This document shows positions 1 to 61,417 of a DNA stretch of 61,417 nt, one piece after another. Both the position numbers and the translations under genes were made by a program. The DNA lies in assembly GCF_000315445.1 (NCBI RefSeq), contig NZ_JH992961.1:51333-112749 (forward strand), in the 5' to 3' direction. How positions within the stretch are numbered: position 1 is the stretch's first letter; each line of letters opens with the position of its first letter. This DNA is from Alloiococcus otitis ATCC 51267. Its GTDB lineage: Bacteria > Bacillota > Bacilli > Lactobacillales > Carnobacteriaceae_A. The notes under the pieces were generated by a model. The model did not search any database. It saw nothing but the letters and a program-made list of their open reading frames with translations, and was not told the DNA's origin.

Positions 1-1
1 A

Positions 2-469
2 AAGTTTTTGAGCTGTCTGATGAAGCAAGTGAATGGGGATTATCGTTTTATCCCTACCAAAGAAGCCAAGCAGAAATTCAAACGCAGATTGAGAAAGCTG
101 ACCAGTCGTAAACGGCCAGGTACTTTTAAAAAGATAATGACTGAAATTAATCGAGTCACCCGCGGTTGGATTAATTACTTTGGTTTAGGCTTCATTAAAA
201 GCTTTATCAAAGAAGTTGAGCAATGGTTAAATCACCGTATCAGACAGCTGATTCTTAAACGGTGGAAACGTCCACGAACTATTATATCAAAGTTGGAACA
301 ATATGGACTGGACTTAGATTCAGCCAAACGGATTGCGTATTCACGCAAAAAGTACTGGCGACTGTCATGCACACATGAATTTCATCGTGCAATAACAACA
401 GAAAGACTCAGCAAGTGGGGCTTAGTTCCACTAAGCACTATCGCTGAGTCTGCTTACGCAAGATATTGA
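2..469 (+). CDS. ltrA: Group II intron reverse transcriptase/maturase, C-terminal part (cut by window edge)
   Basis: The reading frame is open to the left edge, so only about the last 155 residues are present. They cover the end of the maturase: the group II intron maturase-specific (X/thumb) region with the motif RGWINYFGLG, followed by a basic helical stretch (RIRQLILKRWKRPRT) and a C-terminal segment KKYWRLS that is typical of bacterial intron-encoded proteins. The protein helps fold and splice its own intron RNA and copies it into DNA during retrohoming. The catalytic reverse transcriptase motifs (YADD) would lie upstream, outside the window. The stop codon lies directly before the intron domain V RNA, as expected for an ORF in domain IV. 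Whether the element is still mobile cannot be judged from this part. Confidence 0.9.
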   Translation, partial: KFLSCLMKQVNGDYRFIPTKEAKQKFKRRLRKLTSRKRPGTFKKIMTEINRVTRGWINYFGLGFIKSFIKEVEQWLNHRIRQLILKRWKRPRTIISKLEQYGLDLDSAKRIAYSRKKYWRLSCTHEFHRAITTERLSKWGLVPLSTIAESAYARY

Positions 470-541
470 ACCGCCGTGTACGGAACCGTACGCACGGTGG
501 TGTGAGAGGTCGACTAGCCAATTAATGGCTAGTCTCCTACT
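470..541 (+). ncRNA. Group II intron 3' end: domains V and VI
   Basis: Directly after the maturase stop a hairpin can be drawn from 471 to 500: a CCGCCGTG arm pairs with CACGGTGG, with a two-base bulge and a GAAC tetraloop. This is the shape of domain V. The CGC near its base matches the catalytic triad of group IIC introns. A second hairpin (GACTAGCCA/TGGCTAGTC, 512-534) is consistent with domain VI. The exact 3' splice junction, near 541-546, cannot be fixed without the 5' flank. Confidence 0.75.
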
Positions 542-546
542 CGATT

Positions 547-1656
547 TTAGTCAGTCACGGCAGGTAAAAACTGAAGGTTTTTGGGGGATTGTGTCAGACT
601 TATGGCTCCGTCTTCATTCAGATAGACACAATCTTCAATTCGGACTCCAACCTGGCCAGGGATATAGATGCCTGGTTCAATCGAAAAGGCCATTCCTGCC
701 TGCAAGTTACTAGTATTCGATGAACTAATACTTGGGGACTCATGGGCGGTTTGGCCGATGCCATGACCCAATCGGTGGATGAAGTACTGGCCATAGCCGG
801 CTTGGTCGATTACTTGCCGGGCCAACTTGTCTAAGTCGCCAGCTGTCATGCCTGGTTTTGCCGCTTCCATGGCAGTTTCTTGAGCCTTTAAGACTGTTTG
901 GTAGACTGCCTTGTCTTGGTCATCTAAGTCTTCAGGCTCTCCAAAGAAGACGGTCCGAGACATGTCACTGGCATAACCCTGGTAGAGAACGCCTAGGTCG
1001 AAGAGGACAAATTCACCTGCCTGGAGTTTCCGACTACCTGGCACGCCGTGAGGGCTACCAGCATGGTCACCAAACAAGACCATGGTTGGGAAACTCATTT
1101 TAGACACCCCTAATTTTTTCATTTCGTAGTCAATTTTGGCTACCACTTCAACCTCGCTGATCCCTACTTTTAAGGCATTTAAGCCTACTTGTAGGGCCTT
1201 GTCAGCTAAGTCTCCCGCTTCAAGCAAGCGGTCTTTTTCTTCCTTGCTTTTGATTAATTTCAAGCCATCCAACAAACTACCGATGTCAATAAATTCACTG
1301 TCCCTTAAGATTCCACTTAAGGCCTTGTACTTGTCTAGGGTGAGCTGGCTGTCTTCTACTCCCACCCGGTTGGGGCTGTCAAATTGGCTGAGCAGGTCTT
1401 TTTGGATAACCTGCCAGGGGTCTTCTTCATCTTTATAAGATAAGACCGGGCAGGAGACCTGGTCTTTTGCATCCTGGGCATCCAGGTAGGGAGCAAATAA
1501 GATATGCTTGGTCGGCGAAACAAATAAGGCCAAGATTCTTTCCATGGGTTCGCTAGCATAGCCAGTGAAATAATCGATGAGTTGAGGCCGGGTGATGAGG
1601 GCAAGGTCAATGTCCTGGTCTTTTAACTGAGCTTGTAACTTATCTAAACTTGTCAT
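547..1656 (-). CDS. pepQ: Xaa-Pro dipeptidase PepQ (M24 family)
   Basis: A 369-residue cytosolic metallopeptidase that cleaves dipeptides ending in proline. The N-terminal creatinase-like domain (about 1-130) is followed by the pita-bread M24 fold. The five metal ligands are visible: two Asp in DLGVLYQGYASD (about 219 and 230), His in GHGIGQ (about 297), Glu in SIEPGIY (about 326) and Glu in VRIED (about 340). It is transcribed divergently from ccpA, the classical pepQ-ccpA arrangement in lactic acid bacteria, so the 211-bp intergenic region with its cre-like sites may control both. A second M24 peptidase (38333-39394) sits next to efp; the ccpA neighbourhood identifies this one as pepQ. The group II intron ends only a few bases past the stop codon, and no terminator of its own remains. 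Confidence 0.9.
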   Translation of the reverse strand: MTSLDKLQAQLKDQDIDLALITRPQLIDYFTGYASEPMERILALFVSPTKHILFAPYLDAQDAKDQVSCPVLSYKDEEDPWQVIQKDLLSQFDSPNRVGVEDSQLTLDKYKALSGILRDSEFIDIGSLLDGLKLIKSKEEKDRLLEAGDLADKALQVGLNALKVGISEVEVVAKIDYEMKKLGVSKMSFPTMVLFGDHAGSPHGVPGSRKLQAGEFVLFDLGVLYQGYASDMSRTVFFGEPEDLDDQDKAVYQTVLKAQETAMEAAKPGMTAGDLDKLARQVIDQAGYGQYFIHRLGHGIGQTAHESPSISSSNTSNLQAGMAFSIEPGIYIPGQVGVRIEDCVYLNEDGAISLTQSPKNLQFLPAVTD

Positions 1657-1783
1657 ATTGAACCAACTTCCTAAAGCATGTTACTACTAGTTTAGCACAA
1701 GTCTAAACTTATACCATAATGATATAAGCTGACAATAACTTGTGAGCGATTTCTGAAAACTTTTCATAAAATATGTGTTACTA

Positions 1784-1812
1784 TTGAAATAGCTAGATTT
1801 CTTTGCTACATT
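1784..1812 (+). promoter_or_regulatory. Probable ccpA promoter
   Basis: TTGAAA (1784-1789) and TACATT (1807-1812) are separated by 17 bases. The cre-like palindrome at 1818-1831 would overlap the transcription start, which fits autorepression. Confidence 0.5.
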
Positions 1813-1817
1813 ATGAA

Positions 1818-1831
1818 TGAAAACATTTTCA
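1818..1831. promoter_or_regulatory. cre-like operator upstream of ccpA
   Basis: TGAAAACATTTTCA is a near-perfect palindrome that matches the CcpA operator pattern TGNNANCGNTNNCA except at the central G. A related sequence, TGAAAACTTTTCA, lies at 1754-1766 in the same pepQ/ccpA intergenic region. Autoregulation of ccpA through a cre is known in related bacteria; here it is inferred. Confidence 0.55.
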
Positions 1832-1867
1832 GATATAATAAAAAATAAAATGAATGGAGTTTTTTAA

Positions 1868-2869
1868 ATGGATCGACAAACAGTTACAATTTATGATGTA
1901 GCCAGGGAGGCTGGTGTTTCCATGGCTACAGTCTCACGGGTGGTCAACGGCAATCCCAATGTCAAACCTTCCACCCGCAAAAAAGTTGAAGAAGTCATTA
2001 AACAGCTGAATTACCAACCCAACGCTGTAGCAAGAGGTTTGGCTAGTAAGAAAACAACCACTGTTGGGGTTATTATTCCAGATGTTACCAACCTTTATTA
2101 CTCTTCCTTGGCTCGGGGGATCGATGATGTTGCTTCCATCTACAAGTACAATATTATCCTAACCAATACCGATGAGAACTTGGAAAAAGAAATCCTTGTC
2201 TTAAAAGATTTGTTGACCAAGCAGGTAGATGGTGTTATTTATATGGGTCACCATATTTCAGATGAATTACATGCCCAATTAGAAAGTGTGCCAACCCCTT
2301 TGGTCTTAGCTGGGTCAATTGACCAAAAAGGGATCCTTCCCAGTGTAAATATTGACTACGGTGCAGCCATGAAAGATAGCTTGGACATTTTATTTGAAAA
2401 TGGCAATGAAAAAATAGGCTTTGTTTACCGGTCCGTCGACGAAGAAATTGACTCCCAGGTCCGGTACGGGGCCTATAAGGAAGCCCACCAAGATCATGGT
2501 CTCCCAGTGGATGATAATTTAGTCTTTACTTCATCAAATTCATATAAAGACGGTCAAAATATTTATGACCAGCTTATATCCAATGGGGCGACCGCTGCCA
2601 TTTTCTCAGATGATGAAGCAGCTGTTGGTTTCTTAAATGCTGCTCATGACAATGGCTTGCAGGTCCCAGAAAAATTTGAAATTATTGTCTCCAATAATTC
2701 CAAACTTGTTAATATGACCCGGCCCCAGCTCAGTACTGTCCTTCAACCCTTATATGACATCGGGGCAGTTTCTATGCGCTTGCTGACCAAGATGATGAAC
2801 AATGATGAAGTTGAGGATAAGGAAATTGTCCTCCCCCACACCATTAAAAAATGGGGCACTACCAAATAG
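1868..2869 (+). CDS. ccpA: Catabolite control protein A
   Basis: A 333-residue LacI/GalR-family regulator. The N-terminal helix-turn-helix TIYDVAREAGVSMATVSRVV and hinge helix (NAVARGLASK, about 50-60) are followed by a periplasmic-binding-protein-like effector domain starting at VGVIIPD. With phosphorylated HPr as corepressor, CcpA binds cre sites and is the main regulator of carbon catabolite repression in Firmicutes. The start is supported by the AATGGAG ribosome site. Neighbouring divergent pepQ supports the orthology. A strong terminator follows. Candidate targets in this window are its own promoter and bmpA (cre at 54948). Confidence 0.95.
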   Translation: MDRQTVTIYDVAREAGVSMATVSRVVNGNPNVKPSTRKKVEEVIKQLNYQPNAVARGLASKKTTTVGVIIPDVTNLYYSSLARGIDDVASIYKYNIILTNTDENLEKEILVLKDLLTKQVDGVIYMGHHISDELHAQLESVPTPLVLAGSIDQKGILPSVNIDYGAAMKDSLDILFENGNEKIGFVYRSVDEEIDSQVRYGAYKEAHQDHGLPVDDNLVFTSSNSYKDGQNIYDQLISNGATAAIFSDDEAAVGFLNAAHDNGLQVPEKFEIIVSNNSKLVNMTRPQLSTVLQPLYDIGAVSMRLLTKMMNNDEVEDKEIVLPHTIKKWGTTK

Positions 2870-2891
2870 TTAGCCATCCTAATAAAAAGCT

Positions 2892-2926
2892 AAAAAGATG
2901 ACTTGCGTGAAACAAGTCATCTTTTT
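2892..2926 (+). terminator. ccpA terminator
   Basis: A perfect 14-bp stem (AAAAAGATGACTTG and its complement) with a 7-base loop, ending in a T run. Confidence 0.85.
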
Positions 2927-2948
2927 AGTATGTTTATCTTGCTAAAAT

Positions 2949-2988
2949 AAAAGAGACGGTAGTGGGTTGACCACTGACCGCCTCTTTT
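2949..2988 (-). terminator. Terminator of the class A PBP gene
   Basis: A long stem (AAAAGAG-CGGT-AGTGG with its near-complement) directly beyond the PBP stop codon. The T-rich tail is read on the minus strand. It is convergent with the ccpA terminator. Confidence 0.75.
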
Positions 2989-2990
2989 TA

Positions 2991-5606
2991 TTATTCTTCG
3001 TCGTCCTCATCTTGGTCGTCATTGCCACCAATGATGGAATCGATAAAGTTTCGTAAGGTGCTTTCGATAGAAGAGGCGTCATCGTCCTGGTCGTTGCCAG
3101 CATTTTCTTCTTCACCTGCTTGGTCTTGACCATCTTCCTGGTCGTCATCAGTGTCTTCCTGTCCATCGCTGCCACCCGAGGAAGAGCCACTTGATGAGCC
3201 GTTTGTGTTACTGGAAGAACCGCGGGTGTTTCGATTGGCCCGACCACTCCAGAAATTATCCAATTCGGAGGAAGTCGCTTGGACGGTGAAGTCATAAACA
3301 GTTGTCCCAGGAACATTCTCAGCATCAAACAAGGCTTCAGTCGTAGGCCCGCCGAGGTTGACTACTTTACCATCTGGCAATTCAACCCGACCAGTTTTCA
3401 TACCGGTTTGGGTCGAGATGGTTTCAGTGGTTAATTTATCTTCTGGCATGTAGAATTCCTCGCCCAAACCAATGAGGTCGGCATTAGTTTGGTAGATAGT
3501 GTTGAGCAGGTTGGCCCATAGACGTCGAGTCCGGACACTTGGGTGGACCCCATAGTCATATTCTACTGAAATATTTTGGTTGTCATAACCTAACCAAGTA
3601 CCAAGGGAAACGTTTGGAGTAGAGCCAACAAACCATACGTCCTTGTATTCACTAGAAGTTCCCGACTTGGAGAGGAGGTCGGCATCGAATTGTAGGTTGC
3701 CAGGAATTTCACTACCAGTCCCGATATCAGAGTGGGTAACTCCTCTCAGCATGTCAACGAGTAGGTAGTTGCTGGCTTCGGACCAAACCCGGCTTGGTTC
3801 ATTATTTTCGCTTGTTTCATAAAGCACGTTACCATTGGCATCCTCGATTCGGTCGATAACGTGGGGTGGGTTAAAAACTCCATTGTTTGCCAAGGCGGCA
3901 TAAGCAGCTGTTAGTTCGGTAACAGTAGGTCCATGGGTGACCCCACCTAAAGCTAGGGATGGGTTGTTGAATTCGTCGCTACTGATGGCGTCTTGGCCTA
4001 AGCCTAGGCGACGGACGTATTGTTCCACATCGATGTCGTTTTCTAAAAGTTCCATAAAGACTCTAGAGGCTGGAATATTTTGCGATTTTGGTAGCCAGTC
4101 CTCAGCAGGACGCCATTGGTTGGTTGTTTCTCCGTAGTTGGAAATAGCGTGGGTTCCGCCACCACTTGGAACTGAGAAAGGAGTGTCTGGGATAACGGTT
4201 TGCGGGGTAATAATGTGTTCAGCCAAGGCCGGACCATAAGCCACGAGGGGTTTTAGGGTTGACCCGGATGACCGTCTAGAATCAAAGGGAATATTGTAAT
4301 TAGAGTAGTCATAATCCCGTCCACCGACGAAGGCTAGGACCCGGCCCGTCTCGTTTTCAATGACAGTAGCCCCTAATTGGATCGGAAAGCTTTCGGTTAC
4401 GGTTTCGCCGTCGGAATTGGTGTAGGTGATGGTTTTCTCACTACCTAAGCTATCGATTTGGGCTTGGGCAGCCTGGTTAATGGCGGTGTGGAGGTCTTTG
4501 TCAATAGTTGTATAAATCTTGATCCCCTGAGACCGCATCATGGTGTCGGCCTGGTTATAAATTTCTTCAGCTAGTTCATTATCTTCCTGGACCTCTTCAG
4601 GACTGTAGTCACTGGTTTCAATAATCTGGTTGATGATAATATCCCGGGCTTCTTTTTCGGCCAAATCATAAACATAAAACTGGCGTTCAGACCCGTCTTC
4701 ATCTTCTTGTCGTGGGATGAAGTCTGGTTCTAAGTCATAGTCTCTAGCTTCTTCAAATTCTTCTAAAGTGATGTAGTCTTCCCGGTACATGTTAAACAAG
4801 ACGATATCCTTCCGGGCTAAACCACGGGAGAGGTCTTCTTTGATAGACCCATCTTGGTTGTAAGGGGAGTAGGCGATGGGGCTTTGCGGTAAGCCAGCAA
4901 TAAAGGCAGCTTGGGGCAGGTTGAGTTCGTCTGGTTGAATGCCAAAGATCCCTTCAGTTGCTTCTTGGATACCGGCAATATTTTGCCCCCGGTTATTCCG
5001 TCCAAAAGGGGACACATTAATGTAAGCTTCTAATATTTGCTCTTTGTCCATGAAGTTTTCAAGTCGGAGGGCCAAAAGAATCTCGTTAACCTTCCGCTTG
5101 TGGGTGGCTTCATTAGAGAGGAGCTGTTGCTTGATGACTTGTTGGGTGAGGGTAGAGCCCCCAGTCTGGCTTTCACTACCGGTAAATTCTTGTAACATAG
5201 CCCGGACAATCGCCTTCGGTACGATTCCTTCGTGTTCCAAGAAGTATTCATCTTCAACTGCTACCAAGGCATCGATAAACTCTGGTGAGACCTTGTCAAT
5301 GGTGGTTGGGGTTCGGACTAGGTCAGACCGCAATTCACTAATCAGGCTACCGTCTGCATAATGGGCTGTTGAGGTGATCGAGTACTGGGTTACTTCCTCA
5401 GCCATGACTTCCTGGGAGGGGATATCCCCATCCACTAGGGAAGCAAAGTAGCCAGCAGCCAAACCGCCAGCTAGGGCCCCAGCTACGACAAATAAGAAAA
5501 TAAAAACACCTAGTAAGCTTTTCATTACTCTGGCAAAAATATCAAAATAATAGTATATGTTCTCTAGCCAGTTTCGGAGGGTATGCTTCCAATTATTTGA
5601 CTTCAT
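2991..5606 (-). CDS. Bifunctional class A penicillin-binding protein (PBP1A/2A type)
   Basis: An 871-residue membrane-anchored peptidoglycan synthase. A short cytoplasmic N-terminus and one transmembrane helix (about 28-52) precede the GT51 glycosyltransferase domain (EDEYFLEHEG near 120, then GGSTLTQQ). The penicillin-binding transpeptidase domain follows, with SGSTLK near 441, SQN near 508 and KSGTS near 646. The C-terminus is a long Ser/Gly then Asp/Glu-rich tail (about 760-871), unusually acidic for this family. The enzyme polymerises and cross-links lipid II on the outer face of the membrane. GGAG precedes the start on the minus strand, and TATAAT lies at 5655-5650. The KSGT variant in place of KTGT is common in class A enzymes. 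Confidence 0.93.
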   Translation of the reverse strand: MKSNNWKHTLRNWLENIYYYFDIFARVMKSLLGVFIFLFVVAGALAGGLAAGYFASLVDGDIPSQEVMAEEVTQYSITSTAHYADGSLISELRSDLVRTPTTIDKVSPEFIDALVAVEDEYFLEHEGIVPKAIVRAMLQEFTGSESQTGGSTLTQQVIKQQLLSNEATHKRKVNEILLALRLENFMDKEQILEAYINVSPFGRNNRGQNIAGIQEATEGIFGIQPDELNLPQAAFIAGLPQSPIAYSPYNQDGSIKEDLSRGLARKDIVLFNMYREDYITLEEFEEARDYDLEPDFIPRQEDEDGSERQFYVYDLAEKEARDIIINQIIETSDYSPEEVQEDNELAEEIYNQADTMMRSQGIKIYTTIDKDLHTAINQAAQAQIDSLGSEKTITYTNSDGETVTESFPIQLGATVIENETGRVLAFVGGRDYDYSNYNIPFDSRRSSGSTLKPLVAYGPALAEHIITPQTVIPDTPFSVPSGGGTHAISNYGETTNQWRPAEDWLPKSQNIPASRVFMELLENDIDVEQYVRRLGLGQDAISSDEFNNPSLALGGVTHGPTVTELTAAYAALANNGVFNPPHVIDRIEDANGNVLYETSENNEPSRVWSEASNYLLVDMLRGVTHSDIGTGSEIPGNLQFDADLLSKSGTSSEYKDVWFVGSTPNVSLGTWLGYDNQNISVEYDYGVHPSVRTRRLWANLLNTIYQTNADLIGLGEEFYMPEDKLTTETISTQTGMKTGRVELPDGKVVNLGGPTTEALFDAENVPGTTVYDFTVQATSSELDNFWSGRANRNTRGSSSNTNGSSSGSSSGGSDGQEDTDDDQEDGQDQAGEEENAGNDQDDDASSIESTLRNFIDSIIGGNDDQDEDDEE

Positions 5607-5715
5607 ATTTAACTCCTTAAGGGTATTAACTTACAGTTTGATTCAGTTTATTATAGCAAAGCTAGGGGCAAAATAAAAGCATTCTTACTAGGAATTAAGG
5701 GGGATAGGTAAAGGA

Positions 5716-5744
5716 AAAACTAGGGTTTTATGGACCCTAGTTTT
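5716..5744 (-). terminator. Terminator of trhO
   Basis: An 11-bp stem (AAAACTAGGGT/ACCCTAGTTTT) with a 7-base loop lies 17 bases past the trhO stop codon. The T tail on the minus strand is only moderate. Confidence 0.65.
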
Positions 5745-5760
5745 AAAGTAGTTTTATTGC

Positions 5761-6729
5761 TTAATTGGCGTATTCAGGAAGGGATTCGCCAATCGCCTCC
5801 AGCCGGTCTTGGACCTCTTCCTTGCTCAGGTTGTGCTCTTTCACATAGCGGTTTTCAGGGTGGATACGGCATTCATGACTGCAACCGCGGAGGTATTTGT
5901 GCTCGTTTTCTTCTGACATGAGGATTTGTTTGTTGCAGTAGGGGTTAGCACAGTTGACGTAACGCTCACAAGGAGTGCCGTCAAACCAGTCGCGACCGAT
6001 GACTGTTTTTTCTTTTTTGTTAATATCGACGCTGATTCGCTCGTCGAAGACATACATCTTGCCATCCCAGTATTCTCCCTGGGTTTCCTCATCGGTGGCA
6101 TAGTTGTGGATCCCACCATTGAGTTGGCCAACATCTTCGAAGCCTTCCTTGAGCATCCAACCACTTAATTTTTCACACCGGATGCCCCCTGTACAGTAGA
6201 CAACCACTCTTTTTTCCATGAATTTATCTTTATTTTCCCGGATCCAGTCGGGTAGTTCACGGAAGTTGCGGATGTCCGGTCTGACTGCTCCTCTAAAGTG
6301 GCCCAAGTCATACTCGTAATCGTTTCTGGCATCTAAAACGACTGTGTTCTCATCGAAGAGGGCATCCCGGAATTCACTTGGCTCCAAGTGCTTACCGGTA
6401 GTTTGATTGGGGTCGACATCCTCGTCACCTAGATGAAGGGAGACAATTTCTGGACGAGTTCGCACATGCATTTTTTTAAAAGCATGTTGGTCAGCTTCAT
6501 CAATCTTGAAAGGCATTTGGCTAAAGCGAGGGTCTTGGTGCATGCGGTTCATGTATTCGTCTGTGTCTTTTTTCTTACCAGAAAGGGTTCCATTTAAGCC
6601 TTCTTTTGAGACTAAAATCCGCCCTTTCAGGTTCAATTCATCACACATTTTTTTATGGTCTTTGCAAAATTGTTCAGGGTCATCGATGGTTACATATTGG
6701 TAGTATAGTAACACTCTGTAGTCTTTCAT
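5761..6729 (-). CDS. trhO: tRNA uridine(34) hydroxylase TrhO (rhodanese family)
   Basis: A 322-residue cytosolic protein of the YceA/TrhO family, which makes 5-hydroxyuridine at the wobble position of tRNAs in an oxygen-dependent reaction. The N-terminal ferredoxin-like domain ([27 protein letters not shown]) precedes a rhodanese domain with the active-site cysteine in [10 protein letters not shown] (about 178). A Cys-rich C-terminal segment ([23 protein letters not shown]) is typical of the Gram-positive members. A strong ribosome site (GGAGGAAGAAAG) supports the start. It appears monocistronic and has its own terminator. Confidence 0.92.
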
Positions 6730-6997
6730 CTTTCTTCCTCCATTATCTTATAGTGCAAATATAAGTTATGAACACACGAATTATAAACTAGTTGTTGGTA
6801 ATATTCAAATATCAACTTTTAAGTTAAAAGGCAAATCCTACATCAAAACAAAAGCCGTTGTCATAAAGCTAGAAATTATTTTATAGAATAGAAAAGAGAT
6901 TGTAATATAGCTGAAACATATTAATATTTTTTAATGCTATACTTTTAGGTGTATTCACTCTTTTGAAGAAGCCGGTGACGTATGGGAGGATTAAGCG

Positions 6998-8827
6998 ATG
7001 AAGAAGAAGTTTATCAGGACATCTATTACCAGTTCTTTAATTTTTGCCCAATTGCTAACAAGTCAGGTCGCTTTGGCAAGTGATTATGACAGTGAAATAG
7101 CCAATGCCCAAGAAGCCCAAAGTCAAGTGGAAGCCCTGGACAGTCGTTTGAGTCAAGTCACTTCCTCTAGTAAGTCAACTCAGGACCAATTAAGAGACCT
7201 AGAGGCTGCCATTGCTGATAACGAAGCTAAATTAGCCCAAGCTAGTGGGGAATTAGAGTCCAGTCAAGGTGACTACCAAGCTTTACTTGACGAGATTGAC
7301 ACACTGGAAGCAAACATTGAAAAAAGAGCAGACCGTCTCAAGGACCAGGCAAGAGCTGTTCAAACTAACGGTCAAATATCTCAATACATAGACTTTATTA
7401 TCCAATCTGAGTCCTTAACCGATGCCTTTGCCCGGTTAGACCTTGTCGTTAACTTGTTTAAGTCTAACCAGTCGATTATCAAAGACCAGGTGAAAGACAA
7501 GGAAGCTTTGGAAGCCATTAAAGAAGAAACAGGCCAAAGTATTTTGCACCAGGCAGACTTGGTTGATAGCCTAGAGGTTACCAGTCAAGACTTGGAACAA
7601 CAGCGCCTTGACCAAGAAGTTTTGTTGGCTCAATTAGCTGCTGAACAAGCCCAATTGGCATCTGAACGAGACCAGTTTATTGCCCAAAGAGACCAGGCCC
7701 AGGCCCAAGCTGACCGCCTCTTTGCCCAAAGTCAAGAGATTGCTCTAGCCCAAGAAGTAGCCCAGGACCAAATTGAAGTCAGTGAAGAAGCTAATGACGT
7801 TGATTTAGTTGAAGAAACCCGTCAAGCATTGGATCAAGCTGAAATCGTAGAAGAAGACGACCTTGACCCTCAAGAGGGGGAAGAGGAACAGACTCAACAA
7901 GAGCTTGACCCAGAAGTTGCAGAAGAAGTTATTGAAGAAGGTCAAGTCGAAGCGAGCCCTGGACAAGATTCAGAAGATGAAGCTGGGATAGAAGAGGCTA
8001 GCAATCAAGAGATTCCGGTTGAAGAAGAAGAAAGAGAAGATCAAGCAACCAGCCAGGACCAAGTCAGTTCAGAAAGTCAGGATCAAGTTAGTCAAGGCCA
8101 AACAAGTTCAGAAGGTCAAAACCAACCTGGCCAAGAACAAGCTCAAGGAGAGGAGACTAGCCAGGAGGAAACTAGTCAGCAAGCTAGCAATTCTCAAGCA
8201 AGACCTGCTAGTCAACCGGCTCCTAGCCAAGACCAGTCTTCCTCTACCAACCAAACTAACCAATCAGCAACTAATAATAATTCTAGCCAGTCTAACCAAA
8301 CTAACCGTAACAACCGCAGTCAAACGAGCCAAGCTTCTAGCAGTAATAATTCACGCCAAGATAGCCAAACTGCTAGAAACGACAATTCAAATCAAGTTAA
8401 CCAAAGACAAGCTAAAAAACCAGCCCAGCCACAAGCTAAACCACAAACTCAGTCGGTTGGCCAACCATCTCTATCCTGGTCAAGTATCCAGAGCACGGCC
8501 AATAGCTACCTAGGCACCCCTTACCGTTGGGGTGGATCTTCAAGATCTGGCCTTGACTGTTCTGGTTTTACTCAATTGGTCTACAGCCAACACGGTATTT
8601 CCCTTCCACGGAACTCCCGGGCCCAGTATGCAGCAACCAAACGTGTATCCAACCCTGCCCCTGGTGACTTAATCTTCTTTGGAAACGGAGGTCGGGTAAC
8701 CCACGTAGGAATTTATGCTGGTGGCGGCCAATTTATTGGTTCTCAAACTTCAACGGGTGTGGCCTATGCCAATGCCCACACTGGCTACTGGGGAGCACGT
8801 TTCATTGGTTACGGCCGGGTTAACTAA
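6998..8827 (+). CDS. Secreted NlpC/P60 peptidoglycan endopeptidase with coiled-coil N-terminus
   Basis: A 609-residue secreted wall hydrolase. A signal peptide (about 1-28, ending near VALAS) is followed by a coiled coil rich in Gln, Glu and Ala (about 30-260, PcsB/CwlO-like). A very long low-complexity linker rich in Gln, Ser, Glu, Asp and Asn (about 260-490) comes next, then a C-terminal NlpC/P60 domain. Cys of DCSGF (about 521) and His of THVGIY (about 569) form the catalytic pair; AHTGYW holds the likely third polar residue. Such enzymes cut stem-peptide bonds and are needed for daughter-cell separation. The ribosome site GGGAGGA is strong, and a TATACT -10 lies at 6938. The linker is about twice the length seen in most relatives. 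Confidence 0.9.
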   Translation: MKKKFIRTSITSSLIFAQLLTSQVALASDYDSEIANAQEAQSQVEALDSRLSQVTSSSKSTQDQLRDLEAAIADNEAKLAQASGELESSQGDYQALLDEIDTLEANIEKRADRLKDQARAVQTNGQISQYIDFIIQSESLTDAFARLDLVVNLFKSNQSIIKDQVKDKEALEAIKEETGQSILHQADLVDSLEVTSQDLEQQRLDQEVLLAQLAAEQAQLASERDQFIAQRDQAQAQADRLFAQSQEIALAQEVAQDQIEVSEEANDVDLVEETRQALDQAEIVEEDDLDPQEGEEEQTQQELDPEVAEEVIEEGQVEASPGQDSEDEAGIEEASNQEIPVEEEEREDQATSQDQVSSESQDQVSQGQTSSEGQNQPGQEQAQGEETSQEETSQQASNSQARPASQPAPSQDQSSSTNQTNQSATNNNSSQSNQTNRNNRSQTSQASSSNNSRQDSQTARNDNSNQVNQRQAKKPAQPQAKPQTQSVGQPSLSWSSIQSTANSYLGTPYRWGGSSRSGLDCSGFTQLVYSQHGISLPRNSRAQYAATKRVSNPAPGDLIFFGNGGRVTHVGIYAGGGQFIGSQTSTGVAYANAHTGYWGARFIGYGRVN

Positions 8828-8881
8828 ATCCAAAGCCGTACTTATCCTAACAATCTAATCTCCATGTTAAACCAAGCAGAA

Positions 8882-8919
8882 AAAAGCGACCCATCCATGT
8901 GATTGGATGGGTCGCTTTT
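8882..8919 (+). terminator. Terminator of the NlpC/P60 gene
   Basis: A perfect 16-bp stem (AAAAGCGACCCATCCA and its complement) with a 6-base loop and T-rich end. Confidence 0.9.
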
Positions 8920-9033
8920 GTGGTTCTACAACATTTGACCTAGGTGAAGGACTCACCAGGGACACTTTTTTAGCTTCTTAAACTCGACTCAATTGTCTAA
9001 GTTACATACGAAATTAAAGCAGAACATTTGTTA

Positions 9034-9183
9034 TTCTCAAACTTTGGCTCAAGTTTGAGAATTATTCCGGTTTTTCTCAAATAACTTAAGTTGTTTGAGA
9101 ATTTTTCGATGTTTTTCTCAAACAACATATGTTATACGAGAATTTCAATGTTTTTTTCTCAAATAACATATACTATACGAGAA
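9034..9183. repeat. Array of four 28-bp palindromes at 40-41 bp spacing
   Basis: Units at 9034-9061, 9074-9101, 9115-9142 and 9156-9183 each begin TTCTCAAA and end GAGAA. The first is an 11-bp perfect stem with a 6-base centre. The second pairs at 13 of 14 positions with no loop. Units 3 and 4 keep the left half (TTCTCAAAYAACAT), while the right half has drifted to ATACGAGAA. The spacers are 12-13 bases and T-rich. A degenerate fifth copy (AACAATTGTT core) may follow near 9193-9220. The array lies between convergent genes, outside both terminators. It could be a protein-binding array or structured RNA; neither is shown. Confidence 0.85.
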
Positions 9184-9267
9184 TCTGAGCGTTTTTTAAA
9201 AAACAATTGTTATTATTCACTTACCTCTCTCCAAGCTCTGGCAGCCCCATTTCCCACATAAGAAAAA

Positions 9268-9291
9268 CAGCTAGCGCGGTTAGGCTAGCTG
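9268..9291 (-). terminator. pepF terminator
   Basis: CAGCTAGC/GCTAGCTG stem with an 8-base loop. On the minus strand it is followed by a TTTTT run. Confidence 0.75.
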
Positions 9292-9346
9292 CTTAAAAGT
9301 AATTTTGGTCATTTAGGATACTCAGAAAATACAGTTCAGGACTGGC

Positions 9347-11152
9347 TTACAAGTATGCCTCTGTAAGGTTTAGGAATTCATCAATATCTTGCTTGACTAG
9401 GTCAATGGCTGATTGCCAGAAGTCTGGTTCTTCTAAGTCATAGCCTAAATGTTTTTGAACCAGGTCTTCACTGGTCATGCAGGCTGTATCTTTGAGCAAG
9501 TCAATATAACGGTCTTCAAATTGGTCGCCTGCTTCTTTGGCTTGGGCGTAAATTCCCATACTAAATAAGAAGCCAAAGGTATAAGGGAAGTTGTAAAAGG
9601 CTTGGTCTGTCATGTAAAAGTGGAGCTTGCTGGCCCAGAAGCTAGGGTGGTAGACCGATAAGGCGTCCCCAAAGGCCTGCTTTTGGGCTTCCACCATCAA
9701 TTCATTAGCCCGATCTGGAGAGACTAAGCCAGTCTTCCGTTCAGCATAGAAAGACTTCTCGAAAATAAAACGGGACTGGATGTTCATAAACATAACAGCT
9801 GCCCGGGAAATCTTGCTGTCTAAAAGGGAAATTTTTTCTTCTATAGAATTCGCATTTTGAATGGTAGCATCTGATACCACCATTTCAGCAAAAGTAGAAG
9901 CAGTTTCGGCGACATTCATAGCATATTCCTGGTTCAAGTAGGCTTGGTCCCGTAAAACATAGGAGTGGAAGGCATGTCCGAGCTCGTGGGCAAGGGTGGA
10001 GACATTGTCGGGACTGCCAGAGAAGGTCATAAAGATTCTAGACTCTTTGGACTCTGGAAGGTCCGAACAGTAACCACCTGGCCGTTTACTAGCCCGGTCT
10101 TCAGCTTCGATCCAAGCACCGTCGAAGGCTTTTTGGGCCAGGTCTTTCATTTGCGGGCTGACCTGGGCAAAGTCGTCCATAATAAATTCTGCTGCTTGGT
10201 CAAAGCTATAAGTTGCGGGTTTAAATTCTCCAACAGTTAAGGGGGCTTCTAAATCAGCCCAGCCTAACTGGTCTAGACCTTGCAGTTGGGCCTTGCGTTC
10301 CATGTATTTGATCACATGGTCTTTATTTTGATTGATGGTCTTCCACATGGTATCCAGGCTTTTTTGATTCAAGCGGTTATTTTCTAAGGCAGGTTTGAGG
10401 AAGTCCTCTTCCCCGTGCAAGGCTTGGTTAGCCAGGTTAAAGCCCACGATATGGTTGAGGGTGGTTGCAAAGAGGCTTGCCTTGTCTTGCCAAGCTTGCT
10501 CCCAGGCCTTTAAGATTTCTGACCTTTTGCTAGGGTCTTCCTGGCTGGTTAACTTGTTTTGGGCTTGGGCGGCTGAGTAATAATTGACCTTCCCCTCTTC
10601 TTCGATAGGTACTTTGACCTGGGCTACTAGGTCATTGTACATGGACTCCCATCCTTGGTAGCCATCTGGACTTAGTTGGCTAATAATTTTTTCCTGGTCA
10701 GGACTGAGTAACTTATTAGCATCACGGCGGATTTCATTTAAACGAAAGGCAAGGTCTTTGAAAGGGTCTTCTTCTAGCAAGTTTTGCCAATCGTCTTCAT
10801 TAATTTCTTGTATTTTTTTGCTTAAAAGGGTGAGGGTTTGACTAAAGTCATGTTCCAGCAGGCTAACCTGGTTTAGATTGTTTAGGGATACGGTGTCATT
10901 CACATCAGCTGACAAGTGAGCGTTGGCAAAGGTCCCTGACTGGTTCAGTCCCTTGGCAATCTTGGCCCGGTCTGCTAAAATATCAATAAATTGGTCCTGG
11001 TCGACCTGGTCATGGTCTGTTTGCCAAGCTTCAATTTTTTCCTTAAAGCTAGTGATCTGGTCTTTCACCAAGTCTAATTTTTCATGGAGGGCAGGGGAGT
11101 TTGGCCCGCCTTCAAATACCGATTCTAAGTTCCAAGTGTCTTGATAAACCAT
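9347..11152 (-). CDS. pepF: Oligoendopeptidase F (M3B)
   Basis: A 601-residue cytosolic zinc peptidase of the usual family length. It degrades peptides of roughly 7-17 residues after uptake or signal peptide release. The zinc motif HELGH is in TLAHELGHAFHS (about 388-392). The surrounding M3 family block (FSGSPDNVSTLAHELG) and the downstream Glu in NVAETASTFAE are present. A strong GAGGAGG ribosome site precedes the ATG. The gene is single, with a terminator at 9268-9291. Confidence 0.95.
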   Translation of the reverse strand: MVYQDTWNLESVFEGGPNSPALHEKLDLVKDQITSFKEKIEAWQTDHDQVDQDQFIDILADRAKIAKGLNQSGTFANAHLSADVNDTVSLNNLNQVSLLEHDFSQTLTLLSKKIQEINEDDWQNLLEEDPFKDLAFRLNEIRRDANKLLSPDQEKIISQLSPDGYQGWESMYNDLVAQVKVPIEEEGKVNYYSAAQAQNKLTSQEDPSKRSEILKAWEQAWQDKASLFATTLNHIVGFNLANQALHGEEDFLKPALENNRLNQKSLDTMWKTINQNKDHVIKYMERKAQLQGLDQLGWADLEAPLTVGEFKPATYSFDQAAEFIMDDFAQVSPQMKDLAQKAFDGAWIEAEDRASKRPGGYCSDLPESKESRIFMTFSGSPDNVSTLAHELGHAFHSYVLRDQAYLNQEYAMNVAETASTFAEMVVSDATIQNANSIEEKISLLDSKISRAAVMFMNIQSRFIFEKSFYAERKTGLVSPDRANELMVEAQKQAFGDALSVYHPSFWASKLHFYMTDQAFYNFPYTFGFLFSMGIYAQAKEAGDQFEDRYIDLLKDTACMTSEDLVQKHLGYDLEEPDFWQSAIDLVKQDIDEFLNLTEAYL

Positions 11153-11306
11153 ACTAATCCTCCTCGTAATACTGTATCCCTAGTTTACACTATCTGGGCC
11201 GGCTTGACTATTTTGACCTCTGTTTAGAGTAGGCGATTTTCCCACCAAAGCAGTGAGAGAATTCCCTAAAGTAACCAGAAAACTTTATTCTAAGGTCATA
11301 ATTTGG

Positions 11307-11312
11307 TATAAT
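11307..11312 (+). promoter_or_regulatory. -10 element of the yebC promoter
   Basis: TATAAT preceded by TTTGG; the -35 candidate TTTATT lies 17 bases upstream. Only the -10 is convincing. Confidence 0.4.
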
Positions 11313-11359
11313 CTTGTAGTCAGTACCATATCGAGATTATAAAATAGGAAGTGATTTTT

Positions 11360-12079
11360 GTGGCAGGACACTCGAAGTGGAATAATATCAAGCAGCGTAA
11401 AGGTGCTCAAGATAAGAAAAGAAGTAAGCAATTCCAGAAATACTCTAAAGAGATCTACAAGGCAGCAAAAGATGGTGGCCCTGATCCCGAAATGAACGCT
11501 TCACTGCGGATGGCTATTGACAAGGCCAAGTCAGGTAATATGCCTAACGACAACATTGACCGGGCCATTAAGCGGGCAACCGACCCCAATGAAGGGGCTA
11601 ACTATGATGAAGTATCTTATGAAGGCTATGGTCCTAATGGGGTAGGTATTTATGTTGAAACCCTAACCGATAACACCAACCGGACAGCAACCAATGTCCG
11701 AGTTGCCTTTGACCGCAATGGGGGCAACCTAGGTGAGAAGGGGTCTGTTTCTTACATGTTCGAGCGGAAAGGCTATATTGTCGTGGAACGCGATGGCTTG
11801 GATCTTGACGAAGATGACATGCTCCTTGCCGTAATCGAAGCTGGTGGGGAAGACATGGAAGCATCAGATGATGTCTTTGAAATTTATACCCAGGCCAGTG
11901 ACTTCACTGATGTCGTTGACGAACTGGAAAAAGACTTCACCTTGGCCCACAAGGAATTGACCATGGTGCCAAACATTAAGGTCAGCCTATCTGAAGAAGA
12001 TGAAAACAAGTTAAACAACCTAGTGGATGCCTTAGAAGATGACGACGATGTCAATGAAGTCTACACCAATGCGGAATAA
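11360..12079 (+). CDS. yebC: YebC/PmpR family protein
   Basis: A 239-residue member of the YebC/TACO1 family. The start is taken as GTG 11360, giving MAGHSKWNNIKQRKGAQD, the invariant N-terminus of the family; AGGAAG lies 8 bases upstream. An in-frame GTG at 11351 is too close to the ribosome site. The family was long annotated as a transcriptional regulator, and more recent work implicates it in translation of proline-rich stretches. The C-terminal region is acidic (EDDDDVNE). It is monocistronic, with a terminator directly after. Confidence 0.93.
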   Translation: MAGHSKWNNIKQRKGAQDKKRSKQFQKYSKEIYKAAKDGGPDPEMNASLRMAIDKAKSGNMPNDNIDRAIKRATDPNEGANYDEVSYEGYGPNGVGIYVETLTDNTNRTATNVRVAFDRNGGNLGEKGSVSYMFERKGYIVVERDGLDLDEDDMLLAVIEAGGEDMEASDDVFEIYTQASDFTDVVDELEKDFTLAHKELTMVPNIKVSLSEEDENKLNNLVDALEDDDDVNEVYTNAE

Positions 12080-12089
12080 TGATAGTAAG

Positions 12090-12120
12090 CAACCCAGTTA
12101 GGAAATTCCTAGCTGGGTTG
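12090..12120 (+). terminator. yebC terminator
   Basis: A 14-bp stem, CAACCCAGTTAGGA with TCCTAGCTGGGTTG (one G-U pair), with a 3-base loop. Confidence 0.75.
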
Positions 12121-12170
12121 TTCATAGATACATGACAAACTAGTGCTTGGATGGAGATTTTAACCACAAT

Positions 12171-12208
12171 AAAAGGATGTCAGGACTTCAAATCCTGGCA
12201 CCTTTTTT
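12171..12208. terminator. Bidirectional terminator between yebC and the MetE-like gene
   Basis: The AAAAGG-TGTCAGGA arm pairs with TCCTGGCACCTTTT with one bulge. It has T runs on both strands, suiting convergent genes. Confidence 0.7.
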
Positions 12209-12261
12209 GACTCTCAAACTTTACTAGACAACTTGGACTAGTTACAGCCCCTTATCTTCTT

Positions 12262-13377
12262 TTAAGCCCAGACCTCATCTGCAATGTCTTTGACCAAGCG
12301 AAGTTTATTCCATTGGTCTTCTAAGCTTAACTTGTTGCCATGCTCGGTTGAAGCAAAACCGCACTGAGGGGACAAGCTGAGCCGGTCTAGGGGAATATAT
12401 TCAGCAGCTTGGTGGATCCGGTCAATGATTTGGTCTTTATCTTCCAGTTCAGGACGTTTGGAAGTGATCAGCCCCAAGACAACCTCTTTGTCCCCGCTAA
12501 TTTTTTGCAAGGGCTCAAAGCCTCCAGACCGGTCGTCATCAAACTCGAGGAAGTAACTGTTGACATTTTCTTCCTTAAAGAGGAACTCAGCTACCCGGTC
12601 GTAGGGGCCACTGGCTGAGTAGGTAGACTGGAAGTTTCCGCGGCAGACATGGGTATTGATGACCAAGTCTTCTGGTCGGTCAGCGATCACCCGGTTGTTG
12701 GTATCCACAAAAACTTGTTTTAACTCTTCAATGCCAGCCTGGTCAGTTCCGAAGTGTTCAGGTGCTTTGTCATCAACCAGCCGGCCCCAAGAGACATCAT
12801 CGAATTGTAAGTAACGGAGGCCAGAATCATAGGCCTTTTGGATAAATTGCCGGTAAAGGGAAACGATATCGTCTGCTAATTCATCCCGGCTATTGTAAAA
12901 TTTAGCCGTATTCTCCCTTTCTTCAGGGCTGATAAATTGTTTGAGAAATTGTGCCGGTGCTGGGACAGTCAGTTTTGCGGTATGGTTTTCATCTTCAAAT
13001 TGTTGGACAAAGGCTAAGTGGTCCAAGAAGGGGTGGTTTTCATTGAAGGAGAGCCTGTCGACTAGGAAGGTGTCATCCAGTTCGGCTACGATACCTGAAA
13101 ACTGTATCCCAGTATTAGTCGGCTTGTGGTCAACCCCATGGAAGCCCCACATAAAGTCTAGGTGCCAGGTGTCTCTTCTAAATTCCCCATCCGTAATGAA
13201 TTCATAGCCTAATTCTTTAAGCTTGTTAATTAATTTTTCAATTTCCTGGTCCTCAACCTGCTTCAGGGCTGGTCGGTCTATCTTCCCTTCTTTATAGTCT
13301 TGCCGGGCCTTTACTAATTGTTCGGGTCTTAAAAAACTTCCAACAAAATCGTGTTTTCCGGTAAACTTGTGACTCAT
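12262..13377 (-). CDS. MetE C-terminal-domain-like methionine synthase family protein (YxjG/YxjH type)
   Basis: A 371-residue protein corresponding to the catalytic half of cobalamin-independent methionine synthase. Zinc-site motifs are visible: HVCRGN (about 243-248) and the cysteine of SPQCGF (about 338). GSFLRP near the N-terminus and the substrate motif LQFDDVSWG are also present. The full MetE folate-binding N-terminal half is absent, as in the short YxjG/YxjH group, which is thought to methylate homocysteine from an alternative donor. The start is ATG 13377, behind GGGGGAATTAAC; a longer in-frame reading upstream lacks a ribosome site. A T-box leader begins about 560 bases upstream, which implies control by amino acid (probably methionine) starvation. 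Confidence 0.87.
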   Translation of the reverse strand: MSHKFTGKHDFVGSFLRPEQLVKARQDYKEGKIDRPALKQVEDQEIEKLINKLKELGYEFITDGEFRRDTWHLDFMWGFHGVDHKPTNTGIQFSGIVAELDDTFLVDRLSFNENHPFLDHLAFVQQFEDENHTAKLTVPAPAQFLKQFISPEERENTAKFYNSRDELADDIVSLYRQFIQKAYDSGLRYLQFDDVSWGRLVDDKAPEHFGTDQAGIEELKQVFVDTNNRVIADRPEDLVINTHVCRGNFQSTYSASGPYDRVAEFLFKEENVNSYFLEFDDDRSGGFEPLQKISGDKEVVLGLITSKRPELEDKDQIIDRIHQAAEYIPLDRLSLSPQCGFASTEHGNKLSLEDQWNKLRLVKDIADEVWA

Positions 13378-13683
13378 GTTAATTCCCCCTATGAATGAAT
13401 TCTTACAAAAAAGCAACACATTAACAAAATTGGTCCGGTCTCAAGTAGGACTCCCGATACTTCAAGCCTTTGGCAAGCTTGTTCAAAACTAGTCACCCCA
13501 TCAGACTTTTTTGCCTGAAAGCATTAGATCCAATCACCAGGACAAGGAAAAACGGGACCAGTAGCTATTGATTTTTAGGACCTGAAATAGACCACCCCTT
13601 GGCAATCCTTTCGCTCAGTAAGAATGATTGCCTGGTCTAATGACCCAGGACCTATCCTAACCTCCTTTATTTTAGGTCAAACA

Positions 13684-13930
13684 AAAAGATCCCGCCCTAT
13701 CAAAGGACGAGATCTCTCGCGTTACCACCTATATTTTTATCAATCTCACGATTAATAACTCTGTGAGTACCATCATACTCGCTCTCTATAACGGGAGAAC
13801 CCGAACCCATCTCAATCTCGATGCGGTCAACTCGAAGACCATTTTCAATAGGCTTTTCCTTAACTGCTTCCACCAGCTACAGTCTCTCTGTGAAGGCTCC
13901 ACCTATTTACTTTTCTTGTCAATGCTTTTT
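13684..13930 (-). promoter_or_regulatory. T-box leader (tRNA-sensing riboswitch) of the MetE-like gene
   Basis: On the minus strand an AGAGAG motif in a stem-I-like region is followed by a CGGG-TTCT-CCCGTTATAG hairpin, then the T-box core AGGTGGTAACGCG (13730-13718). A terminator helix comes next (GATCTCGTCC against GGGCGGGATC) with TTTTTG. These are the hallmarks of T-box leaders, which stop transcription unless an uncharged tRNA pairs with the specifier and T-box. The specifier was not assigned with certainty. ATG in GAGATGGG, upstream of the CCCGTTATAG hairpin, is the best candidate and would fit a methionine-responsive gene. Confidence 0.85.
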
Positions 13931-13941
13931 AATATAACTAT

Positions 13942-13969
13942 AGTATATCTAATTTTATTTATTTGTCAA
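13942..13969 (-). promoter_or_regulatory. Promoter of the T-box leader
   Basis: On the minus strand, TTGACA (13969-13964) and TATACT (13947-13942) are 16 bases apart, just upstream of the leader. This is close to the vegetative consensus. Confidence 0.85.
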
Positions 13970-14109
13970 GAATTATTCATGATAAAAATTTATGTTTTAA
14001 AAAGTCTAGCTTATTGTAAGTAAAGCTTCTTGATATTAAATTGGTTAGAATAATGGCTATTAAAATTGCAATAAGATATCAAAAAGATTCATTTTATTTT
14101 TATGATTCA

Positions 14110-14160
14110 CAAAAATAATTCTGAGTCTTTTTTGCGTATTATTAACCAGGAGCAAAATAG
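14110..14160 (+). promoter_or_regulatory. Competence (ComX/SigH-type) promoter of comGA-comGB
   Basis: TTTTTTGCGTAT (14128-14139) sits 41 bases before comGA. It is laid out like the streptococcal cin-box (T run followed by a CG-centred -10) but with GCGTAT. A CAAAAAT block 18 bases upstream of the T run and CCAGGAGCAAA downstream are shared with the comGC promoter (35860-35910). The third copy is at 60105. Confidence 0.75.
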
Positions 14161-14180
14161 ATGTGGAAAGAAGGAAGCAT

Positions 14181-15245
14181 ATGGAAGTTGAAGCCTACGC
14201 CAAAAAGATCTTATCCTTGGCCCACCATTACCGGACCAGTGATATCCACCTGATGCCGGAAGCTGGTCGCTATCAAATCTACTACCGCTTAAGTGGCCAG
14301 ATGGTCCAGCAGTTTAGCTTGTCGGTAAAGGAAGGGGAGAGTCTGATCTCTTACCTGAAATTTCTGGCTAATATGGATGTGGGGGAGAGGAGAAGGCCCC
14401 AAAGTGGTTCTTGCAGTCTTAAATTGCCGGACGTAACAGACCTCCGCCTGTCAACGATGACTAATTACCGCGGCCAGGAGTCCTTGGTTATCCGCCTCTT
14501 ATCCAGTCAGGAGGAAGGTCATAGTCGGGCAGATTGCTTCTTTGACCATGAAAGGCAGGTCTTAGAGGACCTGGTTAAGCATAAGAGTGGCCTCATCCTC
14601 TTTGCAGGACCTGTTGACTCTGGCAAGACGACGACCATGTACAGGTTGGTAAAGAAGCGGTCGGCTAGCCGCAAGCAACAAGTAATCTCCATTGAGGACC
14701 CAGTGGAAATTGAAGAGGCAGATTTTTTACAAGTCCAGGTCAACGAAGCTGGAGGAGTTACTTATGAAGCCTTAATCAAGTCCAGCCTCCGCCACCACCC
14801 CGATGTCCTTTTGGTAGGGGAAATAAGAGATGAAGAAACTGCCCGAATGGTTATCCGGGGGGCCTTGACTGGGCATTTAATTATTGCCTCAGTCCATGCC
14901 AAGGATGCAGCTGGGGTGGTTGACCGGCTGCAAGAGTTGGGGATCAGCCCGGAAGTCTTGGGTCAAACCTTGATTGGCCTGGCCTTTCAAAAGTTGTTAC
15001 CCAAGTATTGCCCCTTTTGCCAAGGGGACTGCCAGACTGCCTGCAACCATATCCCAGCTGACCAAAAACGGGCCGTCCTCTATGATGTTCGCTATGGCAA
15101 GTCCCTTCAAAACTTGCTGGCAAAAAGACAAGGTAATCACGTTAGTCAAGCAGACCAGCCCCGGTCCTTTAACCATTTGCTAAAGAAGGTGTATGTCTAT
15201 GGTTTTATTTCGCAAGAAACCTATCAAAGCTACAAAATCCCTTAA
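14181..15245 (+). CDS. comGA: Competence pilus assembly ATPase ComGA
   Basis: A 354-residue cytoplasmic PilB/GspE-type ATPase that powers polymerisation of the competence pseudopilus for DNA uptake. The Walker A motif is GPVDSGKTTT (about 143-152). The Asp box is ISIEDPVE, and the Walker B block is PDVLLVGEIRDEET (about 204). A His box (TGHLIIASVHA) follows. Near the C-terminus a four-Cys cluster (CPFCQGDCQTAC, about 276) resembles the zinc motif of the family. ATG 14181 is chosen because AGAAGGAAG precedes it; GTG 14163 is the alternative. The gene overlaps comGB by 53 bases. A competence-type promoter lies directly upstream. Confidence 0.95.
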   Translation: MEVEAYAKKILSLAHHYRTSDIHLMPEAGRYQIYYRLSGQMVQQFSLSVKEGESLISYLKFLANMDVGERRRPQSGSCSLKLPDVTDLRLSTMTNYRGQESLVIRLLSSQEEGHSRADCFFDHERQVLEDLVKHKSGLILFAGPVDSGKTTTMYRLVKKRSASRKQQVISIEDPVEIEEADFLQVQVNEAGGVTYEALIKSSLRHHPDVLLVGEIRDEETARMVIRGALTGHLIIASVHAKDAAGVVDRLQELGISPEVLGQTLIGLAFQKLLPKYCPFCQGDCQTACNHIPADQKRAVLYDVRYGKSLQNLLAKRQGNHVSQADQPRSFNHLLKKVYVYGFISQETYQSYKIP

Positions 15246-16260
15246 GTCACTGCACAACCAGGCCATCTTCCTGAAGCGGCTCGGCCAGCTTCTACTAGAA
15301 GGTTTATCCATGCAAGAGGCCCTTCGTTTCCTAAGTACAACCGGTAACCAAGAAATCAAGCAATGGGTTAACCATGTTCAAGCAGGTTTTAGCCAAGGCA
15401 GGACCCTAGATGAGATGCTAGGGGAGTTAAACTTTTCGGACCAGGTCGCTTCGCAAATCTATTTTTCCCTGGTTCATGGCCAGTTTGCCCAGACTATTAG
15501 CGATTGTGGCCAGCAGATGATGGACCGGATGGAACGGAAGAAAAAGCTCCAGCAGATCTTAACCTATCCCGTCATGCTTATTATCTTTATCATCGGCATG
15601 CTCTTTGCTATGCGGTATATCTTACTGCCCCACCTGACTCAATTGACCACTTCTGAAACCAACCATATGAACTTGGGGACTCGACTAGTTTTTCTCTTTA
15701 TTCGCGAATCCCCTATCCTCTTAATCCTAGCCACATGTCTGTTTAGCTTGGCCTTGCTCGTCTTTCAGTACTACCTGTCCAAAAAAACTGCCCTAGCCAG
15801 GGCCTCTATTCTCTGTCAACTCCCTTTGGCCAGGTTGGTCTTGCCTCTTTACTACACCCAGTTTTTGGCCATGGAGTGGGGCCACCTTCTTAAGCATGGC
15901 AGTAATCTGCTTGAGATTACCCAAATCATGACTAGCGACAAGAACACCAATCTGGTGAAAGAACTTGGCCAAGCCATTGCCCAAGGGATGCAGGCTGGCC
16001 AGTCTTTTAAGACTTCTATTAGTGACTATAGCTTTTTAAAGTATGAATTAAGAGATATTATCGACTACGGGGAAGAGTCCAGTGACCTTGGCAAGGAATT
16101 ATTGCTCTATTCCAGGCAGTGCCAGGAAGAATTATCGCTAAAAATCGAAAAAATTATGACCCTGGTCCAGCCCATAGTTTTTATCGGTATCGGCATCCTG
16201 ATTGTCTCCATCTATGCCGCCTTGCTCCTACCTACTTTTTCCTTGCTGAATGGCTTGTAA
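15193..16260 (+). CDS. comGB: Competence pilus inner-membrane platform protein ComGB
   Basis: A 355-residue type II secretion/type IV pilus platform protein with two GspF domains. It anchors the ATPase ComGA to the growing pseudopilus. Three hydrophobic segments are clear: about 120-140 (LMIIF-type stretch), about 175-198, and a C-terminal helix about 325-350. The start ATG 15193 follows AAGAAGGTGT inside the end of comGA, so translation is probably coupled. Unlike the usual operon, comGC does not follow; a terminator lies 26 bases downstream and the pilin genes are near 36 kb. Confidence 0.92.
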   Translation: MSMVLFRKKPIKATKSLKSLHNQAIFLKRLGQLLLEGLSMQEALRFLSTTGNQEIKQWVNHVQAGFSQGRTLDEMLGELNFSDQVASQIYFSLVHGQFAQTISDCGQQMMDRMERKKKLQQILTYPVMLIIFIIGMLFAMRYILLPHLTQLTTSETNHMNLGTRLVFLFIRESPILLILATCLFSLALLVFQYYLSKKTALARASILCQLPLARLVLPLYYTQFLAMEWGHLLKHGSNLLEITQIMTSDKNTNLVKELGQAIAQGMQAGQSFKTSISDYSFLKYELRDIIDYGEESSDLGKELLLYSRQCQEELSLKIEKIMTLVQPIVFIGIGILIVSIYAALLLPTFSLLNGL

Positions 16261-16285
16261 AAGCAAGCTTTAGGCAAGGGAGGCC

Positions 16286-16332
16286 AAGCCCATCCAGACA
16301 TGCTTCGGTCAAGCTAGGCTGGATGGGTTTTT
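16286..16332 (+). terminator. Terminator after comGB
   Basis: CCCATCCAG/CTGGATGGG stem with a 21-base structured loop and a TTTTT tail. It closes the comGA-comGB unit. Confidence 0.7.
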
Positions 16333-16510
16333 GCTTGCTTAATGTTTAGTAATAGCAAATATCAGCAGTATCAAGCTTTGTTTATTTAAGCAATTTGTGA
16401 AAACCTAAATGGCGAGGAAGGAGAGTTTCTTGCCCATCCTGGCTTTTTGTTGTAAGCTAGCCTAGCGTAATTGAAATAATTGAAGGACAGGAGTAGGTGA
16501 GAGGTGTCTT

Positions 16511-17878
16511 ATGGATAATCGATTTTGGCAAGAGGAAGATGAAGCGGTTGAATTGGCCTTAAATTGGGCTAAAAAAAGAACGGTATCTGGTTCAGACCCC
16601 AAGACTACAGCCCATTCAGCCGAATATCTCAGAGAACAAGTGGGCCAGACCATTACCGAAGAGGGTCTGGGCCCCAAAGAAGCCTTAGCTATCTATGAGG
16701 TTCTCAGTGAATCCAACCGGTCTTCTGATGACCCCATGAACTTTGCCTACATCCCTAGTGCACCAACTAGGGCGGCAGTTGCCTTTGATGAGGTAGTGTC
16801 AGCAGCGAATGTTTTTGGTGGCATTTGGGAGTGTGGAGCTGGCAGTATTTATGCTGAGAACCAAGTTGTAGAATGGATCAAGGGCTACTTAGGCTGGCCG
16901 GACCAAGCGATTGGGACCTTCGTTTCAGGAGGAACTTATGGCAACCTGTCTGCCTTGGCATGTGCTAGGGACAAGGCCAAAAATGCTTGGCAGCAAGCCG
17001 GTACTTACCCGGACGGTCGGCCCCAGGATGGCTATAAGCTGATTATTTCAGAAGAAACTCACTCTTCACTTGAAATCATTGCCAAGGTTTTGGATGTCGA
17101 CCTTTTAATAGCGGAGGTAGACGAAAAGGGCCGGATGAGTGGCCAGGCTGTTGAGGAATTGATCAAAGACCATGAAGGTGTCTTTGCGGTTGTGGCTTCA
17201 ACTGGGACCACCAATACCGGGTCCATCGACCACTTGGAGTCCATCGCTAAGGTCTGTTCAAACCACCAGGTATGGCTACATGTAGACGGGGCCTATGGGG
17301 GAGCAGGTCTATTAGCCCCAAGTGTAAGACGGCTTTATAAGGGGATTGAAGCTGCCGATTCCTTTATAGTCGATCCTCACAAGTGGTTATTTGCTCCTTA
17401 TGACGCTTGCCTACTCGTCTACCGGAGCCCTGAAAGTGTCTACCAAACCTTCTCCCAACATGCTGCCTACCTGGATGGGGTGGACCACAGTCAAAGCAAT
17501 CCTTCTGATATGGCAGTCCACCTTTCCCGAAGAACCAGAGGCCTTCCCTTGTGGTATTCCCTAGCGACTTACGGAAGCAAAAAATATAGCCAGGCCATTG
17601 AAACCTGCCTGAACTATGCGAGACAATGTGCCCAGGCCATCAAAGCCAGCGACCACCTGGAATTAGTTATGGAACCAACCCTGTCCATTGTTGTCTTTAA
17701 ACGAAAAGGTTGGGACCAAGAAGACTATGATAAATGGTCTCATGACCTAGCCTTAGCCGGCAAACTCCTTTGTCTGCCTTCTTCTATCAAGGGTCAAACC
17801 GTTCTCCGTCTAGCCTTCTTGAACCCCAACACCGAAATTGACCAAGCCATTCAAATGGTCCTTGAGACGACAAAATAG
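16511..17878 (+). CDS. Pyridoxal phosphate-dependent group II amino acid decarboxylase
   Basis: A 455-residue fold-type I PLP enzyme of the glutamate/aromatic amino acid decarboxylase family. The cofactor lysine is in DPHKWLF (about 290), the ring-stacking His in EETHSSL (about 183) and the Asp of HVDGAYGG (about 258) binds the pyridine nitrogen. The phosphate-binding block SGGTYGNLSAL is present. Substrate cannot be read from the sequence: tyrosine, glutamate, aspartate and other acids are all used within the family, and no amino acid antiporter gene lies beside it. It appears monocistronic, with its own terminator, and its composition resembles the comG genes rather than the AT-rich accessory DNA downstream. 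Confidence 0.85.
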   Translation: MDNRFWQEEDEAVELALNWAKKRTVSGSDPKTTAHSAEYLREQVGQTITEEGLGPKEALAIYEVLSESNRSSDDPMNFAYIPSAPTRAAVAFDEVVSAANVFGGIWECGAGSIYAENQVVEWIKGYLGWPDQAIGTFVSGGTYGNLSALACARDKAKNAWQQAGTYPDGRPQDGYKLIISEETHSSLEIIAKVLDVDLLIAEVDEKGRMSGQAVEELIKDHEGVFAVVASTGTTNTGSIDHLESIAKVCSNHQVWLHVDGAYGGAGLLAPSVRRLYKGIEAADSFIVDPHKWLFAPYDACLLVYRSPESVYQTFSQHAAYLDGVDHSQSNPSDMAVHLSRRTRGLPLWYSLATYGSKKYSQAIETCLNYARQCAQAIKASDHLELVMEPTLSIVVFKRKGWDQEDYDKWSHDLALAGKLLCLPSSIKGQTVLRLAFLNPNTEIDQAIQMVLETTK

Positions 17879-17903
17879 GATAAAACTGAAGATAGTAAAA
17901 TTG

Positions 17904-17937
17904 AAGCCATGGAGTTGAAATCTTCTCCATGGCTTTT
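17904..17937 (+). terminator. Decarboxylase gene terminator
   Basis: AGCCATGGAG/CTCCATGGCT stem with a 10-base loop and T-rich tail. Confidence 0.8.
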
Positions 17938-17987
17938 CTATAGGGACAATAGACTTAAGGTTAAGTAATCTCCATTTAAAGCAAAGT

Positions 17988-18065
17988 AGTGACAGTCGGC
18001 AGTAATATTACATGATACGGTTCAGGAAATTATAATCGTTATTTATCAAACTTAAACTTGGGAAC
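17988..18065. repeat. Imperfect direct repeat, left copy
   Basis: About 78 bp beginning AGTGACAGTCGG, with TTCAGGAAATTATAATC and ending AACTTAAACTTG. It aligns along its length with 21826-21903, at roughly 65-70% identity by eye. The two copies bracket the frameshifted ABC exporter and the IS remnants. The rest of 17938-18284 is AT-rich with no other gene-like structure. Confidence 0.6.
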
Positions 18066-18284
18066 TTACAAAATATGGTTCTATAATATTTAACGTAAGT
18101 GAAATAGTTACATTAACAACTTTCTCTATTAGTAAAAAAATATTTTTTATAATTCTATGTAAAAAAAGTAAGATAACTATTGCTAATAAATATTAAATAT
18201 ATTATAATAAAATCATTCAAATATTTTAATAATTTTATTATAATTAATTATTTATTTTTTTATAATGAATAGAAAGGAAATAAT

Positions 18285-19897
18285 GTGAAAATAATTTTAA
18301 AATTTATTTCTAAAAAGCATCTGATATTTACCTTGATAGGTTTAATCATTATAGGACTTGAGGGATTTTTACTTCCTTTGACTATACGGATAGTAGTAGA
18401 TAGTTTGACTAATGGTAGCTTCAATGGCCTTAGTTTTGGTGTAATGATGGGCATTACTGGATTTATCATTATCGGAATTGGGAGTTATATTTACCAGGTA
18501 AGTATGGCAAAATTAATTAAAGATTTTAATATAAATGTTAAATCATTAACTTATAAAAATTATATTGATCATTATTCTGATTCTTCAGAAAGTAAAAGCT
18601 CGAAAGTGTTATCTTTTATACAAAATGACTTGAAATTATTAGAAGATAATTATATTGTAGCTTATATTAAAATGATTCAAACTATTTTACTTGCTCTAGT
18701 TTCTACTGTATATGTAGCATTAACAAATACATTTTTAGCTTTTATATTTGTTGTATTCGCTTTTGTACCATTATTACTACCTAAATTTACTAGCAAACGC
18801 ATTAGTAAGTCGGCCGACTCTTGGACTGGTAATAATGAATTGTTTACAAACAAATTAGTTGACACTATTAAGGGTGCTCCTACAATCAAAAACTACCAAA
18901 GGGAAAAAATTTTTTTGATAGGCTAAAAAATACGCTAATATTAGCTGAAGATAGTAATGTCAATATGACGAAAATACAAGTAATATCCAATACATCTGCC
19001 TACATAATGTCTATTATTTGTAGCTTAATCCCTTTATTTATTGGAGGAATTTTTGTCCTTCTAAATCGTTTAGAAGTAGGGGCATTATTATCAATTTTTA
19101 TGGCAAGCGATCGTATTGCTAATCCGTTAACTGTTGCATTACAAAATTATAATAAGTTATCTACAACAAAAAATATAATCAAAAAAATAAAAGCCATTGA
19201 GGCAAATACGTCCAGTAATTTTAATGAAAAGAACCATAATTGTAGTGTCCTACCCATATCTTTTCACGATGCATCCATTGGTTATGGAGCAGAAAAACCG
19301 ATAATAAGTGACCTTACATTAGAAATCAACAAAGGAGACAAAATATTAATAAAAGGTCCATCAGGCTCAGGGAAAACAAGTCTCTTAAGGTCGATACAAG
19401 GTATGAATGATTTAGTATCTGGATATGTTAGCTACGGCGAAAAGGCTGATTTACCTTCATTATCAATTATGCAAGGCATTAGTTATATTAGACAATTACC
19501 GATATTATTTGACGATACTATCGAGTTTAATATTACTTTAGGCGAGCATTTTTCGGATTCTGAAATAAAGGATGCAATAGAAAAATCGGGATTGTCAGAT
19601 ATTATTGAAGAAAAGGGAATGACTTTTCAGGTAGGTGAAAACGGAAAGAACCTGTCTGGAGGACAAAATCAGAGAATCGAAATAGCACGAGCACTAATAA
19701 GGAATCGTGACTTAGTAATTGCTGACGAGGTGACTGCTTCCCTAGATAAGAAAACATCTACTAATATTCGAAAGACTTTATTTTCAATACCACAAGCCGT
19801 TATTGAAGTGAGTCATCATAATAATTCTGAGGAATTAAGTAAATATAATCATGTTTATCAAATAAGCGAGGGGACATTGCTTGAAGAAATTTTTTGA
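18285..19897 (+). pseudogene. ABC exporter (fused membrane and ATPase domains) with a frameshift
   Basis: Two adjacent reading frames (18285-18926 and 18965-19897) together make one half-transporter of about 537 residues: a six-helix membrane domain, then an ATPase with Walker A GPSGSGKTS, signature LSGGQNQR and Walker B VIADE. The break is at a T7 run (18910-18916). Eight Ts would join the frames as EKIFFDRLKN, so one T appears to be missing. The product resembles the exporter at 34063-35652 throughout and was probably a peptide or bacteriocin exporter. The DNA is far more AT-rich than neighbouring housekeeping genes. A sequencing error or slippage at the homopolymer cannot be excluded. The GTG start follows GAAAGGAAATAAT. 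Confidence 0.8.
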
Positions 19898-20203
19898 TGC
19901 ATCAAGTTTGATAAATAATGGTGGATTTTAGAATCAAATTGGCCATGTTAGTATAAATTTTATCTCGGCAAAGTTTCAGTAATTCAAGACATAAGAAAAG
20001 AGATCACTAATCTTAAGTTGCGACACAATAAGAAAGAAATTGTTTTGGTGTAAGATGTAACATAAATGCTTCAAATATAAAAGCTGCAACCAATCGGGGT
20101 ATGTGTCAAGTATTCCTCGGTAATGTGAGAAACGCTCGATCAATGTTCGTTTATTCAATAGTTTTTGTTCATGCTAGCGCATGGGGCCTTGAGACAGGGG
20201 CTG
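19898..20203. other. Intergenic remnant DNA
   Basis: AT-rich stretch between the exporter and the ISLre2 remnant. A 60-codon minus-strand frame (19976-20158) has an IERF-type motif seen in some transposase C-termini, but this is too weak to call a gene. No promoter or RNA structure stands out. Confidence 0.4.
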
Positions 20204-20867
20204 TTAGCGAAACATTTTGGCCAGTTTTCCCATGGAACTGGAGCTTGGCCCTTGATTAACGATATGCCCTTGTTGGACTAGGCTAGCCACTAGCTGCAGG
20301 GTGCGAAGGGGCGCTTTGACAGCTCCATTGATGTCTTTGCCCAGTGATTGGATGGTGGGGTCAACTTTTTGCGCTAAGATACTGGTATATTCCTCGTTTT
20401 TCACCGCATTGAGGATGGCGGGGCCACATGACGGGCACCATCATGGGTCCATGCCCGTCCTTGATGCTTGAAACGATAGCTGTAATAGCGGTGCCCTGTT
20501 TCGCAGACGCCCGTTCCTTTTTGGATGGGACGGGAAGGGAACAATCCGCGATCGGTTGATGGTAAGGACAATACCGACTTAAATAGCCCCTTAAACGTTC
20601 GATTTGGTCCAGTCGTTCTGCAGCGATTTCGGCTGAACAGGCCGTTGCACGACTCTGGGCGGAGGCTAAAACGGATTCGATTTGAGCCCAGTCATAAGCC
20701 CTCAAGGCTTTTCTTAACTGATTTTCCATCGGTCGATCAAAGCTTAAGCGGTCCTTGATCTTCTGGTTGACATGGTAAGTGTCCCGATAATGTTCACGTT
20801 GCCGGCAAGAACCGATGGCCATTTTAAATTTGTCCGCTTCATAGCCACCCCCTACTCTCTCTATCAC
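20204..20867 (-). pseudogene. ISLre2-family transposase remnant (C-terminal half, frameshifted)
   Basis: On the minus strand three frames have to be joined to recover the protein: EADKFKMAIGSCRQREHYRDTYH, then GVCETGHRYYSYRFKHQGRAW, then AILNAVKNEEYTSILAQK. The block GHRYYSYRFKHQGRAW with the following GA motif resembles the C-terminal region of ISLre2 (UPF0236) transposases. The N-terminal half is absent, cut where the IS30 remnant begins near 20867. At least two frameshifts make it non-functional. No terminal inverted repeats were recognised. Confidence 0.65.
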
Positions 20868-21677
20868 TATTGGAAATCGCTAAGGTGTTTTTTAGTTGAT
20901 AATGGTCGTTCAGGTAATGACTCAATTTCCGGAAGGCCTTGGCACTCGACTGGATACTGACGAAGCAAAAAAAGTGATTAACTTATCTTACTTGACCAGG
21001 CTAACCAAAAACTCTTGCTGGAGAATTGGTCTCCCGATGTGGTGGTTCATCAAGCCAAAGAAGTCTTTGAGCCTGGCCAGATTCCCAGCACGTTAACTTT
21101 GTACCATTGGATTGACCGAGGGTTGATGCGCACACGGAATGGGGACTTCCTGGAGAAAGTAGGTCGGAAAGAACGCCCTCAAGCTACCCCGACCCGGCAA
21201 ACTTTTGGCCATTGGGAAATTGACACGGTTGTGGGCCGAAAGCGACAAGGCGATCCCGTCTTACTGACCTTGGTGGAGCGCAAAACCCGGTTTGAAAAAC
21301 TCTTTAAAATCCCCCGTCAAAGTGCCAGGGCGGTCCATCAAACCTTACAAGCCTTTTTGAAGGGGCTGGAAGACAAGGCCAGTCAAGTCTTCCAGTCCAT
21401 CACAGCTGATAATGGCAGTGAATTTGCCAGCTTAGGTCAAGTTTCCAAAGATATCCTATCGTTCTACAGCAACCTCGATGCTTCTTACGAACGAGGCAAC
21501 AGTGAGAACCAACACAAATTGATTTGGCGCTTCCTACCCATATACCAGTCTTTCCAAGATTTAACGGACAGTCAGGTCAGACGAATCCAACAATGGATGA
21601 ATGGGTATCCGCGAATAATCTTAAGTTATCGGTCGCCCTACCAAGCTTTTGTCCAAGAGTTGAGGCAGTTAAGCTAA
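20850..21677 (+). pseudogene. IS30-family transposase remnant
   Basis: The readable part (21015-21677, 220 residues) carries the IS30 DDE core: GHWEIDTVVGRK (first Asp), TADNGSEF (second Asp) and ERGNSENQHKL (Glu). An RFLP motif follows. The N-terminal helix-turn-helix region is decayed: the 20850-21014 segment contains LYHYWKS-like residues in one frame, then stops and frame changes. It abuts the truncated ISLre2 copy, so one element probably inserted into or next to the other. Not expected to be active on its own. Confidence 0.8.
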
Positions 21678-21825
21678 CAGAGATAGTCGCCATCTTTTGC
21701 TTGACAGGGGATCCCACTAGGCATGACTTGGCTTGTGTGGTGATTTGGCTTTAAAGACAAATCAGTTCGAACACAATCCACTCCTTTCGTCGCGGGATTA
21801 TGTCCATCCCATATAAATAAAAAAC

Positions 21826-21903
21826 AGTGACAATCGGTAAAAATATAACCTTGTGATATTCAGAAAATTTTAATCTCAGGGTGGCTAACTTAAACTTGAA
21901 ATC
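21826..21903. repeat. Imperfect direct repeat, right copy
   Basis: Begins AGTGACAATCGG, contains TTCAGAAAATTTTAATC and ends AACTTAAACTTG. Partner of 17988-18065. The GTGACAATCGGTAA start also resembles the unit start GCGACAATCGGTGA of the tandem array at 61288. Confidence 0.6.
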
Positions 21904-21918
21904 TGCATAAGTTTTTGC

Positions 21919-21947
21919 TTGAAGTTGTCAGTGGGACTAAATATAAT
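21919..21947 (+). promoter_or_regulatory. Promoter of the 22.1-26.2 kb ABC/MutS2-like operon
   Basis: TTGAAG and TATAAT are separated by 17 bases, about 160 bases before the ATPase gene. Confidence 0.6.
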
Positions 21948-22029
21948 ATAGCTAATACTACATGTTCCATTAAAAACTCAAAACAGGAGCATGTTAATTT
22001 TTTAATCAAAATAATAGGAGATATGCCTT

Positions 22030-22140
22030 ATGGTTTTCAATCATGTAACCTCAGTAATTTATGCAACAATTAAATCCAGAACTAAAAATATTAGATTGAG
22101 GGAACATATTGACTTTATTAGAGCTAAAAAATATTGCTAA
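22030..22140 (+). CDS. Possible 36-residue leader peptide
   Basis: ATG 22030 lies 9 bases after AGGAG and opens a basic 36-residue peptide (MVFNHVTSVIYATIKSR...) whose end overlaps the TTG start of the ATPase gene by 32 bases. It may couple translation into the ABC gene or be chance. No family is recognised. A 16-codon alternative starts at 22023. Confidence 0.25.
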   Translation: MVFNHVTSVIYATIKSRTKNIRLREHIDFIRAKKYC

Positions 22141-22897
22141 AGTGTTTGACACCCAGTCTGGTTCTTTCGAGGCTGTCCAGTCCATTTCTTTTACCATTGA
22201 TCACGGTCAGATTGTCGCCCTTCTAGGGCCAAATGGTGCAGGCAAGACGACGACAGTTCAGATGATTGCTGGTTACCTAGAAGCCACTAGGGGAACTATG
22301 TATATGGAAGGCCAGGAACTAACCCAGAAAAATCGCCGCCACTCTCAGATAGGAGTTGTCTTGGGAGGGGAATTGGGTTTTTACGGCAATGCCAGTGCCT
22401 GGGATAATCTTGTTTTTTTCTCCCACTTAGATAAAATTTCTCGGTCTGACATCAAAAGGGAAGTTAAACGAGTTTTAAGCCTAGTTGACCTATCTTCTGT
22501 TGCCCAAGAGAAGGTGTATACCTTTTCCAGAGGGATGAGGCAACGCCTTCATATTGCCCGGTCCTTGCTGAGCCATCCCCAGTTATTGCTCTTGGATGAA
22601 CCGACAACCGGGTTAGATGTTGAGATTAGCAAAGAGATCCGGGACTTAATCAAGCAACTCGCTCAGGAAGAAGAGGTTGGCATTCTTTTAACTAGCCACC
22701 AAATGTCAGAAGTAGAGTACTTGGCAGATGAAATCCTCCTCTTAGGGGATGGGAAAATTCAGCATAAGGGAAATGTTGAAAGCATCGTCGCTCTTTCTAA
22801 GGTGACCCATGTGGACCGTCCGGCAACTTTGGAAGAATCCTACCTGGCCCTTTCCTCTCAGTTGAAAAGGGGGGGTTCTGATGATTCGCTTCTGTAG
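22109..22897 (+). CDS. ABC-2 type transporter ATP-binding protein
   Basis: A 262-residue ATPase. Walker A is GPNGAGKTT (about 39-47). The Q-loop region reads GVVLGGELGFY, as in the NatA/drug-efflux group. The signature is FSRGMRQRLHIAR in place of LSGGQ, Walker B is LLLLDEPTTG, and the switch is TSHQMSE. The TTG start follows GAGGGAAC. It overlaps the first permease gene by 17 bases, so the three genes form one exporter. Substrate is unknown; ion, drug or antimicrobial peptide efflux are all possible for this architecture. Confidence 0.9.
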   Translation: MTLLELKNIAKVFDTQSGSFEAVQSISFTIDHGQIVALLGPNGAGKTTTVQMIAGYLEATRGTMYMEGQELTQKNRRHSQIGVVLGGELGFYGNASAWDNLVFFSHLDKISRSDIKREVKRVLSLVDLSSVAQEKVYTFSRGMRQRLHIARSLLSHPQLLLLDEPTTGLDVEISKEIRDLIKQLAQEEEVGILLTSHQMSEVEYLADEILLLGDGKIQHKGNVESIVALSKVTHVDRPATLEESYLALSSQLKRGGSDDSLL

Positions 22898-23624
22898 TTT
22901 GGCATGGTTTCATTTAAAAATATATGCTAAAAATTCATACTTTATCAATTTAATGATCACCAGTACTCTATCCATGTTCTTTTTAGACTATATTGCCCAG
23001 TCTGCACTTGGTGCAGACTTGAGCCAGATTATTTGGATTCGTGCTTCAATCTTTGGCTTATGGGCATCCGGCACGACAGCAGCCGGATCCATTGGCTTTC
23101 AGCGTTTTCAGGGGACCTTGCTTTATCTGATTAATACAGCCTATAATGACCAACTCTCCTTGGCCGCTCTAATTGCTCCTGCAGCTAGTTTTGGCTTGTT
23201 GAGCTTCCCCCTAGCTATTTTGGCAGCCTTTATCTTCCAAGTACCGGTCAGAATCCAAGGATCTTTTATCCTTGCTGGACTGGCTCTCTGGTTGGGGGCT
23301 TTGGTGTTAGATTTATTGATTGCTTCTGTCTTTGTTTTAACCAAAAATGCTATTGTCTATGAAGACTTATTAACCTTACCATTATTGTTCTTGTCTGGTC
23401 TCTTTCCACTACCAGGATTTTTGCAGTCGATCCAGCCCCTTGTCAATTGGCTTTTGCCGATTGCCTTGCCTATCCAATGGTTACTCGGTTTTGAGGCACT
23501 GAGTACCTTTACCGTCTTTCAGTTTATCGTTTGCTTGGCCCTGTCTCTTGTCTTAAGCATAAATATTAGTAAATATATTCTGAAACAAGCCCGTGTTTCC
23601 GGCAAGTTAGGAGGCGTTTTATGA
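22881..23624 (+). CDS. ABC-2 type permease, subunit 1
   Basis: A 247-residue integral membrane protein with about six hydrophobic segments and no soluble domain. No motif identifies its substrate. It starts within the ATPase gene (17-base overlap) and its stop overlaps the next start (ATGA), so it is translationally coupled on both sides. Together with the next gene it would form a heterodimeric membrane channel served by the ATPase at 22109. Confidence 0.8.
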   Translation: MIRFCSLAWFHLKIYAKNSYFINLMITSTLSMFFLDYIAQSALGADLSQIIWIRASIFGLWASGTTAAGSIGFQRFQGTLLYLINTAYNDQLSLAALIAPAASFGLLSFPLAILAAFIFQVPVRIQGSFILAGLALWLGALVLDLLIASVFVLTKNAIVYEDLLTLPLLFLSGLFPLPGFLQSIQPLVNWLLPIALPIQWLLGFEALSTFTVFQFIVCLALSLVLSINISKYILKQARVSGKLGGVL

Positions 23625-24349
23625 AAGTTGTCCTTTCATCTATTGATGTTTTAGACAATTGGAAGACCTTCTTAATCCATTTTTTTATTCTTCCTATTTT
23701 AGAAACGTTTGTTTTCCTTGCCCTTCATTATCAAATTACCGCAAGTTTCAATAGTCGCTTGGTTGTGGCATCCCTGCTTTTAGCTAGTGGGACCACTGCA
23801 ATGAACCAGATGGGCGGGTCCTTTACCCAGGATATTATTAGGGGGATTGACCGTGATTTAGTTAGGAAGTCGCCCTATAACCTGTATTTCTGGGGGTCAA
23901 AATTTGTCGTGATCTTCTTATTTTCCTTGACCTTGTTTTTGACTAACAGTCTCTTGTTTTGGTTAGCAGGGGTCGATTCTAGAGCCTTAATAATGGGTTT
24001 GCTAGTCAGTCCATTAGTCATCCTCTTTGGACTCATCGTTGGCCTAGCATGTGCCATCTTTGGTTGGCGCTTGCAAAACCATTATGCTTTTACCAATTTT
24101 TTTGTGAGTTTTGCCCTTGTCTTTTCAGGAGTGGTCGTCCCTTATTGGTTATACCCGCCCCTTGTTTATCCCCTAACTTACATCCTGCCCTTTGCCCGTA
24201 TCATGGCCATGCTTTTTTCAGGTGCTTTTTCCGTCCACTTACTGTTGCAAGACGGGCTGATTGCCTTGGTCTGGTTTTTATTGGCTGTTATTTGCTACCA
24301 GTACCAGGTTAGACGAATCGCTACTTACACACGCAAGGGTATGTTATAA
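23621..24349 (+). CDS. ABC-2 type permease, subunit 2
   Basis: A 242-residue protein with about six transmembrane helices. It is similar in size and layout to subunit 1 but clearly different in sequence. ATGA overlap with the previous gene; an AAGGAGG ribosome site for the following MutS2-like gene starts 2 bases after its stop. Conserved GTTAMNQ-type residues after the second helix are shared in position with GTTAAGS in subunit 1, so the two are paralogous halves of one exporter. Confidence 0.8.
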   Translation: MKVVLSSIDVLDNWKTFLIHFFILPILETFVFLALHYQITASFNSRLVVASLLLASGTTAMNQMGGSFTQDIIRGIDRDLVRKSPYNLYFWGSKFVVIFLFSLTLFLTNSLLFWLAGVDSRALIMGLLVSPLVILFGLIVGLACAIFGWRLQNHYAFTNFFVSFALVFSGVVVPYWLYPPLVYPLTYILPFARIMAMLFSGAFSVHLLLQDGLIALVWFLLAVICYQYQVRRIATYTRKGML

Positions 24350-24360
24350 GGAGGTTAGCT

Positions 24361-26232
24361 ATGCAGGATACAAAAGAAATTGTCGGTTTTTATAAGATTT
24401 TAGACCAGGTGAGTCAACAAGCTCAGTCCCAATATGCTAAAAAGCAAATCTTAAAGGGAGACTTGTCCCCTTATTTAGAAGTAGCCCAAACTAAACAGGC
24501 TGAAACAGCTGAAGCTAAAGCCCTCTTAGATGGTCAGTTAAGTGTTCCCTTTATGGGTTTGCAACATATAGAAGGATTGACTAAGAAAGTTGAAAAGGGA
24601 CTCGTCCTCGAAGCTGGGGAACTAATTGAGTACGCTGACTTTCTTCGTAGCTCGCGTTTGATCCGGCAATTCTTCCAAAAGAATGCCTTTATTGCCCCGA
24701 TCTTGGCTGGTTATACAGAAATTTTAGGAGATTTTTCAGAAATTGAACAAGAAATTTATCAGGCCATTCACCAGTCTAGGGTCCATGACCAAGCTAGCCG
24801 TAACTTGCGAAAGATCCGTAAAAAAATTACCCAAAATAAAGCTTCAATCCAAAAGAAACTTGAGAAGTTCATTAACCATTCAAGTCATAAGGATAAAATC
24901 CAAGAAGCTGTTGTAATTGAAAAAGATGGTCGGTTCACTGTACCAGTTAAAAGTTCCTTTAAGCGACTTGTGCCCGGTCAGCTTATAGCCGAAAGTAGTA
25001 AAGGTCTCACTGCCTATATTGAACCCCATTCTGTTAGCAAACTTGCTGAGGAGAGAGTCATGCTCCAAGCTGAAGAGAGTAGCGAAGTTTACCAAATCCT
25101 AGCTTACTTAACCGGTTTGATTCAAGCCCAAATGGATGGCATCCGCTCTTCCATGGAGTGTATTGTCGAACTAGAAGTGATCTTGGCCCGGGCTAAATAT
25201 TCCCGGTCCATTAATGGACGGTCAGTTCCCCTCAACAAGGCGGAATATATTAACTTAGTAGAAGCACGGACCCCTCTCATTGAGGACCCCGTTCCCTTAT
25301 CCCTAACTTTAGATGGAAGAGAGTCCAGAGGTCTTGTGATAACTGGAGCCAATGCTGGAGGAAAGACGGTCGTTTTAAAAACAGTCACCTTACTGACCTA
25401 TATGGCCATGTCTGGCTTGCTCGTCCCCTGTGAGGAGGGGACAGAACTAGCTATCTTTGAAGAGATTTTTGTTGAAATCGGGGATAACCAAAGTATCGAG
25501 CGGTCCTTAAGCACTTTTTCTAGCCATATGCAGGCCTTGGCGACAATTGGTAAGAAACTAAAACGCCACACCCTAGTATTACTAGATGAAATTGGTAGTG
25601 GCACGGAACCACGGGAGGGATCAGCTTTGGCCATTGCCAGTTTAAATGATTTTTACCGCAAAGGGGCCCTCTTAATGGTCACCACCCACTACGGGGAAGT
25701 GAAGACCTTCGCTAAAAACCATCCTCAATTTACAACGGCTGCTATGGATTTTGACATTGAAAAATTAGCTCCTACTTACCAAGTTATTATGCATGAAACT
25801 GGTGACAGTCAAGCCTTTACCATAGCTTCAAAAATGGAGCTCCCTCAAACTATATTAGACACGGCCAAGACTATATTAGAAGATAACCAATTACCCCTGG
25901 ATGTCAAAACATTTGATCCAATTCCGATCCAAACACCAGAAGAGTCAGCAATGGATACCAAAATTAATTTCTCAAAAGGGGACCGAGTCTATGCTTCAGA
26001 GTTTAAACAAGAAGCCTTGTTTTACGAATTGAATGACTCAGGCGACCAAGCTAAGATCTATAATGATGGATCCTGGAAGCAAACCCCTCCCCAAAGACTA
26101 AAACTCTTAATCTCGGCTGAAGATCTCTACCCAGCAAATTACGATCTGGACCGCTTATTTATGGATTATGACCAGTACAAGTACTACCACGACCTCTACC
26201 GGGGGTCAAAAAAGGCCTGGAAAAAGAAATAG
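24361..26232 (+). CDS. MutS2-like ATPase without Smr domain
   Basis: A 623-residue MutS-family ATPase. The N-terminal helical core and clamp region (about 1-300, with a coiled coil RNLRKIRKKITQNKASIQKKLEKF) resembles MutS2. Walker A is GANAGGKT (about 328-335), Walker B is LVLLDEIGSGTEP (about 403), and the signature stretch IERSLSTFSSHM is present. It ends with about 110 residues that are not the Smr nuclease domain of true MutS2 (about 780 residues), and it lacks the mismatch-binding domain of MutS. It may act on branched DNA or on ribosomes, but its role is unknown. It starts 11 bases after the permease gene and is probably co-transcribed with the ABC exporter. Confidence 0.85.
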   Translation: MQDTKEIVGFYKILDQVSQQAQSQYAKKQILKGDLSPYLEVAQTKQAETAEAKALLDGQLSVPFMGLQHIEGLTKKVEKGLVLEAGELIEYADFLRSSRLIRQFFQKNAFIAPILAGYTEILGDFSEIEQEIYQAIHQSRVHDQASRNLRKIRKKITQNKASIQKKLEKFINHSSHKDKIQEAVVIEKDGRFTVPVKSSFKRLVPGQLIAESSKGLTAYIEPHSVSKLAEERVMLQAEESSEVYQILAYLTGLIQAQMDGIRSSMECIVELEVILARAKYSRSINGRSVPLNKAEYINLVEARTPLIEDPVPLSLTLDGRESRGLVITGANAGGKTVVLKTVTLLTYMAMSGLLVPCEEGTELAIFEEIFVEIGDNQSIERSLSTFSSHMQALATIGKKLKRHTLVLLDEIGSGTEPREGSALAIASLNDFYRKGALLMVTTHYGEVKTFAKNHPQFTTAAMDFDIEKLAPTYQVIMHETGDSQAFTIASKMELPQTILDTAKTILEDNQLPLDVKTFDPIPIQTPEESAMDTKINFSKGDRVYASEFKQEALFYELNDSGDQAKIYNDGSWKQTPPQRLKLLISAEDLYPANYDLDRLFMDYDQYKYYHDLYRGSKKAWKKK

Positions 26233-26305
26233 GCAGGCTTGAGCTAGGAGAAATTGAAATTTTATATTTATGCTTTTTAAACAAAATTGAAATGGAGTAA
26301 CCACG

Positions 26306-26708
26306 ATGATTCATCTAAATAGCCTGTCCTATAACTAGCGAACTTTTCATAAAGAGGACGGTTTTGGTAACGATTAAAGATTTTTGGAAGAGGGAAGTCA
26401 AGAAAATTATAGCCATAAAAAACATTTCTTTACACGTAGAAGAAGGCGAAATTCTTAGCTTAATTGAACCAAACGGAGCAGGAAAGACCTCCCTCATCAA
26501 AGTGATGACGGGAATTTTGGAGCCAACCAGTGGCCCAATAACTTGGCTCCTGCCTATTTTAACTGCCATTAATTCGCCTGTTTTACTAGTCCAAGGAAAT
26601 GATTCTACCGCTTTTCTAATCTGGCTTGTCAATATAAATAGGCCTGCTAGCGGCTTGGTTGGCTACCTTTGGAAAAAAGGCTTGCAGCAGTATGCCTCAG
26701 CCAATTAA
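26306..26708 (+). pseudogene. Remnant of an ABC transporter operon: ATPase start fused to permease end
   Basis: ATG 26306, behind GGAGTAACC, begins MIHLNSLSYN and then hits a stop. After a frame change the ATPase N-terminus continues (KDFWKREVKKI, IKNISLHVEEGEILSLIEPNGAGKTSLIKVMTGILEPTSG). Walker A is altered to IEPNGAGKT. Directly after PTSG the frame runs into a sequence with the look of an ABC-2 permease C-terminus (SPVLLVQGND ... LWKKGLQQYASAN). The rest of the ATPase and most of the permease(s) are missing, so an internal deletion has fused the ends of a transporter operon. Non-functional. Confidence 0.7.
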
Positions 26709-26816
26709 TGTGAGTCTCCCTATTTGAAAAAAGCTCCTGCAGAATAGTTTAAAGAAGTGGCTAGGCAACTTGTTGATTAAAGCTTCAATTTGCTATCACT
26801 TTAGTCGAGGGTATGC

Positions 26817-26822
26817 TATAAT
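26817..26822 (+). promoter_or_regulatory. Extended -10 promoter of the glycine-zipper peptide gene
   Basis: TGCTATAAT (TATAAT at 26817-26822), 85 bases before the start. No good -35; the TG extension may compensate. Confidence 0.5.
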
Positions 26823-26906
26823 TCAGTTAGTAAGTCATCGGTAAAGGTTATGTGAATAACTAAGGTATGAAGAGTAGATTCTAACACTGAACTTTAGGAG
26901 GACATT

Positions 26907-27068
26907 ATGGGTTTATGGATTGCTTTAGGCATCATATTCGGTTCTGTTTTTGGGAGTTGGACTAATAATATGGGACTAGGAATCGGAATTGGCCTTGCCA
27001 TAGGGACTGCAATAGGCGCAGCAGTAGACAGTACACAAAAAAGTAGCAAGAAGGGTAAAAGTGAATAA
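26907..27068 (+). CDS. Small glycine-zipper membrane protein (53 residues)
   Basis: A near-ideal ribosome site (TTTAGGAGGACATT) precedes the ATG. The peptide has a hydrophobic N-terminus (MGLWIALGIIFGSVFGSW), then a Gly-x-x-x-Gly zipper (MGLGIGIGLAIGTAIGAAV) and a basic C-terminal tail (KSSKKGKSE). This pattern suits one or two tightly packed membrane helices. Glycine-zipper peptides of this size occur next to transporter and antimicrobial-peptide genes in Firmicutes, but a specific role cannot be assigned. It has its own promoter and a terminator at 27222. Between them, 27069-27200 has an open but start-less hydrophobic frame that may be decayed coding DNA. Confidence 0.7.
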   Translation: MGLWIALGIIFGSVFGSWTNNMGLGIGIGLAIGTAIGAAVDSTQKSSKKGKSE

Positions 27069-27221
27069 GCTACCTCACTGGTTTTGGCTGGGTTAGTATT
27101 TTACTTGATCCATTTATTGTAAGCTATGTAGAAGTTGATAGCCCTTATTTTACTGGAGGACTTGACACCAACCTATATTCAATAAGTATTATTGGTTTTT
27201 TCTTCTAGAGAAGAAAACTTT

Positions 27222-27249
27222 AAAGCACACTTTTAAAAGTGTGCTTTTT
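27222..27249 (+). terminator. Terminator after the glycine-zipper gene
   Basis: A perfect 11-bp stem AAAGCACACTT/AAGTGTGCTTT with a TTAA loop and T-rich tail. Confidence 0.8.
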
Positions 27250-27295
27250 CTATTGCCAATAAATAAACAATATAAGAAAATCATTATTTTTTATA

Positions 27296-27325
27296 TTGTT
27301 TTTAGGGGGGGGAGTAAGCTATAAT
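27296..27325 (+). promoter_or_regulatory. Promoter of the 27.4-30.4 kb ABC operon
   Basis: TTGTTT (27296) and TATAAT (27320) are 18 bases apart; the spacer contains a run of eight Gs. Confidence 0.55.
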
Positions 27326-27331
27326 CTTTTT

Positions 27332-27397
27332 AACTACTAATAGAGCTAATTAGCCTATTATAAGGGCAAATTTTCGCCCAATTTCTCTAGTAGTTTT
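27332..27397 (+). promoter_or_regulatory. Structured leader, possible attenuator
   Basis: AACTACT-AAT-AGAG pairs with CTCTAGTAGTT (27385-27395), which runs into a T stretch. Inside lies a second hairpin (GGGCAAATTTTCGCCC, 27364-27379). It sits between the -10 and the first gene of the operon and has the form of an attenuator or 5' leader fold. No ligand class is recognised. Confidence 0.4.
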
Positions 27398-27417
27398 TAG
27401 TAAAGAAGGTGCCAAAA

Positions 27418-28200
27418 TTGAAGTCGTCAGCCCAGAATCATTCAATCTTATTTTCAACCATCAAGCGTCTTTTATTACCCTTTGCCCTTGTTTCCGTCAT
27501 TTACCTTGTCTCCTTAGGGATTTCCATCCATATGGTGAACGGGGATACCGCATTCAACTATCTGATCGAGCCCTATATTTATGGATCAGGTCCAATTGAT
27601 TTTTTCTTCCCCCTAATTGTTTCTGCTGTCTTTAGTTGGAACCTATACTTTTTACGGAAAGATCATTTTTTAACCTATGTCCATCCCCGGACCGAAATAA
27701 AAAAATATATCGGTATTCAAATTTTAGCTGCTCTTTTATTGTCTTTCCTTATGGTAGCAGTAGTCAATTTCTTAGCAGTTGGGTTTTCGACTCTAATTGC
27801 AAATCCTGCCCCTTACAGCGTTAATCCCAATGGACTAGAGGGTTATTTATTCAGTAACCTGCAAATGAACCGTCCTCTATTATTTGCTTTCTTTTGGTAC
27901 ATTTACAAGGGTCTAATGGCTGGTTTGATTTGCTTACTAGGTCAAGTCTGGGGGCTGTATAGTCATAATTTATATTTAATCTTACTAGCCCCCTTTGTTA
28001 CAGTATTTTTAGAAAACCTCCTATTTTCCCTCTTAAATATACCAGAATACAGTTTCCCAACAGCTTATGTCTTGAACCGTTTGGAAACAAACGCCATGAC
28101 TGTTACCAACTTGCTACTAGCCATTTTCGTATTTTGCTTCATCATCTTCCTCACTGATTACCTTCTAAGGAGAAAACATGGGTCCGCGATTTCAATCTAA
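27418..28200 (+). CDS. Membrane protein, putative ABC permease
   Basis: A 260-residue polytopic protein with about six hydrophobic segments. The start is taken as TTG 27418 because AGAAGGTG lies 6 bases upstream; GTG 27409 would abut the ribosome site. The first gene of a three-gene unit (permease, permease, ATPase), overlapping the next by 23 bases. No family motif was recognised beyond the general layout of ABC-2 permeases (a soluble loop of about 35 residues between helices 3 and 4). Confidence 0.65.
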   Translation: MKSSAQNHSILFSTIKRLLLPFALVSVIYLVSLGISIHMVNGDTAFNYLIEPYIYGSGPIDFFFPLIVSAVFSWNLYFLRKDHFLTYVHPRTEIKKYIGIQILAALLLSFLMVAVVNFLAVGFSTLIANPAPYSVNPNGLEGYLFSNLQMNRPLLFAFFWYIYKGLMAGLICLLGQVWGLYSHNLYLILLAPFVTVFLENLLFSLLNIPEYSFPTAYVLNRLETNAMTVTNLLLAIFVFCFIIFLTDYLLRRKHGSAISI

Positions 28201-29707
28201 ATTGATAGAATTTTATCAAGTGAATAAGTACCTACTATTAGCTAACTTTCTTGTTTATTGTTTTTTCTTTGGCAATAACTTTTCTCAAGGAAAGGCTAAT
28301 GGTTTTCACAATATAGAATTCGCCTTGCTTACAATGACTGACCATTATTACTTATTAAATGCCGTTTTTCCGCTAATGCTCATTATGCTAACCCGTTATT
28401 TTAAACAAGAAAGAGAAGAAGAAGTCATCCGCTTTGTTTACCGCAGGGCCCAAGTCAGAAATGAAGTAAGTATATTTGCTTGCTGGTTAATCCTGTATTT
28501 TGGGACCCAGCTAATCTTGACCCTGGTCTTATCCACTATCTTTTTTCCTTTTTCCCCTAATTTTGAAGCGAGTCTTTCGGGCTTGAACCTTGACTTTGCC
28601 TTGTTTTTTGAAAGCATTATGTCCGTTTTTTCCAATCCAGTTTTTGCCTTACTAGCGAGCTTTGTCTATTTGATCTTCGGCTGGTTGGTCTTGGTTTCAA
28701 TATTATCACTAGTAAATAGCCATTTTGGCTACCGCAAATTAGTGATGGTGACGGTCGCTTTTCTAATTGTAACTTATCTAGGTTTCAATACGGAATTAGA
28801 TAATTCATTTCCCTTTCTATTCTTTAACCAGTACTTTATTTTACACCACGCCCTTCAAGCCTTTGCTCAGTCCATTGACACTTTTATCCCCCTTCCCTTG
28901 ATCGGCCTTGCCAGCCTGGTTTATGTCTTTCGGCCGATAAAAAGGCTTAAACAAGAGGAACAAACTGCAGAATCCCTCTTAAGGGAGCTCATTCTTCCAA
29001 AATCAGTGATGAAGTGGGCCTTTGTCCTCTTAGGTCTTTTGCTAGTTATTGATAGCCTTCAAGTCCTATACGGTATAGTCAATACTGGTCAGGCCTCTTT
29101 ACAAGACGTCATTGTCAGGTTAACGAATGGTAGTCATGCCAATATGCCGGATACCTTAGCTTGGATGCGCCTCCTCTTAATTATTATGGCACCCCTCTTT
29201 ATTATTGGGAGTCAAAGGACCCTGTTAGACCGCTATGGCGAAGCCCATTTCATTATCCGCTATTCGAGTAAGGCCTTATTAAAAGCCAAGACCATCCTAA
29301 CCTATTCTCGGTTTTTGTTAGCCTATGCCTTATATTTAGTTGTTGCGCTGTCGCTTCTTTTTATTGCTGGTTATGGGTCAGGCTCACCATCTGTATTCCA
29401 AGAACTATTGGCTTTCTACCAAGTGCCTGCTTCGCCCATCCAAGTCTTTATTCTCTTACTAGTCCTTTTACTTGCCCAATTATTTTTTGCCTTCCTCATT
29501 TACATCTTGCTATCTGACCTATTGAATGAAGTGGTAGCCCTATTGATCATGGTGGTGGTTTCAGCCCTCACAGCCTTTGTCAGTCCGATTAACATGATCC
29601 TAATAACTAGTGGTTTGTCATCTCTAGTCCAATTACTAGCAGTTCCCCCAAGATTTTTTTACCTCAACCTCGCTTTAATCTGCTTAGCTATAGGAATTTT
29701 TATTTAA
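28178..29707 (+). CDS. Large membrane protein, putative ABC permease
   Basis: A 509-residue protein with roughly a dozen hydrophobic segments. It looks like two ABC-2-type membrane halves fused, with a cytoplasmic stretch near residues 255-275 (KRLKQEEQTAES). The ATG follows AAGGAGAAAAC inside the end of the previous gene. An ATPase gene starts 22 bases after it. Function is inferred only from this operon. No catalytic motifs are seen. Confidence 0.65.
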   Translation: MGPRFQSKLIEFYQVNKYLLLANFLVYCFFFGNNFSQGKANGFHNIEFALLTMTDHYYLLNAVFPLMLIMLTRYFKQEREEEVIRFVYRRAQVRNEVSIFACWLILYFGTQLILTLVLSTIFFPFSPNFEASLSGLNLDFALFFESIMSVFSNPVFALLASFVYLIFGWLVLVSILSLVNSHFGYRKLVMVTVAFLIVTYLGFNTELDNSFPFLFFNQYFILHHALQAFAQSIDTFIPLPLIGLASLVYVFRPIKRLKQEEQTAESLLRELILPKSVMKWAFVLLGLLLVIDSLQVLYGIVNTGQASLQDVIVRLTNGSHANMPDTLAWMRLLLIIMAPLFIIGSQRTLLDRYGEAHFIIRYSSKALLKAKTILTYSRFLLAYALYLVVALSLLFIAGYGSGSPSVFQELLAFYQVPASPIQVFILLLVLLLAQLFFAFLIYILLSDLLNEVVALLIMVVVSALTAFVSPINMILITSGLSSLVQLLAVPPRFFYLNLALICLAIGIFI

Positions 29708-29729
29708 TACAGATAAGGAGCCTCATCAG

Positions 29730-30404
29730 ATGGAACAAATAAAACTAAGTCAAGTGAAAAAAAGTTATAAAAACAAAGTCTTGTACCAAAACGTCAATCT
29801 TTCAATCCATAGAGGGGACTCTATAGCCTTAGTTGGTTCGAATGGGTCTGGCAAGAGTGTCTTGTTTAAACTCATCACCGGTTTAGAAAAGCCTGATAGT
29901 GGGGAGGTTTGGGTTGACAACCAAGCGATTGGAAGGGATGTGGACTTTCCAGAAGGAGTTGGTATTCTGGTCAATCAACCTGGTTATGTGGAATATTACA
30001 GTGGATTTAAGAACCTTAAACTCTTAGCTGAAATAAAAAACCAGATAAATGACAAGCAAATCAAGGAGGCAATGAACCGGGTTGGCCTAGACCCAGACAA
30101 TGAGACCATGGTCAAGGAATATTCAACCGGAATGAAGCAAAAGCTAGGGATCTGCCAGGCTATTATGGAAGACCAAGACATTATCTTACTTGATGAACCC
30201 TTTAATGCCCTAGACTTTCAGACCAACAAGGATATTTTAAGACTATTGACTAACTTGAAGGCTGAAGGAAAGACTATCCTCTTAACTTCCCACCAACATT
30301 CCTTATTGGAACAAGTCTGTGACAAGTTTTATATCATCATGAACCAAGAAGTCACTGAGATGTCAGACCAACTGAAGAAAGACTATTTTACCCTGCTAGC
30401 TTAG
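29730..30404 (+). CDS. ABC transporter ATP-binding protein
   Basis: A 224-residue ATPase: Walker A GSNGSGKSV (about 36-44), Q-loop NQPGY, a degenerate signature YSTGMKQKLGICQ, Walker B IILLDEPFNALD and switch His in TSHQHS. The layout is that of the BcrA/NatA group of efflux ATPases. It ends the operon with the two membrane genes upstream, which it presumably drives. AAGGAGCC precedes the start. Confidence 0.87.
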   Translation: MEQIKLSQVKKSYKNKVLYQNVNLSIHRGDSIALVGSNGSGKSVLFKLITGLEKPDSGEVWVDNQAIGRDVDFPEGVGILVNQPGYVEYYSGFKNLKLLAEIKNQINDKQIKEAMNRVGLDPDNETMVKEYSTGMKQKLGICQAIMEDQDIILLDEPFNALDFQTNKDILRLLTNLKAEGKTILLTSHQHSLLEQVCDKFYIIMNQEVTEMSDQLKKDYFTLLA

Positions 30405-30491
30405 ACAAGCTTTCATCCCCCCTTAACTGAAGAAGATAGTCTCCCAGAAGGGAAAATCCTTGCTCAGCGGAGGGGGGGAAGGGAGATTCCT

Positions 30492-30608
30492 TTGGAAGAG
30501 TTAGTAGCATTGCAATCATTAAGTGAACGAAAAACCTATGCTAATTCAGCTAATTCTACCCCGTTAGATTCTTGTGTCATTGGAATCTGCAACGGAAATG
30601 ACTGGTAA
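30492..30608 (+). CDS. Putative class III lanthipeptide precursor peptide (38 residues)
   Basis: A 38-residue peptide from TTG 30492, with AAGGGAG 6 bases upstream. The N-terminal part MEELVALQSLSER carries the L-x-A-L-Q-x-L type motif that class III synthetases (LanKC) recognise in leaders. The C-terminal part holds SANSTPLDSC, a Ser-x-x-Ser-x5-Cys arrangement as used for labionin/lanthionine rings, and a second Cys in GICNGNDW. In the same AT-rich block lie a LanC-like cyclase (32752) and an ABC exporter (34063). TTG is the only conventional start in this frame, which is open back to 30405. The gene was found by reading frames by eye; homology was not tested. Confidence 0.6.
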   Translation: MEELVALQSLSERKTYANSANSTPLDSCVIGICNGNDW

Positions 30609-30771
30609 GAAAGTCCCAAGTGTTGAACCTGTCCTAAGTACTTTATCGTATTTATTAGAGGGGAGATAAAAATGAGGTTAATCATGATGTAAATTTATTT
30701 AATAGAATCGTATCTCTATAGTATAAAACGTATGCTATAAGTGAAGAATATTAAATAATGGGTGATTTAAA

Positions 30772-31695
30772 TTGACTAAAATTGAAATAAAAGATTTAAA
30801 TGTTAAATTTGATGAGGTACATGCGGTAAAGAACCTAAGCCTTACATTAAGTGGGGGAGATTTTGTCGCTTTGGTTGGGCACAACGGTGCAGGGAAATCA
30901 ACACTGATTAATACGCTTGTTGGTTTTCAAAAACCAACAAGCGGGAAAATATTGATTGAGACTGAAAGTATTGAAGATAAAGGGTTTTCAGTTATTGGTT
31001 TTTCTCCACAAACAACGATGTTAGACTGGTATAATAATGTCTTTGATAACGTTTATTTAGGGACACTATTAGGAAATTGTCCATCAGCTGAAGCTGATCA
31101 TATGATTGAACAGGCGCTTAAAATAATGAATATTTTTGATTTGAAAGATAGAAGTTTGGAGCAGCTCTCTGGCGGGCAACAACAACGAGTCCAAATCGCC
31201 AGAGCTCTTGTGCATCGTCCGGACATTTATATTTTGGATGAACCGACTGTAGGAATGGATCAAGAAACTGGTGATAATCTATTGTCATATTTGAAAGAGG
31301 AAGCCAATAAAGGGAAGATTGTGATTATATCATCTCACGATCTGTCTTTGCTAGAAGAACATTGTGATGATTTGCTCTTTATGGATCATGGCGATATATT
31401 ATACCATGGTAAAATGAGAGAATTCGCTCAGAGTAAAGACGAGCAAGAAGCTTATGAAGTCTTATTTGCTCAGACCTATATGCTAACAGATAAAGAGCTT
31501 CAGAAAGCAAAAGAACTAGATTTTAAAATCGAGAAGATTGACGATGATAAGGTTAAGCTAATGGTTCCGAAAGGTACACTGGTAAGGGAGGTCTTGCAGA
31601 TGTTTTGTAAGAATACTCCGATTAAAAGTGTCGAACCAGAGATGGTTTCTCTCAAAGAAGCATATATGTCTATGCGTGAAGGGAGAAGTTTATAA
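30772..31695 (+). CDS. ABC transporter ATP-binding protein
   Basis: A 307-residue ATPase: Walker A GHNGAGKST (about 36-44), Q-loop FSPQTT, canonical signature LSGGQQQRVQIARAL, Walker B IYILDEPTVGMD, switch His SSHDLS, then a C-terminal extension of about 90 residues as in DrrA-like proteins. The TTG start overlaps nothing. Its stop overlaps the permease start (TAATG). Codon and base usage differ from the LanC-like gene that follows. The pair separates the lanthipeptide precursor from the cyclase fragment, so it may be an insertion. Peptide or drug export, or immunity, is possible. Confidence 0.88.
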   Translation: MTKIEIKDLNVKFDEVHAVKNLSLTLSGGDFVALVGHNGAGKSTLINTLVGFQKPTSGKILIETESIEDKGFSVIGFSPQTTMLDWYNNVFDNVYLGTLLGNCPSAEADHMIEQALKIMNIFDLKDRSLEQLSGGQQQRVQIARALVHRPDIYILDEPTVGMDQETGDNLLSYLKEEANKGKIVIISSHDLSLLEEHCDDLLFMDHGDILYHGKMREFAQSKDEQEAYEVLFAQTYMLTDKELQKAKELDFKIEKIDDDKVKLMVPKGTLVREVLQMFCKNTPIKSVEPEMVSLKEAYMSMREGRSL

Positions 31696-32498
31696 TGGAA
31701 CCGACTGATTTTAGAAAGATAAACTTATTGGGACTAAAGGGCTACACTTCAATTGTCAAGAATGAAATAAAGGCATTTTTTGCTTATAAGGGAGCAGTAT
31801 TGCAACATTTACTTACACCAATACTTTATTTCTTTTTTATCGTCTTAGGAGTAAACTCAATGGCAAGTACTGTTCCATACAAAGGTTTGACACTCCCGTA
31901 CAGTCAATATGCAATGACGGGAATTTTAGCAATGATGATGTTGACGGATATGTCACATGCGATTTATCGAGTAACGATTGATAAGCAGTACGGCTTATTA
32001 GGAATGAAACTACTCAGTGGGATCCGGCCTGTGTATTATGTCGTTGGAATGAGTACCTACTCGCTGTTAAGTACATCTTTAAAATCAATTGTTTTGTTAG
32101 TGTTAGCTGCTATGTTAGGTCATGGATTCACGCTAATGCAATCATTAGGTATGTTTGCGCTCATCATGCTAATGTCACTGTTTTGGACTTCAATCGGTGT
32201 TATGATTACCGTTAAGATTAAAGATTATAGAACGAGGGATAATTTTGTGTCATTTGTCGTGATTCCTGTGAGCTTCGCAGCACCAACATTCTTTGCGATT
32301 GAGTTAGCGCCAAGATTTTTGCAGATTGCAGTGAAGTTTAATCCGCTAACCTATCAATTGCAATTCATGCGTGATTTAATCTTCTTAGAGGGTGATTTTA
32401 TTGGTATATTATGGTTGGTACTTTTATCATCTGCTTCAATAGCCTTAGCAAGTTACGTAATTAACCGAGCTCGGCTGACATTGGCGGAACATGGATAA
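31695..32498 (+). CDS. ABC-2 type transporter permease
   Basis: A 267-residue DrrB/TagG-like permease with six hydrophobic segments. The late motif NPLTYQLQFMRDLI resembles the ABC-2 signature (NPLTY...R). It starts on the last base of the ATPase stop codon, so the two are coupled and form one exporter. Substrate unknown. Confidence 0.87.
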   Translation: MEPTDFRKINLLGLKGYTSIVKNEIKAFFAYKGAVLQHLLTPILYFFFIVLGVNSMASTVPYKGLTLPYSQYAMTGILAMMMLTDMSHAIYRVTIDKQYGLLGMKLLSGIRPVYYVVGMSTYSLLSTSLKSIVLLVLAAMLGHGFTLMQSLGMFALIMLMSLFWTSIGVMITVKIKDYRTRDNFVSFVVIPVSFAAPTFFAIELAPRFLQIAVKFNPLTYQLQFMRDLIFLEGDFIGILWLVLLSSASIALASYVINRARLTLAEHG

Positions 32499-32751
32499 TT
32501 TTGATTTTTTTAGGCTTTTTGACAAATAGCCTGCTAGTTGTTAATTCCTTAGGTAATCCTATAGACTAATATTTGGGTGAAAAATGTTGGCAGATTGAAA
32601 AAATTCAACTGACTGTGCTAATTTTACAATGATCTTGTCAATGCTAAATTAGATTAAGCAGTTTTTACTATGTAGATGTAATAAGTAATATGATAAAGAT
32701 TTTTTTGAAAAAGAATATGCTTTTTTTAACAAATTTATTCCACCTCAGGCA

Positions 32752-34050
32752 TTGGATATTTATAACGCGGGTGTAAAGCTGAGAGATTCATTAGCGAATA
32801 AAACATTAAGTGAAACGGTGTTAGATGATATTGAACAATATTTATCAAACAATGAAGATAGTAATATTAATTTGCTTATAGATGAAGAAAAAGATAGTTT
32901 AATTGATACTGTTAAAGAAATTATCCAAAAAATGAGTTTATATTATTCTAATGTATTCGCTGATAATCCAGAAAATATACTTAAGTTTAATATTTCGGAT
33001 TACAATGATAATCCGATGTCACTTGTATATGGTTATCCTGGAATAGCGTTAACATTGAAATCACTAAACATAATTGATGAATTTCAATTAAGAAATATAT
33101 CAATATTTTTACAGAAATACTATAAAATAAACAAATCTAAGATTTTTTTGAATAACGGACTGATGTTCGGAAAAGCTGGTTTGGCACTCTTCCATACAAA
33201 AGCAGGGTCTTTTTTCAGCAACAATATTTTTCTATTTGAATTAATAGAAACTTTGAACAATTCAGAATATAGAGAAATTGATTTTGCGAATGGTTTGACT
33301 GGAATAACTTATGCGTTGAAATTAATTAGCGACGATAATACCTATCCAAATTTTTCAAAGATCATTGAGAGTTATTTTGATATTATATCTGCAGTGGATA
33401 AGCCGATAGGAAAATATCAAGGCTTGCAATACGGTAACATAGGTATTTCATTTGGAATACAATATTTTGATGACCTGAATACTAAATCGAATAGATTAGA
33501 TAGTTTTTTTAAGAATATTGATATAGACGTATCTTCAGTTAGTGATGACAAGATTTTTACTGGGTTATCTTATTCTTATGAAAATTGGCCACACATTAGA
33601 TCACCTTATTTATACTCGGGGGGTGCAAGCCTTCTTTACGTGTTAACTACTTATTTCCATAATTCTAAAAACTGTGATTGGCAATTATTAAGGACGTTAT
33701 TAAAAACTTTAGAAGTTCCTACTACTCATACTTATGGTATTGGATATGGTATGAGTGGTGTAGCTTTAATTATTATGATGATATTGATACTGCCTAACGT
33801 TCCACTAGATGTACGTCAGCGATTAGAATTATTACTTATGGATAAAATAGAATATATTATAATTCATTTTCATGATAATAAGGATTTTAAGGGTTTTTAT
33901 GATGAAAAACAAGATAAATTTATTGATGATTTTGGTAACGGGACCTTAGGAATATTGAAAATATTAAAAATGTTTCTAAAATATAATGATAAAGAATTAT
34001 GTTGGGATGAAGATGTATTTTCTCTAATACCGCTACCAAATATAATTTAA
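32752..34050 (+). CDS. LanC-like cyclase domain, probably a 5'-truncated class III lanthipeptide synthetase (LanKC)
   Basis: A 432-residue protein made of Gly-rich helical repeats typical of the LanC fold: YGYPGIAL, FGKAGLAL, NGLTGITY, YGNIGISF, YSGGASLL, YGMSGVAL, NGTLGILK. The zinc-binding Cys/Cys/His of true LanC are missing, and SPYLYSGGA resembles class III (LabKC-type) cyclase domains. There is no ATG or good ribosome site; TTG 32752 is nominal. The frame is open only back to a stop at 32686. In the next frame, across a T7 run (32700-32706), residues like SSFYYVDVISNMIKIF recall the end of a kinase domain, so lyase and kinase parts were probably lost. The exporter gene follows after 12 bases. 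Confidence 0.7.
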   Translation: MDIYNAGVKLRDSLANKTLSETVLDDIEQYLSNNEDSNINLLIDEEKDSLIDTVKEIIQKMSLYYSNVFADNPENILKFNISDYNDNPMSLVYGYPGIALTLKSLNIIDEFQLRNISIFLQKYYKINKSKIFLNNGLMFGKAGLALFHTKAGSFFSNNIFLFELIETLNNSEYREIDFANGLTGITYALKLISDDNTYPNFSKIIESYFDIISAVDKPIGKYQGLQYGNIGISFGIQYFDDLNTKSNRLDSFFKNIDIDVSSVSDDKIFTGLSYSYENWPHIRSPYLYSGGASLLYVLTTYFHNSKNCDWQLLRTLLKTLEVPTTHTYGIGYGMSGVALIIMMILILPNVPLDVRQRLELLLMDKIEYIIIHFHDNKDFKGFYDEKQDKFIDDFGNGTLGILKILKMFLKYNDKELCWDEDVFSLIPLPNII

Positions 34051-34062
34051 GAAGGTGATTTG

Positions 34063-35652
34063 ATGAAAAACATATTGAAGGATGTGCATAGCTTATACCA
34101 CAGTAAGAAGAGTTTAATTATATTTCTATTGCTATTTGGGGTTGTGATGGCTCTTGATTCAATCGTTACACCACATTATTTGGGGATATTTACAGACTAT
34201 ATGGCAAGCTTCCAATACACAGAGGTGCCAATCATTCTTCTGCAATGGGGATTGCTGCTAATAGTCATTAATTTAGGCTCGTTATTGTTCCAATACTTTG
34301 CAAGTAGAATAAGACAAGAAACGAATAAAGATCTTAAAGAAATGGTATTTCTTCAAGCGTATTTACCGGGTAACGAAATAGTCAATAATAATGAATATAT
34401 AACCTCTATTCTTCAAGATGTAAAGCAAATTGAGACTAGTTTTGTTAATTCATTTATAAGTTTCATTTACTGTATATTGCAAGGTTTATTAGCTTTGGCT
34501 TTTGTTTTGAATGTAAATCTGCAAGTGGGGCTTGTTTTTATTTTACTCGGTTTCATACCAACTATGATCCCTAAATTGACCGAAAAGTGGTTACAAACTA
34601 GTACAAATAATTGGCAAATACAAAATCGCTTGTATACACAAGTAATGGAAGATGGGTTGCGCGGTAAGCAGTTAATCAAAAGATTTAATGCTTCAAAATT
34701 AATGTATAGACGTGTTCAAAATAAGTTAATTGAAGAGCAAAAAGCTTATTTTTCAATGGATTTCTGTCAAAAAACGTCTTCTTTCTTAGTTGGTCTCTTA
34801 TATAATGTTACAGTCATTTTGTCACTAGCATATGGAGCATTTGTTGTTATAAATGGTAGTTTATCTATTGGTGAACTGATAACTGTCTATATGGCTGCTG
34901 ATAGGGTGGTTAGTCCACTTATTTCTTTAGCAAGTTTTTACAGTGCGATGGTGGCTTCACACCCATTGTTGGATAAAATACTCAATCCCAACCCAATTAG
35001 GAAGAGGATATCACCACCTTCTTTCACAGAACAGGATGCACTGATTGAATTGAATAATGTATCTATAGGATATGGTAATAAATTATTATCTTCCAACATT
35101 AATTTACAAATTAATCATGGAGATCGCGTATTAATTCAAGGTCCAAGTGGATCAGGTAAGTCAACGTTGATTAAAGCATTATTAAATGAAATTGAGGTCC
35201 TTAAAGGTCAAATATTATACAATGAAAGCTTGAGGGATGGTAATTTGTATAATCATTTTGCTTTAGTTGAACAGAAACCTTTTATCTTTCAAGATACGCT
35301 TAGGTTCAATTTAACCCTAGGACAAGCCATTGATGATGATTTGATACTTAAAGTGCTAAATGAAGTTGGCCTAGAAAAATTGGCTAGTCTTGAGGAGCTG
35401 GATAATGTTATATCGTTAGAAAACAATCAACTTTCTGGAGGAGAGACGAAACGGTTAGAGGTTGCTCGGTCGCTATTATATAATAAAAAAGTCCTTATCG
35501 TTGATGAAGCTTTGTCCGGATTAGATAATGATCGAGCTAAACAATTAAATGAATTGATTGTAAATTATCCAGGAACAATTATCAATATTGAGCACCATAT
35601 TGATGACACTATTCGGAGTAAGTATAATAAACGATACAGCATACAAAACTAA
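34063..35652 (+). CDS. ABC exporter (fused membrane and ATPase domains), probably for the lanthipeptide
   Basis: A 529-residue half-transporter: six transmembrane helices (about 15-300), then an ATPase with Walker A GPSGSGKST (about 358-366), signature LSGGETKR (about 456) and Walker B VLIVDEALSG (about 476). There is no peptidase C39 domain, so a leader would have to be removed elsewhere. ATG 34063 follows AAGGTGATT. It is AT-rich like the LanC-like gene just upstream and closely resembles the frameshifted exporter at 18285-19897. Homodimeric export of a modified peptide is the most likely role, from context. Confidence 0.85.
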   Translation: MKNILKDVHSLYHSKKSLIIFLLLFGVVMALDSIVTPHYLGIFTDYMASFQYTEVPIILLQWGLLLIVINLGSLLFQYFASRIRQETNKDLKEMVFLQAYLPGNEIVNNNEYITSILQDVKQIETSFVNSFISFIYCILQGLLALAFVLNVNLQVGLVFILLGFIPTMIPKLTEKWLQTSTNNWQIQNRLYTQVMEDGLRGKQLIKRFNASKLMYRRVQNKLIEEQKAYFSMDFCQKTSSFLVGLLYNVTVILSLAYGAFVVINGSLSIGELITVYMAADRVVSPLISLASFYSAMVASHPLLDKILNPNPIRKRISPPSFTEQDALIELNNVSIGYGNKLLSSNINLQINHGDRVLIQGPSGSGKSTLIKALLNEIEVLKGQILYNESLRDGNLYNHFALVEQKPFIFQDTLRFNLTLGQAIDDDLILKVLNEVGLEKLASLEELDNVISLENNQLSGGETKRLEVARSLLYNKKVLIVDEALSGLDNDRAKQLNELIVNYPGTIINIEHHIDDTIRSKYNKRYSIQN

Positions 35653-35801
35653 TGCTTTTCAAAATAGCCTTAAATATTATTTAAATGTAACAAGCAATTG
35701 GTCTTAAGGTTAAATGAGTATCGATAATTTTTACCCATTAATTTTGGGCACTTTTGTCAGAAGCATACTGTAATGAAGAAATAATAGAATAACACCATCT
35801 A

Positions 35802-35832
35802 ATCTACCTGTTTTTGGACAGGTAGATTTTTT
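35802..35832 (+). terminator. Terminator after the exporter gene
   Basis: ATCTACCTG/CAGGTAGAT stem, 8-base loop, TTTTTT tail. Confidence 0.85.
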
Positions 35833-35859
35833 GTATTTATTTTAAAGAAAATGCATTTT

Positions 35860-35910
35860 CAAAAATGATTTTAGAAATTTTTTGCGTATATATTACCAGG
35901 AGCAAATAAG
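35860..35910 (+). promoter_or_regulatory. Competence (ComX/SigH-type) promoter of comGC-comGG
   Basis: TTTTTTGCGTAT at 35878-35889, with CAAAAAT exactly 18 bases upstream of the T run and CCAGGAGCAAA downstream, as at comGA (14110-14160). About 36 of 51 positions agree between the two. Here CCAGGAGC is not a ribosome site for any gene, so its conservation reflects the promoter copy itself. The first gene starts 107 bases later. Confidence 0.75.
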
Positions 35911-35999
35911 TGACGGCAGTCAGAAAGGGGACTTGCCTATGAATAGCTAAAAAGTGTTTCTTGCTAGTTGCCTACAATTAAAATGGGAGGGAAAATCAA

Positions 36000-36314
36000 A
36001 TGAAAAAGTTTATGAAAAATATTATCCATAAAATAAAGGATAGCCGGGCGTTTACCCTGCTAGAGATGGCGATCGTACTTTTTATTATTTCAGCCTTGCT
36101 ACTTATTATTATCCCCAATATTGGTTCACACCGAGATACAGCTTCGGAGACGGGGAACAAGGCCTTGCAAACTGTAGTGGACACCCAGGCTGACTTGTTC
36201 GAAATGGAACAGGGTCGCCGGCCTGCTGATATTGCTGATTTAGAAAGTGCCTCCTACTTAACACAAGCCCAGGCCAGCCAAGCGCAAGAGGCTGGTATAA
36301 AGATTTCACGTTAA
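36000..36314 (+). CDS. comGC: Competence major pseudopilin ComGC
   Basis: A 104-residue prepilin. After a basic leader comes the prepilin peptidase site with AFTLLEMAIVLFIISALLLIII; the residue before Phe is Ala rather than the usual Gly. Glu at +5 of the mature pilin and the long hydrophobic helix are intact. ComGC is the main subunit of the DNA-uptake pseudopilus, processed by ComC. GGGAGGG precedes the ATG. The rest of the minor pilin genes follow with overlaps. Confidence 0.93.
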   Translation: MKKFMKNIIHKIKDSRAFTLLEMAIVLFIISALLLIIIPNIGSHRDTASETGNKALQTVVDTQADLFEMEQGRRPADIADLESASYLTQAQASQAQEAGIKISR

Positions 36315-36315
36315 G

Positions 36316-36780
36316 ATGAAAACTAGGCTAGGCCTTGTTGGTCGAGAAGATGGTTTTTTGACTTTACTGGAAGCTATCTTAACTATGGTTATTGTTTTGA
36401 TTTTTCTTATGCTACCCAGTCTCAATATGGACCAGGCTAAGTTAGGAGTAGAGACCGACCTCTTTACGGAGAATTTAAGGACCCAGATTACCCTGATGAA
36501 CCAAAATGCCGTCTTAAAGGGGGAAATGTCGGTGGTAGAAGTGGAACCAGGCCGCAACCGGATAGTTTTCTCCGTTTTGGGCCAGCCAGAGTCCCCCTTA
36601 AATACGATTTTACCAGTTCCTGACCATATTAAAGTTTATGGTGGCTACAAGCGCTATGCTTTTCGGGCTCGGTCTGGTAACATCACCAAGGTTAACCGGT
36701 TTGCCTATACGGATGGCGACCGGAGGATAGAATTTGTTTTTCAAATTGGAAGCGGGCGATTTTATGTTCAAGAAAGTTAA
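36316..36780 (+). CDS. comGD: Competence minor pseudopilin ComGD
   Basis: A 154-residue prepilin-like protein with processing motif DGFLTLLEAIL followed by a hydrophobic helix. Position directly after comGC (1-base gap) and length match ComGD, a minor pseudopilin thought to prime or cap the fibre. The start codon follows the comGC stop at once, so translation probably depends on comGC. The soluble part (about 40-154) has a beta-rich look without catalytic motifs. Confidence 0.82.
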   Translation: MKTRLGLVGREDGFLTLLEAILTMVIVLIFLMLPSLNMDQAKLGVETDLFTENLRTQITLMNQNAVLKGEMSVVEVEPGRNRIVFSVLGQPESPLNTILPVPDHIKVYGGYKRYAFRARSGNITKVNRFAYTDGDRRIEFVFQIGSGRFYVQES

Positions 36781-37072
36781 AAATGACCAGGCCTTTATCC
36801 TCTTGGAGAGTATCCTGGCCCTAAGCTTGGTATCTATTACCATGATTCTTGTTTTGCCCTTTAGCCTGCAGTTGCTCCAGGCCCGGCAGAAGCGGCAAAA
36901 CGAAATTGAAGGTTACCGGCTCTTATATGATTACAGTTATGAATGGTTAGGGTCAAGCGACCAATGGGTGACCCGAAGTGGGGTTGACTACCGGGTTTCT
37001 TATCATGAAAATGCCTTACAAGTTAGCCTGCCTAACCAGGATGAAATCGTCTTAGAAGTGGTGGAACCATGA
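36764..37072 (+). CDS. comGE: Competence minor pseudopilin ComGE
   Basis: A 102-residue protein with an N-terminal pilin-like segment (NDQAFILLESILALSLVSI) containing the Glu of the prepilin motif; Ala replaces Gly before Phe. ATG 36764 lies inside the end of comGD (17-base overlap). The longer frame from 36734 lacks a ribosome site. Position and size match ComGE, which varies strongly between species. Confidence 0.75.
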   Translation: MFKKVKNDQAFILLESILALSLVSITMILVLPFSLQLLQARQKRQNEIEGYRLLYDYSYEWLGSSDQWVTRSGVDYRVSYHENALQVSLPNQDEIVLEVVEP

Positions 37073-37533
37073 AATGGCTTAAGAAGGAAGGAGCTTTTAC
37101 CATGCTTGAAGCCTTGGTAGCCCTGTCGATTACCTCTCTAATCTTGCTCGCCCTGTCAATAGGGGTCAGCCATTTCAAGCAAGTTAAGGAAGAATTAAGG
37201 GCAGACCGGCAACTTGACTGGCACCTTTTTGTCAATCAAATGTCCTTTTATCTGGAGTCTAGCGACCTCTTGTCGGTTAATCAGAACCGGCTACTAGTCA
37301 AAGAGGTCAACTACCGGGACCAAAGTGTGGTCCAAGCCCAATACCGCCTCGTTAACGGCAACTTTATCAGGCGGGTCAATAATGGTTACCAGCCCATGCT
37401 CCTCGATGTCAAGAAGGTGGAAATGGAAGAGATGGGGCCCAGTCTTATGATGAAAGCCTACTTTAATAATGATGAAGAATACCAGGCTAGAATTTGGGTG
37501 AATCAATGGCATGACCAAGAAAATCTGGATTAA
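37069..37533 (+). CDS. comGF: Competence minor pseudopilin ComGF
   Basis: A 154-residue pilin-like protein: KEGAFTMLEALVALSITSLILLAL at the N-terminus (prepilin-type motif with Ala before Phe). The ComGF-like region includes QLDWHLFVNQMSFYLES and later RRVNNGYQPMLLDV. It overlaps comGE by 4 bases (ATGA) and comGG by 23 bases. It is part of the pseudopilus complex at the membrane. Confidence 0.87.
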   Translation: MKWLKKEGAFTMLEALVALSITSLILLALSIGVSHFKQVKEELRADRQLDWHLFVNQMSFYLESSDLLSVNQNRLLVKEVNYRDQSVVQAQYRLVNGNFIRRVNNGYQPMLLDVKKVEMEEMGPSLMMKAYFNNDEEYQARIWVNQWHDQENLD

Positions 37534-38125
37534 ACTCAAAAGGCTTATCAAAGAAGATCAGGCAAGTATCTTGATTTCTTCCTTGGTCTTCCTAATGGTT
37601 ATCACTTTCTTATTGTCTGGTTTAGGGATTATTATTGCAAGTGAAGCCCGCCAGCAAGCCATGATTAAGGATAATTACCTGGCCAAGGCTATGATCCAAA
37701 AAGCTTACTATATAATGAAAGAAATGGATCCATCAGACCTAGCAAACTTAGCATCTAAGACCATTTCCTTTAACCAAGGTCAGGTGGTGGCTAGCCAGGA
37801 TGAAGAGGGTATCTTTTCCTTTACAGCTAGCCTAGCTAATGATTACCAGTACAGTCAGACCAACCGGCTTTATTTTCCAGACCAGTTAGATGAAGAGCTA
37901 GAGGAGGAAGAGGGTGAAGAAAAAGACCACTTGGAAAATTTAGAAGAGGATAGCCATGACCAGGTTAGTGAAGATGAAGACCAAGTTAGTAAAGATGAAG
38001 ACCAAGAAAGTTCAAGCAGTCCCAATCCAGACTCGAAAGACCAAGAAAGTCAATCCGGTGGGCTAGAAGAAAGTAATCCAGTTTCTACAAAGCTTGACCA
38101 AGAAAAGGCTAGTCCAGACGGTTAA
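37511..38125 (+). CDS. comGG: ComGG-like competence protein with long acidic tail
   Basis: A 204-residue protein, last in the comG unit. The N-terminal hydrophobic segment (ASILISSLVFLMVITFLLSGLGIIIA) and about 125 residues match the size and layout of ComGG. A further stretch of about 75 residues is almost wholly Asp, Glu, Ser and Gln, with a short tandem repeat (DQVSEDEDQVSKDEDQ). Family members are usually 100-130 residues, so the tail is unusual. It starts inside comGF. The assignment rests on position and topology, since ComGG is poorly conserved. Confidence 0.7.
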   Translation: MTKKIWIKLKRLIKEDQASILISSLVFLMVITFLLSGLGIIIASEARQQAMIKDNYLAKAMIQKAYYIMKEMDPSDLANLASKTISFNQGQVVASQDEEGIFSFTASLANDYQYSQTNRLYFPDQLDEELEEEEGEEKDHLENLEEDSHDQVSEDEDQVSKDEDQESSSSPNPDSKDQESQSGGLEESNPVSTKLDQEKASPDG

Positions 38126-38332
38126 ATGGCAAGCTAGAATTCAGTTTGACAATGAGTCTGGGTCACCCTAAGTAAAAAAATAGTTTCATTCTATCTAAAA
38201 AGCTACTTTCCGACCATTTTAAGTGGAATTTTACCAATTATGTTAATTTCTTTTTGAATCAACCTTTGCTATAATGGAAGAGTGTATACCACTCTTCTTT
38301 TTTATACAAGACGTGAAAGTAAGGATGATAAA

Positions 38333-39394
38333 ATGTCGAGAGTTTCGAAAGTACAAGCCAAGCTAATAGACCAGGACATAGGTGGTTTGCTGGTGACTAG
38401 TCCCTTTAACTTGAGATACCTGTCTAATTTTACCGGGACAACCGGTCTTAGCTTGATTACCCAAGACAAGGCTTACTTTATTACTGATTTTAGATATACT
38501 GAGCAGGCCCAAGACCAAGCTAGCCACATGACCGTTATTGAACACTCGGGTGACATCATTGGCCAAGTAGGAGACCTCCTGAGCCAAGATGGAATTCATA
38601 ATTTAGCCTTTGAGAATGACCATGTCACTTACTCCCTCTACCAGGAAATGAAAGAAAAATTGCCAAGTGACCTCAAGCCTGGTTCTGGTCTGGTTGAAAG
38701 ACTGCGGATGATTAAAGACCCTGAGGAGTTGGCCACTATAAGAGAGGCCGTTAAGATTACCGAGGCAGCCTTCCGCCATATTCTAGATTATATCGAAGAA
38801 GGGATGACGGAAATCCAGGTAGCTAATGAGTTGGACTTCTTTATGCGTAGCAAGGGAGCTTCCGGTGTTTCTTTCGACACGATTGTGGCCAGTGGCAAAC
38901 GGTCAGCTATGCCTCACGGGGTTGCCAGTGACAAGAAAATTGAACGGGGTGACATGATCACCATTGACTTTGGGTGCTATTACAAGGGCTACGCCTCTGA
39001 TATGACCCGAACTTTTGCTTTAGGCGATCCTGGTGATAAGTTGAAGGAAATTTATCAAATTGTCTATGAAGCCAACCGTTTGGCAGCCCAAGCAGCTAAA
39101 CCGGGTATCTCTGGGGCAGAACTAGATAAGGTAGCTCGAGACCACATTGCCCAGGCGGGATACGGCGACCAATTTGGCCACACTTTAGGCCACAGTATCG
39201 GCTTGGATGTTCACGAAGACCCGGTCTTAAGCAAACGAAACCCTGAGCCTTTACAAGCCAATATGGTTGTCACCAACGAACCTGGCATTTACTTGCCTGG
39301 CCTTGGTGGGGTTCGGATTGAAGACGACCTCATTATCACTGAAGACGGCAATGAAGAATTGATGACGGTGACTAGAGAACTCATTATCTTATAA
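38333..39394 (+). CDS. pepP: M24 family aminopeptidase P-like Xaa-Pro peptidase
   Basis: A 353-residue metallopeptidase. Ligands: DFGCYYKGYASD (two Asp), GHSIGLDVHE (His), TNEPGIYLPG (Glu) and VRIEDDL (Glu). ATG 38333 follows AAGGATGATAAA; a longer in-frame GTG at 38282 lacks a ribosome site. It removes N-terminal residues preceding proline. Position directly before efp is conserved across Firmicutes (yqhT-efp in Bacillus), which separates it from PepQ at 547-1656. It ends 18 bases before efp and is probably co-transcribed with it. Confidence 0.9.
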   Translation: MSRVSKVQAKLIDQDIGGLLVTSPFNLRYLSNFTGTTGLSLITQDKAYFITDFRYTEQAQDQASHMTVIEHSGDIIGQVGDLLSQDGIHNLAFENDHVTYSLYQEMKEKLPSDLKPGSGLVERLRMIKDPEELATIREAVKITEAAFRHILDYIEEGMTEIQVANELDFFMRSKGASGVSFDTIVASGKRSAMPHGVASDKKIERGDMITIDFGCYYKGYASDMTRTFALGDPGDKLKEIYQIVYEANRLAAQAAKPGISGAELDKVARDHIAQAGYGDQFGHTLGHSIGLDVHEDPVLSKRNPEPLQANMVVTNEPGIYLPGLGGVRIEDDLIITEDGNEELMTVTRELIIL

Positions 39395-39412
39395 TTAGGA
39401 GAATGTTTAGCA

Positions 39413-39970
39413 ATGATTTCAACCAATGAATTTAAAAATGGTATGACCATTCAATATGATAAGGGCTTGTGGAAGATCTTGGACTTCCAACACGTTAAGC
39501 CAGGTAAGGGGCAAGCCTTTGTCCGGTCCAAATTAAAAAACTTGCGGACGGGAGCGACCCAAGAAATCACCTTTAAGGCAGGTGACAAGGTTGAACAAGC
39601 CATGATTGAAAGCAAAACCATGCAGTACCTCTACGACAATGGAGGCATGCATGTCTTTATGGATACGGAAAACTACGACCAGGTCGAAATTCCAGAGCAG
39701 TTGATCGAGGAAGAGCTGAAATTCTTAAAAGAGAATACCCAAGTGGATATTATCTTCTTTGAATCTGAAGTCCTAGGACTAGACCTACCAAACAAGGTAG
39801 AGCTGGAAGTGACAGAGACCACTCCTAACATCAGTGGGGACACCCAAGGAGGCGGGTCTAAACCAGCTACCCTTGAAACAGGGGCGGTTATCACAGTTCC
39901 TCTCTTCATCAACAAAGGAGACATCCTTGTTGTCAATACTGATGACGGCTCTTACAACTCCCGTGCCTAA
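39413..39970 (+). CDS. efp: Elongation factor P
   Basis: A 185-residue translation factor of standard length that relieves ribosome stalling at polyproline. The KOW-like N-terminal domain carries the loop [10 protein letters not shown] with Lys32 at the tip, the residue modified in bacteria. The two OB domains follow ([38 protein letters not shown]). AGGAGAATG precedes the start. It forms the usual pepP-efp-asp23-nusB series. Confidence 0.97.
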
Positions 39971-39996
39971 GGAAGGAATCTGAGGAGGTTATTCAT

Positions 39997-40404
39997 ATGG
40001 AAAATATACAAGGGACTCGATCAAGCCGGCAATCTGCTGGAGCAATTGAAATAGCACCAGAAGTTTTGGAAGTTATCTCCCACATTGCAGCCAACGAAGT
40101 AGAAGGGGTCTTTGCCTTAAAAGGAAATTTCTCTGCTGATGTGAAACGTTTGTTTGGTCAATCTTACTACAAAAATGGGGTGGCTTTGACCCATGACCAA
40201 GATGGCATCAGCCTGGATATTTACTGCAACCTCACTTATGGTGTGAATGTGCCGAAGGTAGCTTTGGAAATCCAAAAAAGAGTCAAAGACCAAGTTTACC
40301 AAATGGCTGATATCAACCTGGCTGAAGTGAATGTTCATGTGGTCTCTATTGTGACCGAAAATCAAATCAAAAAGTCTAAGGCTGGAGCTTTAAAGGATGA
40401 CTAA
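39997..40404 (+). CDS. Asp23/Gls24 family envelope stress protein
   Basis: A 135-residue YqhY-type member of the Asp23 family (GAIEIAPEVLEVISHIAANEVEGVFALKG core). Family members are linked to cell-envelope and acyl-CoA carboxylase homeostasis, but the exact role is not settled. AGGAGG precedes the ATG. It overlaps nusB by 8 bases, and the efp-yqhY-nusB order matches other Firmicutes. Confidence 0.9.
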   Translation: MENIQGTRSSRQSAGAIEIAPEVLEVISHIAANEVEGVFALKGNFSADVKRLFGQSYYKNGVALTHDQDGISLDIYCNLTYGVNVPKVALEIQKRVKDQVYQMADINLAEVNVHVVSIVTENQIKKSKAGALKDD

Positions 40405-40897
40405 GCCACTTGCTGTCCGGAGTATTGTCCGGGAAAAAGCCTATCAAAGCCTTTACCTCAAGGCGAGCCGGCCCCAAGTCTCCTTGGACCAGGCCTTGAT
40501 TCAGGTTTTGGCTAGCCAGGGAGAAGCAAGTGACCAAGCCAGTTTAGGGGACCTGGTCCAAGCGAACTTGCCAGAAGAATACCAGACTAAAGCTATTGTC
40601 CAGGATGCCTTGGATTATTTGCTGACCTTAACTGCCGGGGTCTTGGACCATGAAGAATATTTGGACAAGCAGATTGGCCCCCAGCTAAAAAAACGGAGCT
40701 TAAACCGACTTGACCAAACCGACCACGTCATCTTGCAAGTTGCGAGTTATGAACTTCTCTTCCAAGAGGACCTAGCCCCTAGTGTGGTTATTGATGAAGC
40801 CATAGAGCTAGCCAAGCGTTTTAATGATGACAAGTCCAGCAAATTTATCAATGGGGTCTTGCAGGCCATTTTAGACAGCAAGGAAGCAGGCAAATAA
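40397..40897 (+). CDS. nusB: Transcription antitermination factor NusB
   Basis: A 166-residue all-helical RNA-binding protein. It has the NusB blocks VREKAYQSLY near the N-terminus and VILQVASYELLF ... PSVVIDEAIELAKRFNDDKSSKFINGVL at the C-terminus. With NusE it binds boxA RNA during rRNA transcription. A 30-residue insertion near residues 30-65 (SQGEASDQASLGDL) makes it slightly long. It overlaps the preceding gene. A hairpin lies between it and xseA. Confidence 0.93.
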   Translation: MTKPLAVRSIVREKAYQSLYLKASRPQVSLDQALIQVLASQGEASDQASLGDLVQANLPEEYQTKAIVQDALDYLLTLTAGVLDHEEYLDKQIGPQLKKRSLNRLDQTDHVILQVASYELLFQEDLAPSVVIDEAIELAKRFNDDKSSKFINGVLQAILDSKEAGK

Positions 40898-40905
40898 GCT
40901 AGAAT

Positions 40906-40939
40906 AAGGGGCTTTGACTGACCAGTCACAGCCCCTTTT
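40906..40939 (+). terminator. Terminator or attenuator between nusB and xseA
   Basis: AAGGGGCT/AGCCCCTT outer stem with an inner GACT/AGTC pairing and TTTTA tail. It may partly separate the pepP-nusB and xseA-tlyA units. Confidence 0.65.
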
Positions 40940-40960
40940 AGCCAGTGAAAGGGTGGTCAT

Positions 40961-42325
40961 GTGGATTACGAGTACTTAACGGTCAGCCAATTAAGTCAAT
41001 ACATCAAACGGAAATTTGACCAGGACCCCTATCTAGGGACGGTCTACATTAAGGGTGAGGTTTCTAATTCAGGGCGGAATAGGCCTAATGCCAACCAATA
41101 TTTCAGCTTAAAAGATGACCAGAATGTCATTTCTGTTGTCCTCTTCCGGTCCAATGCTAAAAGGGTCAAGTTCAAGATTGAAGATGGGATGAGTGTTTTG
41201 ATCCAGGGACGGGTATCGACCTATGGCCCGCGGGGAACCTACCAAATAGTCGTGAGTGACATCCAGCCAGATGGAGTAGGGGCCCTCTACCAAGCTTTAG
41301 AACAGACCAAAAAAGCTCTAGCAAAGGAAGGCTTGTTTAGGTCAGACCACAAAAAGCCCCTGGTTAAATTCCCCAAGCGGATAGCAGCGGTCACTAGTGA
41401 GAGCGGGGCTGTCATCCAGGACATTAAAACGACCCTAGAGAGACGCTATCCCCTTGTTGAACTGGTCTTATTCCCGACTAGAGTCCAAGGCAAGTCAGCT
41501 ATTTCGTCTATCGTTAAAAATATCCGCAGGGCGGATGAATCTGCCAGCTTTGATACGATTATAGTTGGACGGGGTGGTGGATCCATCGAAGACTTGTGGG
41601 GTTTTAACGATGAGAAGGTTGTCCGGGCCATTTACCAAGCCCAAACACCTATTATTTCTTCCGTCGGTCACGAAACGGACACTAGCCTGTCTGACTTGGC
41701 AGCAGATGTCCGGGCAGCCACTCCAACAGCTGCAGCTGAACTTGCTGTTCCATTATTCAGTGATATCAACAACCAAATTTTAGAATATACCCGCCTTTTA
41801 CACCACCATGCCCGCCGCCTGGTTGAAAACCGTCGCCAGGCCCTGGACCGCATCCATAAATCTTATATCTTCAAGCAGCCTAACCGCTTATATGAAGGCT
41901 ATATCCAAAATATTGACCACTTAACCAGTGGCCTTTACCGAAGTTTCCGTCAGATCTTAGCCCATTATAAGCGGGCAATAGATGAAATAGACCAGACCAT
42001 CAATCCTGACCATTTCCAAAAATATATCCTAGCCTTGAAGCTCAGAAGCCAGTCCCTCAAAGACCAGCTAGACCAGAATATGAAGGATATCCAGGATCAA
42101 AAACACCGGGACCTAGCCCAATTAACCCAAGCCTTAGACCACCTGTCACCGCTTGCGATATTGAGCCGGGGTTATGCCTATGCTAGCCAGGAAGGCCATG
42201 TTCTCAGAAGTGTTGACCAGGCAAGTAAGGACCAAAATCTAACCGTCAGACTAGCTGACGGCCAGCTAGAAACCAAGATCCTAAGCATCAGGAAAGAGAA
42301 AGGGGTAGACAAACATGACCAATGA
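40961..42325 (+). CDS. xseA: Exodeoxyribonuclease VII large subunit
   Basis: A 454-residue catalytic subunit of exonuclease VII, a single-strand DNA nuclease acting in both directions. The N-terminal OB domain ([25 protein letters not shown]) is followed by the catalytic core ([57 protein letters not shown]) and a long coiled coil that binds small subunits. The GTG start follows AAAGGGTGG. It overlaps xseB by 11 bases. Confidence 0.96.
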
Positions 42326-42584
42326 AAATCAGCCACAAGACCTCCAGGAAGCCAAAGCTCAAGAGGATTTGGATTTTGAAGCCTCCCTTAAAGAGTTAGA
42401 GCAAATTGTTGACCGGCTTGAACAAGGGGATATCCCCCTAGAAGAAGCCTTGGACAAGTTCCAAAAAGGCATTCAGTTGAGTCGGAAACTAAAGCAAGAA
42501 CTAGACCAAGCCGACCAATTGCTCTTTGAAGTCATGAAGGAAGACCAGGGGGAAGACGGAGCCGACTTAGAGGAGAAGGAATAG
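42315..42584 (+). CDS. xseB: Exodeoxyribonuclease VII small subunit
   Basis: An 89-residue helical protein with the family core [19 protein letters not shown] and [18 protein letters not shown]. It binds the coiled-coil region of XseA. The N- and C-terminal ends are acidic extensions. It starts within xseA and is followed after 9 bases by ispA (AGGAGG). Confidence 0.95.
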
Positions 42585-42593
42585 GAGGATCAA

Positions 42594-43487
42594 ATGGATT
42601 TTACCACTTTTAAGGACCGGGAAAGCCAATCCTTTGAGTCCTACCTAGAAGGACTTTTTTCTCATTTAGGCAAAACGGCCCTGCGAGAAGCCATGGCCTA
42701 CTCCTTTTATTCACCTGGTAAACGGGTCCGGCCTCTTTTGCTTTTAGCCTGCTTGGCTTCTTTTGGCTTTAACCCCCAGCTAGGCTATCCTGCTGCTGGG
42801 GCAGTCGAATTAATCCATACCTATTCTTTAATCCATGACGATTTACCTGCCATGGATGATGATGATATAAGAAGGGGGCAGGCCAGTAACCATAAAAAGT
42901 ATGGGGAGGGTCTAGCCATCTTGGCGGGAGATGGTTTGTTGACCCTGGCCTTTGAGCTTATCTTATCGACTCCGGTTAGTGATCCGACCAAGATTAAATT
43001 GACCCAGCTCTTGAGTCAAACGGCTGGTCCTAGTGGAATGGTTTTAGGCCAGGCTTTAGACTTGGCTGGCGAAGGAGAAGACCTCTCTCTTGACCAAGTC
43101 TCGGACATCCATGCCAAAAAGACCGGGCAACTCTTGCGTTTTACCCTGGAGGGGGCCGGACTGATTGCCCAAAAAGACCCAGATACCTGCCAGCTTTTAG
43201 GTGAATTGGGCCTGGAAGTGGGTTTAGCCTACCAGGTCCGAGATGATATCTTGGACCTGACCGCTAGCTCTAGTGACTTAGGCAAGCCTAGGGGGTCGGA
43301 CCAAGACTTAAGCAAGTCGACTTACCCTAGCTTACTTGGTATCCAAGGGGCCAAAGACCAGCTGGCTCAGTCTTTGCATTCTTGCTTAGAACTATTGAAA
43401 GAAATTGAAAAGGCCAGTCATTTTGACAAGTCCATCTTAGAAAGTTTTATCTTAAGCTTAAACCTAGAAGGTGACTGGGATGGCTAA
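42594..43487 (+). CDS. ispA: Farnesyl/geranyl diphosphate synthase
   Basis: A 297-residue trans-prenyltransferase that extends DMAPP with IPP for undecaprenyl phosphate and quinone precursors. The first aspartate-rich motif is DDLPAMDDDD (about 81-90, with the usual 4-residue spacing) and the second is DDILD (about 216). GKRVRPLL and GEGLAILAGDGLL are also present. It overlaps the following methyltransferase gene by 8 bases. Gene order xseB-ispA-tlyA is conserved in Firmicutes. Confidence 0.95.
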   Translation: MDFTTFKDRESQSFESYLEGLFSHLGKTALREAMAYSFYSPGKRVRPLLLLACLASFGFNPQLGYPAAGAVELIHTYSLIHDDLPAMDDDDIRRGQASNHKKYGEGLAILAGDGLLTLAFELILSTPVSDPTKIKLTQLLSQTAGPSGMVLGQALDLAGEGEDLSLDQVSDIHAKKTGQLLRFTLEGAGLIAQKDPDTCQLLGELGLEVGLAYQVRDDILDLTASSSDLGKPRGSDQDLSKSTYPSLLGIQGAKDQLAQSLHSCLELLKEIEKASHFDKSILESFILSLNLEGDWDG

Positions 43488-44286
43488 GAAGATCCGGGCA
43501 GACCAAGCCATGTTAGACCAAGACCTCCTGGACGACCTCAAGGAGGCCCAAGCCCTTATCATGGCGGGTCGGGTGTATACCGTAAAGGAAAGCCAAGTCC
43601 CAACTCCTGGCTACCAGGTCAAAGAAGGAACCCAGCTTTATATCAAAAGCCCCGACCACCCCTATGTCAGCCGAGGTGGACTCAAGCTCAAGCAGGCTAT
43701 TGACAGCTTTGACTTAGACTTTGAGGGTAAAATTATCCTAGACATTGGGTCTTCAACAGGGGGGTTTACCGATGTGGCCTTAAGGCATGGGGCAGGACTG
43801 GTTTATGCCCTGGATGTGGGAACCAACCAGCTTGTCTGGTCCTTGCGCCAGGACGACCGGGTCATTGTAATGGAACAGACCAATTTTAAGGACTGCAAGT
43901 TAAGTGACTTTCGAGCGGGCCAACCCGACCTAGCTGTGATGGATGTGTCTTTTATATCCTTATATCCCATTTTAGAAAACTTGGCCCAGATCTTGCCGCC
44001 TGGTCACTTGGCAGTTGCCTTGATCAAGCCCCAGTTTGAAGCTGACAAGGAAGATGTCCAACCGGGTGGCCTGGTATTGGATCCAGGAGTCCACCGCAAG
44101 GTACTGGAGGCTACGACCGCCTTTATGACTAAGCTCCACTACTGCCTCCTTGGCCTCCTAGCTTCACCCATCAAGGGGGGCAAGGGGAATATTGAGTTCA
44201 TCGCCCTCCTCCGTAATGCCAGTGACCAAGACCGAAATATTCAACCCATGATTGACCAGGCCATTGACCAGTCTTTAGACCTCTAA
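43480..44286 (+). CDS. TlyA family rRNA methyltransferase
   Basis: A 268-residue protein with an N-terminal S4 RNA-binding domain (IRADQAMLDQDL ... ALIMAGRV) and an FtsJ-like SAM methyltransferase domain (ILDIGSSTGGFTDVALRHGA; DLAVMDVSFISL; PQFEA). This is the YqxC/TlyA group, which methylates ribose in rRNA in the proven cases. ATG 43480 follows AAGGTGAC; MTG at 43471 is an alternative. In most relatives argR comes next; here it is missing and recN follows after about 250 bases. Confidence 0.9.
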   Translation: MAKKIRADQAMLDQDLLDDLKEAQALIMAGRVYTVKESQVPTPGYQVKEGTQLYIKSPDHPYVSRGGLKLKQAIDSFDLDFEGKIILDIGSSTGGFTDVALRHGAGLVYALDVGTNQLVWSLRQDDRVIVMEQTNFKDCKLSDFRAGQPDLAVMDVSFISLYPILENLAQILPPGHLAVALIKPQFEADKEDVQPGGLVLDPGVHRKVLEATTAFMTKLHYCLLGLLASPIKGGKGNIEFIALLRNASDQDRNIQPMIDQAIDQSLDL

Positions 44287-44299
44287 GTCAATGTTTAAT

Positions 44300-44475
44300 G
44301 AAGAATTGTTTTATCCAAGCCTTGATCTTAGGCTTGAGGATACGGCTACAATTGGCTTTAAAAGGAATTTTTGCCCCAAGCTTTGGGATATGACTTAAAG
44401 GTTAGGCTATAAATTGCTTCATGAAGAATTTTCCCAAGATCTGGGTTAAGACTTGAAGGAGAGTTTGCAAATAAT
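44300..44475. repeat. Three degenerate direct repeats, about 61-bp period
   Basis: Related segments start at about 44300, 44361 and 44423 (GAAGAATT...CCAAG...TTGRGG...GACTTGAAGG pattern), roughly 60% alike by eye. They fill the space between the tlyA-like gene and recN where argR would usually be. No reading frame resembling ArgR was found. Confidence 0.45.
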
Positions 44476-44538
44476 ATAATAAGGTCTAAGCTCTTTCGCT
44501 AGATCTCGTTGACAAGCAAGCTAGTCAGGAGGAATGAC

Positions 44539-46218
44539 ATGCTTCAAGACTTGCATATTAAAGATTTTGCTATCATTGAGGAAGTGGATCTGAATTTCTA
44601 TGATGGGATGACGGTCTTAACCGGAGAAACTGGGGCCGGCAAGTCCATTATCATTGATGCGGTTGGTCTCTTGGCTGGTGGTCGTGGCTCGGCAGAATTT
44701 GTCCGCCACGGGGCTAAAAAGTGCCAACTAGAAGGTGAATTTTTGGTCCTGAACCCGGATAAATTCACCCCCATCTTGGACCAATTTGGCATCAGCTTAG
44801 AAGACAATATTCTATTGATCCAGCGGGAAATTTTTGCCAGTGGCCGGAATGTTTGCCGGGTCAATGGGTCTATGGTCACTGTGGCTAATTTAAAAGAAAT
44901 CGCTTCCAACTTGATTGATATCCATGGCCAAAATGAGCACCAAGAGCTCATGCAGGCGGACCAGCATATTGAGCTATTGGATAATTACGCTGGTGAAGCA
45001 ATCAAGGACTTGAAGCAAGTCTTCCAGGCCAAGCGGGAAGAATACCTAAAAGTCAAAAAAAGACTACAACAATGGCAGGCCAATGAAAAAGAGTATGCCC
45101 AACGGATTGACATGTTGGAATTTCAAGTCAAGGAAATTGAGGCTGTCAACTTGGAAGAAGGAGAGGATGAGGCATTGGAAGCTGAATCCCGCAAGCTAGC
45201 CAACTTCCACAAGATTTCCCAGTCTCTCCAATTAAGCTATGATGCCTTGCAGGCTTCTGAAGGCAATGCCGTGGAAAAATTAGGAATGGCCATGGAAGAG
45301 TTGTCCGATATTGCATCGGTCAACAAGGACTATGAAGCCATATCGGACACCCTGTCTTCACTTTTTTACCAGGTCCAAGAGGCGAGTTCCGATATTTTAA
45401 ATGAGCTGGACCAGATGGAATTTGATGAAGGCCGTCTGTATGAAATTGAAGACCGGCTCAAGTCGATCCAAGAGCTGAAACGGAAGTATGGGGACACCAT
45501 TAGTGAAGTCTTGACCTATTACCACAATGCTTCAGAAGAGCTCTATAATTTAAAACATAATGAAGGCAATATCGACCAGGTTCAAAACCAGGTCGACAGT
45601 TTGGAAGCTGACCTGGTCGACCTGGGTCAAAAACTCCACCAGGTCCGCCAAGACCAGGCGGAGCAATTGGAGCAAGCTGTCCTTGACCAACTAGCAGAGC
45701 TCTACATGGACAAGGCCCGATTTTCGGTTGAATTTAAAAAACCGGCCCAGCTGGAGAATATGAATGCCAATGGTTTTGACACTCTGGCCTTTTATATTTC
45801 GACCAACCCGGGAGAGCCTTTGAAGCCCCTCAACAAGGTAGCTTCTGGTGGGGAATTGTCCCGGATGATGTTAGCCATGAAGACGATTTTTTCTAGTTCC
45901 CAAGGTATTACCTCTATTATCTTTGATGAGGTGGACACGGGGGTCTCTGGTCGGGTAGCCTCGGCGATTGCCAAAAAAATCCACGGGGTTTCGGACCAGT
46001 CCCAAGTCTTATGCATTACCCACCTGCCTCAAGTTGCGGCGATTGCCGATGAACACCTCTACATCAACAAACAAATAGTAGGGGACCGGACCAAGACCCA
46101 AGTGAGTCATTTGTCTGAAGAAGACCGGGTGGAAGAAATTGCCCGTATGCTGTCTGGAGACCAAACCACGCCAGCTAGTCTGTCTGCAGCCCGGGAATTA
46201 CTCAAAAAAGGCCTTTAG
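44539..46218 (+). CDS. recN: DNA repair protein RecN
   Basis: A 559-residue SMC-like ATPase recruited early to double-strand breaks; in competent bacteria RecN also aids integration of incoming DNA. Walker A GETGAGKS (about 28-35), QNEHQELM block, long coiled coil (about 155-365), signature ASGGELSRMMLA, Walker B SIIFDEVDTGVSG (about 459) and ITHLPQVA are all present. ATG 44539 follows AGGAGGAATGAC; an in-frame extension from 44509 has no ribosome site. Confidence 0.96.
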   Translation: MLQDLHIKDFAIIEEVDLNFYDGMTVLTGETGAGKSIIIDAVGLLAGGRGSAEFVRHGAKKCQLEGEFLVLNPDKFTPILDQFGISLEDNILLIQREIFASGRNVCRVNGSMVTVANLKEIASNLIDIHGQNEHQELMQADQHIELLDNYAGEAIKDLKQVFQAKREEYLKVKKRLQQWQANEKEYAQRIDMLEFQVKEIEAVNLEEGEDEALEAESRKLANFHKISQSLQLSYDALQASEGNAVEKLGMAMEELSDIASVNKDYEAISDTLSSLFYQVQEASSDILNELDQMEFDEGRLYEIEDRLKSIQELKRKYGDTISEVLTYYHNASEELYNLKHNEGNIDQVQNQVDSLEADLVDLGQKLHQVRQDQAEQLEQAVLDQLAELYMDKARFSVEFKKPAQLENMNANGFDTLAFYISTNPGEPLKPLNKVASGGELSRMMLAMKTIFSSSQGITSIIFDEVDTGVSGRVASAIAKKIHGVSDQSQVLCITHLPQVAAIADEHLYINKQIVGDRTKTQVSHLSEEDRVEEIARMLSGDQTTPASLSAARELLKKGL

Positions 46219-46236
46219 CCTTAAAATGGCTAAAGG
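46212..46236 (+). terminator. recN terminator-like hairpin
   Basis: CCTTTAGCC/GGCTAAAGG with a 7-base loop overlapping the stop codon. It lacks a T run, so termination strength is doubtful. Confidence 0.4.
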
Positions 46237-46273
46237 GAAGAGCCCCAATAATGATACTAATAAAAAACAAAAA

Positions 46274-46301
46274 GGCAGGGTCCCAAAAACGGACTCCTGC
46301 C
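46274..46301 (-). terminator. Terminator of the small membrane protein gene
   Basis: GGCAGG-GTCC / GGAC-T-CCTGCC stem with a 7-base loop. The minus-strand tail is T-rich (A-rich on plus, 46262-46273). Confidence 0.65.
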
Positions 46302-46313
46302 TCGATTGCCTCT

Positions 46314-46490
46314 TTAAAAGAGTTGGAAGATCAAGCTAGCTAAAAGTGGGACTACCATGGCAATGGAGATAAAGATGATAAAGCCCTTGACAAAGGTAGA
46401 AGTACCACTTTTTTTAGCTTTCTTTTCAGCTTGTTTATTAATGTCTTTTTTGGTTTTTTTATCGGTTTTGTGGCTTGGCTCAGAAGACAT
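46314..46490 (-). CDS. Small single-pass membrane protein (58 residues)
   Basis: ATG 46490 follows AGAGGTGATGAC. The first half is highly basic and polar (KTDKKTKKDINKQAEKKAKK) and the second half is one hydrophobic helix (FVKGFIIFISIAMVVPLLASLIF). A minus-strand promoter (TTGACA, 18 bases, TAAACT) and a terminator frame it, so it is very likely expressed. Short proteins with a Lys-rich N-terminus and a C-terminal membrane anchor are common in Lactobacillales, but no function is known to me. Confidence 0.7.
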   Translation of the reverse strand: MSSEPSHKTDKKTKKDINKQAEKKAKKSGTSTFVKGFIIFISIAMVVPLLASLIFQLF

Positions 46491-46519
46491 GTCATCACCT
46501 CTTTTACATGGATAAGCTT

Positions 46520-46549
46520 AGTTTAGCGAAAGACTCCTAGTCTTGTCAA
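46520..46549 (-). promoter_or_regulatory. Promoter of the small membrane protein gene
   Basis: On the minus strand TTGACA (46549-46544) and TAAACT (46525-46520) are 18 bases apart. Confidence 0.65.
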
Positions 46550-46609
46550 GTTGACAATCTTGTGATTTAGTCAATTGGTGTGCCAAGTTCTTGACAAGGG
46601 AAAGAAAAA

Positions 46610-46638
46610 TTGCTAAGCCTTGAGATCTTATTTATAAT
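46610..46638 (+). promoter_or_regulatory. gnd promoter
   Basis: TTGCTA and TATAAT with a 17-base spacer, about 45 bases before the start codon. Confidence 0.6.
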
Positions 46639-46684
46639 AAAGAAGAGTCTAAATACGAAAGCAATCTTGAGAGGAGAAGATGAT

Positions 46685-48127
46685 TTGGACAAACAAGAAT
46701 TTGGTGTGATTGGGATGGCAGTGATGGGACGGAACCTGGCCTTGAATGTGGAGAGCAAGGGTTATTCCGTTTCCATTTACAACCGGTCTGACTACAAGAC
46801 CCGGGCTGTCAAAGACCAGTTCCCTGACCGGAATATCCAAGCGACTTATACCATTGAAGATTTTGTCGATTCGCTCGAAAAACCCCGCCGGATCATGTTG
46901 ATGGTCAAGGCTGGTTATGCCACTGACGCGACCATTGAATCCCTGCTCCCCCACCTGGACCAGGGTGATATCTTGATTGATGGGGGGAATACCAACTACC
47001 AAGATACCATGAGAAGAAGCAAGGAATTAAGCCAGGCAGGGATTAACTTTATCGGGACAGGGGTTTCCGGTGGCGAGGAAGGCGCCTTAAAAGGACCCTC
47101 GATCATGCCAGGAGGCCAAAAAGAAGCTTACGACCTGGTCGCACCAATCTTGGAAGATATTGCAGCCAAGGCCCCATCTGATGGCCAGCCTTGTGTGACC
47201 TATATCGGGCCTGACGGTGCTGGCCACTATGTCAAAATGGTCCACAATGGGATTGAGTACGGGGACATGCAGCTGATTGGTGAGTCTTATACTATTATGA
47301 AGGACTATTTGGGCATGACCAATGAAGAAATGGCCCAAACTTTCAAAGAATGGAATGAAGGCGAATTGGACTCCTTCTTAATTGAGTTAACCGCTGATGC
47401 CCTGACCAAGAAGGACCCGGGAAGCGGAGACTACATGGTAGATGTGATCCTAGACCGGGCAGGAAACAAGGGGACCGGTAAGTGGACCTCCCAGTCCGCC
47501 CTCGACCTAGGCCAACCCCTACCTTTGATTACTGAATCCGTCTTCGCTCGCTATATTTCGGCCTTCAAGGAAGAGCGGTCGGCTGCCTCTCAAATCCTGC
47601 CTAAGCCTGAAGCTAGTCAATTTACGGGAGACAAGAACGACTTTTTGGAAAAACTCCGCCAGGCCCTTTACTTTAGCAAGATCATGAGTTACGCCCAAGG
47701 ATTTTCCCAAATGGCTAATGCCTCCCAGGAATACGGCTGGGACCTGCATTTAGGTGAAATTGCCAAAATATTCCGGGCGGGTTGCATTATCCGGGCCCGG
47801 TTCTTAGAAGACATCACACAAGCCTATGACAATCAGGAAGACCTAAAGAACCTTATCTTGGATGACTACTTTAAAGACATTGTCTCTGCCTACCAGCCTG
47901 CCCTTCGTCAAATTGTAGGCCATGCTGTCCAAGCTGGCATCCCAATTCCAGCCTTTTCATCCGCAATTGCCTACTACGATAGCTACCGGTCTGAACGATT
48001 GTCAGCCAATATCATCCAAGCTCAAAGAGACTACTTTGGGGCCCACACCTATGAGAGAGTGGACAAGCCAGGTCGTTACCACTTTGATTGGTATGGCGAC
48101 CAAGGGGAAGTAGTCGCAGACGACTAG
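46685..48127 (+). CDS. gnd: 6-phosphogluconate dehydrogenase, decarboxylating
   Basis: A 480-residue oxidative pentose phosphate enzyme converting 6-phosphogluconate to ribulose 5-phosphate with NADPH. The nucleotide-binding motif [20 protein letters not shown] opens the protein. GGNTNY and [21 protein letters not shown] are substrate-site blocks, and the catalytic Lys lies in [22 protein letters not shown] 46685 is chosen, since GAGAGGAG lies 8 bases upstream and the protein then starts as in other family members; an in-frame extension upstream has no homology signal. Single gene with strong terminator. Confidence 0.96.
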
Positions 48128-48190
48128 GATTCAGGCCAAGCAATTACTATAAAAAAGTAAGTTTTTGCCATGAATTCAAAATATTTTCAA

Positions 48191-48221
48191 AAAAGTTTGG
48201 GGAAAATTGCCCCAAACTTTT
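48191..48221 (+). terminator. gnd terminator
   Basis: AAAAGTTTGGGG/CCCCAAACTTTT with a 7-base loop: 12 perfect pairs and T-rich end. Confidence 0.9.
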
Positions 48222-48326
48222 TAATTTGATGTTAAGATATAGGTGAATTTCGGTTTGGAAATGTGATAGAATATAAGAGGAATCACCCCTATGATAATAG
48301 CAAAATTTTAGTATAGGAGTAGAGTA

Positions 48327-49016
48327 ATGAAAAAAGTATTAATCATTGAAGACGAAAAGAACTTGGCTCGTTTCGTTGAGTTGGAACTCAAGCACGAAGG
48401 CTTTGCCCCAACCGTAAAATTTGACGGCCGGTCTGGCTTGCAAGCAGCACTCAATGGAGAAGATTGGGATGTTATCTTGCTTGACTTGATGTTGCCGGAA
48501 TTAAACGGGATCGACGTAGCTCGCCGGGTCCGCCAAGTAAGTGAGGTTCCCATTATCATGATGACCGCCCGTGACTCCGTTATTGACCGGGTGTCTGGTT
48601 TTGACCACGGGGCAGATGACTATTTGGTCAAGCCCTTTGCTATTGAAGAATTATTAGCCCGGATGCGGGCACTTTTCCGCCGTATCGACATCGAGTCTTC
48701 CATCCAAGAAAAGCAAAAGACTATCTTGGAATACCGGGACTTGGTGGTTGAGAAAGAAAACCGGATTGTCCGCCGCGATGATGAAGTCATTGAACTCACC
48801 AAGCGGGAATACGAACTTTTGGTTGAACTGATGGAAAATGTGGACGTGGTTCTATCACGGGAAAAACTATTGAATGAAGTTTGGGGCTATGAATCGGACA
48901 TTGAAACCAATGTCGTCGATGTTTATATCCGCTACCTTCGAAACAAGATTGACCGTCCAACTGGCGAAAGTTATATTCAAACGGTTCGAGGTACCGGTTA
49001 TGTGATGCGGACATGA
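48327..49016 (+). CDS. CovR/ArlR-type response regulator (OmpR family)
   Basis: A 229-residue regulator: receiver domain with the phosphorylatable Asp in ILLDLMLPELNG (about 52), MMTARDS and VKPFAIEELLARMRALFRR, followed by a winged-helix DNA-binding domain (LTKREYELLVELMEN; ETNVVDVYIRYLRNKID; TVRGTGYVMR). The sequence is closest to the streptococcal CovR (CsrR) and staphylococcal ArlR group, which controls surface and virulence genes. TAGGAGTAGAGTA precedes the ATG. Its stop overlaps the kinase start (ATGA). CovR versus ArlR naming cannot be decided from sequence alone. Confidence 0.92.
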   Translation: MKKVLIIEDEKNLARFVELELKHEGFAPTVKFDGRSGLQAALNGEDWDVILLDLMLPELNGIDVARRVRQVSEVPIIMMTARDSVIDRVSGFDHGADDYLVKPFAIEELLARMRALFRRIDIESSIQEKQKTILEYRDLVVEKENRIVRRDDEVIELTKREYELLVELMENVDVVLSREKLLNEVWGYESDIETNVVDVYIRYLRNKIDRPTGESYIQTVRGTGYVMRT

Positions 49017-50533
49017 AACTAAAGGGGAGAGGGCTGAATATTGAGCGACTCTCTATTAAGTGGAAATGGTCCCTTATCATCTCGGCAACGATCATTTTTG
49101 TCTACTTGATCTTTGCCATGCTGGTTTATTATTCGACCCAACAGGTGGTCTTAGACAAGGAAAGCCAGGAAATTGAAATTGCCATGGGGAATGCCGAGGA
49201 GGTCTTAAAGCCCCTCCAGGAAGAAGTGACCGAGGAGAATATTGATAACCTGGTTAGAGATCAACAAGTGGCGGTGAACACCTTCAGAGACCGGTATGAC
49301 CAAGCTGACTCCCGGTCTGGAGATAGGGAGGGGGCCATCTCCAAGTTGAGCTTACGCTTGTTCGATTTAGATGGCAAAGAAGTCTACGCCATTGGTGCCA
49401 ATGACTACCCCTTCCAGGTGACCAATAAGTTTATCCTCCGCCCCGTCAGTGATGACCCTAATTTTTCCTTGATGGGGGTCAAGCCCTTGGTGTCAGAGAC
49501 CAGCCAGGAAAGAATCGGCTATATTCAAATTATCAATAATTTGGCCAGCTTCCACCATGTGATTAGCCAGATAATCTCTAGCATTTTCTTTATCGGCCTT
49601 TTAGTGGTTGTCCTCAGTGTCTTTTTAGGCCTCTTTATTTCTGACCGCTTTTTGAGCCCTATCCGGCGCTTAAAAAATGCCATGGCTGGGATCATCAAGG
49701 AGCCGGAATCAGAAAAACGCTTGAAAGTAGCAGGTTCAGATGAATTGGCTGAATTAGCCAGCATCTACAACCAGATGATTGACCGGATGCAAAAGAACAT
49801 TGACAGTCAAAAGCAATTTGTTGAAGATGTCTCCCATGAATTAAGGACACCAGTAGCTATCGTGGAAGGCCACTTAAACTTATTGGAGCGTTGGGGCAAG
49901 GATGACCCTGAGATCTTAGAAGAGTCCATCCAAGCTTCCGTCCAAGAAATTTCACGGATGAAAAGCCTGGTCCAAGAAATGCTGGACTTGTCTCGGGCTG
50001 TCCAAGTAGATATCCAGTACAAGGATGAGCGGACTGATGTCAAGCAGTTGGTCTCTCAACTTCACAATAACTTCCAATTGGTTCATGAAGACTTTACTTT
50101 TAACCTGGATATTGATGTGGAAGGGGAAGCCATTGTCAATATGTACCGCAACCATTTAGAGCAGGTTTTGATCATCCTCTTAGACAATGCCGTCAAATAC
50201 TCCAAGGACCGTAAGGAAGTCCACCTGTCTTTGGCGACCAGTGGCGACCGGGTCCAAATAGCCGTCCAAGACTTTGGTGAAGGCATCAGTGAAGAAGATA
50301 GCCAGAAGATCTTTAACCGCTTCTACCGGGTGGACAAGGCTAGAAGCCGGGAAAAAGGCGGGAATGGTTTGGGTCTGTCCATAGCCAAACAATTGATCAA
50401 TGGTTACGGCGGCACTATTTCGGTCGACAGTGTCCCCGGCCGCGGGTCCGTCTTCCGTATTGAATTAAAACTCCTTCAAAACCAGGCTAAAGACCAAGAC
50501 TTCACTGATTCAAAGGGGCAGAAAAAAGAATAA
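49013..50533 (+). CDS. CovS/ArlS-type sensor histidine kinase
   Basis: A 506-residue membrane kinase. Transmembrane helices at about 18-42 and 183-206 bracket an extracellular sensor domain of about 140 residues rich in charged residues. HAMP follows (SDRFLSPIRRLKNAM), then HisKA with the phosphorylated His in FVEDVSHELRTPVAIVEGHL (about 276) and the ATP-binding domain (N box DNAVKYS, G boxes DFGEGIS and KGGNGLGLSIAKQL). It is translationally coupled to the regulator gene. The signal sensed is unknown. Confidence 0.93.
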   Translation: MKLKGRGLNIERLSIKWKWSLIISATIIFVYLIFAMLVYYSTQQVVLDKESQEIEIAMGNAEEVLKPLQEEVTEENIDNLVRDQQVAVNTFRDRYDQADSRSGDREGAISKLSLRLFDLDGKEVYAIGANDYPFQVTNKFILRPVSDDPNFSLMGVKPLVSETSQERIGYIQIINNLASFHHVISQIISSIFFIGLLVVVLSVFLGLFISDRFLSPIRRLKNAMAGIIKEPESEKRLKVAGSDELAELASIYNQMIDRMQKNIDSQKQFVEDVSHELRTPVAIVEGHLNLLERWGKDDPEILEESIQASVQEISRMKSLVQEMLDLSRAVQVDIQYKDERTDVKQLVSQLHNNFQLVHEDFTFNLDIDVEGEAIVNMYRNHLEQVLIILLDNAVKYSKDRKEVHLSLATSGDRVQIAVQDFGEGISEEDSQKIFNRFYRVDKARSREKGGNGLGLSIAKQLINGYGGTISVDSVPGRGSVFRIELKLLQNQAKDQDFTDSKGQKKE

Positions 50534-50535
50534 AG

Positions 50536-50567
50536 AAAAAGCTTTGAGCTCGTGCTCAAAGCTTTTT
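50536..50567. terminator. Bidirectional terminator between the kinase gene and yidC
   Basis: AAAAAGCTTTGAGC/GCTCAAAGCTTTTT, 14 perfect pairs, TCGT loop, T runs on both strands. Confidence 0.9.
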
Positions 50568-50576
50568 GTGTCTTAA

Positions 50577-51545
50577 CTATTGCTGGGACCGGTGGTGGTC
50601 TTGTTTACCCTTGTTCCGGTTTCGGTTTCGCTGTTTTTGTTTAGCCAGTTTGTCTTCTTGCTTGTCTTGGCCACTGACTGAGCCAGCTTGGCTAGTTGAG
50701 GTTTGGGTTTTTGGTCTTTGTCGCCGACCAACAACTTTTTTGTCCCCATATTTTTCCTTCAATTGGGCTTCAAGTTTGGGTTTAAAGAAGTTGTTTAAGT
50801 AGTAGGATTGGAGGATGCCTAAGATACCTGAGGTCAAGAAGTAGAGGGTTAAGCCTGAAGGAGAGGTTATGGCAATAAAGACCATCATAACGGGCATCAT
50901 AAGGGTCATGCCACCGCCACCAGGGGCTTGGTCTGGCATTCGTTTTTGCATCATCTTGGACTCCATAAAGTAGAGGCCACCCGTAATGAGGGCTAGGAGG
51001 ATGCTGGGAGACCCTAGTTGGATGCCTAAAAATTCAGTTGAAGCGATGGCTTCAGAGTAGCGGAAGACATGGAAGATAGCAATGAAGATGGGCATTTGGA
51101 TAAAGAGGGGCAGGCAGCCTGCCATTTGCCCGAAGACATTGATATCATTGTCCCGGTAAACTTGCATCAACTCTTCGTTCAATTCTTGCTTACGGGCTGG
51201 GTCCTTGGTTTCCTTTAAGTCAGCTTGGATCTCGTCGATAATCGGCTTGATATCCGCCATCTGGATCTGAGACTTCATCATGGATCTTTGTTGGTTTAAG
51301 GTAATTGGCAGGAGGATGATCCGGATGATAACGGTAATGGCAATAATCGCCAAACCATAGTTACCAAAGAAGCCACCCAGCCAGTCCAAGAGAGCCTCCA
51401 TGGGGACTACCAAGTAGTCGTACATCAATTCAGAGAAAAATCCTACTGGCTCATTGTTCTCATCCAACCGCATACAGCCAGATAAGAAGAGGGTTGTTAG
51501 GACAAGACTCGCAGCAAACAACCATCTTTTATATTTCTTTTTCAA
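50577..51545 (-). CDS. yidC: YidC/Oxa1 membrane protein insertase (lipoprotein type)
   Basis: A 322-residue insertase that inserts and folds inner-membrane proteins alone or with SecYEG. A lipoprotein signal ends in LFLSGC (Cys24). Five transmembrane segments follow; the hydrophilic groove Arg is in ITVIIRIILLP. The C-terminus is a long basic tail (KQKQRNRNRNKGKQ) of the YidC2 type, which can bind ribosomes. The start is TTG 51545, 8 bases after AAAGGGTG on the minus strand. The acylphosphatase gene lies 77 bases upstream in the same direction, an arrangement also seen in other Lactobacillales. Confidence 0.94.
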   Translation of the reverse strand: MKKKYKRWLFAASLVLTTLFLSGCMRLDENNEPVGFFSELMYDYLVVPMEALLDWLGGFFGNYGLAIIAITVIIRIILLPITLNQQRSMMKSQIQMADIKPIIDEIQADLKETKDPARKQELNEELMQVYRDNDINVFGQMAGCLPLFIQMPIFIAIFHVFRYSEAIASTEFLGIQLGSPSILLALITGGLYFMESKMMQKRMPDQAPGGGGMTLMMPVMMVFIAITSPSGLTLYFLTSGILGILQSYYLNNFFKPKLEAQLKEKYGDKKVVGRRQRPKTQTSTSQAGSVSGQDKQEDKLAKQKQRNRNRNKGKQDHHRSQQ

Positions 51546-51622
51546 ATTTGCTTCACCCTTTATCTATAGTATGGTTGGGCCTAAAGCCACAAGCCTTATC
51601 ATAGCTGATTGGAGGGATTTTT

Positions 51623-51994
51623 TCAATTGGCTTGGGTGAATTTGTCTCTTTCCTTAAGGTCAGGGGCATAGGTGACTTCAACTCGGTCCACCTGGGCTGC
51701 TGGGGAAGGGCCGAGTCGGAGCCGTTCGATAAATTCATCCATGGTTTCAGGGTCAGCATTAGCTTCCACATAGACGTTGCCGTCACTTTCATTACGGACA
51801 AGGCCACCAACGCCTAACTCTTGGGCTGCCTGTTGGGTAGAAAAACGGAAGCCCACTCCCTGGACCTGGCCAGTAATTTGGGCGGTGATTTTGACCTGGC
51901 CATCCCCGCTTGGTCGGTCATTCAGGTAGCTGACTTGGCCATTTGACTTTCGGTTTTTTCCTTTATCAAAAAAATTATCTAGAATAGAAGACAT
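51623..51994 (-). CDS. acyP: Acylphosphatase
   Basis: A 123-residue protein whose last 90 residues are an acylphosphatase domain. Catalytic Arg50 is in VQGVGFRF and Asn68 in GLVRNESDG, 18 residues apart as in the classical enzyme (Arg23/Asn41). It hydrolyses acyl phosphates such as carbamoyl or 1,3-bisphosphoglycerate. An N-terminal extension of about 33 polar residues is not part of the domain. ATG 51994 is chosen, with AAAGGAG 8 bases upstream; the GTG nine bases earlier is too close to it. Confidence 0.92.
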   Translation of the reverse strand: MSSILDNFFDKGKNRKSNGQVSYLNDRPSGDGQVKITAQITGQVQGVGFRFSTQQAAQELGVGGLVRNESDGNVYVEANADPETMDEFIERLRLGPSPAAQVDRVEVTYAPDLKERDKFTQAN

Positions 51995-52090
51995 GAGAGA
52001 CACTCCTTTGCATCATTTTATCCATTATAAGGAAAATCGGCTGTCATTTCATTTCATTTTTGGTATTTCTGTTCAAAATTTTAGTGACCG

Positions 52091-52244
52091 GCCTTTTTAA
52101 GCAGGTGAAGTTGGCTCAAGACTTATCTTTCTAAGCTCGGTGGCGCATAGGTCTTATTAAGTAGGGGGGAGTTGGCCTTGCTTATGATGCGACACTTGAA
52201 TGAAGTTAGCTAGTCTTATTAAATAAGGGGAAGCTGAACTTCCC
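52091..52244. repeat. Three degenerate direct repeats, about 61-bp period, upstream of ftsK
   Basis: Segments at 52091, 52151 and 52213 share GTCTTATTAARTAGGGGGAAGTTGGC-like sequence, at 60-62 bp spacing. They lie in the 332-bp gap between acyP and ftsK. The remainder of the gap holds a -10 (TATAAT, 52288-52293) for ftsK and nothing else recognisable. Confidence 0.45.
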
Positions 52245-52326
52245 TTGGTGACCTGGCTGTTATATTTATTCGACCTGGTATTCATGCTATAATAATTTCG
52301 ATTACGTAGATTAGGAGACATGCAAG

Positions 52327-54735
52327 ATGGCAAAAAAAAGACGTCGAAGCAGTAAGCGACGTAAAAAAAGACAATTTCCAACAGAAGTCATAGGCATCGT
52401 CCTTGTTTTAGTCAGTGCCTTTGCAGTAGGCCAATTTGGTTTTCTAGGTACTTTCCTGGCTAATATCTTAAGGGCCTTAACTGGGGAGTCTTATATCATC
52501 CTGGCTGGGGCCATTATCTTTATTGGTCTCTATGCTATTTTTAAAGGAAAGTTCCCCAAACTGACCAACCGGGTTAACCTGGGTTTTTTACTGGTCTACC
52601 TATCTGTTTTAATCTTTATGCACTGGCATTATTTCCGTGATTTCGTGGGAGGCGAGACCAGCTTAACCAACCTGACCTGGCAGGCCATAAGCCAAGAGGT
52701 TTTAACCAATACCATTGAATTGAATCTGGGAGGGGGAATCATCGGGGCCGGATTTTTTGAAGTCTTCCAATTACTCCTGGGTTCTCCAGGGACCTTCCTG
52801 GTTATCTTCCTATCCCTCTTTGTTGGGATTATGACCCTGGGCGACTTTTCCTACAATATATTTTTGGAATCTACTCGAGATAGCTTGGTCCAAGCCGGTA
52901 AGTGGTTGAACCAAGTCTTTTCTAGAGCCAAGAGCAAGCAAGCTTCAAAAAAAAGCAAGTCTAAAAAGGCCAAAACCAGCAAGCAATCTCAAGCAAAAGA
53001 GGATCCCAAGGCTAACCGTCAAGCTAGTTCAGCTAAAGACCTCATGGCCCAGGAAGCAGCATCAGCTAGCCAAGAAACTAGTCAAGAAAAATCTGCACTA
53101 GAAATTGAATCCGTCTATGGGGGTCCTGCAGCCAGCCACCAGGACAAGCCTGATACTGAGGGGCAAGAACAGGCTAGCCCGCTTCAAAAAGAAAGAAGTC
53201 AAGAAGAAGACAATGCCAACTCGGACATTGGTGACTTGGACATCAGTGAGGAGGAAAATACAGATTACAAACTACCGCCTCTAAGCTTGCTAGACCCAGT
53301 GCCAGACCAAGACCAAAGCCAAGAATTCAATACAATTGAAGCCAATGTTAAGAAGCTGGAAGACACCTTCCAAAGCTTTGGGGTGGATGCCAAGGTTGTC
53401 AAGGCCAACCTTGGCCCAGCAGTGACCAAGTATGAAATCCAACCAGCTACCGGGGTCAAGGTGTCTAAAATCGTCAATCTTTCCAATGATATTGCCCTGG
53501 CCTTGGCTGCCAAGGATATCCGGATGGAAGCCCCCATACCGGGCAAGGCAGTGATTGGGATTGAAGTTCCTAATAACCACGTTAACATGGTCTCCTTCCG
53601 TGAAGTGGTTGAGGGCAGCTCAGAGGACTCTACTGACCCCTTGGAAGTGGCGATTGGCCGGGATATCGCCGGTAATATTCAGATCGCCAACCTGGCCAAG
53701 ATGCCCCACCTCTTGATTGCGGGGGCTACCGGGTCCGGTAAGTCGGTTGCCATTAATGGAATTATTGCCAGTATCCTTCTCAAGGCCAAACCCAATGAAG
53801 TGAAGTTGATGATGATTGACCCTAAAATGGTAGAATTGAACATTTATAATGGAATTCCCCACCTCTTGACCCCAGTGGTAACCAACCCTAAAAAAGCGGC
53901 CCAGGCCTTACACAAGGTGGTCCAAGAAATGGAAAGACGGTATGAATTATTTGCTGCCTCTGGGACTCGGAACATGGCAAGCTACAATGAGTTTATCCAA
54001 GAGAAAAACCAGGCAAAAGATGGGGAGGCAGGCTTGCCCTTGCCTTATATTGTGGTCATTGTCGATGAGTTGGCTGACTTGATGATGGTAGCTTCTAATG
54101 AAGTAGAAAATGCCATCACTCGACTAGCTCAAATGGCCCGGGCAGCGGGAATCCACATGATTTTAGCCACCCAAAGACCCAGTGTGGATGTCATTACGGG
54201 AGTGGTCAAGGCTAACATCCCTTCCCGGATGGCCTTTGCTGTTTCTTCCGGGACTGACTCCCGGACCATTTTGGACTCCAACGGGGCTGAGAAATTACTG
54301 GGCCGGGGCGACATGCTCTACCAGCCCATGGGAGCCAACAAGGCCAGCCGGGTCCAAGGGGCCTTCATTTCCGATGATGAGGTCAACCGGATCGTCAACC
54401 ACGTCAAAAACCAGCAGGATGCCAATTACATTGAGGAAATGATTCCAACTGACCAAGACTCATCTGGCCAAGAAGAACCAGAGGACGAATACTACCAAGA
54501 TGCGGTGGAAATGGTGGTGGAATTGCAAACAGCTAGCATTTCTCTCCTCCAACGCCGGTTTAAAATTGGCTACAACCGGGCTGCCCGGATTGTCGATGAA
54601 ATGGAAGCCCGGGGCGTAGTCGGTCCCCATGAAGGGTCTAAACCCCGACAAGTCCTCCTTGAAAGCCTAGATTCAGACCCAGATGACCCAAGTCCTAACC
54701 AAGTTTCTGAAGACCCAGCTGATCCAGCAGACTAG
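52327..54735 (+). CDS. ftsK: DNA translocase FtsK/SpoIIIE
   Basis: An 802-residue septum-associated motor that pumps chromosomal DNA during division. A very basic N-terminus is followed by four transmembrane helices (within about 18-190), then a low-complexity Lys/Ser/Gln/Glu linker (about 195-320). The RecA-like motor has Walker [10 protein letters not shown] (about 468) and Walker [14 protein letters not shown] (about 575). A gamma winged-helix domain ([29 protein letters not shown]) reads polar sequences. TAGGAGACATGCAAG precedes the start. Confidence 0.95.
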
Positions 54736-54869
54736 ACCGGGCTAACCTGATTCAAAATGGATGCTTTGTCAAATTCCCAAAGGTAAAAAGTAGGGCAGAG
54801 GGATTTTCGGACTAAATGAAAGATTCAGGCTAGTATGTTGTAAAATGACTGCCAGAAGAAAAAATATGA

Positions 54870-54910
54870 AACGAACAATGCATTAAATGATTAATGCATT
54901 GTTCGTTTTT
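54870..54910 (+). terminator. ftsK terminator
   Basis: A 17-bp perfect stem AACGAACAATGCATTAA with complement, ATGA loop, T tail. Confidence 0.9.
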
Positions 54911-54947
54911 TAGTCATTTTTGACCAAGCTTGTCTATTTCATAACAA

Positions 54948-54961
54948 TGTAAGCGAAAACA
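54948..54961 (+). promoter_or_regulatory. cre site upstream of bmpA
   Basis: TGTAAGCGAAAACA matches the CcpA operator half-site TGTAANCG with a spaced CA. It lies 37 bases upstream of the bmpA -35. CcpA control of nucleoside uptake is inferred. Confidence 0.6.
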
Positions 54962-54997
54962 AACTGATTATTTTTTCTGCTTTTGTATAAAAAAACC

Positions 54998-55026
54998 TTT
55001 ACATTTCTTGCTATTGAAAGTATGAT
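54998..55026 (+). promoter_or_regulatory. bmpA promoter
   Basis: TTTACA and TATGAT with a 17-base spacer, 48 bases before the ATG. Confidence 0.7.
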
Positions 55027-55074
55027 ACTTATAGCGTTACAAAAAATTTACATTAAATAGATTGATGGAGGTTT

Positions 55075-56175
55075 ATGATGTCAAGAAAATTAAAAAGCCT
55101 TTTAGGCCTAGCTGCTTCTTCAATGCTTTTAGCAGCTTGCCAAGGACAGGATGCTGGTGAAAACCCAGACCAAGACCAAGCCCAAAACCAAGAACAAGAC
55201 CAAGGTCAAGAAGGCGGTGGTGACCAAGCAAGTGGTGATTTTTCCATTGCCATGGTTACCGATGAAGGTGGGGTTGACGACCGGTCCTTTAACCAATCTG
55301 CTTGGGAAGGGATGCAAGAGTGGTCAGACGAAACCGGCAATGAATCTACTTACTTCCAATCTGATGATACTTCTGACTTTGTCCCTAACTTGAACCAGGC
55401 CATCCAAGGGGGCTACGATATCGTTTACGGTATCGGTTTTATGCTCCGGGACTCAATTGAAGAGATCGCCCAACAAAATGAAGACCAATACTTTGGTATC
55501 GTAGACGATGAAGTTGACTTGGACAATGTGGTTTCCCTTAACTTTGGAGACCATGAAGCTTCTTTCCTAGCTGGTGTGGCAGCGGCCTTGACTACTGAAA
55601 CCGGTCAAGTTGGTTTTATCGGCGGTATTGAAAGTCCAATTATTGACCGCTTCGAAACTGGCTTTTTAGCTGGTGTTGAACACGTGGACGACACCATTGA
55701 AGTGGACGTTCAATATGCTGAGTCCTTTGGGGATGCAGCCCAAGCCCAACAAATCGCTAACGGCATGTACTCTTCTGGGGCTGATATTATTTTCCACGCA
55801 GCTGGTGCTGCAGGGAACGGCTTGTTTACTGAAGCTCGTAACCGGATGGAAGACGTGTCTGACACACAATTATGGGTTATCGGAGTAGACCGGGACCAAG
55901 AAGCTGAAGGTGAATGGTCTGGTGGTAATTTAACCTTGACTTCTACCATTAAAGAAGTTGGCAATGCCATCGTTTCTTCAGTTGAACAAACCCAGTCCGA
56001 AGGTTTCCCTGGTGGTGAAAACATCCAATACGGTCTAGCCAATGATGGTGTAGATATTGTCGAAGGGAACATGGAAGCTGATGTTTGGGAAGAAGTTCAA
56101 AATGTCCGCCAACAAATTCTAGATGGTGAAATTGAAGTGCCTGAATTCTCCCAAGAATGGGATTCTGAAGAATAG
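55075..56175 (+). CDS. bmpA: BMP family nucleoside-binding lipoprotein
   Basis: A 366-residue substrate-binding lipoprotein (signal peptide with lipobox LLAAC, lipidated Cys22). A Gln/Asp/Asn-rich spacer of about 35 residues tethers the domain, which begins SGDFSIAMVTDEGGVDDRSFNQSAWEGM, the family hallmark. It binds purine or other nucleosides outside the cell for the NupABC importer encoded directly downstream. GGAGGTTT precedes two in-frame ATGs (55075, 55078). A terminator after the gene would let the lipoprotein be made in excess over the transporter, a common arrangement. Confidence 0.93.
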   Translation: MMSRKLKSLLGLAASSMLLAACQGQDAGENPDQDQAQNQEQDQGQEGGGDQASGDFSIAMVTDEGGVDDRSFNQSAWEGMQEWSDETGNESTYFQSDDTSDFVPNLNQAIQGGYDIVYGIGFMLRDSIEEIAQQNEDQYFGIVDDEVDLDNVVSLNFGDHEASFLAGVAAALTTETGQVGFIGGIESPIIDRFETGFLAGVEHVDDTIEVDVQYAESFGDAAQAQQIANGMYSSGADIIFHAAGAAGNGLFTEARNRMEDVSDTQLWVIGVDRDQEAEGEWSGGNLTLTSTIKEVGNAIVSSVEQTQSEGFPGGENIQYGLANDGVDIVEGNMEADVWEEVQNVRQQILDGEIEVPEFSQEWDSEE

Positions 56176-56238
56176 GAACTGATTAAGAGTTTTTGCCCAG
56201 GTCCTACTGGGTTAAGGCTAAGTCTTGAGCAAAAAATG

Positions 56239-56273
56239 AAGCGCTAGTCTCATTTAAGGCTAGCGCTTTTTTT
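56239..56273 (+). terminator. Terminator or attenuator between bmpA and nupA
   Basis: AAGCGCTAG/CTAGCGCTT stem with a 12-base loop and a 7-T tail. Some readthrough, or the TATACT at 56283-56288, would serve nupABC. Confidence 0.85.
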
Positions 56274-56318
56274 GAGAAAGTTATACTATAGAAGCAAGGA
56301 AGTTAAGGAGGGATTCTT

Positions 56319-57902
56319 TTGGCTCAAAATGAGAATGTCATTGAAATGGTCGATATCACCAAAAAATTTGGTGACTTTAAGGCCAATGACAAGGTAAATT
56401 TGCAAGTCAAAAAAGGGGAAGTACACGCCTTGCTCGGAGAGAATGGGGCAGGCAAGTCTACCCTAATGAATATATTATCTGGCCTACTGGAACCCACTAG
56501 TGGGGAGATTCGGGTTAAAGGGGAAAAGGTATCCATCTCTTCACCCGAAAAAGCCCGCCAATACGGAATCGGCATGGTCTACCAACACTTTATGCTAGTC
56601 GATAAGTTTACTATTACCGAAAATATCATGTTGGGTCGGGAAGAGCACAAGTTTGGCTACATAGACCAAAAGGCTGCCCGTAAACGGATCGAAGACCTGT
56701 CCAACCGCTACGGCCTGAAGGTCGACCCCAAGGCTGTCGTCCGGGATGTTTCAGTCGGCATGCAGCAGCGGGTGGAAATTATCAAGGCCCTTTACGGTGG
56801 GTCAGATATCTTAATTTTAGATGAGCCAACCGCCGTTTTAACCCCCCAAGAAATAGAAGAATTGATGGAGATTATGCGGAACATGACCGCTGAAGGCAAG
56901 TCCATCATCCTCATCACCCACAAATTAGATGAAATTAAGCAGGTGGCTGACCGGTGTACGGTTATTCGCCGGGGTCAAAGTATCGATACGGTTGACGTTA
57001 AATCGACTTCCAGCCAAGCCCTAGCTGATATGATGGTGGGTCGGTCGGTTAATTTCCGGGTGGATAAAAAGCCAGCCAAGCGTAAGGAAATCGTCCTATC
57101 TCTTGAAGACTTAGTGGTCAAAGATTCCAGAGGTCTGGAAGCAGTCAAGGGTTTAAGCCTTGATATCCGAGCCGGTGAAATTTTAGGGATTGCTGGTATA
57201 GACGGCAATGGCCAAAGCGAATTGATCCAGGCTATCGCAGGTTTAAAACCCATTGAATCAGGCGAAATCAACCTCAACAAGTTTGATATTAAGAACAAAA
57301 AGCCCAGACAAATTACCGAACAAGGCCTCGGCCACATTCCAGAAGACCGCCAACGCTACGGCTTAATCCTGGACATGACCCTGGAGGAAAATTTAGTCCT
57401 ACAAAGCTATTATCAACTTCCTTTCTCCAGTGGCGGTATCCTCGATCATGACAGCATCAAGGAACATGCTGAGCGTTTGATTGATGAGTTTGACGTTCGC
57501 TCACAAGGACCTAAGGAAAAAGCCCAAGCCTTGTCAGGTGGTAACCAGCAAAAAGCCATTATTGCAAGGGAAATGGACCGTAATCCCGAACTCTTGATTG
57601 CAGCCCAACCAACCCGGGGCTTGGATGTTGGAGCCATCGAATATATCCACAAACGTTTGGTGGAACAGAGAGACTCAGGTAAGGCAGTCTTGCTCATGAG
57701 TTTTGAACTGGATGAGGTCTTAAATGTTTCAGACCGGATCGCCGTTATGTATGATGGCAATATTATTGCAACAGTTCAAGCGGACCAGACCAATGAAAGT
57801 GAACTGGGCTTGTTAATGGCAGGGGTTCCCCTCGACCAAGCCCGTGACCAAGTCAAGGAAGAAGAAGGACGGGAGGCAGAAAATGTTCAAAGCAGAAAAT
57901 AG
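56319..57902 (+). CDS. nupA: Nucleoside ABC transporter ATPase (two nucleotide-binding domains)
   Basis: A 527-residue protein with two fused ATPase domains, as in sugar/nucleoside importers of the RbsA/YufO type. The first has Walker A GENGAGKST and signature VSVGMQQRVEI with LILDEPTAVLTPQE. The second has a degenerate Walker A (GIDGNGQSE) and LSGGNQQKAIIARE with LLIAAQPTRGLD, where the usual Walker B DE is replaced. Asymmetry of this kind is normal for the family. The TTG start follows AAGGAGGGATTC. It overlaps nupB by 20 bases. Confidence 0.93.
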   Translation: MAQNENVIEMVDITKKFGDFKANDKVNLQVKKGEVHALLGENGAGKSTLMNILSGLLEPTSGEIRVKGEKVSISSPEKARQYGIGMVYQHFMLVDKFTITENIMLGREEHKFGYIDQKAARKRIEDLSNRYGLKVDPKAVVRDVSVGMQQRVEIIKALYGGSDILILDEPTAVLTPQEIEELMEIMRNMTAEGKSIILITHKLDEIKQVADRCTVIRRGQSIDTVDVKSTSSQALADMMVGRSVNFRVDKKPAKRKEIVLSLEDLVVKDSRGLEAVKGLSLDIRAGEILGIAGIDGNGQSELIQAIAGLKPIESGEINLNKFDIKNKKPRQITEQGLGHIPEDRQRYGLILDMTLEENLVLQSYYQLPFSSGGILDHDSIKEHAERLIDEFDVRSQGPKEKAQALSGGNQQKAIIAREMDRNPELLIAAQPTRGLDVGAIEYIHKRLVEQRDSGKAVLLMSFELDEVLNVSDRIAVMYDGNIIATVQADQTNESELGLLMAGVPLDQARDQVKEEEGREAENVQSRK

Positions 57903-58947
57903 GAACTTACTTCATGCGATTATAATCCCCCTCATTGCCATCGTTTTTGGTTTTATTCTTGGGGCCTTAATCATGCTTTTCTTTGGCTACAGCCCTCTTG
58001 ATGCCTACAATGCCATGCTATCCAATGTCTTAACCAATCCGTATTTCTTCGGTGAAGCTTTAAGACAGGCAACCGTCCTCACCCTAACTGGACTTGGCTT
58101 TAACATGGCCTACCAGGCAGGATTCTTTAATATTGGCTTGTCTGGGCAGTTGCTGATGGGTTGGTTGTTTGCCATCTGGTTTGCCTTGCTTTTCCCGGAC
58201 ATGCCGAAAATACTAGCTGTCCCTGTCTTCCTCTTGGTCGGTTTAGTGATCGGTGCTTTATGGGCTGGGATCGCAGGCTTCCTTCGAGCTTATTTTGGTA
58301 CCAATGAAGTCATTGTGACCATTATGCTGAACTATACAGCCCTCCACTTTTCCAATTACATGATCCGGAATGTGCTAGCTACGGGGAACCGGACCGAAAT
58401 TGTTGGTGAGAATGCCAGCTTGGCTCTGGGTTTCCTAACTAATTTGACAGCTGGGTCTCGACTTAACTTAGGCTTCTTCCTAGCCATTCTTTGTGTAGTC
58501 CTCTTTTGGTTCTTGATGAAACAGACGACTGCTGGTTTTGAACTTCGGGCAGTTGGCTTGAACAGTGATGCAGCTGAATACGCTGGAATGAGTACCAAGA
58601 AAAATATTATCCTAGCCATGGTCCTCAGTGGGGCCTTGGCTGGTCTGGGCGGGGCCATCCACGGCCTGGGAACCTTCCGTAATATTTTCGTCCAATCTGC
58701 CTTGCCTCAAGAAGGCTTTGACGGGATTGCGGTTGGTCTACTTGGCTTAGGCAACCCATTTGGGACCTTCTTGTCAGCCATTTTACTTGGGATCTTGAAT
58801 ATTGGGGCCGGTTTTATGCCAAATGGTGCCGGTGTGCCGGATGAGCTAGCCGATGTAATTGTAGCCGGCATCATCTTCTTTATTGGTGCTAATTACATCA
58901 TCCGACGCTTATTTACCCGGTCAAGCAAAAAAGGAGGTCAAATCTAA
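57883..58947 (+). CDS. nupB: Nucleoside ABC transporter permease 1
   Basis: A 354-residue BPD_transp_2 family permease with about 9-10 hydrophobic segments. The family motif VGLNSDAAEYAGMSTKKNIILAMVLSGALAGLGG is split here by residue choice but readable near residues 225-260. ATG 57883 follows GGGAGG inside the end of nupA; the upstream in-frame start at 57844 lacks a ribosome site. It forms the channel with the next gene, and its stop overlaps that start. Confidence 0.92.
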   Translation: MFKAENRNLLHAIIIPLIAIVFGFILGALIMLFFGYSPLDAYNAMLSNVLTNPYFFGEALRQATVLTLTGLGFNMAYQAGFFNIGLSGQLLMGWLFAIWFALLFPDMPKILAVPVFLLVGLVIGALWAGIAGFLRAYFGTNEVIVTIMLNYTALHFSNYMIRNVLATGNRTEIVGENASLALGFLTNLTAGSRLNLGFFLAILCVVLFWFLMKQTTAGFELRAVGLNSDAAEYAGMSTKKNIILAMVLSGALAGLGGAIHGLGTFRNIFVQSALPQEGFDGIAVGLLGLGNPFGTFLSAILLGILNIGAGFMPNGAGVPDELADVIVAGIIFFIGANYIIRRLFTRSSKKGGQI

Positions 58948-59903
58948 TGGATGTCCTATCGCTTTTACAATTAATCGTGTCTTCCAGTCTCATTTATGCA
59001 GCACCTTTGATTTTTGCTGCCTTGGGCGGAGCATTTTCTGAACGTTCAGGGATTGTCAACATTGGTTTGGAAGGTATTATGGTCATTGGGGCCTTTGCTT
59101 CTGCCGTTTTCAACCTGGAATTTGCCAGTCAATTAGGTCCTTGGACCCCCTGGATCGGACTTTTAGTCGGCGGGCTAGCTGGTCTAATTTTCTCCTTGCT
59201 CCATGCTTTGGCTACCGTCCACTTCCGGGCTGACCACATTATCTCAGGTACCGCCCTTAACATGGCAGCACCGGGTCTTGCAGTCTTTTTGGTCCGGGCT
59301 ATTTATGGAGCCGCTCAAACAGGTCCACTGCCTCGCCCTTTACCTTCCCAAACTTTTCCATTAATCAGTCAAATTCCAGTTATCGGGGACATTTTCTTTA
59401 CCGGGACATCAGGACCAGCCTACCTGGGTGTTTTGGTAGCCGTCTTAGCCTGGTTTATCATCTTTAAAACTCGGTTTGGCCTCCGCTTGCGGTCAGTTGG
59501 AGAACACCCTCGTGCAGCTGAAACCATGGGGATTAATGTTTACTTAATGAAATATTGTGGTGTCATGCTGTCTGGCTTACTGGCTGGGGTAGGGGGAGCC
59601 ATCCTGTCCCAAGCCATCCACAATGAATTTGGTTTCTTAACCGTTACCGGTCAAGGCTTTATGGCCCTAGCAGCCATGATCTTCGGCAAGTGGAACCCTC
59701 TTGGGGCTATGGGGGCAGCCATCTTCTTTGGTTTCGCCCAAAGTTTGGCTAATACTGGTAATTACATCCCTATCATCCAAGATGTTCCGACAGTTTGGTT
59801 GAACATTGCTCCATACCTCTTAACCATTATCGTTCTTGTCGTCTTCATTGGTAAGTCTGAAGCTCCTAAATACCTAGGCGACACTTTCGTGAAGAGCAAA
59901 TAG
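58947..59903 (+). CDS. nupC: Nucleoside ABC transporter permease 2
   Basis: A 318-residue partner permease of the same family, with SERSGIVNIGLEGIM near residues 30-45 and VGEHPRAAETMGINVYLMKY later, both typical of YufQ/NupC-type permeases. It starts on the last base of the nupB stop codon (TAATG). The three genes with BmpA make a complete nucleoside importer. A hairpin terminator follows. Confidence 0.92.
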   Translation: MDVLSLLQLIVSSSLIYAAPLIFAALGGAFSERSGIVNIGLEGIMVIGAFASAVFNLEFASQLGPWTPWIGLLVGGLAGLIFSLLHALATVHFRADHIISGTALNMAAPGLAVFLVRAIYGAAQTGPLPRPLPSQTFPLISQIPVIGDIFFTGTSGPAYLGVLVAVLAWFIIFKTRFGLRLRSVGEHPRAAETMGINVYLMKYCGVMLSGLLAGVGGAILSQAIHNEFGFLTVTGQGFMALAAMIFGKWNPLGAMGAAIFFGFAQSLANTGNYIPIIQDVPTVWLNIAPYLLTIIVLVVFIGKSEAPKYLGDTFVKSK

Positions 59904-59930
59904 GGGAGCAGGCAAAATTTATAGAAAAAA

Positions 59931-59962
59931 AGCAGCTGTCACTTTTTAGTGGTAGCTGTTTT
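59931..59962 (+). terminator. nup operon terminator
   Basis: CAGCTGTCAC/GTGGTAGCTG stem with a T-rich loop and TTTTGTTT tail. Confidence 0.75.
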
Positions 59963-60104
59963 GTTTGGCTTCCTTACTATTTGAGCTTGGTGACACCCAA
60001 ATCAAGTTCAAATGAAGGGTCCTTTTTTCTGCCCTAGCTGGCTTAAATTTTTTAAAGTTCGGTTGGTCAGCTAATTTTTTCAAAAATAAAAATAAAGCCA
60101 GCCC

Positions 60105-60119
60105 TTTTTTGCGTATATA
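60105..60119 (+). promoter_or_regulatory. Competence (ComX/SigH-type) promoter of the NERD gene
   Basis: TTTTTTGCGTATATA at 60105-60119 is identical to the comGC element over all 15 bases. A CAAAAAT block lies 24 bases upstream of the T run. The gene starts 28 bases downstream. No vegetative promoter was seen closer. Confidence 0.75.
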
Positions 60120-60147
60120 CTAGTAACGGTAAAAAGAAGGTGAGATT

Positions 60148-61140
60148 TTGGAAACGAGAACTGTAGATAATAAACAGATGATGGACAGGAAGTTAAACTT
60201 TATTCGGCAGCCTAGCCGAGAACTGCAGGCAGAAGTGGTAAAAACTTTGCGAACGAAGGCTTTCGCCAGCGATGTCCAACGACTGATCAAGGGTTTTGCT
60301 GGCGAAAGGCAATTTGATGAGATTTATTCGACTTTCGCCCAGGACTCCTGGGACTATCTTACAGATTTTCATTTTGAATTGGGAACTTTGACCCAGCTGG
60401 ATGCCATTTTAATCACTCCCGGCCATATCCATGTTTACGAGGTTAAAAATTATCCGGCTTATTGTCAGGTCCAAAATGATATTTTTTCCTACAATGGCCA
60501 GCCGCTTGCCAGCAATCCTTTCAACCAGGTGAGGGCCATTAAATCCCGGTTTAACAGCCTGCTGTCTTTGATCGGCTACCAAGGCCAGGCAACTTACCAT
60601 CTGGTCATGATCAATAAGGACTGCTATTTTAAAGACCGGGACCAATTTAGTGATGTCTTGATGCGCAACGAACTTAAGCTTCATTTCCAAAGCCTACAAG
60701 GCGCCTCTTATAAAAAGAACCCGTCAAACTTGTTGGAAAAAATAAAGCGGTTTGAAACCGACAATCCTTACCACAAAAATTATGCTTTTGATTATCGGGA
60801 CTTGCCCCCGGGGATCCTGTGCTACAAGTGCGGATCTTTGGACACTTATCCGTCTTACAAACAAATCAAGTGCCGAGACTGCGGGCATGCAAGGAGCAAA
60901 ACCCAGGCCTTGCAGAACTTAATCGGCGAACTCTCTATCTTGGACCAGAACACCCCTATCCGAACCCATGATATCCACCAGTATAGTGGTGGGCTGTTGA
61001 GTAAAAGGTTTATTATGGATAGAATTTCGCATTTACTAAACAAAAAATTGCCTAAAGCTCGTCACTATGTACCATCAACAAAAATGTATAATTTTTCTGC
61101 CCTTTATAAGATTATCCATGATAAATTTAATATCTATTGA
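60148..61140 (+). CDS. NERD-domain nuclease-like protein with zinc ribbon, probably competence-induced
   Basis: A 330-residue cytosolic protein. A NERD (nuclease-related) domain covers about 45-170: GERQFDEIY, then the Asp of TQLDAILI (about 85) and the E-x-K of YEVKNY (about 98-100), which form the restriction-endonuclease-like active site. A zinc ribbon with CYKC and CRDC follows (about 224-244). The C-terminal region (about 270-320, IRTHDIHQYSGGLLSKRFIMDRISHLL) looks like a winged helix. Together this suggests a DNA-binding nuclease. The TTG start follows AGAAGGTG. The competence-type promoter directly upstream is its most telling feature. The exact substrate is unknown. Confidence 0.8.
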   Translation: METRTVDNKQMMDRKLNFIRQPSRELQAEVVKTLRTKAFASDVQRLIKGFAGERQFDEIYSTFAQDSWDYLTDFHFELGTLTQLDAILITPGHIHVYEVKNYPAYCQVQNDIFSYNGQPLASNPFNQVRAIKSRFNSLLSLIGYQGQATYHLVMINKDCYFKDRDQFSDVLMRNELKLHFQSLQGASYKKNPSNLLEKIKRFETDNPYHKNYAFDYRDLPPGILCYKCGSLDTYPSYKQIKCRDCGHARSKTQALQNLIGELSILDQNTPIRTHDIHQYSGGLLSKRFIMDRISHLLNKKLPKARHYVPSTKMYNFSALYKIIHDKFNIY

Positions 61141-61145
61141 TCATC

Positions 61146-61211
61146 GTTCCTTAGAAGTAGACAATGCTAATTAGTATTTACTGCTTAGTAATCTACAATA
61201 AGGAACTTTTT
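61146..61211 (+). terminator. Terminator of the NERD gene
   Basis: GTTCCTTA pairs with TAAGGAAC (61199-61206), with further pairing inside (TAGA/TCTA), followed by TTTTT. Confidence 0.6.
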
Positions 61212-61246
61212 CTTTAAGTTAACTGCTCCAGCAAGTTTAATAGCAT

Positions 61247-61417
61247 TCGACAGCTTTACTAATAAAGTCAGAGTTAGGTTCGGTAACGCGACAATCGGTG
61301 AGCAATAGAGGAGTTCTGGTGCAATAACGCGACAATCGGTGAGCGATAAACGACTTCTGGCGTAACAACGCGACAATCGGTGAGCAATAAACGAGTTCTG
61401 GCGTAATAACGCGACAA
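61247..61417. repeat. 41-bp tandem repeat array (runs off the window)
   Basis: Near-identical units start at 61288, 61329 and 61370, and a fourth begins at 61411. Each begins GCGACAATCGGTGAGC and contains a TTCTGGYG centre. A degenerate unit occupies 61247-61287. The units abut without spacers, so this is not a CRISPR. The array continues beyond the window. Confidence 0.85.

Follow-up and report, generated by a model that had tools for sequence, protein, structure and literature searches.

Does a frame of 38 residues on the plus strand (30492-30608) of the window, by which we mean the whole stretch of 61,417 nucleotides from Alloiococcus otitis ATCC 51267 analysed here, encode the precursor of a class III lanthipeptide, and would this genome still be able to process it? 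The preliminary description had read the frame as a lanthipeptide precursor that belongs with a LanC-like gene and an exporter further downstream, and its account of the frame itself agrees with what we found: translation yields LEELVALQSLSERKTYANSANSTPLDSCVIGICNGNDW (38 residues, followed by a stop codon) from a TTG (30492-30494), a good ribosome site (Shine-Dalgarno AGGGAG, 30480-30485, plus strand, read from the sequence) lies six bases ahead of this codon, the N-terminal half carries LVALQSL (residues 4-10, with Leu4, Val5, Leu7, Gln8 and Leu10), and the C-terminal half carries Ser19-x2-Ser22-x5-Cys28 and a second cysteine (Cys33). On the basis of this translation and of a similarity to precursors adjacent to LanKC genes, we regard the frame as a likely class III lanthipeptide precursor, which would be translated from the TTG and in which we would guess the leader to span residues 1 to about 16, and the core residues of about 17-38.

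The peptide frame and its surroundings

Upstream, the frame stays open to 30405 (a 67-residue open frame), where it immediately follows, in the same reading frame, the TAG that ends a preceding ABC ATPase gene; the peptide itself lies 87 bases after this gene on the same strand. Downstream, a nested in-frame TTG follows 18 bases after the one at 30492. The GC content of the peptide (37.6%) is nearer to that of the ABC genes on both of its sides (37.2% and 39.4%) than to that of the two genes discussed below, the LanKC part (27.7%) and the exporter (33.0%). Searches of 98 related genomes (best E 0.11) and of plasmids (best E 8) yielded no convincing homologue of the peptide, and the locus as such was carried by no other genome searched (99 related genomes; 398 genomes of the class).

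A truncated class III synthetase

The LanC-like gene of the preliminary description does contain a cyclase domain; it is, however, the 3' part of a class III LanKC gene (kinase end plus cyclase domain; 32689-34050, plus strand), which begins 2.1 kb downstream of the peptide on the same strand, with two ABC genes intervening. Read from the preceding stop, this frame is open throughout its 453 residues and matches the NCBIfam model NF038151 over positions 452-832 of 833; by model score it falls to class III over class IV (NF038151 E 1.3e-13 as against NF038150 E 0.043), with 50.3 bits that are far below the curated cut-off of 575. Its alignment to an 899-aa LanKC (genome G155, locus L036) spans residues 438-883 of that protein, with 42% of the positions identical, and the idea of a normal stand-alone LanC was rejected, since the best score is that of the class III LanKC model and the alignment covers those LanKC residues. 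The gene lacks the lyase together with most of the kinase, and what the peptide has downstream is thus the C-terminal part of a LanKC and not a complete enzyme.

According to the accessible portion of the ThurKC study (PMC10604976), the kinase of that enzyme extends from Ser233 to Pro478 and its cyclase begins at Asn491; as residue 429 of the G155 LanKC aligns with chain position 429 of the solved structure 8sap, these limits suggest that the LanKC part begins inside the kinase C-lobe and not at a domain junction. The same portion of the study places the leader helix between lyase and kinase, so that the part missing here is the part that would bind the peptide. The structures 8sap, 8sao and 8sam, which from their entry titles and the accessible text of PMC10604976 we take to be ThurKC, are matched in their lyase-kinase half by the intact L036 LanKC (E 1.3e-34), whereas the LanKC part of the window keeps only the portion after about residue 438; structure searches with its cyclase part returned no solved LanKC chain. 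Furthermore, six in-frame start codons occur between 32689 and 33100, none of them with a visible Shine-Dalgarno sequence, and the ATG at 32690 lies in a different frame.

As regards the missing half, a pseudogenised kinase in the 190 bases immediately upstream (32499-32688) was rejected because 124 of 300 shuffles scored as well, and one in 30609-30771 because 235 of 300 did. When the genome (completeness 96.98%, eight contigs) was searched with NF038151, the sole hit besides the LanKC part was a match to the kinase alone, at model positions 239-429, which lies on contig 1 in a frame of 672 aa. A query with the N-terminal 437 residues of LanKC found nothing in the genome at E up to 10, an empty result that had no positive control and shows nothing when taken alone. 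The LanKC part is the only LANC_like match in the genome, and the peptide lies on its strand and on its upstream side. Among 99 related genomes the gene was found in its own genome only, among 398 genomes of the class one relative besides (in G155) was found, and neither a plasmid search with the cyclase nor a scan of viral contigs found a relative.

Intact clusters related to the locus

The LanKC part is followed, on the same strand, by an ABC exporter with fused membrane and ATPase parts (34063-35652, 529 aa, recognised by family matches and by its similarity to the L036 exporter), which begins 3.5 kb downstream of the peptide and is 49% identical over 523 aa to the exporter placed after the intact LanKC of L036. 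In that cluster (genome G155) a 43-residue frame (5972-6103), the LanKC (6211-8910) and the ABC exporter (8956-10533) stand on one strand, and the same precursor-LanKC-exporter order is found in Metasolibacillus sp. (L068), Sporosarcina luteola (L069) and Bacillus ndiopicus (L070), a first scan of contigs having found no relatives and a second one at least these three. The LanKC of L068 equals that of L036 at 891 of 899 residues, and those of L069 and L070 are identical to those of L041 and L040. NCBI taxonomy places Metasolibacillus sp. and Sporosarcina luteola in the Caryophanaceae and Bacillus ndiopicus in the Bacillaceae; the taxonomy of the genome collection groups G155, G512 and G627 in one family. 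In Bacillus ndiopicus (L070:2911-3582) we observed four tandem, nearly identical class III-type precursor genes ahead of one LanKC.

The proposed association of the peptide with the LanC-like gene and the exporter is thereby upheld in its outline (a shared strand, distances of 2.1 kb and 3.5 kb, and closest intact relatives arranged as precursor, LanKC and exporter), and peptides moderately similar to ours, of the kind that the preliminary description expected next to LanKC genes, do stand beside intact LanKC genes in at least three named genomes. Judging by Shine-Dalgarno spacing, the real starts of these precursors are probably the ATG at codon 4 of their frames, and their sequences follow the pattern M-[KN]-L-R-x-[QL]-L-E-R-L-E-V-S ... 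A-A-[NY]-S-x2-S-N-S-C-T-x-G-x-C. In an alignment with four of them the peptide is 31% identical to the first (Metasolibacillus sp.), and the columns invariant in all five sequences include two leader leucines, Ala-Ala-x-Ser and Ser-Cys-x2-Gly-x-Cys. The peptide thus shares with the precursors of L068/L036, L069 and L070 Leu7 and Leu10, the ANSxxS...SCxxGxC core (Ala-Tyr-Ser in one copy), the Cys-x4-Cys spacing and the neighbourhood of a related LanKC and exporter; it differs from them in Gln8, in a longer Ser-to-Cys spacing and in its TTG (as compared to a probable ATG), and whereas they are situated directly upstream of an intact LanKC of ~900 aa, in the window two ABC genes intervene and the LanKC is truncated. 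We consider this link, drawn from sequence comparison, as suggestive, not proven.

A frame-broken relative of the window exporter is also present on a Lactobacillus crispatus plasmid (L108:555-2016); being a fragmented copy with no LanKC in the record, it was rejected as a relative cluster.

Likeness of the peptide to class III precursors

The leader of the peptide is in register with LxLQ-type precursors at Met1, Leu4, Val5, Leu7, Gln8 and Leu10 (strictly it is VxLQ, with Val in the place of Leu(-18) of ThurA1), and its core carries Ser-x2-Ser-x2-5-Cys, the range of 2-5 being that of class III cores, in the form Ser19-x2-Ser22-x5-Cys28. Sx2Sx3C is given as a class III core pattern in the accessible part of PMC7268733. 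In ThurA1, processing suffers when Ala replaces Met(-22), Val(-19), Leu(-18) or Leu(-16), less so when it replaces Gln(-15), and not when it replaces Leu(-13) (accessible portion of PMC10604976); read from the TTG, the peptide would carry Met, Leu, Val, Leu, Gln and Leu at the corresponding positions. The precursors of LxLQ type (NF038154, lanthi_III_a, which matches those in L103 and L104; ThurA1 of Bacillus thuringiensis) thus resemble the peptide in Met1, hydrophobic residues at 4 and 5, Leu7, Gln8 and Leu10, but have a different core, and the peptide has no match to NF038154. By description only, the locus can also be likened to the III 6 class III family (Walker et al. 2020; Bacillus and Staphylococcus), for whose Firmicutes clusters the accessible part of PMC7268733 reports an ABC transporter and no conserved protease.

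To combine both halves, start-ORFs of 25-70 aa were scanned for a joint pattern (L/M at position 7, Q/E at 8, L/I at 10, then SxxSx2-5C). It was matched by one of the 1,282 such ORFs of the window, and in 60 dinucleotide shuffles by a mean of 0.033 per window, never with a Shine-Dalgarno sequence. In the other loci (487,735 bases, which overlap in part and are not all distinct, and from which the window copies L001, L002, L003 and L074 were omitted) the pattern occurred in 24 of 8,867 ORFs, all 24 beside LanKC-type genes and amounting to 12 distinct peptides, the rest being duplicates in overlapping loci. As the pattern was composed after seeing the relatives and the window peptide, the scan is not a blind test and its hits arise partly by construction; its informative part is that nothing but LanKC-linked peptides matched elsewhere.

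The window has 1,732 stop-to-stop frames of 20 aa or more; a profile of five precursors from intact clusters places the peptide frame first among them (7.8 bits, E 0.25), and BLOSUM62 local alignment puts it at the top as well (41 as against 39 for the runner-up). When the 1,282 ORFs were scored from their start codons with this narrow profile, the nested TTG came out best (9.3 bits) and the TTG at 30492 second (8.8 bits), a score that was matched in 17 of 200 shuffled windows. On a broad profile of ten precursors the peptide reached 3.0 bits, below other ORFs of the window, and all 200 shuffled windows were as good. Shuffles of the peptide's own composition (5000 each) reached its local score against the intact-cluster precursors in 30 cases. 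For the leader (residues 1-11), compared with six precursors of LxLQ type that come from further LanKC clusters in the same family (the second cluster of G512, G535 and G549), 16 shuffles did as well; the leader against the intact-cluster precursors and the local score against the LxLQ set were ordinary (552 and 610 shuffles as good, respectively). The peptide therefore resembles one class III branch in its leader and another in its core.

A match to lanthipeptide precursor models, which the preliminary description had put forward as a check, did not materialise: the precursor models of NCBIfam and Pfam gave none at E up to 1, and the sole NCBIfam row was an unrelated microcompartment protein (E 0.1). 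The L036 precursor, although it belongs to an intact cluster, likewise goes unmatched in NCBIfam and Pfam (at 0.1), so the silence of these curated models on the peptide is weak evidence. Nor was the peptide among the hits when the genome was searched with the precursor alignment. Weighing these comparisons, we are fairly, if by no means firmly, confident that the peptide is a genuine class III-type precursor.

The intervening ABC pair and cyclase-less clusters

Between the peptide and the LanKC part, two open frames on the plus strand encode an ABC transporter ATPase (30772-31695, 307 aa) and an ABC-2 type permease (31695-32498, 267 aa), which are 44% and 43% identical, respectively, to their counterparts in the lyase-kinase cluster of L037. 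There, the pair adjoins a 457-aa lyase-kinase without cyclase, a 96-aa peptide and a peptidase that we take to be of type S9 (its relative in L071 is annotated as such). Six loci with the ABC pair, or part of it, were examined: four contain a lyase-kinase (L037; L071, an Enterococcus faecium plasmid; L072, a Streptococcus salivarius plasmid; and L099) and five a related precursor (these four and L100), while L101 shows neither and starts at a contig end inside the ABC pair. In Pfam, the L072 lyase-kinase is matched by RamC_N and Pkinase; on the LanKC model its match covers positions 15-434.

These cyclase-less, RiPP-like clusters (L037:6864-12378; L071:6326-11219; L072:5618-9295; L099:1651-6815; L100:4136-6902) are made up of a lyase-kinase of 435-457 aa, a helper of ~100 aa, an S9 peptidase (in three loci), a drrAB-like ABC pair and a precursor of 77-96 aa with a related leader, whose core is SGAHSxxC in four of them and SSPWMHSQRC in L037. 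In L100 a 185-aa protein of unknown kind stands between the SGAHSxxC-type precursor and the ABC pair, and the 14 kb fetched contain no lyase-kinase. Membership of the peptide or the window in this cluster type was rejected, as none of the window matches to its parts (five precursors, four lyase-kinases, a helper and an S9 peptidase) was better than E 0.47, while a permease of the same cluster type, used as control query, found the window permease at E 2e-61. Judged by similarity, the window ABC pair probably came from, or shares ancestry with, a different kinase-type RiPP cluster.

In the literature searched we found no description of the window locus or of the cyclase-less clusters, which does not show that none exists, and nothing on Sporosarcina with a class III lanthipeptide. 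Because they have no LanC domain and would be missed by genome mining that starts from LanC, the cyclase-less clusters, with mostly SGAHSxxC cores and found in lactic acid bacteria and their relatives, may matter more than the peptide itself.

Alternative explanations

On the assumption that the peptide is not a gene at all, its features would be coincidental and the frame would be intergenic read-on from the frame of the upstream ATPase. On the narrow profile, an equally good peptide turned up in 17 of 200 shuffled windows; this result, the failure of the broad profile, the missing model match, the TTG start and the want of a convincing homologue in 98 related genomes (E 0.11) or plasmids (E 8) would all suit such an account; nevertheless, a chance frame would hardly be expected to rank first of 1,732 by two scoring methods, to have a Shine-Dalgarno sequence at good spacing, to lie on the right strand and side of the genome's only LANC_like match, and to show a leader and core pattern that in 487,735 bases of other loci matched only LanKC-linked peptides. 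We thus hold a chance origin to be unlikely, while giving it real weight. A good deal less probable, in our view, is that the peptide is a real small gene of another peptide system, for example of the three-gene ABC operon upstream (27409-30404). Its last gene encodes the ATPase already mentioned (29730-30404, plus strand, 224 aa), whose best NCBIfam match is TIGR03740 (lantibiotic-protection ABC; 148.6 bits, as against a cut-off of 309.75), and which is followed by the peptide after 87 bases on the same strand and with a similar GC content (39.4% and 37.6%). Yet the leader and core of the peptide resemble those of class III precursors, and the 509-aa membrane protein of the operon (28178-29707) matches no Pfam or NCBIfam family, has one distant relative among 397 other genomes of the class and none in plasmids, and within 27 genomes of the family was found in its own only, so that no link of the operon to any RiPP is shown.

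We see very little likelihood in a split class III system, in which the chromosome would supply the precursor, a cyclase fragment functional alone and the exporter, and a lyase-kinase half would act in trans from another replicon (e.g. from mobile cyclase-less clusters). The idea draws on ThurKC, of which the halves Met1-Gln486 and Thr487-Ile872, when mixed, modified a truncated precursor (accessible portion of PMC10604976), on the stand-alone lyase-kinases in clusters with relatives of the window ABC pair and on a cyclase frame open over 453 codons. It is at odds with a genome (completeness 96.98%) and window in which no lyase-kinase was found, with a fragment that appears to begin inside the kinase C-lobe and not at a domain junction, and with the want of a start codon with a visible Shine-Dalgarno sequence before 33100.

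A probable orphaned precursor of a decayed cluster

The explanation that we favour, with moderate confidence, is that the peptide belonged, as precursor, to a biosynthetic cluster for a class III lanthipeptide, and that this cluster has since decayed. In an intact cluster the LanKC kinase would phosphorylate Ser19, Ser22 and perhaps Ser27 of the core, the lyase would eliminate the phosphate to leave dehydroalanines, the cyclase would link these with the two cysteines (Cys28, Cys33) to form lanthionine or labionin, and secretion of the modified product would fall to the ABC exporter, the order of modification and the type of ring being what we would expect of such a system. In this genome nothing was found to replace the lost part of LanKC, which would bind the leader and make dehydroalanines; on the simplest account the peptide is therefore most likely an orphan relic, and, as far as gene content tells, it is probably not functional here. 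The proposal of a lanthipeptide precursor is supported as far as the resemblance of leader and core goes, and not as regards a working system, the LanKC lyase and most of the kinase being absent.

We consider that the locus illustrates possible cluster decay, in which a synthetase has lost its leader-binding half while precursor, cyclase frame and exporter persist. Moreover, as class III precursors are short and often unannotated, spotting a probable one by eye, through the register of its leader, serves as a useful proof of principle.

A probable composite island

The island is flanked by what, from their translations, we take to be a MutS2-like gene and a prepilin (comG-like) cluster, and its GC content is lowest in the LanKC part (27.7%) and highest in the upstream ABC genes (39.4%), as compared to 43.0% for the window. 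Since an ABC pair of another cluster type stands here together with class III pieces, the island combines pieces of at least two RiPP cluster types, and the locus is probably a composite RiPP island. Furthermore, a short frame at 26364-26708 opens like an ABC ATPase (with a Walker A-like stretch, recognised by eye) and then departs from it; it is probably a truncated transporter gene, and as such another sign of island decay.
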